Positions 1-34,534 of a DNA stretch of 34,534 bases are shown here, piece after piece. How positions within the stretch are numbered: position 1 is the first letter of the stretch; each line of letters opens with the position of its first letter. The stretch lies in assembly GCA_030532785.1 (NCBI GenBank), contig JAUNKJ010000003.1, positions 1 through 34,534 on the forward strand. Direction: 5' to 3'. Below the pieces are notes generated by a model. It made no database searches. It was not told the DNA's origin and saw only the letters and a list, made by a program, of their open reading frames with translations. Source of the DNA: Cardiobacteriaceae bacterium. GTDB taxonomy: Bacteria; Pseudomonadota; Gammaproteobacteria; Cardiobacteriales; Cardiobacteriaceae. A program made the position numbers and the translations under genes.

Positions 1-1005
1 CCCATCCTCATCCCCGACATCCTCGACAAAACCCCCGAACAAATCGCCTTCGAAACCCGCGCCCCCCTCGCCTTCCAACCCGGCAGCGGCCTGCGCGTCG
101 ACATCGCCCGCTGCGACAACGGCACCCTAATCACCCCCAACCTCCTGCAAACACGCGACGAACACGGCGTCCGCCAACTCAAACCCGGCAGCCTCCTCAA
201 CATCGGCAAAGACGGCGCAGGCGAAATGCTCACCGCCAACGCCCGCCTCAAAGTCAACGCCGACGGCTCCGGCGAACTCCTGCGCAGCTACGACCAATAC
301 GCCATCAAAATCAAAGTCGAAGCCGACGGCAGCGGCACCTACATCGGCCCCGAAGGCAAAATCACCATCGACGGCCAAGGCGGCGGCGAATGGATCAGCG
401 GCACCCACATCATCCGCATCCAGCCCGACGGCGCAGGCGAATGGATCAACGGCGGCAACATCATCCGCATCAAAGCCGACGGCAGCGGCGAATGGATCGG
501 CACACAACGCCAGAAAAACCACGGCGACGGCACAGGCAGCCACGGCATCCCGGCAACAACCGTCGCCATGCCCCCGTGGCCGCCCGCGCCCAAAGTCGGC
601 AGCTTCGACCTCTTCCGCCCCTTCACCGTCCCCGGCGACATCTGCGGCTACCTCATCACCCTCGACGACAGCATCCTCTTCGACTTCGACAAATACCACC
701 TGCGCCCCGACGCCCTGCAAACCCTTGAAATTTTAGGCAAAGCCCTCGCGGACATCCGCGCCGAACACCTCGAAATCCGTGGCCACACCGACAGCAAAGG
801 CACCGACGAATACAACCAAACCCTCTCGGAAAAACGCGCACAAAGCGTCCTCGCCGACCTCAAACAACGCACCGGCATCGAAAACATCCACGCCCGTGGC
901 TACGGCGAAAGCCAACCCGTCGCCCCCAACGACATCGACGGCAAAGACTCCCCCGCCAACCGCCAACTCAACCGCCGCGTGGAAATATTCGTCAAAACGC
1001 AATAA
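1..1005 (+). CDS. OmpA-family outer-membrane/cell-wall protein, 5' truncated by window edge
   Basis: The frame is open from base 1, so the true start lies outside the window; 334 residues are visible. The C-terminal ~115 residues form an OmpA-like peptidoglycan-binding domain, with the sequence ILFDFDKYHLRPDA, the RGHTDSKGTDEYNQTLSEKRA motif and the closing NRQLNRRVEIFVK. Known OmpA domains bind diaminopimelate in the wall, so the protein probably tethers an envelope structure to peptidoglycan. Ahead of it lies a run of imperfect ~20-residue repeats of the form I-x-I-x-x-DGxGEWIxG (roughly bases 190-510), followed by a Gly/Pro-rich linker. The coding strand is very rich in C-ending codons. 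The repeat part is not a family I recognise. A link to a secretion system is possible but cannot be judged without the upstream genes. Confidence 0.85.
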   Translation, partial: PILIPDILDKTPEQIAFETRAPLAFQPGSGLRVDIARCDNGTLITPNLLQTRDEHGVRQLKPGSLLNIGKDGAGEMLTANARLKVNADGSGELLRSYDQYAIKIKVEADGSGTYIGPEGKITIDGQGGGEWISGTHIIRIQPDGAGEWINGGNIIRIKADGSGEWIGTQRQKNHGDGTGSHGIPATTVAMPPWPPAPKVGSFDLFRPFTVPGDICGYLITLDDSILFDFDKYHLRPDALQTLEILGKALADIRAEHLEIRGHTDSKGTDEYNQTLSEKRAQSVLADLKQRTGIENIHARGYGESQPVAPNDIDGKDSPANRQLNRRVEIFVKTQ

Positions 1006-1018
1006 CAAAAAACAGAGA

Positions 1019-1103
1019 AAAATAACCGATTTTTACCAACATCAAGCGCTTATCGTGAGAAAATTTATCGCAAAAAGCGCTTCATGATGAGAAAAATAAT
1101 CAT
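1019..1103 (+). repeat. AAGCGCTT palindromic repeat, copy 1
   Basis: Two exact AAGCGCTT octamers start at 1044 and 1075, 31 bp apart, with a GTGAGAAAATTTATCGC dyad between them. Both flanks carry related AT-rich ends, so this copy is nearly symmetrical. Confidence 0.85.
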
Positions 1104-1107
1104 ATTG

Positions 1108-1130
1108 TAGGATGGGCGTAAGCCCATGCG
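1108..1130. repeat. GTAGGATGGGC-type hairpin repeat
   Basis: The stem ATGGGC-gtaa-GCCCAT is preceded by GTAGG. The same unit appears inverted at 7391-7415, and relatives with GGTGGGC stems occur at 6534, 26948 and 31100. Confidence 0.7.
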
Positions 1131-1171
1131 GTAACAAAATATCCATAAACCGCATGAGATCCGCCCTCACC

Positions 1172-1468
1172 CTACAAGTCTTCAAAACCCATGTCAGACA
1201 TATCGCGCGCGCCATGCAAAATCCGCACGATGCGTATCCCATCGTCGCCATATTCGAAAAAAATGACATAGCGGCGAAAAGGGCAGGCGCGAATATTGTC
1301 GGCCAGTTCGGGGCGCAAGCGCCAAGCGAGGGGATTGTCCGCAATGCGGCGGCATTGCTCGCGCAATTCGCGCACAAAGCGCAAGGCATTGGCTGGCTGA
1401 TCCTCGGCGATGTAATCGGCAATGCTCTCCAAATCCGCCTCGGCAAGCGGACTAAAAAACAGCTGCAT
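1172..1468 (-). CDS. parE: ParE/RelE-family type II toxin
   Basis: A 98-residue protein starting [20 protein letters not shown], with the compact alpha-alpha-beta layout of ParE/RelE toxins and the typical ends RRYVIFFEY and IRIVRILHGARDM. Members inhibit gyrase (ParE) or cleave mRNA (RelE); the sequence looks more like ParE, but the target cannot be decided by eye. The ATG overlaps the stop codon of the antitoxin gene by one base (TGATG), so the two genes are translationally coupled with the antitoxin first, as in parDE operons. The 3' end runs up to a hairpin repeat. I chose the ATG at 1468 over a TTG one codon upstream because of this overlap. Confidence 0.85.
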   Translation of the reverse strand: MQLFFSPLAEADLESIADYIAEDQPANALRFVRELREQCRRIADNPLAWRLRPELADNIRACPFRRYVIFFEYGDDGIRIVRILHGARDMSDMGFEDL

Positions 1469-1725
1469 CAACGCGATACCTTGTCCGCATACTTGTTTTC
1501 CAAACGCGCGAACACGGCATCTGCATCCCTGCCCGTGCCGCTCGCCTGCCCGGCAGCAATCGCATGGCGCAAGGCATCGAGTTCCGCCTGCCTGCGTATT
1601 TCCTGTTCCTCAAGCAAACGCAACCCGGCGCGCACCACTTCGCTGGCGTTGTTAAAGCGCCCGCTTTGCACTTGCTCGCGGACGAAGGTTTCAAAATGAT
1701 TGCCCAGGGCAACACTGGTCGGCAT
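1468..1725 (-). CDS. parD: ParD-type ribbon-helix-helix antitoxin
   Basis: An 85-residue protein starting [19 protein letters not shown]. It has the ribbon-helix-helix DNA-binding pattern of ParD (beta strand TSVALG, then [27 protein letters not shown]) and a C-terminal helical tail that would wrap the toxin. Family members bind their own promoter and neutralise ParE. The ATG at 1725 follows a GGGAGA ribosome site six bases upstream, which is preferred over an in-frame start 13 codons earlier that would lie in AT-rich promoter-like DNA. The gene directly precedes and overlaps the toxin gene. An autoregulatory operator is expected in 1726-1770 but I cannot define it. Confidence 0.85.
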
Positions 1726-1803
1726 GAGATTCTCCCAATAATTATTAACTATTATTATGGACAAGCATCATCGCGACCGTCAAAAAAACATAAAATATAA
1801 TGA

Positions 1804-1887
1804 AATAATCATTTTTTCCCATCGTGAAGCGTTTTGCGTGAGAAAATTTATCACGATAAGCGCTTGATGATGAGAAAAAACCACCAT
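1804..1887 (+). repeat. AAGCGCTT palindromic repeat, copy 2
   Basis: The left octamer is degenerate (AAGCGTTT) and the right one is exact. The left end ATTTTTTCCCAT mirrors the right end GAGAAAAAACCACCAT, giving inverted ends. Confidence 0.8.
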
Positions 1888-1927
1888 ATCGATACGCAAG
1901 CGAATTGCGCCAGCCGAAAGACGCTTG

Positions 1928-2102
1928 TGGCAAACGTAAGGGGGGGCATCGGAACCCACCGTCGCGCAGCGATAGCAGGGACGTTGCCTGCAACGTTCGC
2001 CCCGAATACAACGTCGAATCCGTAGGGTGGGTGTTAACCCACCGCTTGCCCGCAGGACAGGATTGTAGGTTGGTGGTGAGCGCAGCGAACCCCAACCTAC
2101 GG
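1928..2102. repeat. Cluster of hairpin repeats (GTAGGGTGGG and GTAGGTTGG types)
   Basis: The stretch holds GTAGGGTGGGTGTTAACCCACC, with arms GGTGGGT and ACCCACC around 2023-2042, a second hairpin with GTAGGTTGG and CCAACCTAC arms around 2066-2101, and an internal inverted pair around GACGTTGCCTGCAACGTT. A 7-G run lies at about 1939-1945. No coding gene is convincing here; this explains most of the 491-bp gap after parD. Confidence 0.6.
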
Positions 2103-2116
2103 ATTTACCTCTGTTC

Positions 2117-2164
2117 GATGATGCTGGCAAAGACCGGCAAAAGCATCGAATTGCATGTGCCATA
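2117..2164 (+). pseudogene. Relic of the 3' end of an HTH antitoxin gene
   Basis: This stretch reads MMLAKTGKSIELHVP-stop in one frame. It matches the last codons of the antitoxin gene ending at 3874: over 51 bases (2117-2167 against 3826-3876) 47 are identical by hand alignment. Nothing upstream encodes the rest of the antitoxin, because the preceding sequence is hairpin repeat. It is a leftover of a second copy of that gene, cut off by repeat insertion or by a partial duplication. Confidence 0.75.
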
Positions 2165-2167
2165 AAC

Positions 2168-2200
2168 GACAAAAGCCGGACATTTGTCCGGCTTTTGTCT
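2168..2200. terminator. Bidirectional Rho-independent terminator
   Basis: A 15-bp perfect stem (GACAAAAGCCGGACA and its complement) with a short TT loop, flanked by A and T runs on both sides. It lies just past the stop of the minus-strand secreted protein gene at 2217. Confidence 0.85.
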
Positions 2201-2216
2201 GAGCATTTTCCCAACT

Positions 2217-2921
2217 TCAGAATTTGATGTTTTCCGTGGCCTGTTGTGCTTGCTGCTTGGCGGCTTCGGCTTCTTGATTTTTTGCCGCTTCTATCGCTTT
2301 TTCAAAAGCCTCATCTGCGGCCTTAACGGCTTTGGGGTCTGCCAAAACACGATGAATTCTAGCCCATGGCCCAGCGTTATCCACACCTCCTGCCGCAAAT
2401 AAATCTTTACCGGCATGTAAGGTATAAGAATAACCTTTTTCTAAGGAACAATCGCCCCAGCAGGCTGCGATATCGAAATCACCATTAATATAGTCAATTT
2501 TGGAATCCTTTCCTTTAGGAGCTTCATGGGTGGGCGTGCCGTATTTTTCCAATAGTTTTGCGTAGATATTTTCAAGAAATGTTTTTTTATCTGTATCAGG
2601 CAAATTATCAGGATAATCAATGTTTCTTTCACTGATAATGACATCAACCTTGTCGTGAACAATTAAATTGATATCTTCTTTGGTATCGATTCTCCGACAG
2701 TAAAATTGTTTGCTGTGCACGACGTCATAGCCTCTTGCTTTTTTGCTCTCGACGTCGAAATTGCCGTTTGTGCATTTTTCTTTTAACAAGGCGATGGCTT
2801 CTTTTTCGCTCATCCCGAGCTTGAAGCCTTCTATGTCAAAATCCGCGACGCTTGCGGGGGGGGGGGACGCCAGCGCACTTGCAACAGCCAGGGCCAGTGT
2901 GCTAAGGAAGATTTTCTTCAT
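2217..2921 (-). CDS. AT-rich secreted protein of unknown function, likely phase-variable
   Basis: A 234-residue protein with a clear signal peptide (MKKIFLSTLALAVASALA, probable cleavage after residue 18). The mature part begins SPPPASVADFDIEGFKLGMSEKEAIALLKEKC, has paired cysteines (CWGDC) and ends in an Ala/Gln/Glu/Lys-rich helix that may form a coiled coil. I do not recognise a family. Ser19-Pro22 are encoded by T followed by 11 consecutive C, where slippage by one base would shift the frame straight after the signal peptide. The start at 2921 has an AAGGA ribosome site. The central part is about 30% G+C (18 of 60 in 2581-2640), far below neighbouring genes, which suggests transfer. Confidence 0.8.
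   Translation of the reverse strand: MKKIFLSTLALAVASALASPPPASVADFDIEGFKLGMSEKEAIALLKEKCTNGNFDVESKKARGYDVVHSKQFYCRRIDTKEDINLIVHDKVDVIISERNIDYPDNLPDTDKKTFLENIYAKLLEKYGTPTHEAPKGKDSKIDYINGDFDIAACWGDCSLEKGYSYTLHAGKDLFAAGGVDNAGPWARIHRVLADPKAVKAADEAFEKAIEAAKNQEAEAAKQQAQQATENIKF
2856..2866 (-). repeat. 11-base poly-C (coding strand) homopolymer tract
   Basis: Eleven G on the plus strand, inside codons 19-22 of the secreted protein gene. Homopolymers of this length are known slipped-strand hot spots. The present length keeps the gene in frame. Confidence 0.8.
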
Positions 2922-3078
2922 GAGTTTTTCCTTGAATGTTTTGGGATTATCCCGAAGACGGGATGGGCAAAATATAAGAGCAACGGCGGCACTTAGCAAT
3001 GCTTTTTTGTGCGTGGCGTGTTTTGCCGCGAAATACCACATGTAAAAATACGATTTCTCATTATTTTTTAATTTCAAT

Positions 3079-3156
3079 TGTATTTTTCCCATCAATAAGC
3101 GCTTATGGTGAGAAAATTTCTCATCATAAGCGCTTTGTTGCGGTAAATTTTCTCAC
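3079..3156 (+). repeat. AAGCGCTT palindromic repeat, copy 3
   Basis: Two exact octamers 31 bp apart flank a perfect GAGAAAATTTCTC dyad. It lies in the gap between the secreted protein gene and the second toxin gene, upstream of both. Confidence 0.85.
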
Positions 3157-3213
3157 GAATGAAATACCACATCCTTTTGACAGATCTTCACCTGCGCGTA
3201 TAAAATTTGATAC

Positions 3214-3564
3214 ATGAAAATGCCCCGTGAAAAACCCTTGGAATGGCGCGGCAGCTCACTGGAAGACCTGAAGACCTTCCCCGAACAAGCCATTCGCCAC
3301 TTTGGCTTCGAACTGCACGCCATCCAGCACGGCCTCGAACCCACAGACTGGAAACCCATGCAAAATCTGGGCAGTGGCATCATGGAATTGCGCAAAAAAC
3401 TGCCGGATGGCGCTTACCGCGTCGTATACGTCGCCAAATTCGCACGGGCAATTTTCGTATTGCACGCCTTCCAAAAGAAAACCCAGGCAACCGCGCGTCG
3501 CGATATTGCCATCATCAAGGCGCAATATCAGGCACTGCGCAAGGAGTTGGACGATGAAAATTGA
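3214..3564 (+). CDS. RelE/HigB-like toxin (phage Gp49-like family)
   Basis: A 116-residue protein with the layout of the HigB-2/Gp49-like toxins: WRGSSLEDLKTFPEQAIRHFGFEL near the start, the central IMELRKKLPDGAYRVVYVAKF and the conserved IFVLHAFQKKTQATARRDIAIIKAQY near the C-terminus. Known members are ribosome-dependent mRNA interferases. The gene order, toxin before antitoxin, is typical of higBA and relBE-reversed systems, and the antitoxin gene overlaps its 3' end by 11 bases. The ATG at 3214 is used here, but a second ATG at 3220 is equally possible; neither has a strong ribosome site. Confidence 0.85.
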   Translation: MKMPREKPLEWRGSSLEDLKTFPEQAIRHFGFELHAIQHGLEPTDWKPMQNLGSGIMELRKKLPDGAYRVVYVAKFARAIFVLHAFQKKTQATARRDIAIIKAQYQALRKELDDEN

Positions 3565-3874
3565 AACGCACACCAGCCACATCACCCCGCCGGGCGGCAA
3601 CGTCTTCGCTGACCTCGGTTTTGCCGAGGAAGAAGCTGCGCGCCTCAAGGCCGCGAGCGAAGCCGTCATTCAGGCCAAACTCACCCTTATGCACTGCGTG
3701 GGCGACTGGATCGCCGACAACGGCCTCAAACAGGCCGACGCCGCGCAAATCCTCGGTATCAGCCGCCCGCGCGTCTCCGATGTCGTCAATATGAAAACCG
3801 GCAAATTCACCCTCGATGCCTTGGTGATGATGTTGGCGAAGACCGGCAAAAGCATCGAATTGCATGTGCAGTAA
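3554..3874 (+). CDS. HTH (XRE-type) antitoxin
   Basis: A 106-residue protein. The C-terminal half carries a helix-turn-helix (LKQADAAQILGISRPRVSDVVNMKTGKFTLDALVMML) like that of the HigA-type antitoxins paired with Gp49-like toxins. The N-terminal part (GGNVFADLGFAEEEAARLKAASEAV) is the usual segment of this antitoxin family. It probably neutralises the toxin encoded just upstream and represses the shared promoter. The start at 3554 lies inside the toxin gene, giving translational coupling. Its last 15 codons are also present as a relic at 2117-2164. Confidence 0.88.
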   Translation: MKIETHTSHITPPGGNVFADLGFAEEEAARLKAASEAVIQAKLTLMHCVGDWIADNGLKQADAAQILGISRPRVSDVVNMKTGKFTLDALVMMLAKTGKSIELHVQ

Positions 3875-3888
3875 ACATTTATTGTTAT

Positions 3889-3974
3889 TTTTTGTTTGTT
3901 TTTTACCATGATGAAGCGCTTTGTGTGAGAAATTTTCTCATCATAAGCGCTTCATGATGAGAAAATTTCCCACC
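3889..3974 (+). repeat. AAGCGCTT palindromic repeat, copy 4
   Basis: Left end GTTTTTTACCATGATG, two exact octamers 31 bp apart, and right end GATGAGAAAATTTCCCAC. Confidence 0.85.
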
Positions 3975-3993
3975 ACACCCTGCAAGCCAAACT

Positions 3994-4010
3994 CATGAAT
4001 AACATTCATG
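3994..4010. promoter_or_regulatory. MetR operator upstream of metE
   Basis: CATGAATAACATTCATG is a perfect 17-bp dyad and contains TGAA-N5-TTCA, the known MetR binding consensus. It lies about 80 bp before the metE start. A possible -10 (TAAGAT) is at 4054-4059 with no good -35, as expected for an activated promoter. MetR, with homocysteine as co-effector, activates metE in enteric bacteria. Confidence 0.75.
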
Positions 4011-4090
4011 AAACAATGCAGATTTACCATTATCGTTCATTTTTCCTTTGCCGTAAGATGTGCGCTTTCTTCATCTGACAGGACATCATC

Positions 4091-6370
4091 ATGACCAAGA
4101 TTCATAACCTGGGCTTCCCGCGCGTGGGGGCGAAACGCGAGCTGAAATTCGCGCAAGAGGCTTACTGGAAAGGCGAAAAGAGCGCTGATGAACTCCTCGC
4201 GGTGGCCAAGGCGCTGCGTGCGCGCCATTGGCAGGATCAGGCGGGGCTGGATTTGGTGCCGGTGGGCGATTTTACCCTTTATGATCATGTTCTTGACATG
4301 AGCCAGACGCTGGGCAATCTGCCCAGGCGCGCTTATGAGGGCGGCGGCGATGAGCTCGATGCCTTTTTCCGCACCGCGCGCGGCCGCAGCCCGATTGACC
4401 AAAACGCGGGCGGGGTGGCTGCGAGCGACATGACCAAATGGTTTAACAGCAATTATCACTACATCGTCCCCGAGTTCAGCAAAGGCACCACTTTTACCTT
4501 GAATCCCAAGCGCTTGCTTGATCAAATTGAAGAAGCGAAAGCGGCGGGCGTTGCCTTCAAGCCGGTGATTGTCGGCCCCGTGACTTATCTCTGGCTCGGC
4601 AAGGAAAAGGATGATTCCAACCGTCTGGATTTGCTCGAAAAGCTGCTGCCGGTCTATGACGATTTGCTCAACCGCCTCGCCGCCGCCGGAGCCGAATGGG
4701 TGCAAATCGATGAGCCTTGCCTCGTGACTACCCTCAATCAGGATTGGCGTCACGCCTTCAAAACCGCGTACCACGAATTGCAGCGCACCGCGCCCAAGAT
4801 TCTCCTCGCCACCTATTTCTCCAGCCTTGCGGATAACCTTGATCTGGTGCGCGATGTGCCGGTGAACGGCGTGCATTTGGACGTCGTCAATGCGGCGAAA
4901 GAAGTGAACCAACTTGTTGATTGGCTGCCGGAAACCAAGGTGCTGTCGCTCGGCGTCATCGACGGTCGCAACATCTGGAAAGCGGATTTGAACCGCATTC
5001 TCGATTTGCTGGAGCCGATTGCCGAGCGCCTGGGCGACCGTCTGTGGATTGCGCCTTCCTCCTCGCTGCTCCACGTTCCCGTCGACCTCGAGCAGGAAGA
5101 CGAACTCGACCCCGAAATCAAATCGTGGTTCGCCTTTGCCAAACAAAAACTCGACGAACTGCGCATCCTGAAAAAAGCGCTCAACGACGGCCGCGCCAGC
5201 GTCAAGGCGGAACTGGATGCCAACGCCAAAGCCATCGAGAGCCGCAAAAACTCGCCGCGCGTCCACAACGCCCAAGTCGCCGAGCGCGTCAACGCCGTGA
5301 CCGCCGACATGGCCGACCGCCAGTCTCCCTACGCCGAACGCGCGAAAAAACAGCACGATGCGCTGAAACTGCCGCTTTTCCCCACCACCACCATCGGCTC
5401 CTTCCCGCAAACGGCTGAAATCCGCAAATACCGCAGCGACTTCCGCAAAGGCACCCTGTCGGAAGCCGACTACATCGCCGCCATGCGCGCCGACATCGAC
5501 AACTGCGTCGCCATCCAGCAGGAACTCGGCATCGACGTCCTCGTCCACGGCGAAGCCGAGCGCAACGACATGGTCGAATACTTCGGCGAACAACTCGACG
5601 GCTACGTCTTCACCCGCTTCGCCTGGGTGCAATCCTACGGCTCGCGCTGCGTCAAACCGCCCATCATCTTCGGCGACGTCTCCCGCCCCAAAGCCATGAC
5701 CGTCCCCTGGAGCCAATACGCGCAATCGCTCACCGGGCGCAAAATGAAAGCCATGCTCACCGGCCCCGTCACCATCTTGAACTGGTCCTTCGTGCGTGAC
5801 GACCAACCGCGCGCCGACACCTGCCTGCAAATCGCGCTCGCCATCCGTGACGAAGTGCAAGACCTTGAAAAAGCAGGCCTCACCGTCATCCAAATCGACG
5901 AACCCGCGCTGCGCGAAGGCCTGCCGCTGAAACGCGACGAATGGCAAGCCTACCTCGACTGGGCGGTGCGCGCCTTCCGCATCAGCGCCAACGGTGTCGC
6001 CGACGAAACGCAAATCCACACCCACATGTGCTACAGCGAATTCAACGACATCATGCAAGCCATCGCCGACCTCGACGCCGACGTCATCACCATCGAAACC
6101 TCGCGCTCCGACATGGAACTGCTCGAAGCCTTCGACACCTTCAAATACCCCAACGAAATCGGCCCCGGCGTCTACGACATCCACTCGCCCAACGTCCCCA
6201 GCGTGGAAGCCATGGTCGATTTGATGGAAAAAGCGCTGAAACGCATCCCCAAAGAACGCCTGTGGGTCAACCCCGACTGCGGCCTCAAAACCCGCGCCTG
6301 GCCGGAAACCAAAGCCGCACTCGCGAACATGGTGCAAGCCGCGAAAATCCTGCGCGAAAAACAAGGCTAA
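4091..6370 (+). CDS. metE: 5-methyltetrahydropteroyltriglutamate-homocysteine methyltransferase (cobalamin-independent methionine synthase)
   Basis: A 759-residue protein, the usual length for MetE. It makes methionine by transferring the methyl group of 5-methyl-tetrahydropteroyl-polyglutamate to homocysteine without B12. The N-terminal barrel opens with [23 protein letters not shown]. The C-terminal catalytic barrel starts at [19 protein letters not shown] and holds the zinc/homocysteine motifs [37 protein letters not shown] (zinc His and Cys) and [10 protein letters not shown] (zinc Cys). The start has AGGA ribosome-site bases 10 bp upstream. The gene stands alone between a MetR dyad and a strong terminator. 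Third-position base use switches from G-rich in the first half to C-rich in the second. Confidence 0.98.
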
Positions 6371-6382
6371 GCGCGTCTCTTG

Positions 6383-6420
6383 GCAAACAAAAAACCGCCT
6401 GCGGGCGGTTTTTTGTTTGC
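6383..6420. terminator. Rho-independent terminator of metE
   Basis: A 17-bp perfect stem centred on CCGCC-tgcg-GGCGG with flanking A and T runs, 13 bases after the metE stop. Confidence 0.92.
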
Positions 6421-6441
6421 GACTTGTATGTTATGAAATGG

Positions 6442-6530
6442 TCAAAAATAGTGATTTTTTGCCATCATGAAGCGCTTACCGTGGGAAAACTTCTCACAGA
6501 AAGCGCTTATCAATGATAAAATTTCTCACG
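6442..6530 (+). repeat. AAGCGCTT palindromic repeat, copy 5
   Basis: Left end AAAAATAGTGATTTTTTGCC, two exact octamers, and right end GATAAAATTTCTCAC. Confidence 0.85.
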
Positions 6531-6533
6531 GCA

Positions 6534-6563
6534 TCCGTAGGGTGGGCTTTAGCCCACCAATAC
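6534..6563. repeat. GTAGGGTGGGC hairpin repeat
   Basis: GTAGGGTGGGCTTTAGCCCACC with a GGTGGGC/GCCCACC stem. It directly abuts the AAGCGCTT repeat and lies just upstream of the AT-rich gene. Confidence 0.7.
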
Positions 6564-6614
6564 GTTGGCACGAAGTTTTAACATCAAATTGGCATAAATG
6601 CTCGGGAGGAAATA

Positions 6615-7049
6615 ATGTCTGATATGCCCACACCACCAGAAGCAGAAGATTTGATCATTATTGAAAACAATCCTGACTATATAATGTTTTTAGAAAGAAA
6701 AAGCGTTAAAGAAATAGAAATTTCATTAGATAACTCAGAAAAAATAAAAGTCTTGCAAGCCTGGACATTGATTCAAAACAAGGATCCCTATTTTTATGAA
6801 ACCTCTCTTACAACAGAGGAAAAAGAATTGGTATATGAAATCATGGATCTATCTTATTACAACTGTGAAGAGGAAAAAAGCCTTTCCATTATTCAATGGT
6901 ATTACAATGAAAATTCAAAAGTCATTAACTATCTATTCAATGAAGAAAGAGCGTGGGACAGATTCAGTCCTATTACAAAAAACACCGTTGGACACGTATT
7001 ATTTGAAGTTATCAAAAAATCTTATGAAAACAACAAAAAACGTCGTTAA
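6615..7049 (+). CDS. AT-rich orphan protein of unknown function
   Basis: A 144-residue protein without signal peptide or membrane segment. It is acidic in the first half (PPEAEDLIIIENNPDYIMFLE) and has a basic tail (KKSYENNKKRR). I do not recognise it. A strong GGGAGG ribosome site lies six bases before the ATG and supports real translation. Sampled base composition is about 23-30% G+C, against 55-60% in the genes on either side, so it was probably acquired. It is bracketed by hairpin repeats, as expected for inserted cargo. Small, acidic, AT-rich orphans of this kind are often immunity proteins of contact-dependent or type VI toxins, but no toxin gene is visible here and that role is only a guess. 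Confidence 0.75.
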   Translation: MSDMPTPPEAEDLIIIENNPDYIMFLERKSVKEIEISLDNSEKIKVLQAWTLIQNKDPYFYETSLTTEEKELVYEIMDLSYYNCEEEKSLSIIQWYYNENSKVINYLFNEERAWDRFSPITKNTVGHVLFEVIKKSYENNKKRR

Positions 7050-7071
7050 TCATCTATAAGATGGGTAGGTT

Positions 7072-7161
7072 GTAGGCTGGGTTAGTTGCGTAGCAACGTA
7101 ACCCAGCAAAGGCTTCGAATATCGCGCTGGGTTACGCGGCGTTGCCGCTAACCCAGCCTAC
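7072..7161. repeat. Twin-hairpin repeat with GTAGGCTGGGTTA inverted ends
   Basis: A 90-bp unit with perfect 13-bp terminal inverted repeats. Each end is itself a hairpin: GCTGGGTTA-gttgc-gta-gcaac-GTAACCCAGC on the left and GCTGGGTTA..CGCGGCGTTGCCGC..TAACCCAGC on the right. The layout matches BIME/REP doublets. Confidence 0.75.
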
Positions 7162-7214
7162 GAATCTGGGCAATGCCGCACAGAGATGATGATTTGACGC
7201 ATCATTTATTTGAT

Positions 7215-7267
7215 GTCGGCCACAAAGTGGCCGACCTACAGTAACGGTGGGTTGACACCCACCCTAC
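7215..7267. repeat. Two adjacent hairpin repeats
   Basis: GTCGGCCAC-aaa-GTGGCCGAC (7215-7235) is followed by GTAACGGTGGGTTGACACCCACC (7241-7267). The latter type recurs at 9873 and 31074. Confidence 0.7.
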
Positions 7268-7281
7268 GATACCAAGGCAAC

Positions 7282-7372
7282 GTAGGTACGGTTAGGCGCG
7301 TAGCGCCGTAACCGTACATTTTCAAAATATTTTTCTGTACGGTTACGCGCCTTTGGCGCTAACCGTACCTAC
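7282..7372. repeat. Twin-hairpin repeat with GTAGGTACGGTTA inverted ends
   Basis: A 91-bp unit with perfect 13-bp terminal inverted repeats and an inner hairpin in each arm (GGCGCGTAGCGCC; CGCGCCTTTGGCGC). The central spacer is AT-rich. The same element is at 30973-31061 and a partial one at 27008-27043. Confidence 0.8.
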
Positions 7373-7390
7373 AAATCGCTTCGCGATACC

Positions 7391-7415
7391 GCATGGGCTT
7401 ACGCCCATCCTACGG
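7391..7415. repeat. GTAGGATGGGC-type hairpin repeat (inverted copy)
   Basis: GCATGGGCTTACGCCCATCCTACG is the reverse complement of the type at 1108-1130. Confidence 0.7.
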
Positions 7416-7551
7416 CTATGAAAAATCATCAAAACGATTGTCGGTTGGGGCAAAGCATCGCCGTTACCTCAGCAGAGAAAAGCAAACGTAGGATGACGGC
7501 AACGTCGACACACCCTACAAAAACAGCCACAAAACCTCTCTAAAATATCAT
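7416..7551. other. Non-coding stretch, no gene seen
   Basis: I see no supported ORF, RNA gene or promoter. A degenerate repeat (CGTAGGATGACGG..CACCCTAC) lies near 7488-7518. The whole gap of 7050-7637 is otherwise filled by the hairpin repeats listed separately. Confidence 0.5.
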
Positions 7552-7638
7552 CTAAAATAGTGGTTTTTTACCATTGCGAAGCGCTTTTCGTGATAAAATT
7601 TTTCATGGCAAGCGCTTCCTGATGAGAAAAAAACACCA
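7552..7638 (+). repeat. AAGCGCTT palindromic repeat, copy 6
   Basis: Left end TAAAATAGTGGTTTTTTACC, two exact octamers 31 bp apart, and mirrored right end GATGAGAAAAAAACACCAT, whose final AT are the first bases of the next gene's start codon. Confidence 0.85.
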
Positions 7639-8396
7639 TGCTGAAACCCCTGCTTTCTTCTTTGTTCCTCTTCGCCACGGTTGCCCGGGCGCTGGATTTC
7701 ACGCCGCTCGGCGACAGTGCGTTTTACGCCGAGGCGGATTATCAGGGCGTGCGTTACGGCATCGTCAAGGCGCGTCCTGAAAACGTGTCACTGCTGTGGC
7801 GCGATGGCGAAGGCAAGGCGTTGCGCAGTTTGGGCGCGGCGTTTTCCGCAGTGAAGGCCGAGGGCAAGGTGCCGTTGATGCTGATGAATGCCGGGATTTT
7901 CACCACGGCGCATACCCCTGCCGGGCTTTGGGTGGAAAAGGGGGAAACGCTCATCGCGCTCAACCGCAACAAGGGCAGCGGCAATTTTCATATTCAGCCC
8001 AATGGCGTGTTTTCCGTGACCAGGGGCAAGGCGCGGGTGGAGACGACGGCGGCATTCGCCAAGCGCCAGGCGCGTGTCGATTACGCAGTGCAGTCCGGGC
8101 CGATGTTGTTGATTGACGGCAAGATCAATTCGCGTTTCGTGAAAAATCTGTCGAGCCCCTACAAGCGCAATGCGGTGTGCACCACGAAAAAGGGCGAGCT
8201 GCTCTTTCTGATGACGCTGAGTTATGACGTTGAATGGCCGAGTTTTTATCGCCTTGCCGAGGCGCTTTCTTCCTTCGGCTGCCATAACGCCCTTTATCTC
8301 GACGGCAGCATTTCCGACTGGTTCGTCAAGGGCAAAAGTGGTACGTTTCACTGGTCGAATTTTGTCGGCATCATTGCCGTTGCGGAGCGCCCATGA
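7638..8396 (+). CDS. Secreted phosphodiester glycosidase-like (NAGPA/DUF2233) protein
   Basis: A 252-residue protein with a signal peptide (MLKPLLSSLFLFATVARA), so it is exported. The body matches the phosphodiester glycosidase (NAGPA) family: LMLMNAGIFTTAHTPAGLWVEKG, the FHIQPNGVFSV block, VQSGPMLLIDGKIN and the closing YLDGSISDWFVKG. Family members hydrolyse sugar phosphodiesters, but the bacterial substrates are mostly unknown. The ATG coincides with the right end of an AAGCGCTT repeat, so the 5' untranslated region is that repeat; no clear ribosome site is seen. The stop overlaps the ATG of the Ppx/GppA gene by four bases (ATGA), which indicates one operon and possibly a shared role in phosphate metabolism. 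Confidence 0.85.
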   Translation: MLKPLLSSLFLFATVARALDFTPLGDSAFYAEADYQGVRYGIVKARPENVSLLWRDGEGKALRSLGAAFSAVKAEGKVPLMLMNAGIFTTAHTPAGLWVEKGETLIALNRNKGSGNFHIQPNGVFSVTRGKARVETTAAFAKRQARVDYAVQSGPMLLIDGKINSRFVKNLSSPYKRNAVCTTKKGELLFLMTLSYDVEWPSFYRLAEALSSFGCHNALYLDGSISDWFVKGKSGTFHWSNFVGIIAVAERP

Positions 8397-9859
8397 ATCC
8401 TTTTTATGCCGCCCTTGATCTGGGGTCGAACAGTTTCCATTTGCTGGTGATCCGCGAGGATGGCGCGAGTATGCAGACGGTGGATGCCGTCAAGCATATG
8501 GTGCGCCTCGGCGAAGGGCTTGGGGAAGATGGTTTTCTCAGCGCGGAGAGCATGGCGCGCGGTTTGGCGGCGCTGACGCAGATGTCTGAAATTCTGCGCG
8601 ATATTCCGCGCGAACATGTGCGCGTGGTCGCGACCAACACTTTGCGCGTCGCGGAAAACGGCGCGGATTTTCTGCGCGCGGGCGAGGCGGCGCTCGGCTT
8701 TCCCATCGAGATCATTTCCGGCGAGGAAGAGGCGCGCCTCATTTATCTCGGCATTACCGCGCACAATCATTTCAAGGACAGGAATCTGGTGATCGACGTC
8801 GGCGGCGGTTCCACGGAAATCATCGTTGGCGACGGCCATGCGCCGGTATTTCTGCGCTCGCTGAAAATGGGCTGCGCCAATATGGCGCAGCAGTTTTTCC
8901 CCAAGGGGAAAATCACGCGGCAGGCGATCAAGAAGGCACAAAAACACGCAGGACAAATGGTGGAGCCGTTCATCCGCCAGATTCGCAAACAGGGCTTCGA
9001 GCGCGTGATTCTTTCTTCCGGCACCGCCAAGGCCGTGGAAAAAATTCTGGGGGGTGAAGGCGTTAGCGCCGCACAACTCGAAGCGCTTCTTGAGCGTCTC
9101 GAAGACATCGGCGAAGGCAAACGTCTGCCTGCCGCGCTCGGCGTCGCCGAAGAACGCGCCTTTGGCTTTGCCGGGGGCGTGTGCATTTTCGCGAGCCTTT
9201 TCGAGCATTTGGGCATAGACCGCGCGCTGGTGTCGCAGCAGGCGCTGCGCGAGGGCGTCATCCTCGACCTCATGGGGCGCAGCAACAGCCGCGACGAGCG
9301 CGATGCCACCGTCGCCACCTTCATCACCCGCTTCAATATTGCGGGCAAACAGGCGGCGCGCGTCAAAGCGCTGGCGCTCGCCCTGCAACAGTCATTGCCC
9401 GATCTCGCCGCGCCGCGCTTTGCGCCGCTCTTGGCGCATGTTGCGGATTTACATGAAATTGGCCTTGCCGTCTCCCACAGCAAGCAGCATGTTCACGGTG
9501 CCTATCTGCTGGAAAATGCGGACATGCCCGGCTTTTCGCGCCTGATGCAGCAGATGATGGCGCTGCTCGTCAAAGGCCAGCGCAAAAAGCTCTCCGCCAA
9601 GCATTTCGACGCCCTTCCCGGCGAGCATCATCCCTTTCTCTGGCAATACCTGCGCTGCTTGCGCTTGGCCATCCTCATCTGCCGCGCGCGCGCGCCGCTT
9701 GTGGAGAGCGACTATCCGCGCCTCGCGGTGCAGGGCAAGCGCTGGATATTGTCGTTCCCGCCCGGCTATCTTGACGCGCGACCGCTCACCGTCGCCGATT
9801 TGCAGGAAGAACAGCAATATTGGGCGCAGCACGGCGAGTGCGAGTTGTTGTTTGTGTAG
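8393..9859 (+). CDS. ppx: Exopolyphosphatase / guanosine pentaphosphate phosphatase (Ppx/GppA family)
   Basis: A 488-residue protein, close to the ~500 of Ppx and GppA. It has the sugar-kinase/Hsp70-type ATPase motifs of the family: LDLGSNSFHLLV near the N-terminus, IISGEEEARLIYLG and VIDVGGGSTEIIVG. A C-terminal HD-like helical region follows from about residue 310 (LLAHVADLHEIGLAVSHSKQHVHGAYLL), with the HxxxH features of the family. The enzyme removes terminal phosphate from polyphosphate or converts pppGpp to ppGpp; the sequence alone does not separate the two. Translation is coupled to the upstream secreted glycosidase gene. The coding strand changes from G-rich to C-rich along the gene. 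Confidence 0.93.
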   Translation: MNPFYAALDLGSNSFHLLVIREDGASMQTVDAVKHMVRLGEGLGEDGFLSAESMARGLAALTQMSEILRDIPREHVRVVATNTLRVAENGADFLRAGEAALGFPIEIISGEEEARLIYLGITAHNHFKDRNLVIDVGGGSTEIIVGDGHAPVFLRSLKMGCANMAQQFFPKGKITRQAIKKAQKHAGQMVEPFIRQIRKQGFERVILSSGTAKAVEKILGGEGVSAAQLEALLERLEDIGEGKRLPAALGVAEERAFGFAGGVCIFASLFEHLGIDRALVSQQALREGVILDLMGRSNSRDERDATVATFITRFNIAGKQAARVKALALALQQSLPDLAAPRFAPLLAHVADLHEIGLAVSHSKQHVHGAYLLENADMPGFSRLMQQMMALLVKGQRKKLSAKHFDALPGEHHPFLWQYLRCLRLAILICRARAPLVESDYPRLAVQGKRWILSFPPGYLDARPLTVADLQEEQQYWAQHGECELLFV

Positions 9860-9872
9860 AAGAAATCCGCCA

Positions 9873-9900
9873 GTAACGGTGGGTTGACACCCGCCCTACG
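9873..9900. repeat. GTAACGGTGGGTTGACACCC hairpin repeat
   Basis: Same unit as at 7241-7267, with one changed base in the right arm (CCCGCC). It lies just past the ppx stop and may act as a transcript end. Confidence 0.65.
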
Positions 9901-9902
9901 GT

Positions 9903-9988
9903 ATTGTGGTATTTTTTCTCATTCCTAAGCGCTTATCGTGAGAAAAATTTCCACGATAAGCGCTTTATCATGATAAAAATCAACCATT
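9903..9988 (+). repeat. AAGCGCTT palindromic repeat, copy 7
   Basis: Two exact octamers flank ATCGTGAGAAAAATTTCCAC. It lies between the convergent ppx and aldehyde dehydrogenase genes. Confidence 0.82.
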
Positions 9989-10022
9989 TTTTGCTTAAAA
10001 ATGGAATGCTACATCATTCTTG

Positions 10023-11441
10023 TCAATACTGGATCAGGCAATATTTGCTTTCCAGATAATCTTCAATGCCTTGGCGGCCGCCTTCGCGGCCGAGGCCGGA
10101 TTGTTTGACGCCGCCGAACGGTGCGGCTTCGTTGGAGAGGATGCCGCTGTTGACGCCGATCATGCCGTATTCCAGCGCGTCGAGGACGCGGTGGATGCGG
10201 CCAATGTCGCGCGCGTAGAAGTAGGCGGCAAGCCCGTATTCGGTGGCATTGGCGGCGGCGATGGCTGCTTCTTCCGTGTCGAAGCGGAAGACGGGGGCGA
10301 GCGGCCCGAAGATTTCTTCGCGCGCGACGCGCATCGCGGCGCTGGCATCGCGGATGACGGCGGGCTGCATGAAATGTTCGCCTGCGGGATGGGTGCCACC
10401 ACCGAGGACGCTGGCACCGTGCGCCGTGGCGTCGTCGATAAAGGATTGCACTTTGGCACGCGCGGCGGCGTCGATCAGCGGGCCGATGTGGATGTTTTCG
10501 TCCAGGCCATTGCCGACATTGAGTTTTTCCATGGCGGCCACGAGTTTGGCGACAAAGGCGTCGTAAACGCCGCTTTGCACATAGAAGCGGTTGGCGCAGA
10601 CGCAGGTTTGCCCGGCGTTTCTGAATTTGCTCAATATGGCTCCGGCAACGGCGGCGTCGAGGTCGGCGTCGTCAAAGACGATGAAGGGCGCGTTGCCGCC
10701 CAGTTCGAGGGAGATTTTCTTGATGGTGGAGGCGCATTGGCGCATGAGGAGGCGGCCGGTTTCAGTCGAGCCGGTGAAGCTGAATTTGCGCACGGTGTCG
10801 TTTTCGGTAAAGACTTTGCCGATGGTGGGCGCGTCGCCGGTGATGACGTTGAAGACGCCGGGCGGGATGCCCGCTGCGTCGGCGAGGACGGCGAGCGCCA
10901 GCGCGGAGAACGGCGTTTGTGAGGCAGGACGGATGACGAAGGTGCAACCGGCGGCAAGCGCGGGCGCGGCCTTGCGAGTGATCATCGCGTTGGGGAAATT
11001 CCACGGGGTGATCGCGGCACAGACGCCGACCGGCTGTTTTTGCACGAGGATTTTCTGGTTCGGACTGGCGGCAGGAATGGTTTCGCCGTACACGCGCTTC
11101 GCTTCTTCGGCATACCATTCGATGTAGGCAGCGCCATAGGCGATTTCGCCGCGTGCCTCGGCGAGCGGCTTGCCCTGTTCGCGGGTGAGGAGTTCGGCGA
11201 GCGCGTCCTGGTGTTCGATGATGAGGTCGTACCAGCGGCGCAGAAGTTTGCTGCGCGCCTTGGCCGTTTGCGCGCGCCATGCGGGCAATGCGGCAGCGGC
11301 GGCGTGGATGGCCTGTTCCGCTTCCGCCGCGCCGCCGTTGGCGATATGGCCGATCACTTCCCCCGTCGCCGGATTGTGTACGGCAAGGGTGGGCGTGCCT
11401 TGCCATGCGCCGTTGATGTAATGCTGTTGTTTCAATAACAT
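10023..11441 (-). CDS. gabD: NAD(P)-dependent succinate-semialdehyde dehydrogenase (BlcA/AttK-type)
   Basis: A 472-residue aldehyde dehydrogenase. Class features are visible: TPWNFPNAMITRKAAPALAAGC, FTGSTETGRLLM, the general-base motif LELGGNAPFIVFDDADLD, the catalytic Cys in RNAGQTCVCANRFYV and the EEIFGPLAPVF block. The best match by eye is succinate-semialdehyde dehydrogenase, which oxidises succinate semialdehyde to succinate. Together with the lactonase and the Fe-alcohol dehydrogenase upstream on the same strand it forms a gamma-butyrolactone to succinate route. The ATG at 11441 has a GGGG-containing site; longer starts would extend into an AAGCGCTT repeat. A 213-bp gap with repeats separates it from the dehydrogenase gene, so it may have its own transcript. 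Confidence 0.92.
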   Translation of the reverse strand: MLLKQQHYINGAWQGTPTLAVHNPATGEVIGHIANGGAAEAEQAIHAAAAALPAWRAQTAKARSKLLRRWYDLIIEHQDALAELLTREQGKPLAEARGEIAYGAAYIEWYAEEAKRVYGETIPAASPNQKILVQKQPVGVCAAITPWNFPNAMITRKAAPALAAGCTFVIRPASQTPFSALALAVLADAAGIPPGVFNVITGDAPTIGKVFTENDTVRKFSFTGSTETGRLLMRQCASTIKKISLELGGNAPFIVFDDADLDAAVAGAILSKFRNAGQTCVCANRFYVQSGVYDAFVAKLVAAMEKLNVGNGLDENIHIGPLIDAAARAKVQSFIDDATAHGASVLGGGTHPAGEHFMQPAVIRDASAAMRVAREEIFGPLAPVFRFDTEEAAIAAANATEYGLAAYFYARDIGRIHRVLDALEYGMIGVNSGILSNEAAPFGGVKQSGLGREGGRQGIEDYLESKYCLIQY

Positions 11442-11462
11442 AGATACCCCATGTTTTGCTGT

Positions 11463-11549
11463 TTTATGGTGGTTTTTTACCATGATGAAGCGCTTGCCGT
11501 GAGAAATTTTCGCACGATAAGCGCTTTATGATGAGAAAATTTCTCATTC
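11463..11549 (+). repeat. AAGCGCTT palindromic repeat, copy 8
   Basis: Left end ATGGTGGTTTTTTACCATG, octamers 31 bp apart, and right end GATGAGAAAATTTCTCATT. It splits the lactone-utilisation genes. Confidence 0.88.
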
Positions 11550-11583
11550 AGTGTCATTGCTTAAATCCTGATGTGCGCCGAGC

Positions 11584-11632
11584 GCACTTCGACAAGCTCA
11601 GTACGCTTGGTGAAATGTGCTTGCCGAAGTGT
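11584..11632. repeat. Inverted repeat CACTTCGaCAAG / CTTGcCGAAGTG
   Basis: A 12-bp imperfect stem with a ~24-base loop region. It is placed 20 bases after the stop of the minus-strand dehydrogenase gene and may serve as a transcript-end structure or REP unit. Confidence 0.55.
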
Positions 11633-11654
11633 CGCTTTTGCATGAATGCGTGGC

Positions 11655-12815
11655 TCATCGCCCTTGCCAGGCGGCACGGTAGATGGCAGCGATGTCCGCT
11701 TCGTGCAGCGGCATGGGGCTGCGTGCGAGCAGGCGGGTTTGCTGGCAGGCATCGGCGGTGAGCGTGGCGAGCGCGCTTTCCGGGATGTTGAAATCCTGCA
11801 GGCTGCCGGGGATGCCGACGTCGGCAACGAGCTGTTCCAGCGCGGCGATGCAGCGCTGCGCCGCTGCTTCCTGCGAGAGTTGCGCGGCGGAAAAGCCCAT
11901 GGCCTCGTAAATATCTTTGAGTTTTTTCTCGCAGGACGGGCGGATGTGCGCCATCACATAGGGCAGGAGGACGGCGTTGGATTCGCCGTGCGCCAGATGG
12001 AATTGTCCGCCGAGTGGATAGGCGAGCGCGTGGACGCCTGCGACCCCGGCGTTGAAGAAGGCGATGCCGGCGAGGAAGCTGCCGTAGCTCATGGCTTCGC
12101 GCGCCGCCTGGTCATCGCCGCGATGCACGGCGGTGCGCAGTGAGGCGGCGATGAGGCGTATGGCTTGCAGGGAGAGCGCTTCGGTCACCGGGTTGGCGAG
12201 GACGGAGAGATAGGATTCGATGGCGTGGGTCAGGGCGTCGATGCCGGTGGCGGCGGTGACGCGCGCCGGTACGGATACGGTCAGCTCGGGATCGACGATG
12301 GCCACGTCGGGGAGGAGAAAGTCGTGGGCAATCACGTCTTTGCTCGTTTCCAGGGCGAGTACGGCGATGTTGGTGACTTCCGAGCCGGTACCGGCAGTGG
12401 TGGGGATGAGGATGCTCGGCAGGCCGCGTTTTTCCAGTTGGCGCGTCCCGGAAAGGTTGAGGAAATCGCCGACTTTGCCATCCTGCATCGCGAAGACGGC
12501 GGCGAGTTTGGCGAGATCGAGCGCACTGCCGCCGCCAAGGCCGATGACGCCATCGACCTGTTGCGCGCGGGTGAAATCGACGAGGCTTTCCGCGAGCGCG
12601 AGCGGCGGTTCAGCAGCGATTTTGTCGTGAATCACGCAGTTGATGCCCGCATCGGCAAGCAGCGTGGCAACGCGCGCCGCCATGCCGTTGTGCTTCAGGA
12701 ATGGGTCGCTCAAGAGCAGCACGTTGTGCATCCCGAGGCGTTGCGCTTCTTCGGGCAGCACGGCAAGGCTGCCCCAGCCGGTGTGGCAACGGCTGACAAA
12801 GGTGGTTTTGACCAT
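11655..12815 (-). CDS. blcB: Iron-containing alcohol dehydrogenase (4-hydroxybutyrate dehydrogenase-like, BlcB/AttL-type)
   Basis: A 386-residue group III Fe-dependent alcohol dehydrogenase, the usual length. The NAD-binding GVIGLGGGSALDLAKLAA, the IPTTAGTGSEVT motif and the metal-binding segments GIDALTHAIESYLS and HALAYPLGGQFHLAHGESNAVLLPYV are all present. In the known blc/att route this enzyme oxidises 4-hydroxybutyrate to succinate semialdehyde, the step between the lactonase (10 bases upstream) and the downstream semialdehyde dehydrogenase. The substrate is inferred from context, since the family is broad. The ATG at 12815 follows an AAGGGG ribosome site, and an upstream in-frame extension would overlap the lactonase gene. 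Confidence 0.88.
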   Translation of the reverse strand: MVKTTFVSRCHTGWGSLAVLPEEAQRLGMHNVLLLSDPFLKHNGMAARVATLLADAGINCVIHDKIAAEPPLALAESLVDFTRAQQVDGVIGLGGGSALDLAKLAAVFAMQDGKVGDFLNLSGTRQLEKRGLPSILIPTTAGTGSEVTNIAVLALETSKDVIAHDFLLPDVAIVDPELTVSVPARVTAATGIDALTHAIESYLSVLANPVTEALSLQAIRLIAASLRTAVHRGDDQAAREAMSYGSFLAGIAFFNAGVAGVHALAYPLGGQFHLAHGESNAVLLPYVMAHIRPSCEKKLKDIYEAMGFSAAQLSQEAAAQRCIAALEQLVADVGIPGSLQDFNIPESALATLTADACQQTRLLARSPMPLHEADIAAIYRAAWQGR

Positions 12816-12825
12816 GGCTAACCCC

Positions 12826-13617
12826 TTATGCGTAGTAATCCGGCGCTTTTTTGAAGGTCGCCCAGGCATCGGGATCGTGGCCGGTCACGACCATGGCCTG
12901 ATGGCGCTCGGCGATGTGGCGCAGTTTCTGCACGGAACGCACGGTGTCTATCGTGGAGGCCAGGAAGCCGGGAAGCGCTTTTTCTTCCCAGTGGTCAAGG
13001 GTATAGGCGGCGTCGATGGTGAGCAGGATGGGCTGGCTGTGGGGCAGGCGCACGAGGAAGGATTGGTGTCCCGGGGCATGGCCGGGGGTGAAAATCGTGG
13101 TGAGGACGCCGTCGCCATAGACGTCGTAATAATCGTCGACATCACCTTCGAGGAACTGCCACTTCAGACCGGGGCGGTCAAAATCCTTGCGGATATAGCC
13201 GCCTGCGGCGAACCAGTCGGGCGTGAATGCATATTCATATTCGCGGCGCTGCACGATGTGGGTGGCATTGGGGAAGCGGCCAATCGCGCCGGTGTGGTCG
13301 AGATGCAGATGCGATTGCAGCACATAGCGCACATCAGCAGGGTTGATGCCCAGCGCTTGCAATTGCTCAATGCAGCCTTCTTCTTTTTTCAGCACCGGCC
13401 AATAGACGTCGCAAATGCCGCCCCACCAGCCGCGTGGATCGTCCGCGACTTCCACGGCATTGCCGCCGTCGATGATGGTGTGGCCTTGCGGGTGGGTAAT
13501 CAGGAAAAACGGCACGGGGATTTCATAATCCGCACCATCGCCCTGATTCATTTTGATGTTGTGGACTTTGCACTTGAGGGAGCCGGATTGCAGCATATAC
13601 AGACGGATGTCGTTCAT
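12826..13617 (-). CDS. blcC: Metallo-beta-lactamase-fold lactonase (gamma-butyrolactone / acyl-homoserine lactone, BlcC/AttM/AiiB type)
   Basis: A 263-residue metallo-beta-lactamase protein with the zinc motif SHLHLDHTGAIG (HxHxDH), a later TPGHAPGHQ histidine, TIDAAYTLDHW and a C-terminal VTGHDPDAW histidine. The sequence closely resembles, from memory, the Agrobacterium AttM/AiiB (BlcC) lactonase along its whole length, including MLQSGSLKCKVHNIKMNQG. Those enzymes open gamma-butyrolactone to 4-hydroxybutyrate and also cleave acyl-homoserine lactone signals. The ATG at 13617 has a GAGGAG ribosome site. It is the first gene of the set; the Fe-dehydrogenase gene follows 10 bases later. No IclR-type regulator gene (blcR) is present nearby. 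Confidence 0.9.
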   Translation of the reverse strand: MNDIRLYMLQSGSLKCKVHNIKMNQGDGADYEIPVPFFLITHPQGHTIIDGGNAVEVADDPRGWWGGICDVYWPVLKKEEGCIEQLQALGINPADVRYVLQSHLHLDHTGAIGRFPNATHIVQRREYEYAFTPDWFAAGGYIRKDFDRPGLKWQFLEGDVDDYYDVYGDGVLTTIFTPGHAPGHQSFLVRLPHSQPILLTIDAAYTLDHWEEKALPGFLASTIDTVRSVQKLRHIAERHQAMVVTGHDPDAWATFKKAPDYYA

Positions 13618-13663
13618 AAGAATCTCCTCTATGGTCATCCGCGTCAGACGCGCGGCAAGATGG

Positions 13664-13682
13664 GCAACCGAAAAATGGTTGC
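13664..13682. promoter_or_regulatory. Candidate operator GCAACC-N7-GGTTGC before the lactonase gene
   Basis: A 6-7-6 dyad that would cover about +1 to +19 of the predicted transcript, a position suited to repression. No known regulator is matched. Confidence 0.4.
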
Positions 13683-13688
13683 GCATTC

Positions 13689-13718
13689 ATCATAGTCCGG
13701 AAATCCTGATGGCATCAA
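13689..13718 (-). promoter_or_regulatory. Candidate sigma-70 promoter of the lactonase operon
   Basis: Minus strand: TTGATG (13718-13713), 18-bp spacer, TATGAT (13694-13689). It lies between the msrC stop and the lactonase start. Confidence 0.5.
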
Positions 13719-13728
13719 CCCCGGGCGG

Positions 13729-14214
13729 TCAGGCAAAGCAGCGGCGGGTGAGCATGGCGGCGAGGCGCTCTAGCGCGTCGGCGTCGGTGTTGTCGAAGAC
13801 GGCGAGCTGTTCGGCGTCGGCATCGAGTACGGCGCACACTTCGCCTGCGGCGTTGAAGACGGGGACGACGATTTCCGATTGCGAGCGCGAGGAGCAGGCG
13901 ATGTGATCCGGGTGGGCGTTGACGTCGGGAACGACGAGGGTTTTGCCTTGCGCCCATGCTTGGCCGCAGACGCCGCGTCCGTGTGCGATGCGGGTGCAGG
14001 CGAGCGGTCCCTGGAAGGGGCCGAGGACGAGTTCATTGTCGCGCACGAGGTAGAAGCCGATCCACAGCCAGCCGAAGGCTTCTTTGAGGATGGCGGCGGT
14101 GTTGGCGAGGTTGGCGATGGGGTCGTTTTCCGCGCTGATGATGGCGTCGATTTGCGGGAGGATTTCGCTGTAGATGCCGGCTTTGTCGCGCGCGGCGAGG
14201 GTGAGTTCGTGCAT
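13729..14214 (-). CDS. msrC: Free methionine-(R)-sulfoxide reductase (GAF-domain fRMsr)
   Basis: A 161-residue single GAF-domain protein. The fRMsr family reduces free methionine-R-sulfoxide using cysteine thiols recycled by thioredoxin. Three cysteines at residues 73, 83 and 107 keep the spacing (10 and 24) of the catalytic and resolving cysteines of the E. coli enzyme, in GPLACTRIAHGRGVCGQAW and HIACSSRSQSEIVVPVF. The N-terminal ENDPIANLANTAAILKEAFGWLWIGFYLV block is also typical. The ATG at 14214 follows a GGAG site. It lies 111 bp upstream of the lactonase gene on the same strand, but a separate promoter in that gap suggests independent expression. Confidence 0.92.
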   Translation of the reverse strand: MHELTLAARDKAGIYSEILPQIDAIISAENDPIANLANTAAILKEAFGWLWIGFYLVRDNELVLGPFQGPLACTRIAHGRGVCGQAWAQGKTLVVPDVNAHPDHIACSSRSQSEIVVPVFNAAGEVCAVLDADAEQLAVFDNTDADALERLAAMLTRRCFA

Positions 14215-14272
14215 GGTTGCTCCAAAAAAAGCGCCAGCCTAATGGATGTGGGCGGGCGAATCCAGCGCTTTT

Positions 14273-14361
14273 TGATGGTGTTTTTTTATCATGGCAAGCG
14301 CTTTTGATGCTATTTTTTTACCGCGCCAAGCGCTTCATGGTGGTAAAAAACGACTATTTTT
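14273..14361 (+). repeat. AAGCGCTT palindromic repeat, copy 9 (both ends present)
   Basis: Octamers lie 32 bp apart, and the inner dyad is replaced by a T-rich stretch. The right flank GGTGGTAAAAAACGACTATTT mirrors the usual left end, giving terminal inverted repeats. Confidence 0.8.
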
Positions 14362-14400
14362 GTGCTTTTTATAATGTTATGTTTTTCAATGTGTTGTGTT

Positions 14401-14414
14401 TTGACTTTTGTCAA
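14401..14414. promoter_or_regulatory. FNR/DNR-type operator before norB
   Basis: TTGAC-TTTT-GTCAA is a perfect 5-4-5 dyad of the Crp/Fnr class (FNR consensus TTGAT-N4-ATCAA). Its centre is about 41 bp upstream of a start point that would suit the -10-like GAGAAT at 14437-14442, the standard position for class II activation. Control by FNR or a nitric-oxide-sensing relative (DNR/NnrR) is inferred. Confidence 0.65.
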
Positions 14415-14485
14415 CGACGCTGCCCGGCCTTTTTGTGAGAATCCGGCGGCAGCATTTTGCTGTTTGCTTGTTTTCCGGAGGTTTT

Positions 14486-16777
14486 ATGAAAGAGTACAAG
14501 AGGCTGTGGATGCTCCTTGGCGTGATTCTGGCGGGTGCGTTTTTCGTGCTCGGCTATTTCGGCAAGGAGGTTTACGAGGAGCGTCCTCCGCTCAATGCGG
14601 GGATGCAGTTTGTCAGCGAGTCTGGCGAGGTGATTTACACCTATCAGGATATTCTCGATGGGCAGTCGGCATGGCAGTCGATCGGCGGGATGTCGGTGGG
14701 GACGGTTTGGGGGCATGGCGCGTATCAGGCGCCGGACTGGACGGCGGACTGGATTCACCGCGAGGTGCTGGGCTGGCTGGATCAGCAGGCGATGCGTGAA
14801 TATGGCAAGCCGTACCATGATTTGCCGGAGCGTGATCAGGCGACTTTGCGCTACGATTCGCAAAAGGCTTTCCGCACGAATACGTTTGATGCGGTATCGG
14901 GCAAGGTAACGCTTTCCGAGGATCGCGTGCGTTCGATTCGCGCCACAGCCGAGTATTACGACCGTCTTTTCGGCAATGATCCCGCGTTGCAGCCGCTGCG
15001 CGAGGCGTATGCGATGAAGGAGAATACGCTGCCCGAGGCGGCGCGGCGCGACAAGTTGAATGCTTTCTTCTTCTGGTCGGCGTGGGCGGCTTCCACCAAT
15101 CGTCCGGGGCTGGATGTGACCTATACCAACAATTGGCCGCATGAGCCGCTGGTGGGCAATCAACCCACGGCGGAGAATGTGATTTGGTCGATTGCCTCGG
15201 TCGTGACCCTGATTTTCGGCGTGGGGATGGTGATCTGGATTTGGGCGTTCTGTGTGCATCATGAGCATGAGGAGCCGGTGACGCCGTCGCAGGATCCGTT
15301 GACGCTGATCAAGCTCACGCCCTCGCAAAAGGCGCTGGGCAAATATTTGCTGATTGTGGCGGCGCTGTTCTTCGTGCAGGTGATGCTCGGCGGTTTTACC
15401 GCGCATTACACGGTGGAAGGTCAGGATTTCTATGGCATTCCCGTTTCCGATTGGCTGCCTTACAGTCTCACCCGCACCTGGCACATCCAGGCGGCGATTT
15501 TCTGGATTGCCACGGGTTTCCTCGCCGCCGGGTTGTTCCTCGTGCCGATCATCAACGGCGGCCATGATCCGAAATTCCAGAAGCTCGGCGTGGATATTTT
15601 GTTCTGGGCGCTGATTGTCGTCGTCGCCGGGTCTTTCCTCGGCCAGTTCGTGGCGCTCAAGGGATGGATGAACGAGAAACTCAATTTCTGGCTCGGGCAT
15701 CAGGGCTACGAGTTCGTGGAAATCGGGCGCTTGTGGCAGATTGCCCTTTTCATCGGCATGGTGTTCTGGCTCATCCTGATGCTGCGCGGCATCTGGGCAG
15801 CGCTGCGTCAACCCGGCGACAAGAGCCTGCTGATTCTCTTTACCATGTCTGCTGCCGCGATTGGCGTGTTCTACGCCCCGGCGCTGTTCTACGGCGAACA
15901 CACCCATATTTCCATCATGGAATACTGGCGTTGGTGGGTGGTGCACCTGTGGGTGGAAGGCTTCTTTGAAGTATTCGCGACCACTGCCGTCGGCTTCATC
16001 TTCTACAACCTGGGGCTGGTGAGCAAACGCGCCGCGACCACCGCTGCGCTGCTCGCCGCCATGCTCTTCCTCATCGGCGGCATCCCCGGCACTTTCCACC
16101 ACCTTTACTTCTCCGGCACCACCACCCCGATCATGGCCATCGGCGCGATGTTCTCGGCGCTGGAAGTGGTGCCGCTGGTATTGCTCGGTTACGAAGCCTT
16201 TGAAAACTGGACGGCGCAACACAAGGCCGACTGGATGAAACCGATGCGCTGGCCGCTCACCTGCTTCATCGCCGTTTCCTTCTGGAACATGCTGGGAGCG
16301 GGCGTTTTCGGCTTCCTCATCAACCCGCCGATTTCGCTCTACTACCTGCAAGGGCTGAACACCACGCCCAACCACGGCCATGCCGCCCTCTTCGGCGTCT
16401 ACGGCTTCCTCGCCATCGGTTTCACCCTCATGGTACTGCGCTACATCCGCCCGACCCTGAACCTGAACGGCAAACTGATGTTCACCGCCTTCTGGGCACT
16501 GAATCTCGGCCTTGCGCTGATGCTCTTCACCAGCCTCCTGCCCATCGGCTTCATTCAGGCGCACGCCGCGATTACCGAAGGACTGTGGTGGGCGCGCAGC
16601 GCGGAATTTGTGGAACAGACGCCGATCATCCACACCCTGCGCTGGGTGCGCACCATTGGCGATGTGGTCTTCATCATTGGCGCGGCCGCCTTTGGCCTGC
16701 AAGTGGTCAAAGGCCTCATGCACCGGGAACCGGGCAACGACCCCGTTGGCGACAAGCAGGAAACTGCTACTGCCTGA
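14486..16777 (+). CDS. norB: Quinol-dependent nitric oxide reductase (qNOR)
   Basis: A 763-residue, 14-helix-type membrane protein, the usual length of qNOR, in which a NorC-like periplasmic domain is fused to the NorB core. It reduces two NO to N2O with electrons from quinol at the inner membrane. The first membrane helix is near residues 8-28, followed by a ~230-residue periplasmic domain. The core has heme and iron ligands in TRTWHIQAAIFW, HLWVEGFFEVFATTAVG, HHLYFSGTTTPIMAIGAMFSALEVVPL and HGHAALFGVYGFLAIG. A strong CGGAGG ribosome site precedes the ATG at 14486. No cytochrome c partner or NO-regulator gene is adjacent. The first part of the gene is G-rich and the last part C-rich on the coding strand. 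Confidence 0.96.
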   Translation: MKEYKRLWMLLGVILAGAFFVLGYFGKEVYEERPPLNAGMQFVSESGEVIYTYQDILDGQSAWQSIGGMSVGTVWGHGAYQAPDWTADWIHREVLGWLDQQAMREYGKPYHDLPERDQATLRYDSQKAFRTNTFDAVSGKVTLSEDRVRSIRATAEYYDRLFGNDPALQPLREAYAMKENTLPEAARRDKLNAFFFWSAWAASTNRPGLDVTYTNNWPHEPLVGNQPTAENVIWSIASVVTLIFGVGMVIWIWAFCVHHEHEEPVTPSQDPLTLIKLTPSQKALGKYLLIVAALFFVQVMLGGFTAHYTVEGQDFYGIPVSDWLPYSLTRTWHIQAAIFWIATGFLAAGLFLVPIINGGHDPKFQKLGVDILFWALIVVVAGSFLGQFVALKGWMNEKLNFWLGHQGYEFVEIGRLWQIALFIGMVFWLILMLRGIWAALRQPGDKSLLILFTMSAAAIGVFYAPALFYGEHTHISIMEYWRWWVVHLWVEGFFEVFATTAVGFIFYNLGLVSKRAATTAALLAAMLFLIGGIPGTFHHLYFSGTTTPIMAIGAMFSALEVVPLVLLGYEAFENWTAQHKADWMKPMRWPLTCFIAVSFWNMLGAGVFGFLINPPISLYYLQGLNTTPNHGHAALFGVYGFLAIGFTLMVLRYIRPTLNLNGKLMFTAFWALNLGLALMLFTSLLPIGFIQAHAAITEGLWWARSAEFVEQTPIIHTLRWVRTIGDVVFIIGAAAFGLQVVKGLMHREPGNDPVGDKQETATA

Positions 16778-16791
16778 TGATCTTCCCGATG

Positions 16792-16820
16792 ATAAAACCC
16801 GGCACCGTGCCGGGTTTTAT
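16792..16820. terminator. Rho-independent terminator of norB
   Basis: The stem ATAAAACCCGGCAC with its complement GTGCCGGGTTTTAT starts 15 bases after the norB stop. Confidence 0.88.
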
Positions 16821-16830
16821 TGTTGGCGAA

Positions 16831-16921
16831 AAACGTGATAAATTTTCTCACCGATAAGCGCTTATGACGAGAAATTTTCTCACGTCAAGCGCTTACTCAT
16901 GAGAAAAAACCACTATAAAAC
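16831..16921 (-). repeat. AAGCGCTT palindromic repeat, copy 10 (inverted orientation)
   Basis: The left end GATAAATTTTCTCACCG and right end GAGAAAAAACCACTATAAAA are the reverse of the usual order. Two exact octamers are present. Its right end runs to four bases before the next gene. Confidence 0.82.
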
Positions 16922-16924
16922 ACC

Positions 16925-17524
16925 ATGAAATATTCTGCTTTTCGCCGCCTGGCCGCCCTGCCCCTTTGCGCCGCACTCGTTGCCTGCGAACCGCCGGCAA
17001 CGCGCGACAGCGCGCTTGATCTCTGCACCTTCATCCCGCCGGGCGGTGAAGCCTTTCCGCTGCGCGGCGCACCCGATGCCGAACTTGGCCACGCCATCCT
17101 GCGGGTGAGCGACATCAGCCGTGGCGATAACCAGGACAAGCGCGAACATTGCGGCACGCAATTTTCCGCAAAGGTGGATGATGCGGCGCTCATCGCGCCC
17201 ATTCACGCCGCCCTCGGCAAGGATTGGCATTACCGCGAGGACATCGCGAGCGGCAACGCCGCCATTCGCATCCATCTCTGGCAAACGCAAAGCCGTTTTT
17301 GGCCGAACCGCCATTACGCCCTGGCCAGCTACCAAACCACCCTGCACGATGTGCACGGCCAGCCCTTCCGCCCGGTGTACAGCGTGCACATCCACGACAG
17401 CACGCGCGGCCAGCACGGCGCAGTGGTACTCGGCATCATCCTGAGCAGCTTCCTCATCCCCGTTGCCGCCCTGCTTACCCTGTGGCGCGTGCGCCACAAA
17501 AAACGTCCACGACACCGCGAATAA
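16925..17524 (+). CDS. Putative lipoprotein with C-terminal membrane helix
   Basis: A 199-residue protein of unknown function. The N-terminus MKYSAFRRLAALPLCAALVAC ends in a possible lipobox (LVAC, Cys21), so it may be a lipoprotein. The middle is soluble, with scattered cysteines and conserved-looking WHYREDIASGNAAIRIHLWQ. A hydrophobic segment (VVLGIILSSFLIPVAALLTLW, about residues 165-185) followed by a very basic tail would place the C-terminus in the cytoplasm. A lipobox and a C-terminal anchor together are unusual; alternatively the first segment is a simple signal anchor. The ATG lies four bases after an AAGCGCTT repeat whose AT-rich end includes TATAAAA. The gene ends 73 bp before the pilin-like chimera. 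Confidence 0.72.
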   Translation: MKYSAFRRLAALPLCAALVACEPPATRDSALDLCTFIPPGGEAFPLRGAPDAELGHAILRVSDISRGDNQDKREHCGTQFSAKVDDAALIAPIHAALGKDWHYREDIASGNAAIRIHLWQTQSRFWPNRHYALASYQTTLHDVHGQPFRPVYSVHIHDSTRGQHGAVVLGIILSSFLIPVAALLTLWRVRHKKRPRHRE

Positions 17525-17540
17525 ACAAAAAATTACATTC

Positions 17541-17569
17541 CCGACATCTTCGCTGAAATCTAGTATAAT
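17541..17569 (+). promoter_or_regulatory. Sigma-70 promoter of the pilin-like chimera gene
   Basis: CCGACA (17541-17546), 17-bp spacer and a perfect TATAAT (17564-17569), 28 bp before the start codon. Confidence 0.7.
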
Positions 17570-17597
17570 TTCATCCAAATAGACTCAAGGATGTTTT

Positions 17598-18533
17598 ATG
17601 GGACAGATACAGAATTATTACCGTATTCTCGGCTTGGAAGCCACTGCCACCGCGAGCGAAATCCAGGACGCCATCCAGAAAATGCGCGCCATTGACAGCG
17701 AAGGCAATTACAGCGCGATTCTCAACAAAATCGAGAAAACCCTGCTGCCGCGCAACCGGCGTGCCGAGGCAACCGCTGCCCCCGCCCCGGAACCTGCACC
17801 GCGTGCCAAACCGGCTGCCCCGCCGCCGATGGCAGACGAGCCGGAAGTGAATGCCGCCACCGAGCTGTACGACGATTTCAGCTTCGAGACGCCGCGCCGC
17901 ATTGTTGACACCGAGGAAAAAGCGCATCGCAGCGCCTTCGGCCACGACATGGATGACGACATGGACGACATCCCGGAAAAACACCAAAGCGGCTTCCTCG
18001 ATTTCGGCGAGCGCGAATATTTGACCGAGCCGCAGCGCAAGCGCAATTTCCCGGTCAAGGATACGCGCACCTACATCACCGAAGAGGAAATCCGCGCCTA
18101 CAACAAACCGCCCTCCTTCCTCGCCAAGCTCTTCTCCGGCAAAACCCTCATCCTCGCCGTGCTTGCCATCGGCGTGGGCGTTGCCGGTGTGATTTTCGGT
18201 TTGCCCGCTTACAACCTCTACCTCGCCAACAAGCAAAGCGAAGCGGCCGTCCCGGTATTGCACGCTGCCCGTGATGATGTGGAAAGCCAGTTGCGCCGCA
18301 ACCGTTTCTTCCCGGAAACCCTCTCGCGCGACTTTGGCAGCGACCACTACACGGTACGCCTCAACGCGGCAAAAGAAGCGCTGGAGCTCACCTTCAACCA
18401 CAACGCCGCCGACAATCTGCAAGGCCATAGCCTGATTCTCGAAAGCTATGTTGCGCCCAATATCGGCCTGCAATGGCGCTGCGATGTTTCTCCCGGCTAT
18501 CCGCAAAACCTGCGACCGGCGCAGTGTTTTTGA
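17598..18533 (+). CDS. J-domain-like / membrane anchor / type IV pilin-like chimeric protein
   Basis: A 311-residue protein. Residues 6-50 (NYYRILGLEATATASEIQDAI) look like the first half of a DnaJ J-domain, but there is no HPD motif. Residues 55-85 are Ala/Pro-rich and 86-175 acidic. A single membrane helix (about 181-203, KTLILAVLAIGVGVAGVIF) continues into LPAYNLYLANKQSEAAVPVL, which resembles the N-terminal helix of type IV pilins. The end has the pilin-like pattern GLQWRC...LRPAQC, with Cys295 and Cys310 placed for a disulfide. It lacks the prepilin cleavage site and Glu5, so it is probably a fixed inner-membrane protein with a periplasmic pilin-like domain. A good promoter and an AAGGA ribosome site precede it. 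Function unknown. Confidence 0.8.
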   Translation: MGQIQNYYRILGLEATATASEIQDAIQKMRAIDSEGNYSAILNKIEKTLLPRNRRAEATAAPAPEPAPRAKPAAPPPMADEPEVNAATELYDDFSFETPRRIVDTEEKAHRSAFGHDMDDDMDDIPEKHQSGFLDFGEREYLTEPQRKRNFPVKDTRTYITEEEIRAYNKPPSFLAKLFSGKTLILAVLAIGVGVAGVIFGLPAYNLYLANKQSEAAVPVLHAARDDVESQLRRNRFFPETLSRDFGSDHYTVRLNAAKEALELTFNHNAADNLQGHSLILESYVAPNIGLQWRCDVSPGYPQNLRPAQCF

Positions 18534-18543
18534 GCGGAGTTTC

Positions 18544-18577
18544 ATGAAAAAACGGGGCGCAAGCCCCGTTTTTTCAT
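18544..18577. terminator. Bidirectional Rho-independent terminator between convergent genes
   Basis: A 15-bp perfect stem (ATGAAAAAACGGGGC, loop GCAA) with A and T runs on both sides. It is shared by the chimera gene and nrdD. Confidence 0.92.
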
Positions 18578-18593
18578 ACTGTTTTTCCTCCCC

Positions 18594-18609
18594 CGTTTCA
18601 CGTGAAACC
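18594..18609. other. parS-like ParB-binding site
   Basis: CGTTTCACGTGAAACC contains the perfect 14-bp dyad GTTTCACGTGAAAC and matches 14 of 16 bases of the chromosomal parS consensus TGTTTCACGTGAAACA. Only the two outermost bases differ, and these are variable in some species. It is intergenic, between convergent genes. parS sites usually lie in the origin-proximal part of the chromosome. Confidence 0.65.
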
Positions 18610-18631
18610 GGCGAGGTTTGCAGGGTTCACG

Positions 18632-20422
18632 TCAGGCCGCATCGCGGGGGTGACGATGATAATGGCGCAGCGCATGTTCCCTGCGCCGCCCGGCGCTGAA
18701 CGCGGAGATGCGCTTCAAATAGCCGATGATGCGCGTGCCGTAATCGATGTCGGATGAACCGCAGGCGGGGCAACACGCCAGGGTGCGTTTGTCGATGTGG
18801 CGGCAGGCGTTGCAGATGGTGATGCGAACATTGACGCAAAAATAGTTGCAGCCGGTTTTCGCGGCGATGTCGAACAGCGAAAGATAGCCGTCGGCGCTCA
18901 GGTGCTCGTCGAGATTCAAATGCAGCGCCGAGCCGCCGTCCAGCCATTCGACGAGTTCGCGGCCATGCAGCAGGAATTTGTCGAGCGCGTTGCTGCTGTC
19001 ATCCTCGACAATGTAGAAATAGGAGTTGTAGCAGTCGCGCGCGACGCGGTAGCCGTCCGCCCTGTCCCACGCCGCGTTTTTCACGCCAAGGTTTTCCGCC
19101 GGCACGAATTCAGTGTTGAATTTCACGCCGTATTGCGCGCTTGCCGCCTGATTGGCGTCGTAAATCGTTTTCAGGCGTTCCTGGACAAAAGCGATGTACT
19201 CGCGATGATAGCCGACGCGAATGCCGCGCGATTCCGCCGCCTCCGCCATGCCGTTGATGCCCAGCGTCAGGAATTGCTTGTCGAGGCTGATATAGCCCGC
19301 GTCATAGACGGGCAACATTCCCGCCGCGAGATAGTCTTCCATCAATGCGCGATACGCCAGTTGATAACGCTGGATTTTTTCCACTTCTGTTTTGAGATCG
19401 CGGCCATCCTGTTCGAGGCGGTTCATGTTGAGGGTAATGACGTTGATCGAGCCGGTGGCGACGCCGCCCGCGCCCAAAGTGTAGGAAAAGGTGCGGTCGG
19501 AAATGGCGTTGCGCAGACGGCAACAGGAAGCCAGCGAATCCGCATTGTCGGAGAGGTAGACAAAAAAGGCGCTGCCCTGGCTCATCGCTTCTGCCATGTG
19601 GCGCGCGAAATCGCGGTCGCGGCATTGCCCGTTTTCGCTGAGCATCGCGGCGGTCACCACGGGGAAGGTCAGCACCGCTTTTTCGCGCTCACGGTTGAAC
19701 CAGTCGAGAAAGAAGCGTTGCAGGCGTTCGACGCTTGGCCAGTCGGGGCGGTCATAATCGGGGAAGACGAAACCAGCGAACATCGCCTCGAAATAATATT
19801 GATCATACAGGGAAATATTCCAGAATACGCTTTGATAACCACGGGCGGCAGCAGGCTGGTTGAGGCTGTAAACCACATGCTGGAGATGGTTTTCGATGTC
19901 GCGGGCGTGGGTAGCAAGATAATCGTCGCCATAATCCTTGCGCGCGAAATGGTCGAAATAGGTGAGAAATTCGACGGTCGCCACCGCGCCTGCGAACTGG
20001 GCGCTGATGGCAAAGACGAGGTTGATGAACGAGCCGCAGAAGGAAGCAAGATGCTCCGGCGCGCGCGATTCGCCGCCAAGCGTGGTCAGGCCGTCGCGCA
20101 AAAAGGGATAAAGCGTCACGGACACGCAATAGGGCTTCAGGCTGGTTTCGTCGTGCACATAAATCTCGTGCGCCTCAATCTGGCGCAGATATTCGCGCGC
20201 GAGGTCGTCGCCAAATAATTCGCGAATCTTGCCCGAGACTTGCGCGCGGTTGATTTGCACCAGCACATCCTTCAGTAGCTCGTTTTCCATGGTCGCGATG
20301 TTTTTCTGGGTCACATTGGCGTTGGCATCCATGGTCGAGCCGTCGGCAGCGTTGGGCGAGGCAATGTAATCGCGCATGAAGGCGAGTTTGTCATCGAGTT
20401 GCGCAGCGGTGAGACGCATCAT
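18632..20422 (-). CDS. nrdD: Anaerobic (class III) ribonucleoside-triphosphate reductase
   Basis: A 596-residue glycyl-radical enzyme that makes deoxynucleotides from NTPs without oxygen. Visible motifs are TMDANANVTQKN near the start, the Cys region SLASCCRLRNA, GAGGVATGSINVITLNMNRL, a C-terminal zinc site (CNAC at 537-540 and CPAC at 551-554) and the radical site RIIGYL with Gly567. It is shorter than the 712 residues of E. coli NrdD. The missing part corresponds to the N-terminal ATP-cone, so allosteric control may differ. The gene overlaps the upstream nrdG by 32 bases if the ATG at 20422 is used. The order nrdG-nrdD is reversed relative to enteric bacteria. Confidence 0.93.
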   Translation of the reverse strand: MMRLTAAQLDDKLAFMRDYIASPNAADGSTMDANANVTQKNIATMENELLKDVLVQINRAQVSGKIRELFGDDLAREYLRQIEAHEIYVHDETSLKPYCVSVTLYPFLRDGLTTLGGESRAPEHLASFCGSFINLVFAISAQFAGAVATVEFLTYFDHFARKDYGDDYLATHARDIENHLQHVVYSLNQPAAARGYQSVFWNISLYDQYYFEAMFAGFVFPDYDRPDWPSVERLQRFFLDWFNREREKAVLTFPVVTAAMLSENGQCRDRDFARHMAEAMSQGSAFFVYLSDNADSLASCCRLRNAISDRTFSYTLGAGGVATGSINVITLNMNRLEQDGRDLKTEVEKIQRYQLAYRALMEDYLAAGMLPVYDAGYISLDKQFLTLGINGMAEAAESRGIRVGYHREYIAFVQERLKTIYDANQAASAQYGVKFNTEFVPAENLGVKNAAWDRADGYRVARDCYNSYFYIVEDDSSNALDKFLLHGRELVEWLDGGSALHLNLDEHLSADGYLSLFDIAAKTGCNYFCVNVRITICNACRHIDKRTLACCPACGSSDIDYGTRIIGYLKRISAFSAGRRREHALRHYHRHPRDAA

Positions 20423-20903
20423 AAGGCATGGCTCCGGTAACAGATTGCAAGAAGAAGTGATTGAGAATTTCGCCGCTGCGCAAATCAATGAGGCGCTGGT
20501 TGGTATCGGGGCTGTCCAGCCCGCCGCGCGCGGCGATCCAGCGCCCTGTTTTCAGATAATCGAGATGGGGCAACAGTTGCGGCGGCAATGCGTTCTGCTC
20601 CAATCCGGTGTAGAGACAAGTGGCAAGCCCTGCCGCACGCACCTGCTGCAAGCGCGCGAGCAGCACATCCGCCTGCCACTCGCCGCCCATGAACAGCACG
20701 CAGGAAATCAGCCCGCGATATTGGGCGAGACGCGCGCCGAGATATTCCGGTGTCAGCGGTGTGCCGAGTTGCGAGCGCCAGCTCTCCGCACTGTGGCAGC
20801 CAGGGCAACGCAGCGGGCAGCCGGATACCAGAAACGCGAGCGACACCTCGCCCGGCACTTCCTGCCAGACGATGCTTTCCGTGGTAAAACGCAGCATGGC
20901 CAT
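20391..20903 (-). CDS. nrdG: Anaerobic ribonucleotide reductase activating protein (radical SAM)
   Basis: A 170-residue radical-SAM activase that installs the glycyl radical on NrdD. The [4Fe-4S] motif is CPLRCPGC (Cys-x3-Cys-x2-Cys) after LAFLVSG, followed by the activase features VLFMGGEWQ and CLYTGLEQ. The ATG at 20903 has a GGTGG ribosome site; the codon MLRF six bases later is an alternative. It is the first gene of a two-gene unit with nrdD, whose start lies inside its 3' end. Two NrdR boxes lie immediately upstream, so the pair should be repressed when deoxynucleotide (dATP) levels are high. Confidence 0.93.
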   Translation of the reverse strand: MAMLRFTTESIVWQEVPGEVSLAFLVSGCPLRCPGCHSAESWRSQLGTPLTPEYLGARLAQYRGLISCVLFMGGEWQADVLLARLQQVRAAGLATCLYTGLEQNALPPQLLPHLDYLKTGRWIAARGGLDSPDTNQRLIDLRSGEILNHFFLQSVTGAMPYDASHRCATR

Positions 20904-20906
20904 AAA

Positions 20907-20922
20907 CCACCATATATAGTGT
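20907..20922 (-). promoter_or_regulatory. NrdR box 2 (proximal) upstream of nrdG
   Basis: On the minus strand ACACTATATATGGTGG, close to the NrdR consensus (ACACTATATATAGTGT-like), abutting the nrdG ribosome site. Confidence 0.78.
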
Positions 20923-20938
20923 TGACGTGCGAAATCTA

Positions 20939-20954
20939 ACACAACATATAGTGT
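20939..20954 (-). promoter_or_regulatory. NrdR box 1 (distal) upstream of nrdG
   Basis: On the minus strand ACACTATATGTTGTGT, a strong NrdR-type dyad, exactly 32 bp (three helical turns) from box 2. A perfect TTGACA -35 lies just upstream (20963-20958). Confidence 0.82.
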
Positions 20955-21124
20955 TTCTGTCAATGATGCCACACGGCAAATCGCGCAAACCCTTGTTTGC
21001 TGCATGAATAAACATGATGTTCAGCAAAAAGGGATAACAAGGTTTTTGTTGCTTTTTATTTGTGGCGCAACCATGCCCTGCAAAGCGCGCTAAGATACGC
21101 GCATTCAATCCAGGAACACGGCAT

Positions 21125-21222
21125 CACATGAAGCGCTTTTTATGCAAAAATTTCTCACGCAAAGCGCTTCGTGCTGAGAAAAAATCGCACAACAAGCGCT
21201 TAAAAATGGGAAAATTTCTCAT
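21125..21222 (+). repeat. AAGCGCTT palindromic repeat, copy 11 (three octamers, inside a coding region)
   Basis: Three exact octamers with 31- and 32-bp spacing and GCAAAAATTTCTCACG-type dyads between them. It forms the first ~30 codons of pbpC if the ATG at 21128 is used. Confidence 0.82.
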
Positions 21223-23182
21223 TGAATTGGCGTTGCTCCTTGCCCTGCTCCATGCGCTTGCCCGCATCATTGATCATCACTACCCGCCCGACCTCTCGCG
21301 TTATCACGACCTCTCCCCCATCACCACCGACCGCTACGGCATTCCCCTCCACATCGGCCTTACCCGCGACGAGCAATACCGCCTGCCCGTCACCGCCCTG
21401 CCCCGCCATTACCGCGCCATGCTCATCGCCTACGAAGACCAGCGTTTCGAGCGCCACCACGGCGTCGATCCGCTTGCCATCCTCCGCGCCGTCTGGCAAA
21501 ACCTGCGCCACGGCCGCACCGTCTCCGGCGCGTCAACGCTCACCATGCAAACCGCGCGCCTCCTCGAACCGCGCCCGCGCACCCTGAAAAACAAACTCAT
21601 CGAAGCCTTCCGCGCCTGGCAACTGGAACGCCGCTACAGCAAAGACGACATCCTCACCATCTACGCCACCCTCGCCCCCATGGGCGGCAACCGCGAAGGC
21701 ATCGAAACCGCCGCGCGCCACTACTTCGGCAAACCCGCTGCTGCCCTCTCCATCGCCGAAAGCGCCTGGCTCATCGCCCTGCCGCAATCGCCCAATCGCC
21801 TGAAACATCCCGAAAAAGCGCAAGCCGCCGCCGCGCGCGTCCTCGCCATCGCCCACGAACGCCACGCCATCCCCGCCCACGACCACGCCCTCGCGCAACG
21901 CGACGCCGTGCGTCCCGGCGAGTATCCCTTCCCGGCGCTGGCGCGCCACTACCGCGAGCGCCACCGCGACCAACGCCACACCCCGCTCGACGCCCGCCTG
22001 CAACACGCCTTTGAACAACGCCTCCACCAAGCGCTTGCCCACGAACACACCAGCGCCACCTTGGCCGCCATCCTCCTCGACAACCAAAGCGGCGAACCCC
22101 TCGCCTACATCGGCAACGCCGACTACTTCTCCCGCCCCCGCCACGGCGCCGTCGACATCCTCGCCGCCATCCGCTCTCCCGGCTCCACCCTCAAACCCTT
22201 CGCCTACCTCGAAGCCTTCAACCGCTTCCACTACCGCCCCGACACCCTCATCGACGACACCCCCATCCACGAACACCGCTGGCGTCCCAGCAACTACGAC
22301 GGCCGCTACCTCGGCCGCATCCCGCTCGCCGACGCCTTGGCGCTGTCGCGCAACATCCCCGCCGTGCGCCTCCTCCTCGAACTCGACCCCGGCGAATTCG
22401 CATCCCACCTCGCCCGCCACGGCCTCCCCCTCCACTTCGCCCGCCATGCCCAACCCGGCCCCGCCCTCATCCTCGGCGGCACCGGCGTCCGCCCCGCCGA
22501 ACTCGCCCGCCTCTACCGCGAACTCGCGCTCTGCACCTGGCATCAGGACACCCCCACCCTCGCCAGCAAAACCGCCTGCCAGCAAATCACCCGCATCCTG
22601 CGCAAAAGCGCGAGCATCCGCCACGGCCGCGAAATCCTCGCCCTGAAAACCGGCACCTCCTACGGCTGGCGCGACCTCTGGCTCGCCGGCTACACCCGCC
22701 GCCACACCCTCATCCTCTGGCGCGGCCGTGCCGACGGCGGCTTCGCCGGCGAACTCGACAGCAGCGAGAGCCTCATTCCCCTCTATCAGGAACTCATCGA
22801 CCGCCTCCCCGACCCCTCACCCAAAGCCTACCCCATCGCCGCCCTCCCCCCGCGCCCCCTGCCCAACGCCATCCGCCACAGCGGCGAACGCGACCGCTTC
22901 GCCATCGCCAGCCCCGCCGACGGCAGCCTCCTCGAACTCCCGCCCGGCGCATCCCTGCAACTCATCGCCCGCCACGGCAAACCGCCCTACCACTGGTTCA
23001 TCAACGAACGCCACACCGCCCTCACCCCCCAGGCGCAACTCGACTACCAACCGCCCAGCCCCGGCCATTACCGCATCCGCATCCTCGACGCCGAGGGAAA
23101 CAGCGCCCACGCCAGCTTCCGCCTGCAACCCCCCGCCGCCCCCGAACGCCACAGCGTCACTCTGCAACGCGACACCCCATAA
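21128..23182 (+). CDS. pbpC: Penicillin-binding protein 1C (bifunctional transglycosylase/transpeptidase-like)
   Basis: A 684-residue inner-membrane peptidoglycan synthase. After a membrane helix (FLIELALLLALLHALARII) comes the GT51 transglycosylase domain with EDQRFERHHGVDPLAILRA and GASTLTMQTARLL. Then comes the transpeptidase domain with the active-site SPGSTLKPFAYLEAF (SxxK), LSRNIPAVRLLL (SxN) and KTGTSYGWRDLWLAGY (KTG), and finally the PBP1C C-terminal domain. The cytoplasmic tail ahead of the helix (MKRFLCKNFSRKALRAEKK...) is encoded entirely by an AAGCGCTT repeat. The start is at 21128, with a distant AGGA, or at 21206 (658 residues), with no ribosome site. The gene is unusually C-rich on its coding strand. 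The usual alpha-2-macroglobulin partner gene is not in the window. Confidence 0.94.
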   Translation: MKRFLCKNFSRKALRAEKKSHNKRLKMGKFLIELALLLALLHALARIIDHHYPPDLSRYHDLSPITTDRYGIPLHIGLTRDEQYRLPVTALPRHYRAMLIAYEDQRFERHHGVDPLAILRAVWQNLRHGRTVSGASTLTMQTARLLEPRPRTLKNKLIEAFRAWQLERRYSKDDILTIYATLAPMGGNREGIETAARHYFGKPAAALSIAESAWLIALPQSPNRLKHPEKAQAAAARVLAIAHERHAIPAHDHALAQRDAVRPGEYPFPALARHYRERHRDQRHTPLDARLQHAFEQRLHQALAHEHTSATLAAILLDNQSGEPLAYIGNADYFSRPRHGAVDILAAIRSPGSTLKPFAYLEAFNRFHYRPDTLIDDTPIHEHRWRPSNYDGRYLGRIPLADALALSRNIPAVRLLLELDPGEFASHLARHGLPLHFARHAQPGPALILGGTGVRPAELARLYRELALCTWHQDTPTLASKTACQQITRILRKSASIRHGREILALKTGTSYGWRDLWLAGYTRRHTLILWRGRADGGFAGELDSSESLIPLYQELIDRLPDPSPKAYPIAALPPRPLPNAIRHSGERDRFAIASPADGSLLELPPGASLQLIARHGKPPYHWFINERHTALTPQAQLDYQPPSPGHYRIRILDAEGNSAHASFRLQPPAAPERHSVTLQRDTP

Positions 23183-23189
23183 AACAAAC

Positions 23190-23275
23190 AAAAATAGTGA
23201 TTTTTTACCATCATGAAGCGCTTTGTGTGAGAAAATTTTTCACGTTAAGCGCTTGGGAATGAGAAAATTTCTCAT
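23190..23275 (+). repeat. AAGCGCTT palindromic repeat, copy 12
   Basis: A full left end AAAATAGTGATTTTTTACCA, octamers 31 bp apart, and right end AATGAGAAAATTTCTCATC. It is one of the best-preserved copies. Confidence 0.9.
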
Positions 23276-23342
23276 CACACCTTGCAACCCCCCGCACAAG
23301 CGCCTACAATCAAACCTCCCCCCACAAAACAGGAGCCTCAAC

Positions 23343-24386
23343 ATGACCATGAAAGCCGCCCGCTGGTACGGCCAGCGCGACATCCGCGTCGAAGACATCC
23401 CCGTCCCCGCCATCACCCGGCCGCAACAAGTAAAAATCGCCGTCAAATACACCGGCATCTGCGGCAGCGATCTCCACGAATACCTTGGCGGTCCCATCTT
23501 CATCCCGGTGCAAAGCGAACACCCCTACTCCCGCCAAAAAGCCCCGCTCACCATGGGCCACGAATTTTCCGGCGAAATCGTCGAAGTCGGCGCTGACGTT
23601 GCCCATCTCAAAGTCGGCGACCGCGTCTGCGTCGAGCCGATACTCGCGAAAAACGGCCTCAGCGGCAAATACAACCTCGACCCCAACCTCGGCTTCGTCG
23701 GCCTCGCTGCCGACGGCGGTTTCGCCGAATACTGCGTCGTCGACGGCGAACTCTGCCACAAACTCCCGGACGGCGTGGACTACGAACAAGGCGCGCTTGC
23801 CGAACCCGCCGCCGTCGCCCTCTACGCCGTGCGCCAAAGCAAACTGAAAGCGGGCGACACCGCCGCCGTCTTCGGCTGCGGCCCCATCGGCCTGCTGATT
23901 ATCGAAGCGCTGCGTGCCGCAGGCGCGACCGACATCTACGCCGTCGAACTCTCGCCCGAACGCCAGGCCAAAGCCAAAGCCTTGGGCGCGATTGTCATTG
24001 ATCCGGCAAAGGAAAACGCCGTGGACGCCATCAAAAACGCCACCCGTGGCGGCGCAGACGTCTCCTTTGAAGTCACCGGCGTTGCCCCCGTACTCAAGCA
24101 AGCCATCGAAGCCGTACACAACGACGGCGAATGCGTCATCGTCAGCATCTGGGAAAACGAAGCCTCCATCCACCCCAACGAAATCGTCATCAAGGAAAAA
24201 ACCGTCAAAGGCATCATCGCCTACCGCGACTGCTTCCCCGCCGTGCTGAAACTCATGGAGCAAGGCTACTTTGCCAAAGACAAACTCGTCACCAAACGCA
24301 TCACCGTCGAAAACATCGTTGAAGAAGGCTTCGAAGCCCTCGTCAAGGAAAAAAGCCAGGTGAAAATCCTCGTCTCCCCCAAATAA
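23343..24386 (+). CDS. bdhA: Zinc-dependent medium-chain dehydrogenase, (R,R)-2,3-butanediol dehydrogenase-like
   Basis: A 347-residue medium-chain dehydrogenase. The catalytic zinc motif is [13 protein letters not shown] followed by [14 protein letters not shown]. The NAD-binding fold has [22 protein letters not shown]. The insert [36 protein letters not shown] is typical of butanediol dehydrogenases, which interconvert acetoin and 2,3-butanediol with NAD. The structural-zinc four-cysteine loop of classical alcohol dehydrogenases is absent, as in this subgroup. The ATG at 23343 has an AGGAG site eight bases upstream. It stands alone between a repeat and a terminator. The exact substrate is inferred; sorbitol- and threonine-type dehydrogenases are relatives. 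Confidence 0.88.
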
Positions 24387-24396
24387 AGCACCAAAA

Positions 24397-24418
24397 AAGC
24401 CGGGCAAATGCCCGGCTT
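24397..24418. terminator. Rho-independent terminator of the butanediol dehydrogenase-like gene
   Basis: AAGCCGGGC-aaat-GCCCGGCTT, preceded by an A run and followed by TAATATTTT, 10 bases after the stop. Confidence 0.85.
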
Positions 24419-24437
24419 AATATTTTCAAAAGACCAT

Positions 24438-24523
24438 CAAAAATAGTGATTTTTTACCACCTTGAAGCGCTTGTCGTGCAAAAAATTCTCACTATAAGCG
24501 CTTTATGATGAGAAAATTTCTCA
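24438..24523 (+). repeat. AAGCGCTT palindromic repeat, copy 13
   Basis: Left end AAAAATAGTGATTTTTTACC, octamers 31 bp apart, and right end GATGAGAAAATTTCTCA. A lone extra octamer follows at 24567-24574, touching the nfeD stop codon. Confidence 0.9.
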
Positions 24524-24573
24524 AAGAGCCGTGGCGTGGGCGTAACGCGCGCCCATGCGGCATCACGAAGCGC

Positions 24574-25023
24574 TTACTCCACCGCCTCCACATGCAGCGT
24601 CGTACTCTCGATGCGGGCGATGCGGATTTTCGTGCCAGCGGGCAGATCGACGGGGCTGTACACCGTCCACAGGCTGTCGTCGATTTGCAGGCGGCCATAT
24701 TGCTCGTGAACCGCTTCCTGCAACACGAACTGGCGGCCGATGAGGGCGAGGCCACGGTTGTTGAGCTGCGCGGCTTCGTCGCGCGTGCCGCTTTTGCGCC
24801 AGTGGCGCGCGATGCCGTACCACGCGGCAAGGCAGACGACGGAAAACACGAAGAACCACAACGCCTGCCACGGCCACGGCAAGGCGGGCATCAGCGCCGT
24901 GAGGCCTGCCATGGCGAACGCCGCCATCGCCCACAGCAAAAAGAAAAAGGAGACGGTAAACGCCTCGACGATGAGGAAAACGGCGGCCAGTATCAGCCAG
25001 TTCCAGAAGACGGGTTCAAACAT
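24574..25023 (-). CDS. NfeD-like membrane protein (YbbJ type)
   Basis: A 149-residue membrane protein. Two to three hydrophobic segments (about residues 8-75: FWNWLILAAVFLIVEAF, FFFLLWAMAAFAMAGLTALM, ALWFFVFSVVCLAAWY) are followed by a soluble OB-fold-like domain with LNNRGLALIGRQFVLQE and GRLQIDDSLWTVYSPVDLPAGTKI, the hallmark of the NfeD/YbbJ family. Such proteins partner with stomatin-like proteins in membrane quality control, and a stomatin-like gene (qmcA) heads this operon. The start at 25023 has an AAGGAG site that overlaps the end of the Sel1-repeat gene, with only two bases between the genes. It is the last gene of the operon. Confidence 0.9.
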   Translation of the reverse strand: MFEPVFWNWLILAAVFLIVEAFTVSFFFLLWAMAAFAMAGLTALMPALPWPWQALWFFVFSVVCLAAWYGIARHWRKSGTRDEAAQLNNRGLALIGRQFVLQEAVHEQYGRLQIDDSLWTVYSPVDLPAGTKIRIARIESTTLHVEAVE

Positions 25024-25025
25024 GT

Positions 25026-25751
25026 TTACTCCTTTTTCCCGAGCGCTTTTTCCTGCTGGCGCAGAGCCTTGGCTTCCCATTCGCTGGCCTTGGCCGCATC
25101 TTTTTCGACGCAGAGACCGCGCTGGTGGAGGCGGCTGATCTCGCCCGCCGCCGCCCAATCACCGAGAAGATGGGCGCTGGTGAGCCAGGAAAGCGCCTTG
25201 TCGCATTGCCGCTCTTCCTGCAAATAATAGAGGCCGAGCTGGTATTGCGCGTCCGCATGCAATTGCGCGGCGGCTTTTTCCAGCCAAGCGCGCGATTGAT
25301 CGAGGTTTTTCTCCACGCCGATGCCGCCTGCGTGGTTGAGCGCGAGGCGGTATTGCGCTTCCGCCAAACCCTGTTCGGCGGCTTGCGTGATAAGGGCAAT
25401 GCCGCGTGCGCGATCTTCCGGCGGCGGGCTGTCTTGCGCCTGCATCGCGGGCGATGCGTGGTTGACGAGGCCGTCCTTGCCGTACAGCAGCATTTCCCCG
25501 AGTTCGAGCTGCGCGGGGGCGACGCCCTGCGCCGCAGATTTTTCCAGCCATTGCCGCGCTTCGTCGCGGTTGCCGTCTTTCAGCGCGAGGCCGAGGTTGT
25601 ATTGCGCCTTGCCGTCGCCCTGCTCTGCCAATGCGCGCCAGATGGCGACGGCTTCGTCATGGCGACCGGCGAGATAGGCATCTTTGGCATCCTGCAGGGT
25701 GGCAGCGTGGGCGGTCGCGGCCAAGGCAAGGGATAACAGCAGTTTTTTCAT
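25026..25751 (-). CDS. Secreted Sel1-repeat (TPR-like) protein
   Basis: A 241-residue protein with a signal peptide (MKKLLLSLALAATAHA, cleavage after about residue 16). The mature part is a chain of Sel1-like repeats of ~36 residues with the AxxxYxLGxxxxxG pattern: GKAQYNLGLALKDG, APAQLELGEMLLYG, AEAQYRLALNHAGG and ADAQYQLGLYYLQ. It ends in a basic/acidic helix. Sel1 repeats bind other proteins, so it is probably a periplasmic adaptor. An AAAGGA ribosome site precedes the ATG at 25751. It sits between a micro-ORF after qmcA and nfeD, which is not the usual ybbK-ybbJ arrangement, and suggests an added periplasmic partner for the stomatin/NfeD complex. That role is inference. Confidence 0.87.
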   Translation of the reverse strand: MKKLLLSLALAATAHAATLQDAKDAYLAGRHDEAVAIWRALAEQGDGKAQYNLGLALKDGNRDEARQWLEKSAAQGVAPAQLELGEMLLYGKDGLVNHASPAMQAQDSPPPEDRARGIALITQAAEQGLAEAQYRLALNHAGGIGVEKNLDQSRAWLEKAAAQLHADAQYQLGLYYLQEERQCDKALSWLTSAHLLGDWAAAGEISRLHQRGLCVEKDAAKASEWEAKALRQQEKALGKKE

Positions 25752-25761
25752 GGACTTTCCT

Positions 25762-25842
25762 TTACAAAGGCAGGATGACAAGCGGCGGCAGTTCCGGCAG
25801 ATACAGCGGTGCCACCAGCCAGAAATAGGAGATCGCCATCAT
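25762..25842 (-). CDS. Hydrophobic micro-ORF (26 residues) coupled to qmcA
   Basis: Starts at the ATG whose last bases overlap the qmcA stop (ATGA overlap) and reads MMAISYFWLVAPLYLPELPP then LVILPL and TAA. The qmcA codons just upstream supply GGAG and AAGGG ribosome-site bases. The stop abuts the AAAGGA site of the Sel1-repeat gene, so the ORF fills the gap exactly. The peptide would be a small proline-containing membrane protein. It has no recognisable family and might only serve to pass ribosomes on to the next gene. Confidence 0.5.
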   Translation of the reverse strand: MMAISYFWLVAPLYLPELPPLVILPL

Positions 25843-26783
25843 CCCTTTTTCTCCGTTTTCGGCGTCTGCAAGAGTTCGCTGACGCCGCCGAGCGCGCCCA
25901 AAATGCCGCTCGCTTCCATGGGCAGGAAAAAGGTTTTCTGCTGGTCGCTTTCCGCGAATTTGGCCAGCGCTTTCACATATTCCTGGGCGACAAAGTATTG
26001 AATCGCATGAATATCGCCATCGGCAATGGATTGCGACACAAGCTGGGTGGCGCGCGCTTCCGCTTCCGCCAAACGCTCGCGCGCTTCCGCTTCAAGAAAC
26101 GCCGCTTCGCGCTTGCCCTGCGCTTCCAGCACTTGCGCCTGTTTGTCGCCCTCGGCGCGGAGGATTTCCGCCTGACGCTGCCCTTCCGCTTCGAGAATTT
26201 GCGCGCGTTTCAGCTGATCCGCCTTTTTCTGCTGCGCCATCGCGGCGACGAGGTCTTGCGGCGGCGAAATGTCCTTCACTTCGACGCGGGTGACTTTCAC
26301 GCCCCAGGGATCGGTGGCCTTGTCGATGGTGGAGAGCAGGCGCACGTTGATGGTATCGCGCTCGGAAAAGAGGTCGTCCAGTGTCATCGACCCCATCACC
26401 GTGCGCAAATTGGTGGTGGAAAGGTTCATGATCGCCACTTCGAGATCATCGACGGCATAGGCGGCCTTGGCGGCGTTCACCACCTGAAAGAAGACGACGC
26501 CATCGACAGTCACCAGCGCGTTGTCCTTGGTGATCACCTCCTGGCGCGGCACGTCGAGGACGCGTTCTTTCATGTTGATTTTGTGGCCAACGCGCTCCCA
26601 AAACGGCACGACAAGGTGAAAGCCGGGGTCGAGGGTGCGGTGGTAGCGGCCAAGACGCAGCACGGTGTATTCGCGCCCCTGCTCGACGATGGTAATCAGC
26701 TTGAAACCGACCCAAAGCGCGAAAACAATCAGGATGATGGTGAAAATGCCGAAGCCGTTGAGGAATTGATCGAGGGCGTTCAT
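25839..26783 (-). CDS. qmcA: Stomatin/prohibitin-family (SPFH) membrane protein, QmcA-like
   Basis: A 314-residue SPFH-domain protein. An N-terminal membrane helix (FTIILIVFALWVGFKLI) is followed by the band-7 domain (VEQGREYTVLRLGRYHRTLDPGFHLVVPFWERV, then VITKDNALVTVDGVVFFQV and MGSMTLDDLFSERDTIN). A long Ala/Glu/Gln/Lys coiled coil (about 185-255) comes next, then a hydrophobic C-terminal end. QmcA-type proteins form large cages in the inner membrane that organise FtsH and other partners. The ATG at 26783 has a GGAG site. It heads the operon qmcA, micro-ORF, Sel1-repeat gene, nfeD. Confidence 0.93.
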   Translation of the reverse strand: MNALDQFLNGFGIFTIILIVFALWVGFKLITIVEQGREYTVLRLGRYHRTLDPGFHLVVPFWERVGHKINMKERVLDVPRQEVITKDNALVTVDGVVFFQVVNAAKAAYAVDDLEVAIMNLSTTNLRTVMGSMTLDDLFSERDTINVRLLSTIDKATDPWGVKVTRVEVKDISPPQDLVAAMAQQKKADQLKRAQILEAEGQRQAEILRAEGDKQAQVLEAQGKREAAFLEAEARERLAEAEARATQLVSQSIADGDIHAIQYFVAQEYVKALAKFAESDQQKTFFLPMEASGILGALGGVSELLQTPKTEKKG

Positions 26784-26857
26784 GGGAATCTCCGAGATTG
26801 GGAAAAAGGCAGTATAACTTGCGGACAGGGGATTTAATGATTTTTCATAAAAATGGT

Positions 26858-26943
26858 AAAAATAGTGATTTTTTACCACTATTAAGCGCTTATGATGAGA
26901 AATTTTGCACGACAAGCGCTTTATGGTGAGAAAATTTCTCATT
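26858..26943 (+). repeat. AAGCGCTT palindromic repeat, copy 14
   Basis: Left end AAAATAGTGATTTTTTACCA, two octamers, and right end GGTGAGAAAATTTCTCATT. It lies upstream of qmcA. Confidence 0.9.
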
Positions 26944-26947
26944 CTTT

Positions 26948-27073
26948 CGTAGGGTGGGCTTCAGCCCACCGTCGCGCAGCGATTGTAGGTAAAAATATTT
27001 TGCCAATGTACGGTTACGGCGCTGCGCGCCTAACCGTACCTACGTTGGCGGCGGGTTGCCGCCCACCTTACGC
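26948..27073. repeat. Cluster of three hairpin repeats
   Basis: GTAGGGTGGGCTTCAGCCCACC (26948-26970), then one arm of the GTACGGTTA twin-hairpin element with its outer end TAACCGTACCTAC (27008-27043), then GGCGGGTTGCCGCCCACC (27049-27067). The partner arm at 26984 is reduced to GTAGGTAAAAATATTTT. Confidence 0.7.
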
Positions 27074-27079
27074 TTGCCA

Positions 27080-28771
27080 TCATTTCTTCGCAGAGAGCGA
27101 CTGCGCTTTTTCCAGCAGTTTCAGCAGCTCGCGGCGTTCGCCAAAGCGGTCGTCGCCCTGTGCCGCTTCCGCGAGGCGATGAATGCCCGCCCAGTCCATC
27201 GCGCCGTTGTACGCTCCGCCTTTCAGCGCTTGCGCGTAGGCGGCGGCAGCGATGGCGAAGCGGGTGTCGGTGTCGGCTTGGTCGAGCGCAAGGCTTTGTG
27301 CGGGGACGGGCGTTTCCAGCAGTTGGCTCGCGTCGTTGCCCGGCGTTTTGTAGCGCAGTTTGATGTAGGCGTATTCGCCGCCGTTGCCGCTCGCGGCGGG
27401 GGCGGGCTGGTAGCGTTTGTCGTCGAGCCAGCCTTTCTCCCCGGCAGGGATGAGTTCGTAGAAGGCGGTCACGCGATGACCGGCGCCGATGTCGCCCGCA
27501 TCCACTTGATCATTATTGAAATCTTCTTCGCGCAGCACGCGGTTTTCATAGCCGACGAGGCGGTATTCCCTGACGGTGGCGGGGTTGAATTCGATCTGGA
27601 TTTTCACGTCGCGGGCGATGGTGGCGAGTGTCGAGGAGAGCTGGCGCACCAGCACTTTTTTCGCCTCATGGAGCGAGTCGATATAGCTGTAGTTGCCGTC
27701 GCCAACGTCGGCGATTTGTTCCATGAGTTCATCGTTGTAGTTGCCGCTGCCAAAGCCGAGGGTGGAGAGGGAAATGCCCGCGTTGCGCTTGTCGGCGACC
27801 AGCGTTTTCAGCGCTTCGGTGTCACTGACGCCGACGTTGAAATCGCCGTCGGTGGCCAAGAGGATGCGGTTGATGCCGCCTTTCTTGAAGTGCTTTTCTG
27901 CGGCGTCGTAGGCCATGCGGATGGCGGATTCGCCTGCGGTGGAACCGTGGGCAGAGAGTTGTTGCAGGGCTTTGTAAATGCGCTCGAATTCATCGCCCGC
28001 CGTGGGTTCGAGCAGGGTTTGCACATGGCCGGCGTAGGTGATGAGGGTGAGGGTGTCTTCCTTGCGCAGTTCGGCGGCGAAGAGGCAGACGGTTTGCTGC
28101 GCGAGGCCGAGTTTGTCGTCGCTGTCCATCGAGCCGGAAGTGTCGATGAGGAAAACGAGGTTGGCAGGCGGCAGTTTGTCTTTTGCCAAATCCGCGGCCT
28201 GCAAGGCGATTTTCAGCAGTTTGGCATTGGCCTGCCACGGCGAATCAACCACCTGGGTATGCACGGCAAAGGGCTTGCCGTCTTGGGGCAGCGCGTAGTC
28301 ATAGTGGAAATAATTGACGATTTCCTCGATGCGCACCGCATCGGCGGGTGGCAGCGTGCCGTCGTTCAGATAGCGGCGCACATTGGCATAACTGCCGGTA
28401 TCGACGTCGATGCTGAAGGTGGAGACGGCATTGTCGGCGACGCGCTGCACCGGGTTGGGGGCGTGATGGGCGTAGTTTTCGGTGTTGTGCAGAGGAATCG
28501 CGGAATGATAGCGGCCTTGTTCCATGATGGCGATTTCAAAGCCAAGCGCTTCTTTCAGTTTGGCATTGGCAGCATCTCGCGCTGACAGCGGGGCGGACGA
28601 AGCGTTGACCATTTTCTGTCGCGGCATGGGCTGCCCCGAGGCGATTTTGACCGCGATATCCACTTGTGGCGCGGGCGCAAGGCGCAAATCCTCACAACGC
28701 GCCGCCTTGTCATTGGCAAAAGCGCTGGCCGATGCAGCAAGAATTGCAATAGTAATAAATGGGTTGCGCAT
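27080..28771 (-). CDS. Von Willebrand factor type A domain protein, YfbK-like
   Basis: A 563-residue exported protein. The signal peptide is [19 protein letters not shown]. An N-terminal region typical of YfbK-type proteins ([39 protein letters not shown]) precedes a VWA domain with a complete metal-ion-dependent adhesion site: [17 protein letters not shown] (DxSxS), the Thr region and [13 protein letters not shown] (Asp). A C-terminal DUF3520-like domain follows ([18 protein letters not shown]). Family function is not established; binding to an envelope partner is likely. GGAGG precedes the ATG. It is divergent from the Fic gene, with a 183-bp shared upstream region. Confidence 0.9.
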
Positions 28772-28855
28772 AAATCCTCCACGGTTGGCAAAGCGGCATT
28801 GTCGCCGATTGCGGGAGGGATGTCATGTTTACCGCATCGACATATCGGGCGGGTC

Positions 28856-28956
28856 ATGTTTAAAAAATCGCTATTTGTAAACATATCGCCGTGGACATGT
28901 ACACGGCATCACCCTATACTGCGGCATATGTTTAAAAAATCCGGATTTTTAAAGAT
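28856..28956 (+). repeat. In-frame direct duplication around the Fic promoter
   Basis: ATGTTTAAAAAATC starts at 28856 and again at 28928, exactly 72 bp apart, with partial similarity continuing for about 15 bases. ATGTTTA/TAAACAT occurs four times between 28825 and 28934, including an inverted pair at 28856 and 28878, which suggests operator use. Confidence 0.6.
28892..28920 (+). promoter_or_regulatory. Sigma-70 promoter of the Fic gene
   Basis: TGGACA (28892-28897), 17-bp spacer, TATACT (28915-28920). The near-palindrome GTGGACATGTACAC (28891-28904) covers the -35 and could be an operator. Confidence 0.65.
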
Positions 28957-30058
28957 GAGTACTTGGGAAGCCAGCGAACCTTATAATGCATTGCCGTTGT
29001 TGCCGCCTGTTCAGGATATTGAAAGCAAAGCGATTCTTCGCCATTGCATTGGCGCGCGCGCGGCGCTGGCCGAGCTCAAGCGCGCTGCCGATTTGATTCC
29101 CAACCAGAGCATGTTGATCAATACCTTGCCGCTGATGGAGGCGCAGGCGAGCAGCGAAATCGAGAATATCGTGACCACTACGGATCATCTTTTCCGCCAT
29201 CTGCAACTCACGGACAGCGAAGCCGATCCGGCGACCAAGGAGGCGCTGCAATATCGCACGGCGCTGTTTGCCGGTTTTCAGGCTTTGCAGACGCGCCCGC
29301 TGTGCACGCAAACGGCGGAGTTGGTGTGCAGCGAAATCAAGGGGCGAACAATGCCCATCCGCCAGACGACCGGCACGGCGTTGCGCAGTGGCGCGCATAT
29401 CATCTACACCCCGCCGGTGGGCGAAGCGCTGATTCGCGACAAACTGGGCAATTGGGAGCAATTCATTCATGAAGACGGCATTGATCCGCTGATTGTCATG
29501 GCCGTTGCCCATTATCAGTTTGAAGCGATTCACCCTTTTGCCGACGGCAATGGCCGCACCGGGCGCATTTTGAACAGTCTGCTCCTGATTGAAAAAGGGC
29601 TGCTCAGCCTGCCGATTCTCTATTTGAGCCGCTACATCATTGCCAACAAGGCCGATTATTACCGTCTGCTGCTGGAAGTCACCCGCGACGGGCATTGGGA
29701 GGACTGGATTCTTTACATTTTGCGCGGCGTGGAGGAAACGGCGTTGTGGACGACGGCGAAAATCGAGGCGATACGCCTGTTGAGCGAACATACCCGCGAT
29801 TATGTGCAGACGGCGCTGCCCGCCATTTACAGCCGCGAGCTGCTGGATTTGATCTTTTCCCAGCCGTACACCCGCATCGGCAATGTGGAACAGGCGGGTA
29901 TTGCCAAGCGGCAAACGGCAGCGAAATATCTGAAATCTCTAGTAGAAATCGGGGTATTGCAGGAAATCAGCGCGGGGCGCGACAAATTGTTCACCCATCC
30001 GGCGCTGTTGCAATTGTTGCGCGAAGAGGGCAATTATTTTTCCCGTTATTTTGATTGA
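28955..30058 (+). CDS. Fic-domain protein adenylyltransferase (SoFic-like, class II)
   Basis: A 367-residue Fic protein. The catalytic motif [12 protein letters not shown] is intact. The N-terminal helix carries the inhibitory motif S-x3-E-N in [17 protein letters not shown], marking an auto-inhibited class II enzyme, and [12 protein letters not shown] is the flap. The C-terminus ([33 protein letters not shown]) is a winged-helix domain. Overall it resembles, from memory, the Shewanella SoFic protein. Such enzymes transfer AMP to proteins or to themselves; the target is unknown. I chose the ATG at 28955 because family members begin with W-x-x-x-x-PYN close to the start; the in-frame ATG at 28928 would sit almost at the predicted transcript start. 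Confidence 0.92.
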
Positions 30059-30112
30059 AATAGTGGTTTTTTACCATCATTAAGCGCTTTTTGCGGTAAA
30101 AAATCACTATTT
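30059..30112. repeat. AAGCGCTT palindromic repeat, copy 15 (minimal, complete inverted ends)
   Basis: A 54-bp unit with one octamer, flanked by AATAGTGGTTTTTTACC on the left and GGTAAAAAATCACTATT on the right. These are near-perfect 17-bp terminal inverted repeats, so this copy shows the element's ends most clearly. Confidence 0.9.
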
Positions 30113-30118
30113 TCTGCT

Positions 30119-30871
30119 TCAGTAAACCACTTTTTTGCCGTAGCTTTCGATGATGTCGCGGATGGCGTGTACCGTTTCCTTGGGCGGGGGGTGGACGCCC
30201 GCGAGTTGGTAGGTGTCGCCAGAGAGCGCCCATTTGTGCGCGCCGAGTTCGTGGTAGGGGAGGAGTTCGACGTCTTGCACGTTGTCCATGGGGGCGATGA
30301 ATTGCCCGAGGCGGTGCGCGGAGTCGGGGTCGTCGCTGTAGCCGGGGACGATGACGTAGCGCACGCGCGTTGTCTGGCCGCGTGCGGCGAGGTATTCGGC
30401 AAAGCGCAGGGTGCGGGTGTTGGGGACGCCGACGAGGGTTTTGTGGATGTCGGGGTTGAGTTGCTTGAGGTCGAGCATGACGAGGTCGGTGTGGTCGAGC
30501 AGTTCGTCAAGGGTTTTCGTGTATTGGCGCGCGTAGCCGTTGGTGTCGAGGCAGGTGTGGATGCCGTAGGCTTTGCAGGCGGCAAACCAGTCGCGCACGA
30601 ATTCGGCTTGCAGCAGGGGTTCGCCGCCCGATGCGGTGACGCCGCCGCCGCTGGCCTTGAAGTAGAAGCGGTAGGAGATGACTTTTTGCATGAGGTCGTC
30701 GACGGTGACTTCTTGCGATTTGTCGGTTTTCATGTCCCAGGTGTCGCGGTTGTGGCAGTAGAGGCAGCGCATGAGGCAGCCTTGCAGGAAGGCGACAAAG
30801 CGGATGCCGGGGCCGTCAACGGTGCCGCCGGTTTCGAGGGAGTGGATGATGCCGGTGGTTTTTTGTTTCAT
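30119..30871 (-). CDS. pflA: Pyruvate formate-lyase activating enzyme (radical SAM)
   Basis: A 250-residue radical-SAM enzyme that creates the glycyl radical of pyruvate formate-lyase. The opening [25 protein letters not shown] leads into the cluster motif CLMRCLYC (Cys-x3-Cys-x2-Cys) and [27 protein letters not shown] and [10 protein letters not shown] are typical of PflA. The length matches E. coli PflA (246). It lies downstream of pflB on the same strand, but a terminator and a 386-bp block of repeats separate them, so it needs its own promoter or read-through. The ATG at 30871 has only a weak ribosome site. Confidence 0.96.
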
Positions 30872-30881
30872 GTTTGGTGTG

Positions 30882-30961
30882 AAAATAGTAGTTTTTTACC
30901 ATGACAAAGCGCTTATGGTGAGAAATTTTCTCATGATAAGCGCTTGGTGCTGAGAAAAAAT
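30882..30961 (+). repeat. AAGCGCTT palindromic repeat, copy 16
   Basis: Left end AAAATAGTAGTTTTTTACCA, octamers 31 bp apart, and right end GCTGAGAAAAAATGATGG. It lies directly upstream of pflA. Confidence 0.87.
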
Positions 30962-30972
30962 GATGGTGGTGT

Positions 30973-31061
30973 GTAGGTACGGTTAGCGCCAAAGGCGCGT
31001 AACCGTACAAAATGTAATTAAAAATGTACGGTTACGGCGCTGTGCGCCTAACCGTACCTAC
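30973..31061. repeat. Twin-hairpin repeat with GTAGGTACGGTTA inverted ends
   Basis: An 89-bp unit with perfect 13-bp terminal inverted repeats, the same element as at 7282-7372. The inner hairpins are GCGCCAAAGGCGC and GGCGCTGTGCGCC, and the spacer is AT-rich. Confidence 0.82.
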
Positions 31062-31073
31062 AAGCGCTTCGCG

Positions 31074-31126
31074 CCGGTGGGTTGACACCCACCCTACCAA
31101 ACGGTGGGCTGAAGCCCACCCTACGG
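31074..31126. repeat. Two GGTGGG-type hairpin repeats
   Basis: GGTGGGTTGACACCCACC followed by GGTGGGCTGAAGCCCACC and CTACGG. These are the unit types seen at 7241 and 26948, placed side by side. Confidence 0.7.
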
Positions 31127-31180
31127 TGGCTATGTGAGTATTGATCCCCCTCTCTGCTCCGCAGCTCTTCGAGTCCCCAA

Positions 31181-31202
31181 CCCCTCCCCCGTGGGGGAGG
31201 GG
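31181..31202. repeat. C/G-rich perfect hairpin
   Basis: CCCCTCCCCC-gt-GGGGGAGGGG, a 10-bp perfect stem without a T run. It belongs to neither of the other repeat families in the window. Confidence 0.7.
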
Positions 31203-31219
31203 CTTGTATTGTGGAGCAA

Positions 31220-31244
31220 AAAAGCCGGGCGTTGCCCGGCTTTT
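31220..31244. terminator. Rho-independent terminator of pflB
   Basis: AAAAGCCGGGC-gtt-GCCCGGCTTTT, 13 bases past the pflB stop on the minus strand. Confidence 0.88.
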
Positions 31245-31257
31245 GCGTGGGGATGTG

Positions 31258-33540
31258 TTACATGGTTTCCGTGAAGGTTCGGGTGATGACGTCCATTTGC
31301 TGCTCTTTGGTGAGCGAGTTGAAGCGCACGGCGTAGCCGGAGACGCGGATGGTGAGCTGTGGGTACAGTTCCGGGTCGTTCATGGCTTCGACGAGCATTT
31401 CGCGGTTGAGGACGTTGACGTTCAGGTGTTGGCCGCCTTCAAAGTCGCCGTCGTGGTGGAAGTAGCCGTCCATGAGGCCGGCGAGGTTGGCCTGGCGGGT
31501 GGCGTCGTCTTTGCCGAGGGCGCCGGGGATGATGGAGAAGGTGTAGGAGATGCCGTCTTTGGCGTAGGCAAAGGGCAGTTTGGCGACCGAGCTTAACGAG
31601 GCGACGGCGCCGTTGACGTCGCGGCCGTGCATGGGGTTGGCACCGGGGCCAAAGGGTGCGCCGGCGCGGCGGCCGTCCGGGGTGTTGCCGGTTTTCTTGC
31701 CGTAGACGACGTTGGAGGTGATGGTGAGGACCGATTGCGTCGGGGTGGCGTTGCGGTAGGTGGGGTGGGTCGCGACTTTTTTCATGAAGCGTTCCACGAG
31801 GTCGCAGGCGATTTGGTCGACGCGGTCGTCGTTGTTGCCGAATTGCGGGTATTCGCCTTCGATTTCAAAGTCGATGGCAATGCCGTTTTCGTCGCGTACC
31901 GGGCGTACTTTGGCGTATTTGATGGCGGAGAGGGAGTCGGCGGCAACCGAAAGTCCGGCGATGCCGCAGGCCATGGTGCGGTGTACGTCGCGGTCATGCA
32001 GTGCCATGAGCGCTGCTTCGTAGCTGTATTTGTCGTGCATGTAGTGGATGCAGTTCAAGGCGGTGACGTATTGGGTGGCGAGCCAGTCCATGAAGCTGTC
32101 CATGCGCTTCATCACGGTGTCGTAGTCGAGGATTTCGTCGGCAATCGGTGCTTCTTTGGGGCCGACCTGTTCCTTGGATTTTTCATCGACGCCGCCGTTG
32201 ATGGCGTAGAGCAGGGTTTTCGCGAGGTTGGCGCGCGCGCCGAAGAATTGCATGTGTTTGCCGACGACCATGGGGCTGACGCAGCAGGCGATGGCGTAGT
32301 CGTCGCTGTCGAAGTCGGGGCGCATGAGGTCGTCGTTTTCGTATTGCACGGAGGAGGTGTCGATGGAGACTTTGGCGCAGAAGTGTTTGAAGGCTTGCGG
32401 CAGTTGCTCCGACCAGAGGATGGTCATGTTCGGCTCGGGCGAGGGGCCCATGTTGTAGAGGGTGTGCATGAAGCGGAAGCTGGTTTTGGTGACGAGTGTT
32501 CTGCCATCGAGACCCATGCCGCCGATGGATTCGGTCGCCCAGATGGGGTCGCCGGAGAAGAGCTGGTCGTATTCCGGGGTGCGCAGGAAGCGCACCATGC
32601 GCAGTTTCATGACGAGGTGGTCGATCATTTCCTGCGCTTCGCTTTCGCTGATGACGCCGTTTTTGAGATCGCGTTCGAGGTAGATGTCGAGGAAGGTGGA
32701 GACGCGGCCAAAGCTCATCGCCGCGCCGTTTTGCGATTTGACGGCGGCGAGATAGGCGAAATATGTCCATTGCACCGCTTCGCGCGCGGTTTTCGCCGGT
32801 TGCGAGATGTCGAAGCCGTAGCTCGCGGCCATTTCTTTCATTTGGCCAAGCGCTTTGTGTTGCTCGACGATTTCTTCGCGCAGGCGGATGGTGGCTTCCA
32901 AATCTTTGCCCGCTTCGAGGTCGGCTTGCAGGGAGTTGAATTGCGCGACTTTGTCGGCCATCAGGCGGTCAATGCCGTAGAGGGCGACACGGCGGTAATC
33001 GCCGATGATGCGGCCACGGCCGTAGGCATCGGGCAGACCGGTCAAGACGCCGGATTTGCGGCAGCGGCGGATGTCGGGGGTGTAGACGTCGAATACGCCC
33101 TGGTTGTGGGTTTTGCGGTATTCGGAGAAGATTTTTTCAACGTCCGGGTTCAGCGGGGTGTCGTAGATTTTGCAGGAATCCATGACCATTTTCAGGCCGC
33201 CAAAGGGCATGATGGCGCGCTTCAGCGGTTCGTCGGTTTGCAGGCCGACGATGGTTTCCAGGTCTTTGTCGATGTAACCGGCGGCGTGGCTGGTGATGCT
33301 GGAAACGATTTGTGAATCAATCTTGTAGGGGGCTTTGGTGCGGTTTTCGACCTTGATGCCTTCCATCACTTCGTCCCACAGTTTCGTGGTCGCCTTGGTC
33401 GCAGGTGCCAGGAATTCATCACCGCCTTCGTAGGGGGTGTAGTTTTTCTGGATGAAGTCGCGCACGTCGATGGTGGTTTCCCAGTCGCCGGCGATGAAGT
33501 CGCGCCAGGCGTCGGGGCGGGTGTCGGTTTTGGTCAGCAT
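31258..33540 (-). CDS. pflB: Formate C-acetyltransferase (pyruvate formate-lyase)
   Basis: A 760-residue glycyl-radical enzyme that splits pyruvate with CoA into acetyl-CoA and formate during anaerobic growth. The adjacent active-site cysteines are in [15 protein letters not shown] and the radical glycine is in [12 protein letters not shown] (Gly735, 26 residues from the end), as in E. coli PflB (759 residues). The N-terminus [28 protein letters not shown] is typical. The AGGAGA site is eight bases before the ATG. The formate channel gene focA is not adjacent; mtnN lies upstream, 181 bp away on the same strand. I see no clear FNR box in that gap. Confidence 0.98.
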
Positions 33541-33721
33541 GGGGTTCTCTCCTGAGTCTTGAATTCACATTTTGCCAGCGCAGGGCTGGGAACAGCGGAT
33601 ATTGTAAAATTTTTATAAATATTTTGGAACAAGTTTCGTATTTTATTATTGTGATGGCCGGGAAAGTTATGGTGCAGTATTTTAAAACAGCTATGGTTTT
33701 TCGATTGGTTTACCAATTGCT
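33541..33721. other. pflB upstream region
   Basis: AT-rich non-coding DNA without an AAGCGCTT repeat. A possible -10 (TACAAT, minus strand 33606-33601) lacks a good -35. A short dyad ATTGG-TTTA-CCAAT at about 33704-33717 lies just past the mtnN stop and may be a weak hairpin. Confidence 0.35.
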
Positions 33722-34420
33722 TCACGACAGCGCTGCCGTCAATGCCAATACCATGCGCGCCGATTGGTGTCCGGCCTGGGCGACGAATTCGTCGAAGCTG
33801 ATGTCGGCTTTTTCATCGGCATGGTCGGAAATCGCGCGGATGACGACGCAGGGGGTGGCGAGTTGGTGGCAGGTCTGGGCGATGGCGGCGGCTTCCATTT
33901 CCACGGCGAGGACGTCGGGAAAATCGGCGCGGATGCGCGCGACTTTGTCTTGATGATCAATGAATTGGTCGCCGGATACGATGAGGCCGTGATGCACGTC
34001 GGCGCCTTCAAAATGGCTGGCGGCGATGACGGCGGCAGTGCCGAGGTCGGGGTCGGCGGGGTAGCGTTGCGGCAGGCGTGGCACTTGTCCCACGGCGTAG
34101 CCGAAGGCGCGGACGTCAACGTCGTGGTGCGCGGTGTGGCTAGCGATGACGACGTCGCCGATGTGGACGTTTTCGCCGAGGCCGCCAGCGCTGCCGGTGT
34201 TGATGACGGCGCGCGGCTGGTATTTGGCGATGACGTGGGCGGTGGCGATGGCGGCGTTGACTTTGCCGATGCCGCTTTCGATGACCAGCAGTTCGTGTGC
34301 GCCGTAGCCGCCGCGCAGGATGCGCAGGTGGCGGAAGCGTTCTTCGCGCGGGGCGTCGAGCGCCTGGGCAAGGTCGTGGATTTCCTGGGGCATGGCGGCA
34401 ATGACGGCGATGGCGGACAT
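33722..34420 (-). CDS. mtnN: 5'-methylthioadenosine/S-adenosylhomocysteine nucleosidase
   Basis: A 232-residue nucleosidase that removes adenine from methylthioadenosine, S-adenosylhomocysteine and 5'-deoxyadenosine, the last being a by-product of radical-SAM enzymes such as PflA and NrdG encoded nearby. Signature segments are IAVIAAMPQEI at the start, VIESGIGKVNAAIATAHVI, NTGSAGGL, GDQFI, the substrate-binding EMEAAAIAQTC and the catalytic-Asp segment AISDHADE. The ATG at 34420 has an AAGGAAA site; a start five codons earlier is possible but lacks one. The repeat upstream (34443-34532) fills the visible promoter region. Confidence 0.95.
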   Translation of the reverse strand: MSAIAVIAAMPQEIHDLAQALDAPREERFRHLRILRGGYGAHELLVIESGIGKVNAAIATAHVIAKYQPRAVINTGSAGGLGENVHIGDVVIASHTAHHDVDVRAFGYAVGQVPRLPQRYPADPDLGTAAVIAASHFEGADVHHGLIVSGDQFIDHQDKVARIRADFPDVLAVEMEAAAIAQTCHQLATPCVVIRAISDHADEKADISFDEFVAQAGHQSARMVLALTAALS

Positions 34421-34442
34421 GTTTTTCCTTTTCAAAAATGGG

Positions 34443-34532
34443 TCAAAAATAATGGTTTTTTACCATGATGAAGCGCTTTTGATGAGAAATTTTTGCATGA
34501 TAAGCGCTTAGTGATGGGAACATTTCTCATTC
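34443..34532 (+). repeat. AAGCGCTT palindromic repeat, copy 17
   Basis: Left end CAAAAATAATGGTTTTTTAC, octamers 31 bp apart, and right end GATGGGAACATTTCTCATT, at the end of the window. Confidence 0.87.
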
Positions 34533-34534
34533 AT

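Follow-up and report, generated by a model that had tools for sequence, protein, structure and literature searches.

The window analysed here is a stretch of 34,534 nucleotides from a Cardiobacteriaceae bacterium (contig JAUNKJ010000003.1). One of its intergenic clusters contains two elements that sequence inspection identified as head-to-head pairs of GTAG-tagged palindromes: a type-1 pair at 7072-7161, with the 13-bp inverted ends GTAGGCTGGGTTA/TAACCCAGCCTAC, and a type-2 pair at 7282-7372, with the 13-bp inverted ends GTAGGTACGGTTA/TAACCGTACCTAC. Each arm runs in the order GTAG, 9-bp lower stem, short upper stem and loop, with a bulged G on the 3' side, and because of this one unpaired G per arm the palindromes are imperfect. 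An earlier note on this DNA had described 13-bp inverted ends and a hairpin in each arm for both elements, which matches the sequence and is refined by the bulged G. It had also reported that the second type recurs: indeed, there is a full copy at 30973-31061, and the partial copy at 27008-27043 is part of an element at 26985-27043 whose left arm has been deleted. An Rfam search of the window gave no matches at the gathering score. We very probably deal here with REP doublets (BIMEs/REPINs) of two sibling families, belonging to the group-2 (E. coli-like) REP/RAYT kind, and the features are listed under this reading:

7072-7161, no strand assigned: type-1 REP doublet (REPIN/BIME), from sequence and fold; its spacer has the polar type-1 form CAAA...CGCG
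7072-7107, plus strand: type-1 left arm REP with GTAG, 9-bp lower stem, upper stem GTTGC/GCAAC and bulged G, from the fold of 7072-7108
7126-7161, minus strand: type-1 right arm REP with the same lower stem, upper stem GCGGC/GCCGC and bulged G, from sequence
7215-7239, minus strand: single GTAG-tagged hairpin in the intergenic cluster of the two doublets, with a different type of stem, GTAG-GTCGGCCAC-TTT-GTGGCCGAC, from sequence
7246-7267, minus strand: single GTAG-tagged hairpin, GTAG-GGTGGGT-GTC-AACCCACC, from sequence
7282-7372, no strand assigned: type-2 REP doublet, from sequence and fold
7282-7317, plus strand: type-2 left arm REP, upper stem GGCGC/GCGCC, from an arm pattern match
7337-7372, minus strand: type-2 right arm REP, upper stem GCGCC/GGCGC, from a pattern match and its own single-arm fold
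7392-7413, minus strand: single GTAG-tagged hairpin, GTAG-GATGGGC-GTAA-GCCCAT, from sequence
26985-27043, no strand assigned: type-2 doublet with the left hairpin deleted, consisting of a GTAGGTA stub, the spacer and an intact right REP (27008-27043), from sequence and fold
30973-31061, no strand assigned: second complete type-2 doublet, from a pattern match and fold, between ORFs 30119-30871 (250 codons) and 31258-33540 (760 codons), read as a putative pyruvate formate-lyase activase and a putative pyruvate formate-lyase

Folded as single-stranded DNA, one arm of each type (n = 2) left GTAG free at the foot of a 9-bp lower stem; a single unpaired G on the 3' side separates this stem from an upper stem of 5 bp, which is closed by a loop of 3 nt. 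The 90-nt unit has an alternative, cross-like single-stranded fold in which the outer 13-bp repeat is closed. Whole-element folds of single-stranded DNA had z-scores of -6.7, -7.5, -7.5 and -8.4, with none of 200 shuffles as good; these four folds represent three elements, one of them folded on both strands.

The host assembly comprises 2.07 Mb in 206 contigs and is 78% complete; the window is its contig C178. Strict arm patterns matched 116 times for type 1 and 58 times for type 2 genome-wide, and never in a backward-read control, and the loose head GTAGGNNNGGTTA gave 210 matches versus 13 in the control. The copies were catalogued, as the earlier note had proposed, in 97 stretches plus the window (266,147 bases), with type-1 places taken from the first 100 of the 116 matches plus any beyond these that other lists supplied. 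An arm was called where GTAGGNNNGGTTA, with no more than one change, was followed by a TAACCNNN that matched it, and removal of overlapping opposite-strand calls reduced 193 arms to 190. The catalogue thus holds 190 arms in 266 kb of the host genome, in two families: 114 arms of type 1 and 76 of type 2, the latter including six with the triplet variants TGC, CAC or TAT; one of the 190 (L131) matches poorly and may not be genuine. Conservation of the outer stem is partly built in by the seeding, with the inner part unconstrained. Accordingly, GTAG is to be read as seeded with one change allowed: all four of its positions are unchanged in every one of the 114 type-1 arms, and each is kept in 73-76 of the 76 type-2 arms. 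The two families are separated by the triplet at lower-stem positions 6-8, which is CTG in type 1 and TAC in type 2, and position 11 (E. coli numbering) is T in all 190 arms, the seed having allowed one change per head. Position 7 (E. coli numbering), probably the partner of G32, lies in this triplet.

In 186 of 190 arms the inner part has the form G...CG, so that a single G stays unpaired. Its length is mostly 8-14 nt, corresponding to upper stems of about 2 to 5 pairs. The earlier note had expected that stems vary while pairing is kept and had suggested a search for compensatory changes, and this expectation was borne out. Among the arms whose inner segment is 14 nt long (n = 114), the four variable upper-stem positions formed standard pairs in 98.9% of cases; with the 3' halves shuffled (5000 shuffles), the mean was 61.8% and no shuffle exceeded 70.2%. 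Since related copies are not independent, the fairer figure is that for the 37 distinct 14-nt segments: 96.6% paired versus a shuffled mean of 59.6% and maximum of 75%. Changes had occurred on both sides at all four variable pairs. Three type-2 arms (L009:1916-1978, L009:2174-2232 and L176:1628-1681) have an inner part of 34-35 nt with GGTTCGACAGGCTCACCAACC, a different repeat that sits in their hairpin loop.

Most arms occur in pairs: 112 of the 190 sit in 56 head-to-head doublets with a spacer of 16-24 nt. Of the other neighbours less than 60 bases apart, three pairs stood in tandem and one was tail-to-tail. No doublet was of mixed type (0 of 56; 10,000 label shuffles gave a mean of 22.2 and a minimum of 10), and neighbours of different type within 300 bases were found in 12 cases. 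Type-1 doublets are polar, with the spacer CAAA...CGCG. Among the 39 that could be oriented (two ambiguous ones were excluded), the shorter inner segment lay on the CAAA side in 29, the segments were equal in 3 and the order was reversed in 7. In type 2, a GGCGC-type arm was joined to a GCGCC-type arm in 9 of 15 doublets, counted manually. The two arms of a doublet never shared the same upper stem, neither in type 1 (0 of 41 versus 6.1 expected, P 0.0004) nor in type 2 (0 of 15 versus 3.8 expected, P 0.007); for the identical full inner sequence, avoidance between doublet arms was not significant (P 0.13 and 0.48). By gene calls from a small codon model, which are crude and miss some genes, none of the 56 doublets lay within a called gene. 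Of 52 classified gaps containing doublets, 31 were tandem, 21 convergent and none divergent, with 4 more unclassified; the same calling in the window gave 15 tandem, 4 convergent and 3 divergent gene pairs.

The earlier note had connected such elements with a RAYT transposase and proposed to look for its gene. Profile searches with PF01797 and NF047646 found one such gene in the assembly, outside the window at C53:15521-16042 on the minus strand and beside a cluster of type-2 REPs. NF047646 was added because PF01797 scores this protein weakly (30 bits); the NF047646 score was 206 bits at a cut-off of 80. The nearest solved structure was E. coli TnpA-REP (4er8, E 2.9e-53 over its length), and the alignment to it shows that the HMH motif, the tyrosine (DYI..NP) and the C-terminal GE are all kept. 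In the E. coli enzyme, G160 and E161 contact GTAG, according to the part of PMC8266576 used here. The bulge-contacting K82 of that enzyme corresponds to a serine in the host RAYT; residue numbers were counted by hand on the alignment, and K82 is not established as a defining feature. Five heads of type 2 or of the TGC/CAC variants (triplets TAC, TGC and CAC) lie within about 750 bp 5' of the RAYT gene, the first about 30 bases before the presumed start ATG. On the other side of the gene, the closest type-1 head is at a distance of about 1.6 kb (C53:13928). Thus type 1, the larger family, has no REP close to the RAYT, and a second RAYT was not found in the 78%-complete assembly; since the assembly is incomplete, such a gene may be absent from it. 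At L009:2370-2560 on C53, a MITE-like insert of roughly 190 bp, with GGGGCTGTTGACAATTC-like ends, interrupts a type-2 REP near the RAYT.

We compared the sites with those of related genomes. The 30973-31061 doublet is absent from the orthologous gap, between the same two genes, in G001, a genome of the same genus, and in G004. In G001, the flanks are 86% and 90% identical, and the gap carries another insert, similar to the MITE-like insert near the RAYT, plus an 11-nt string, TACAAAATGTA; since this string resembles the doublet spacer, the doublet may have been lost in G001. In G004, only about 100 bases separate the two genes. A third comparison, with G009, was dropped because the two genes are apart there and only one flank matches, as was a comparison of the 7072/7282 region with G001, where the left neighbour gene differs. 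Within the host, a paralogous empty site for the doublet at L176:2077 was found in L187, with 93% identity over 89 bp across the junction and no target duplication. This is the only such case we rely on: 12 query/subject pairs were viewed of 109 junction-spanning hits, many of which were redundant or in repeats. Since both sites lie in repeat-rich DNA, the empty site could reflect recombination.

In G001, the closest relative of the RAYT is a broken remnant (C7) with an internal stop and missing pieces, and the stretch around it contains no GGTTA-type REP head. Two further genes of G001 are a distant RAYT relative (33% identity) and one of the IS200 type. A region of this genome (C31) that had been suspected to be a REPtron scar was rejected since no RAYT piece was found there. 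The arm architecture matched 27 times in G001 versus 195 times in the host, a few of these matches being one palindrome counted on both strands. Few arms with a broken RAYT in G001, against many arms with a RAYT in the host, is only suggestive, since just two genomes are compared. Across 369 genomes of the same class, the architecture GTAGGNNNGGTTAG...CGTAACC was present in 46, the host having the most matches (186) and the next genome 33, and a backward control gave a single match each in two genomes. Triplets listed for the other genomes were GCG, GTG, TTG and TCG, among others, beside a GGTTA/TAACC core that is fixed by the pattern. At 20 RAYT-like loci, some of which are weak RAYT relatives, we scanned for perfect GTAG palindromes with a stem of at least 8 pairs: 13 loci had at least one and 7 had none, in a scan that misses bulged REPs (one is reported at L009). 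The flanks of 8 of the 20 loci were read by eye.

Other repeats were seen alongside these elements. GTAG-tagged heads with other stems are numerous in the 266 kb (8 with GTCGGCCA, 35 with GGTGGGT, 28 with GATGGG and 59 with GGTGGGC), and in the window they lie at 7215-7267, 7392-7413, 26949 and 31097-31124. The RAYT-like genes of G004 and G009 have GGTGGGGC, GGTGGGCC or GGTGGGCT versions nearby, so that several REP families may coexist in the host. Upstream of a RAYT in G004 (L088:1038-1410) there are seven tandem units, 62 bp apart, of the form GTAG-GGTGGGGC-TT-GCCCCACC. The window also contains 41 AAGCGCTT octamers (0.5 expected), with 16 adjacent pairs 30-32 apart, e.g. 1044/1075, 3914/3945, 7579/7610, 11488/11519, 30907/30938 and 34471/34502. 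The underlying element is AT-rich, flanked by TGAGAAA/TTTCTCA, and contains two octamers spaced about 31 bp apart; by eye, it often directly precedes the start of an ORF. A further 249 octamers were counted in the other 231 kb of host sequence. All 7 pieces of G001 (some overlapping) contain the octamer, but none of the 6 pieces from G004 and G009 does. The element has the appearance of a promoter-side element specific to the genus.

What the doublets are can be read in other ways. They might be host regulatory or structural elements, such as terminators, mRNA-end stabilisers or protein-binding sites, that are not mobile now. Their restriction to intergenic tandem or convergent gaps, where mRNA 3' ends lie, agrees with this, as do the roles in supercoiling, termination and mRNA stability that have been hypothesised for REPs and the several proteins that BIMEs are said to bind (in the parts of PMC3733652 and PMC2817692 used here). 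However, in the one region inspected (6900-7700) no terminator-like site was found, with 1.3 expected from shuffles, and a host element does not predict doublets of pure family, an adjacent RAYT or absence from the same site in relatives. We therefore consider it unlikely that the doublets are host elements instead of mobile ones, although they may have a host role in addition to mobility. Their length of about 90 bp and the 13-bp inverted ends would also suit MITEs of an ordinary (DDE) insertion sequence, and the genome does contain other MITE-like inserts, one of them inside the type-2 REP at L009. Yet each arm is itself a REP-like, GTAG-tagged bulged hairpin, a RAYT adjoins type 2, and the best empty site, a single one in repeat-rich DNA, lacks a target duplication, so that an origin from such an insertion sequence seems highly improbable.

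A different objection concerns the pairing of the upper stems, which could be maintained by a mutational process, either template switching in the palindrome or conversion between copies, and not by selection on structure. The upper stems do fall into a limited set of types, and the inner segments GCCCGAAGGGCG, GGTGCGCAGCACCG and GCGCGCAGCGCG are common to both families, as exchange between copies would give. Template switching, however, should erase the bulge, which is preserved in all but four arms, and exchange should sometimes produce doublets with alike arms, of which there were none among the 56. We regard a purely mutational origin of the pairing as quite improbable.

The reading as REP doublets, which the earlier note had put forward, is thus supported by both lines of evidence that it had named, covariation in the stems and the presence of a RAYT gene. 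By analogy with known systems, each GTAG arm would form a hairpin with the 9-bp lower stem and the bulged G when the DNA is single-stranded, e.g. in the lagging-strand template. The RAYT (TnpA-REP, a Y1 HUH nuclease) would bind GTAG, the lower stem and the bulge, and would cut and join single strands, and the whole doublet would thereby reach new intergenic sites, by moving or by being copied, with no duplication of the target. Of the upper stem, pairing alone would be required. Which RAYT serves which family is plausibly set by the three lower-stem pairs in which the families differ (CTG versus TAC); this triplet appears to include a pair with which the E. coli enzyme makes a specific contact, and so it may act as a specificity code. 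We tentatively propose that lower-stem pairs 6-8 are such a RAYT code, that both families arose from one element by divergence of its copies and no longer have an enzyme, or its efficient action, in common, and that unlike upper stems are obligatory within a doublet; we consider this proposal somewhat less likely than not.

REP doublets and RAYTs have been described before (PMC2817692, PMC3116915, PMC8266576 and PMC3733652, each used here in part); what appears to be new are the two families themselves. We found no published account of these families or of their stem strings in the open literature, where the stem strings matched only unrelated aptamer work, and earlier publication of the stem elsewhere is possible. 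REPs are widespread bacterial repeats, and discrimination by the enzymes between REP families has been tested in few systems, three of them in depth according to the part of PMC8266576 used here. With about 190 arms from two sibling families, this one genome offers a natural mutagenesis experiment, which points to one triplet as the family label.

Several known systems resemble the elements described here. Members of the IS200/IS605 family insert without duplication, as the elements here seem to do. They also resemble our elements in relying on a Y1 HUH transposase and in having subterminal hairpins in which some bases are unpaired (PMC8266576, as far as its text was used), but the elements here carry a GTAG tag and have no transposase gene between their ends, so that the enzyme would act from elsewhere. 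The GTAG REP families of Di Nocera and others share the GTAG end, the complementary stem changes, the predominance of head-head dimers and the REPtron organisation (PMC3733652, in part); a search for our stem strings and for Cardiobacterium gave no matches in the text of that paper, the 24 consensus sequences of its Figure 1 lying outside this comparison. The REPINs GI-GIII of Pseudomonas fluorescens SBW25 are likewise dispersed units of an inverted REP doublet with a short spacer, with several families per genome and reported compensatory hairpin changes (PMC3116915, in part). In contrast to them, the doublets here are polar and have unlike arms, and whereas group-3 REPs (mainly Pseudomonas) are short and generally perfect palindromes, the arms here are long and bulged (PMC8266576, in part).

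The closest parallel is offered by the E. coli REP/BIME elements (y, z1 and z2) and their group-2 TnpA-REP, again as described in the part of PMC8266576 used here. Both systems have a GTAG tag, a long imperfect hairpin with an unpaired zone between the stems, an upper stem that is free in sequence, and an enzyme with the same C-terminal GE; E. coli BIMEs also join unlike REPs (y with z1 or z2), as unlike arms are joined here. The E. coli enzyme needs the bulge, an upper stem of any sequence, and T11 and G32 in the lower stem (PMC8266576). The variation of the arms here agrees with this rule: lower stem and bulge are kept, and the upper stem is free but paired. The unpaired zone, however, is a single G on the 3' side here and an AA/GC mismatch in E. 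coli, the lower-stem sequence differs, and the equivalent of K82 is a serine (PMC8266576, in part). Unlike in E. coli, two lower-stem families stand here in one genome beside one detected RAYT.

Follow-up and report, generated by a model that had tools for sequence, protein, structure and literature searches.

A pilin-like head joined to a J-like domain lacking HPD in a membrane protein of Cardiobacteriaceae

What defines a pilin is a signal at which one peptidase cuts, releasing the subunit from the membrane. In the type IVa pilins (PilA/PilE; PF00114), the transmembrane helix is followed by P-x-Y, the alpha1-C helix and a beta head that ends in W-x-C...C. Known prepilin leaders are typically 6-26 aa long, and for prepilin processing Gly-1 is critical and Glu5 dispensable (PMC4471445); a pilus tip complex capped by a subunit without Glu5 has been described (PMC10191384). 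In the modular pilins PilB and PilC of Streptococcus sanguinis, a foreign module is carried C-terminal to the pilin module, outside the cell, and the class III signal is kept; the published survey of such proteins required this N-terminal signal, IPR012902 (PMC8179133). HPD-less (type IV) J-domain proteins such as Pam16 have a recognisable J-domain and are membrane-associated, and an HPD-mutated J-protein of this kind pairs with another J-domain (PMC13254874).

The window analysed here, a stretch of 34,534 nucleotides from a Cardiobacteriaceae genome of 78% completeness, encodes a protein that resembles both pilins and J-proteins by descent, though it lacks the canonical signal of the former and the HPD motif of functional members of the latter. 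The ORF (17598..18533, plus strand, ATG start) specifies 311 aa, a J-like/pilin-like membrane protein. Homology at both ends and conservation across ten genomes support its order of parts: a J-like domain, a linker, a transmembrane helix and a pilin head without canonical prepilin site. It can be aligned with type IVa pilins over 131 columns and shares the features listed above, but neither a canonical class III signal peptide nor Glu5 is present, and the short leader is replaced by an N-terminal extension of about 110-270 residues in the family. As in the modular pilins, a pilin module is joined to a foreign one; here, however, the canonical signal is absent by motif search and the extra domain is N-terminal and, by prediction, cytoplasmic. 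It is not an orthologue of Pam16: it bears a pilin head, and its HPD loop has been lost, not exchanged for another sequence. Literature searches for J-domains with pilin and for uncleaved pilin-like proteins returned no description of such a protein. The combination is real, conserved and new, but the system is not of a new kind: it is a variant of the modular pilins.

The two conserved ends of the protein

The N-terminal pseudo-J domain (aa 1-55; 17598..17762, plus strand) is hard to recognise from one sequence. The window protein gives a weak match to Pfam DnaJ (E 0.057, aa 6-28), an NCBIfam search gave nothing useful, and a search of solved structures with the single sequence found nothing relevant. 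The family profile did find matches: it aligns with DnaJ structures in the PDB at E 2.4e-5, the alignment spanning the entire J-domain except for 8-9 residues deleted at the HPD loop, and Pfam DnaJ matches all ten orthologues (best 1.1e-5). AlphaFold, run with an alignment of two sequences, predicts helices at residues 2-11, 19-32 and 39-49 (pLDDT 70-83), the helical hairpin of helices I-III of a J-domain, and thus supports the J-like helices for which a structure prediction had been proposed. J-domain proteins fill the first 13 places in a Foldseek search with this model, at non-significant E-values above 1.

The HPD motif is absent from 10/10 family sequences, by motif search and by alignment. 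Helix IV is retained in genus g4 ("SDPQKRAAYDD" and close variants) and is eroded in the window copy, which is therefore a degraded version of a complete J-like domain. A reading made from the sequence alone had described half a J-domain without HPD. It was right about HPD, but "half" is roughly correct for the window copy only, since most orthologues have the whole J-like fold minus the HPD loop; the co-chaperone-like function that it attached to this domain finds no support, HPD being deleted in every family member.

The pilin-like head (aa 203-311; 18204..18530, plus strand) comprises the alpha1-C helix and a beta part. Against the window protein, Pfam Pilin scores 20 bits (E 1.4e-3), below its cut-off of 22; it matches seven of the ten orthologues, at best with 2.1e-7. 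Comparison of the family with ten true pilins by hhalign gives a probability of 98.8% over the 131 alignable columns, and the family profile finds geopilin (4e-4) and PilE (0.037) in the PDB. Trp293, Cys295, Cys310 and Phe-Pro 238-239 are invariant in all ten sequences, and the segment Cys295...Cys310 (18480..18527, plus strand) corresponds in their alignment to the C-terminal disulfide loop of pilins. A pilin-like part closed by such a loop, as the sequence-only reading had proposed, is thus borne out by the profiles and the invariant W-C...C end. Modelled alone from a two-sequence alignment, the head reaches pLDDT 37 and its fold is not resolved, and the pilins that Foldseek places at ranks 1, 2, 4 and 6 with this model, all with E above 1, are suggestive only.

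Both ends are under strong purifying selection, and the linker under much less. Against the same-genus relative L001, for which dS is near or above 1, the J-like part has a dN/dS of about 0.10 (dN 0.10, dS 0.99) and the head one of about 0.15, as against about 0.36 in the variable linker. Mean pairwise identity over the ten genomes follows the same order, with 45% in the J-like part, 36-37% in the head and 24-28% in the linker and transmembrane helix. From these substitution patterns the J-like part and the head both look like working domains. As the most conserved part of the protein is a J-like domain and yet lacks HPD, its role is most likely something other than driving DnaK.

The membrane segment and the prepilin register

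The linker (aa 56-180; 17763..18137, plus strand) is modelled with pLDDT below 50 over most of its length. Residues 56-128 are variable, Pro/Ala-rich and acidic, and residues 129-180, next to the membrane, are conserved within the genus. Gly181 and the transmembrane helix of aa 182-202 (18138..18203, plus strand) follow, as placed by MAFFT alignment with true pilins and a register table. This helix, with a hydropathy of 2.74, is the only one in the protein, in agreement with the single membrane helix noticed from the sequence.

Does this helix descend from that of a prepilin? A search for [AG][FYWML]xxxE before the transmembrane segment found no match in 10/10 sequences, and the proposal that the protein lacks the prepilin peptidase site holds in the sense that no canonical motif is present; in most copies a Gly precedes the hydrophobic stretch. 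In the window copy, S-G181-K-T-L-I-L...P203 aligns without gaps on K-G-F-T-L-I-E...P22 of true pilins, and the 21 residues that lie between Gly181 and Pro203 are the number found between Gly-1 and Pro22 of pilins. Gly-1, Thr2, Leu3, Ile4 and Pro22 are kept, Phe1 is changed to Lys182 and Glu5 to Leu186. A class III signal combines Gly-1 with a hydrophobic residue at +1 and nearly always Glu5; here Glu5 is absent, and Lys or Arg stands at +1 where the Gly is in register.

These similarities suggest that a type IVa prepilin acquired a J-domain at its N-terminus, and that the cleavage site would have decayed afterwards. The exact register is weak evidence for such an origin, because the spacing with Gly-1 and Lys or Arg at +1 is found in only 5/10 sequences and 2/6 genera, the remainder being different, and because hhalign moves the transmembrane register by two residues relative to MAFFT. 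Orthologue L009 has no Gly where its hydrophobic stretch begins. Given the critical role of Gly-1 and the dispensability of Glu5 (PMC4471445), cleavage may nevertheless occur in some members.

Gene context, distribution and possible roles

The ORF looks like a single-gene unit. It is preceded by a Shine-Dalgarno-like AAGGA (17587..17591, plus strand; 6 nt 5' of the ATG) and by a sigma-70-like promoter, CCGACA-17-TATAAT (17541..17569, plus strand; 10/12 consensus positions), and it is followed by a strong intrinsic-terminator-like hairpin of 15 pairs with a T tail (18544..18577, plus strand). The promoter-like site attributed to the gene is thus present, but its supposed strength is no more than plausible, because chance alone would yield about 0.7 such sites over the region scanned. 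The neighbouring genes encode nitric oxide reductase, an unassigned 199-aa putative lipoprotein, and anaerobic ribonucleotide reductase with its activase. A pilus operon around the ORF was considered and rejected, the neighbours being metabolic and none of them a pilus gene; genes that flank the family members vary from genus to genus. The putative lipoprotein (16925-17524, plus strand), which has a second hydrophobic stretch near its C-terminus and no Pfam match, also adjoins the J-like/pilin-like gene in the same-genus relative (L001:5290-5880).

Relatives were sought with the protein in 57 genomes and with a profile in the 32 genomes of the order; these searches found full-length copies in 10 of the 12 Cardiobacteriaceae genomes (6/7 genera) and none in the 20 genomes of the order outside this family. 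Two samples of the class, one of 274 and one of 369 genomes, likewise show the whole architecture in Cardiobacteriaceae only; the other matches in the 274-genome sample cover the pilin part only, in frames of ordinary pilin length. The search for the same architecture in other genomes, proposed from the sequence, thus showed it to be shared by ten genomes; a reader without tools could see neither this family-wide architecture nor the wider class of tethered heads described below. PilO is present in all 12 Cardiobacteriaceae genomes, so that every carrier has a type IV pilus gene. In the two genomes of genus g5 (100% complete), which have pilins and PilO, the searches found no full-length relative, and the gene is therefore not needed for pili.

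What could such a protein do? We tentatively favour, at slightly less than even confidence, an uncleaved bitopic adaptor of the inner membrane, whose pilin head would act on the pilins of type IV pili or on the pilus machinery, and whose pseudo-J domain would act on a cytoplasmic partner. From the missing class III signal and the topology we infer retention in the inner membrane without cleavage, with the head in the periplasm and the J-like part in the cytoplasm, and, beyond this, a role as adaptor or regulator of the pilus. The two domains would be separated by a long flexible linker and one transmembrane helix. Uncut and devoid of Glu5, the protein could not be pulled into the filament, and its head would be a membrane-retained partner in contact with pilins, with minor pilins or with the pilus platform of the inner membrane. 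The pseudo-J domain, probably unable to trigger DnaK without HPD, would instead dock a cytoplasmic protein; candidates are another J-domain, in a pair like that of Pam16 and Pam18, and pilus proteins, for instance PilM or an ATPase.

The sequence-only reading had also suggested a possible sensor or assembly factor for type IV pili. This is plausible, as PilO is found in every genome tested, but no pilus genes lie nearby and two pilus-bearing sister genomes do without the gene. The same two facts, together with the gene's own promoter-like site and terminator and the very diverse modules on which other tethered heads are found, are what one would expect if the pilin-derived periplasmic domain of an inner-membrane protein had been repurposed and now bound or sensed something unrelated to pili. 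We consider this unlikely, albeit the most serious competitor of the adaptor, as PilO occurs in all carriers and in 14/14 sample genomes with tethered heads, and the W-C...C end and alpha1-C helix of pilins have been kept. A cleavable prepilin with a giant leader is less probable still. In that case, a cut by prepilin peptidase after Gly181 would free the J-like part, and what remained would be a mature minor pilin devoid of Glu5, which might sit at the tip of the pilus. The pilin-like spacing from Gly181 to Pro203, the dispensability of Glu5 as opposed to Gly-1 (PMC4471445) and the tip subunit without Glu5 (PMC10191384) would allow it; but the Gly is in register in only half of the sequences and two of six genera, with Lys or Arg next to it, and missing in L009, the leader would be far longer than the 6-26 aa typical of prepilins, and a J-like part so strongly constrained is more in keeping with a functioning domain than with a leader that is thrown away.

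Even if the J-like part works, it is very improbable that it does so as a membrane co-chaperone recruiting DnaK to pilins. Its fold is conserved and anchored to the membrane, and one designed J-analogue without HPD was reported to stimulate Hsc70; the same source states, however, that Hsp70 stimulation is abolished by even conservative changes of HPD (PMC13254874), and here the motif is deleted throughout the family. That both resemblances are chance features of an ordinary membrane protein, as the single-sequence Pfam matches under curated cut-offs might be taken to indicate, is hardly credible, since family-level profile matches at both ends contradict it. A pilin head that has lost its signal and gained a cytoplasmic domain would let the cell probe, from a fixed position, its pilin pool or the base of its pili. 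How the cell monitors and regulates its pilin levels and the sites at which pili start is poorly understood, and these proteins provide specific genes to delete and cross-link.

Pilin heads on other non-prepilin anchors

Searches with PF00114 Pilin were extended over the order and over 124 genomes of the class, and heads in unusually long frames were read by eye, some of them by Pfam. DUF805 is joined to a pilin head without prepilin site in L027, L036 and L037 (Pfam) and in L012 and L066 (by eye). Zinc-ribbon-like or GYF-like N-termini precede pilin heads in L056, L061 and L070, and a coiled-coil-like stretch does so, again without prepilin site, in L024 and L038 (all by eye). Furthermore, many gammaproteobacteria encode exported proteins of about 620-830 aa whose C-terminal portion consists of a hydrophobic stretch with a pilin head (L028, L030-L035, L052-L054, L057, L059, L064); in those scanned, Pfam recognises essentially the pilin part only. 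The DUF805, zinc-ribbon/GYF-like and exported proteins resemble the window protein in carrying a pilin head on a non-prepilin anchor, but their N-terminal modules are different, and some have an N-terminal export signal rather than a cytoplasmic module.

Tethered heads were found in at least 14 of the 124 genomes (the window's genome and 13 others), a lower bound because only long frames were fetched. PilO is present in 14/14 of these genomes versus 92/124 overall (hypergeometric p 0.012, uncorrected for relatedness), which is weak evidence, as PilO is in any case common to most of the class; nor do genomes that are related count as independent. Literature searches, including DUF805 with pilin, found no description of tethered pilin heads, and these proteins fall outside the modular-pilin survey since it required IPR012902 (PMC8179133). 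They apparently form a wider, undescribed group. A broader generalisation, which we consider possible but doubtful, is that gammaproteobacteria with type IV pili carry undescribed inside-out modular pilins, in which heads locked in the inner membrane by loss of the prepilin site carry a pseudo-J, zinc ribbon, GYF-like or DUF805 module in the cytoplasm and make the pilin pool or pilus assembly responsive to cytoplasmic conditions; the J-like form would be the Cardiobacteriaceae version.

Several individual proteins deserve mention. The coiled-coil-like protein of the window's own genome (L024:1453-2028, minus strand, contig C170) has an N-terminal transmembrane segment before the coiled-coil-like stretch and a pilin head recognised by Pfam Pilin at 1.3e-4, and genome G004 encodes a similar protein (L038:507-1001). 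In G009, L026:1106-2173 (minus strand) combines a probable ordinary signal peptide with two pilin heads in tandem, seen by Pfam Pilin as two stretches, and has no pilin transmembrane helix. In L060 (G045), whose frame is cut by the fetched region, a pilin head is followed by ankyrin-like repeats, as read by eye. Finally, genome G024 has 17 Pilin-family matches, far above its relatives in the order.
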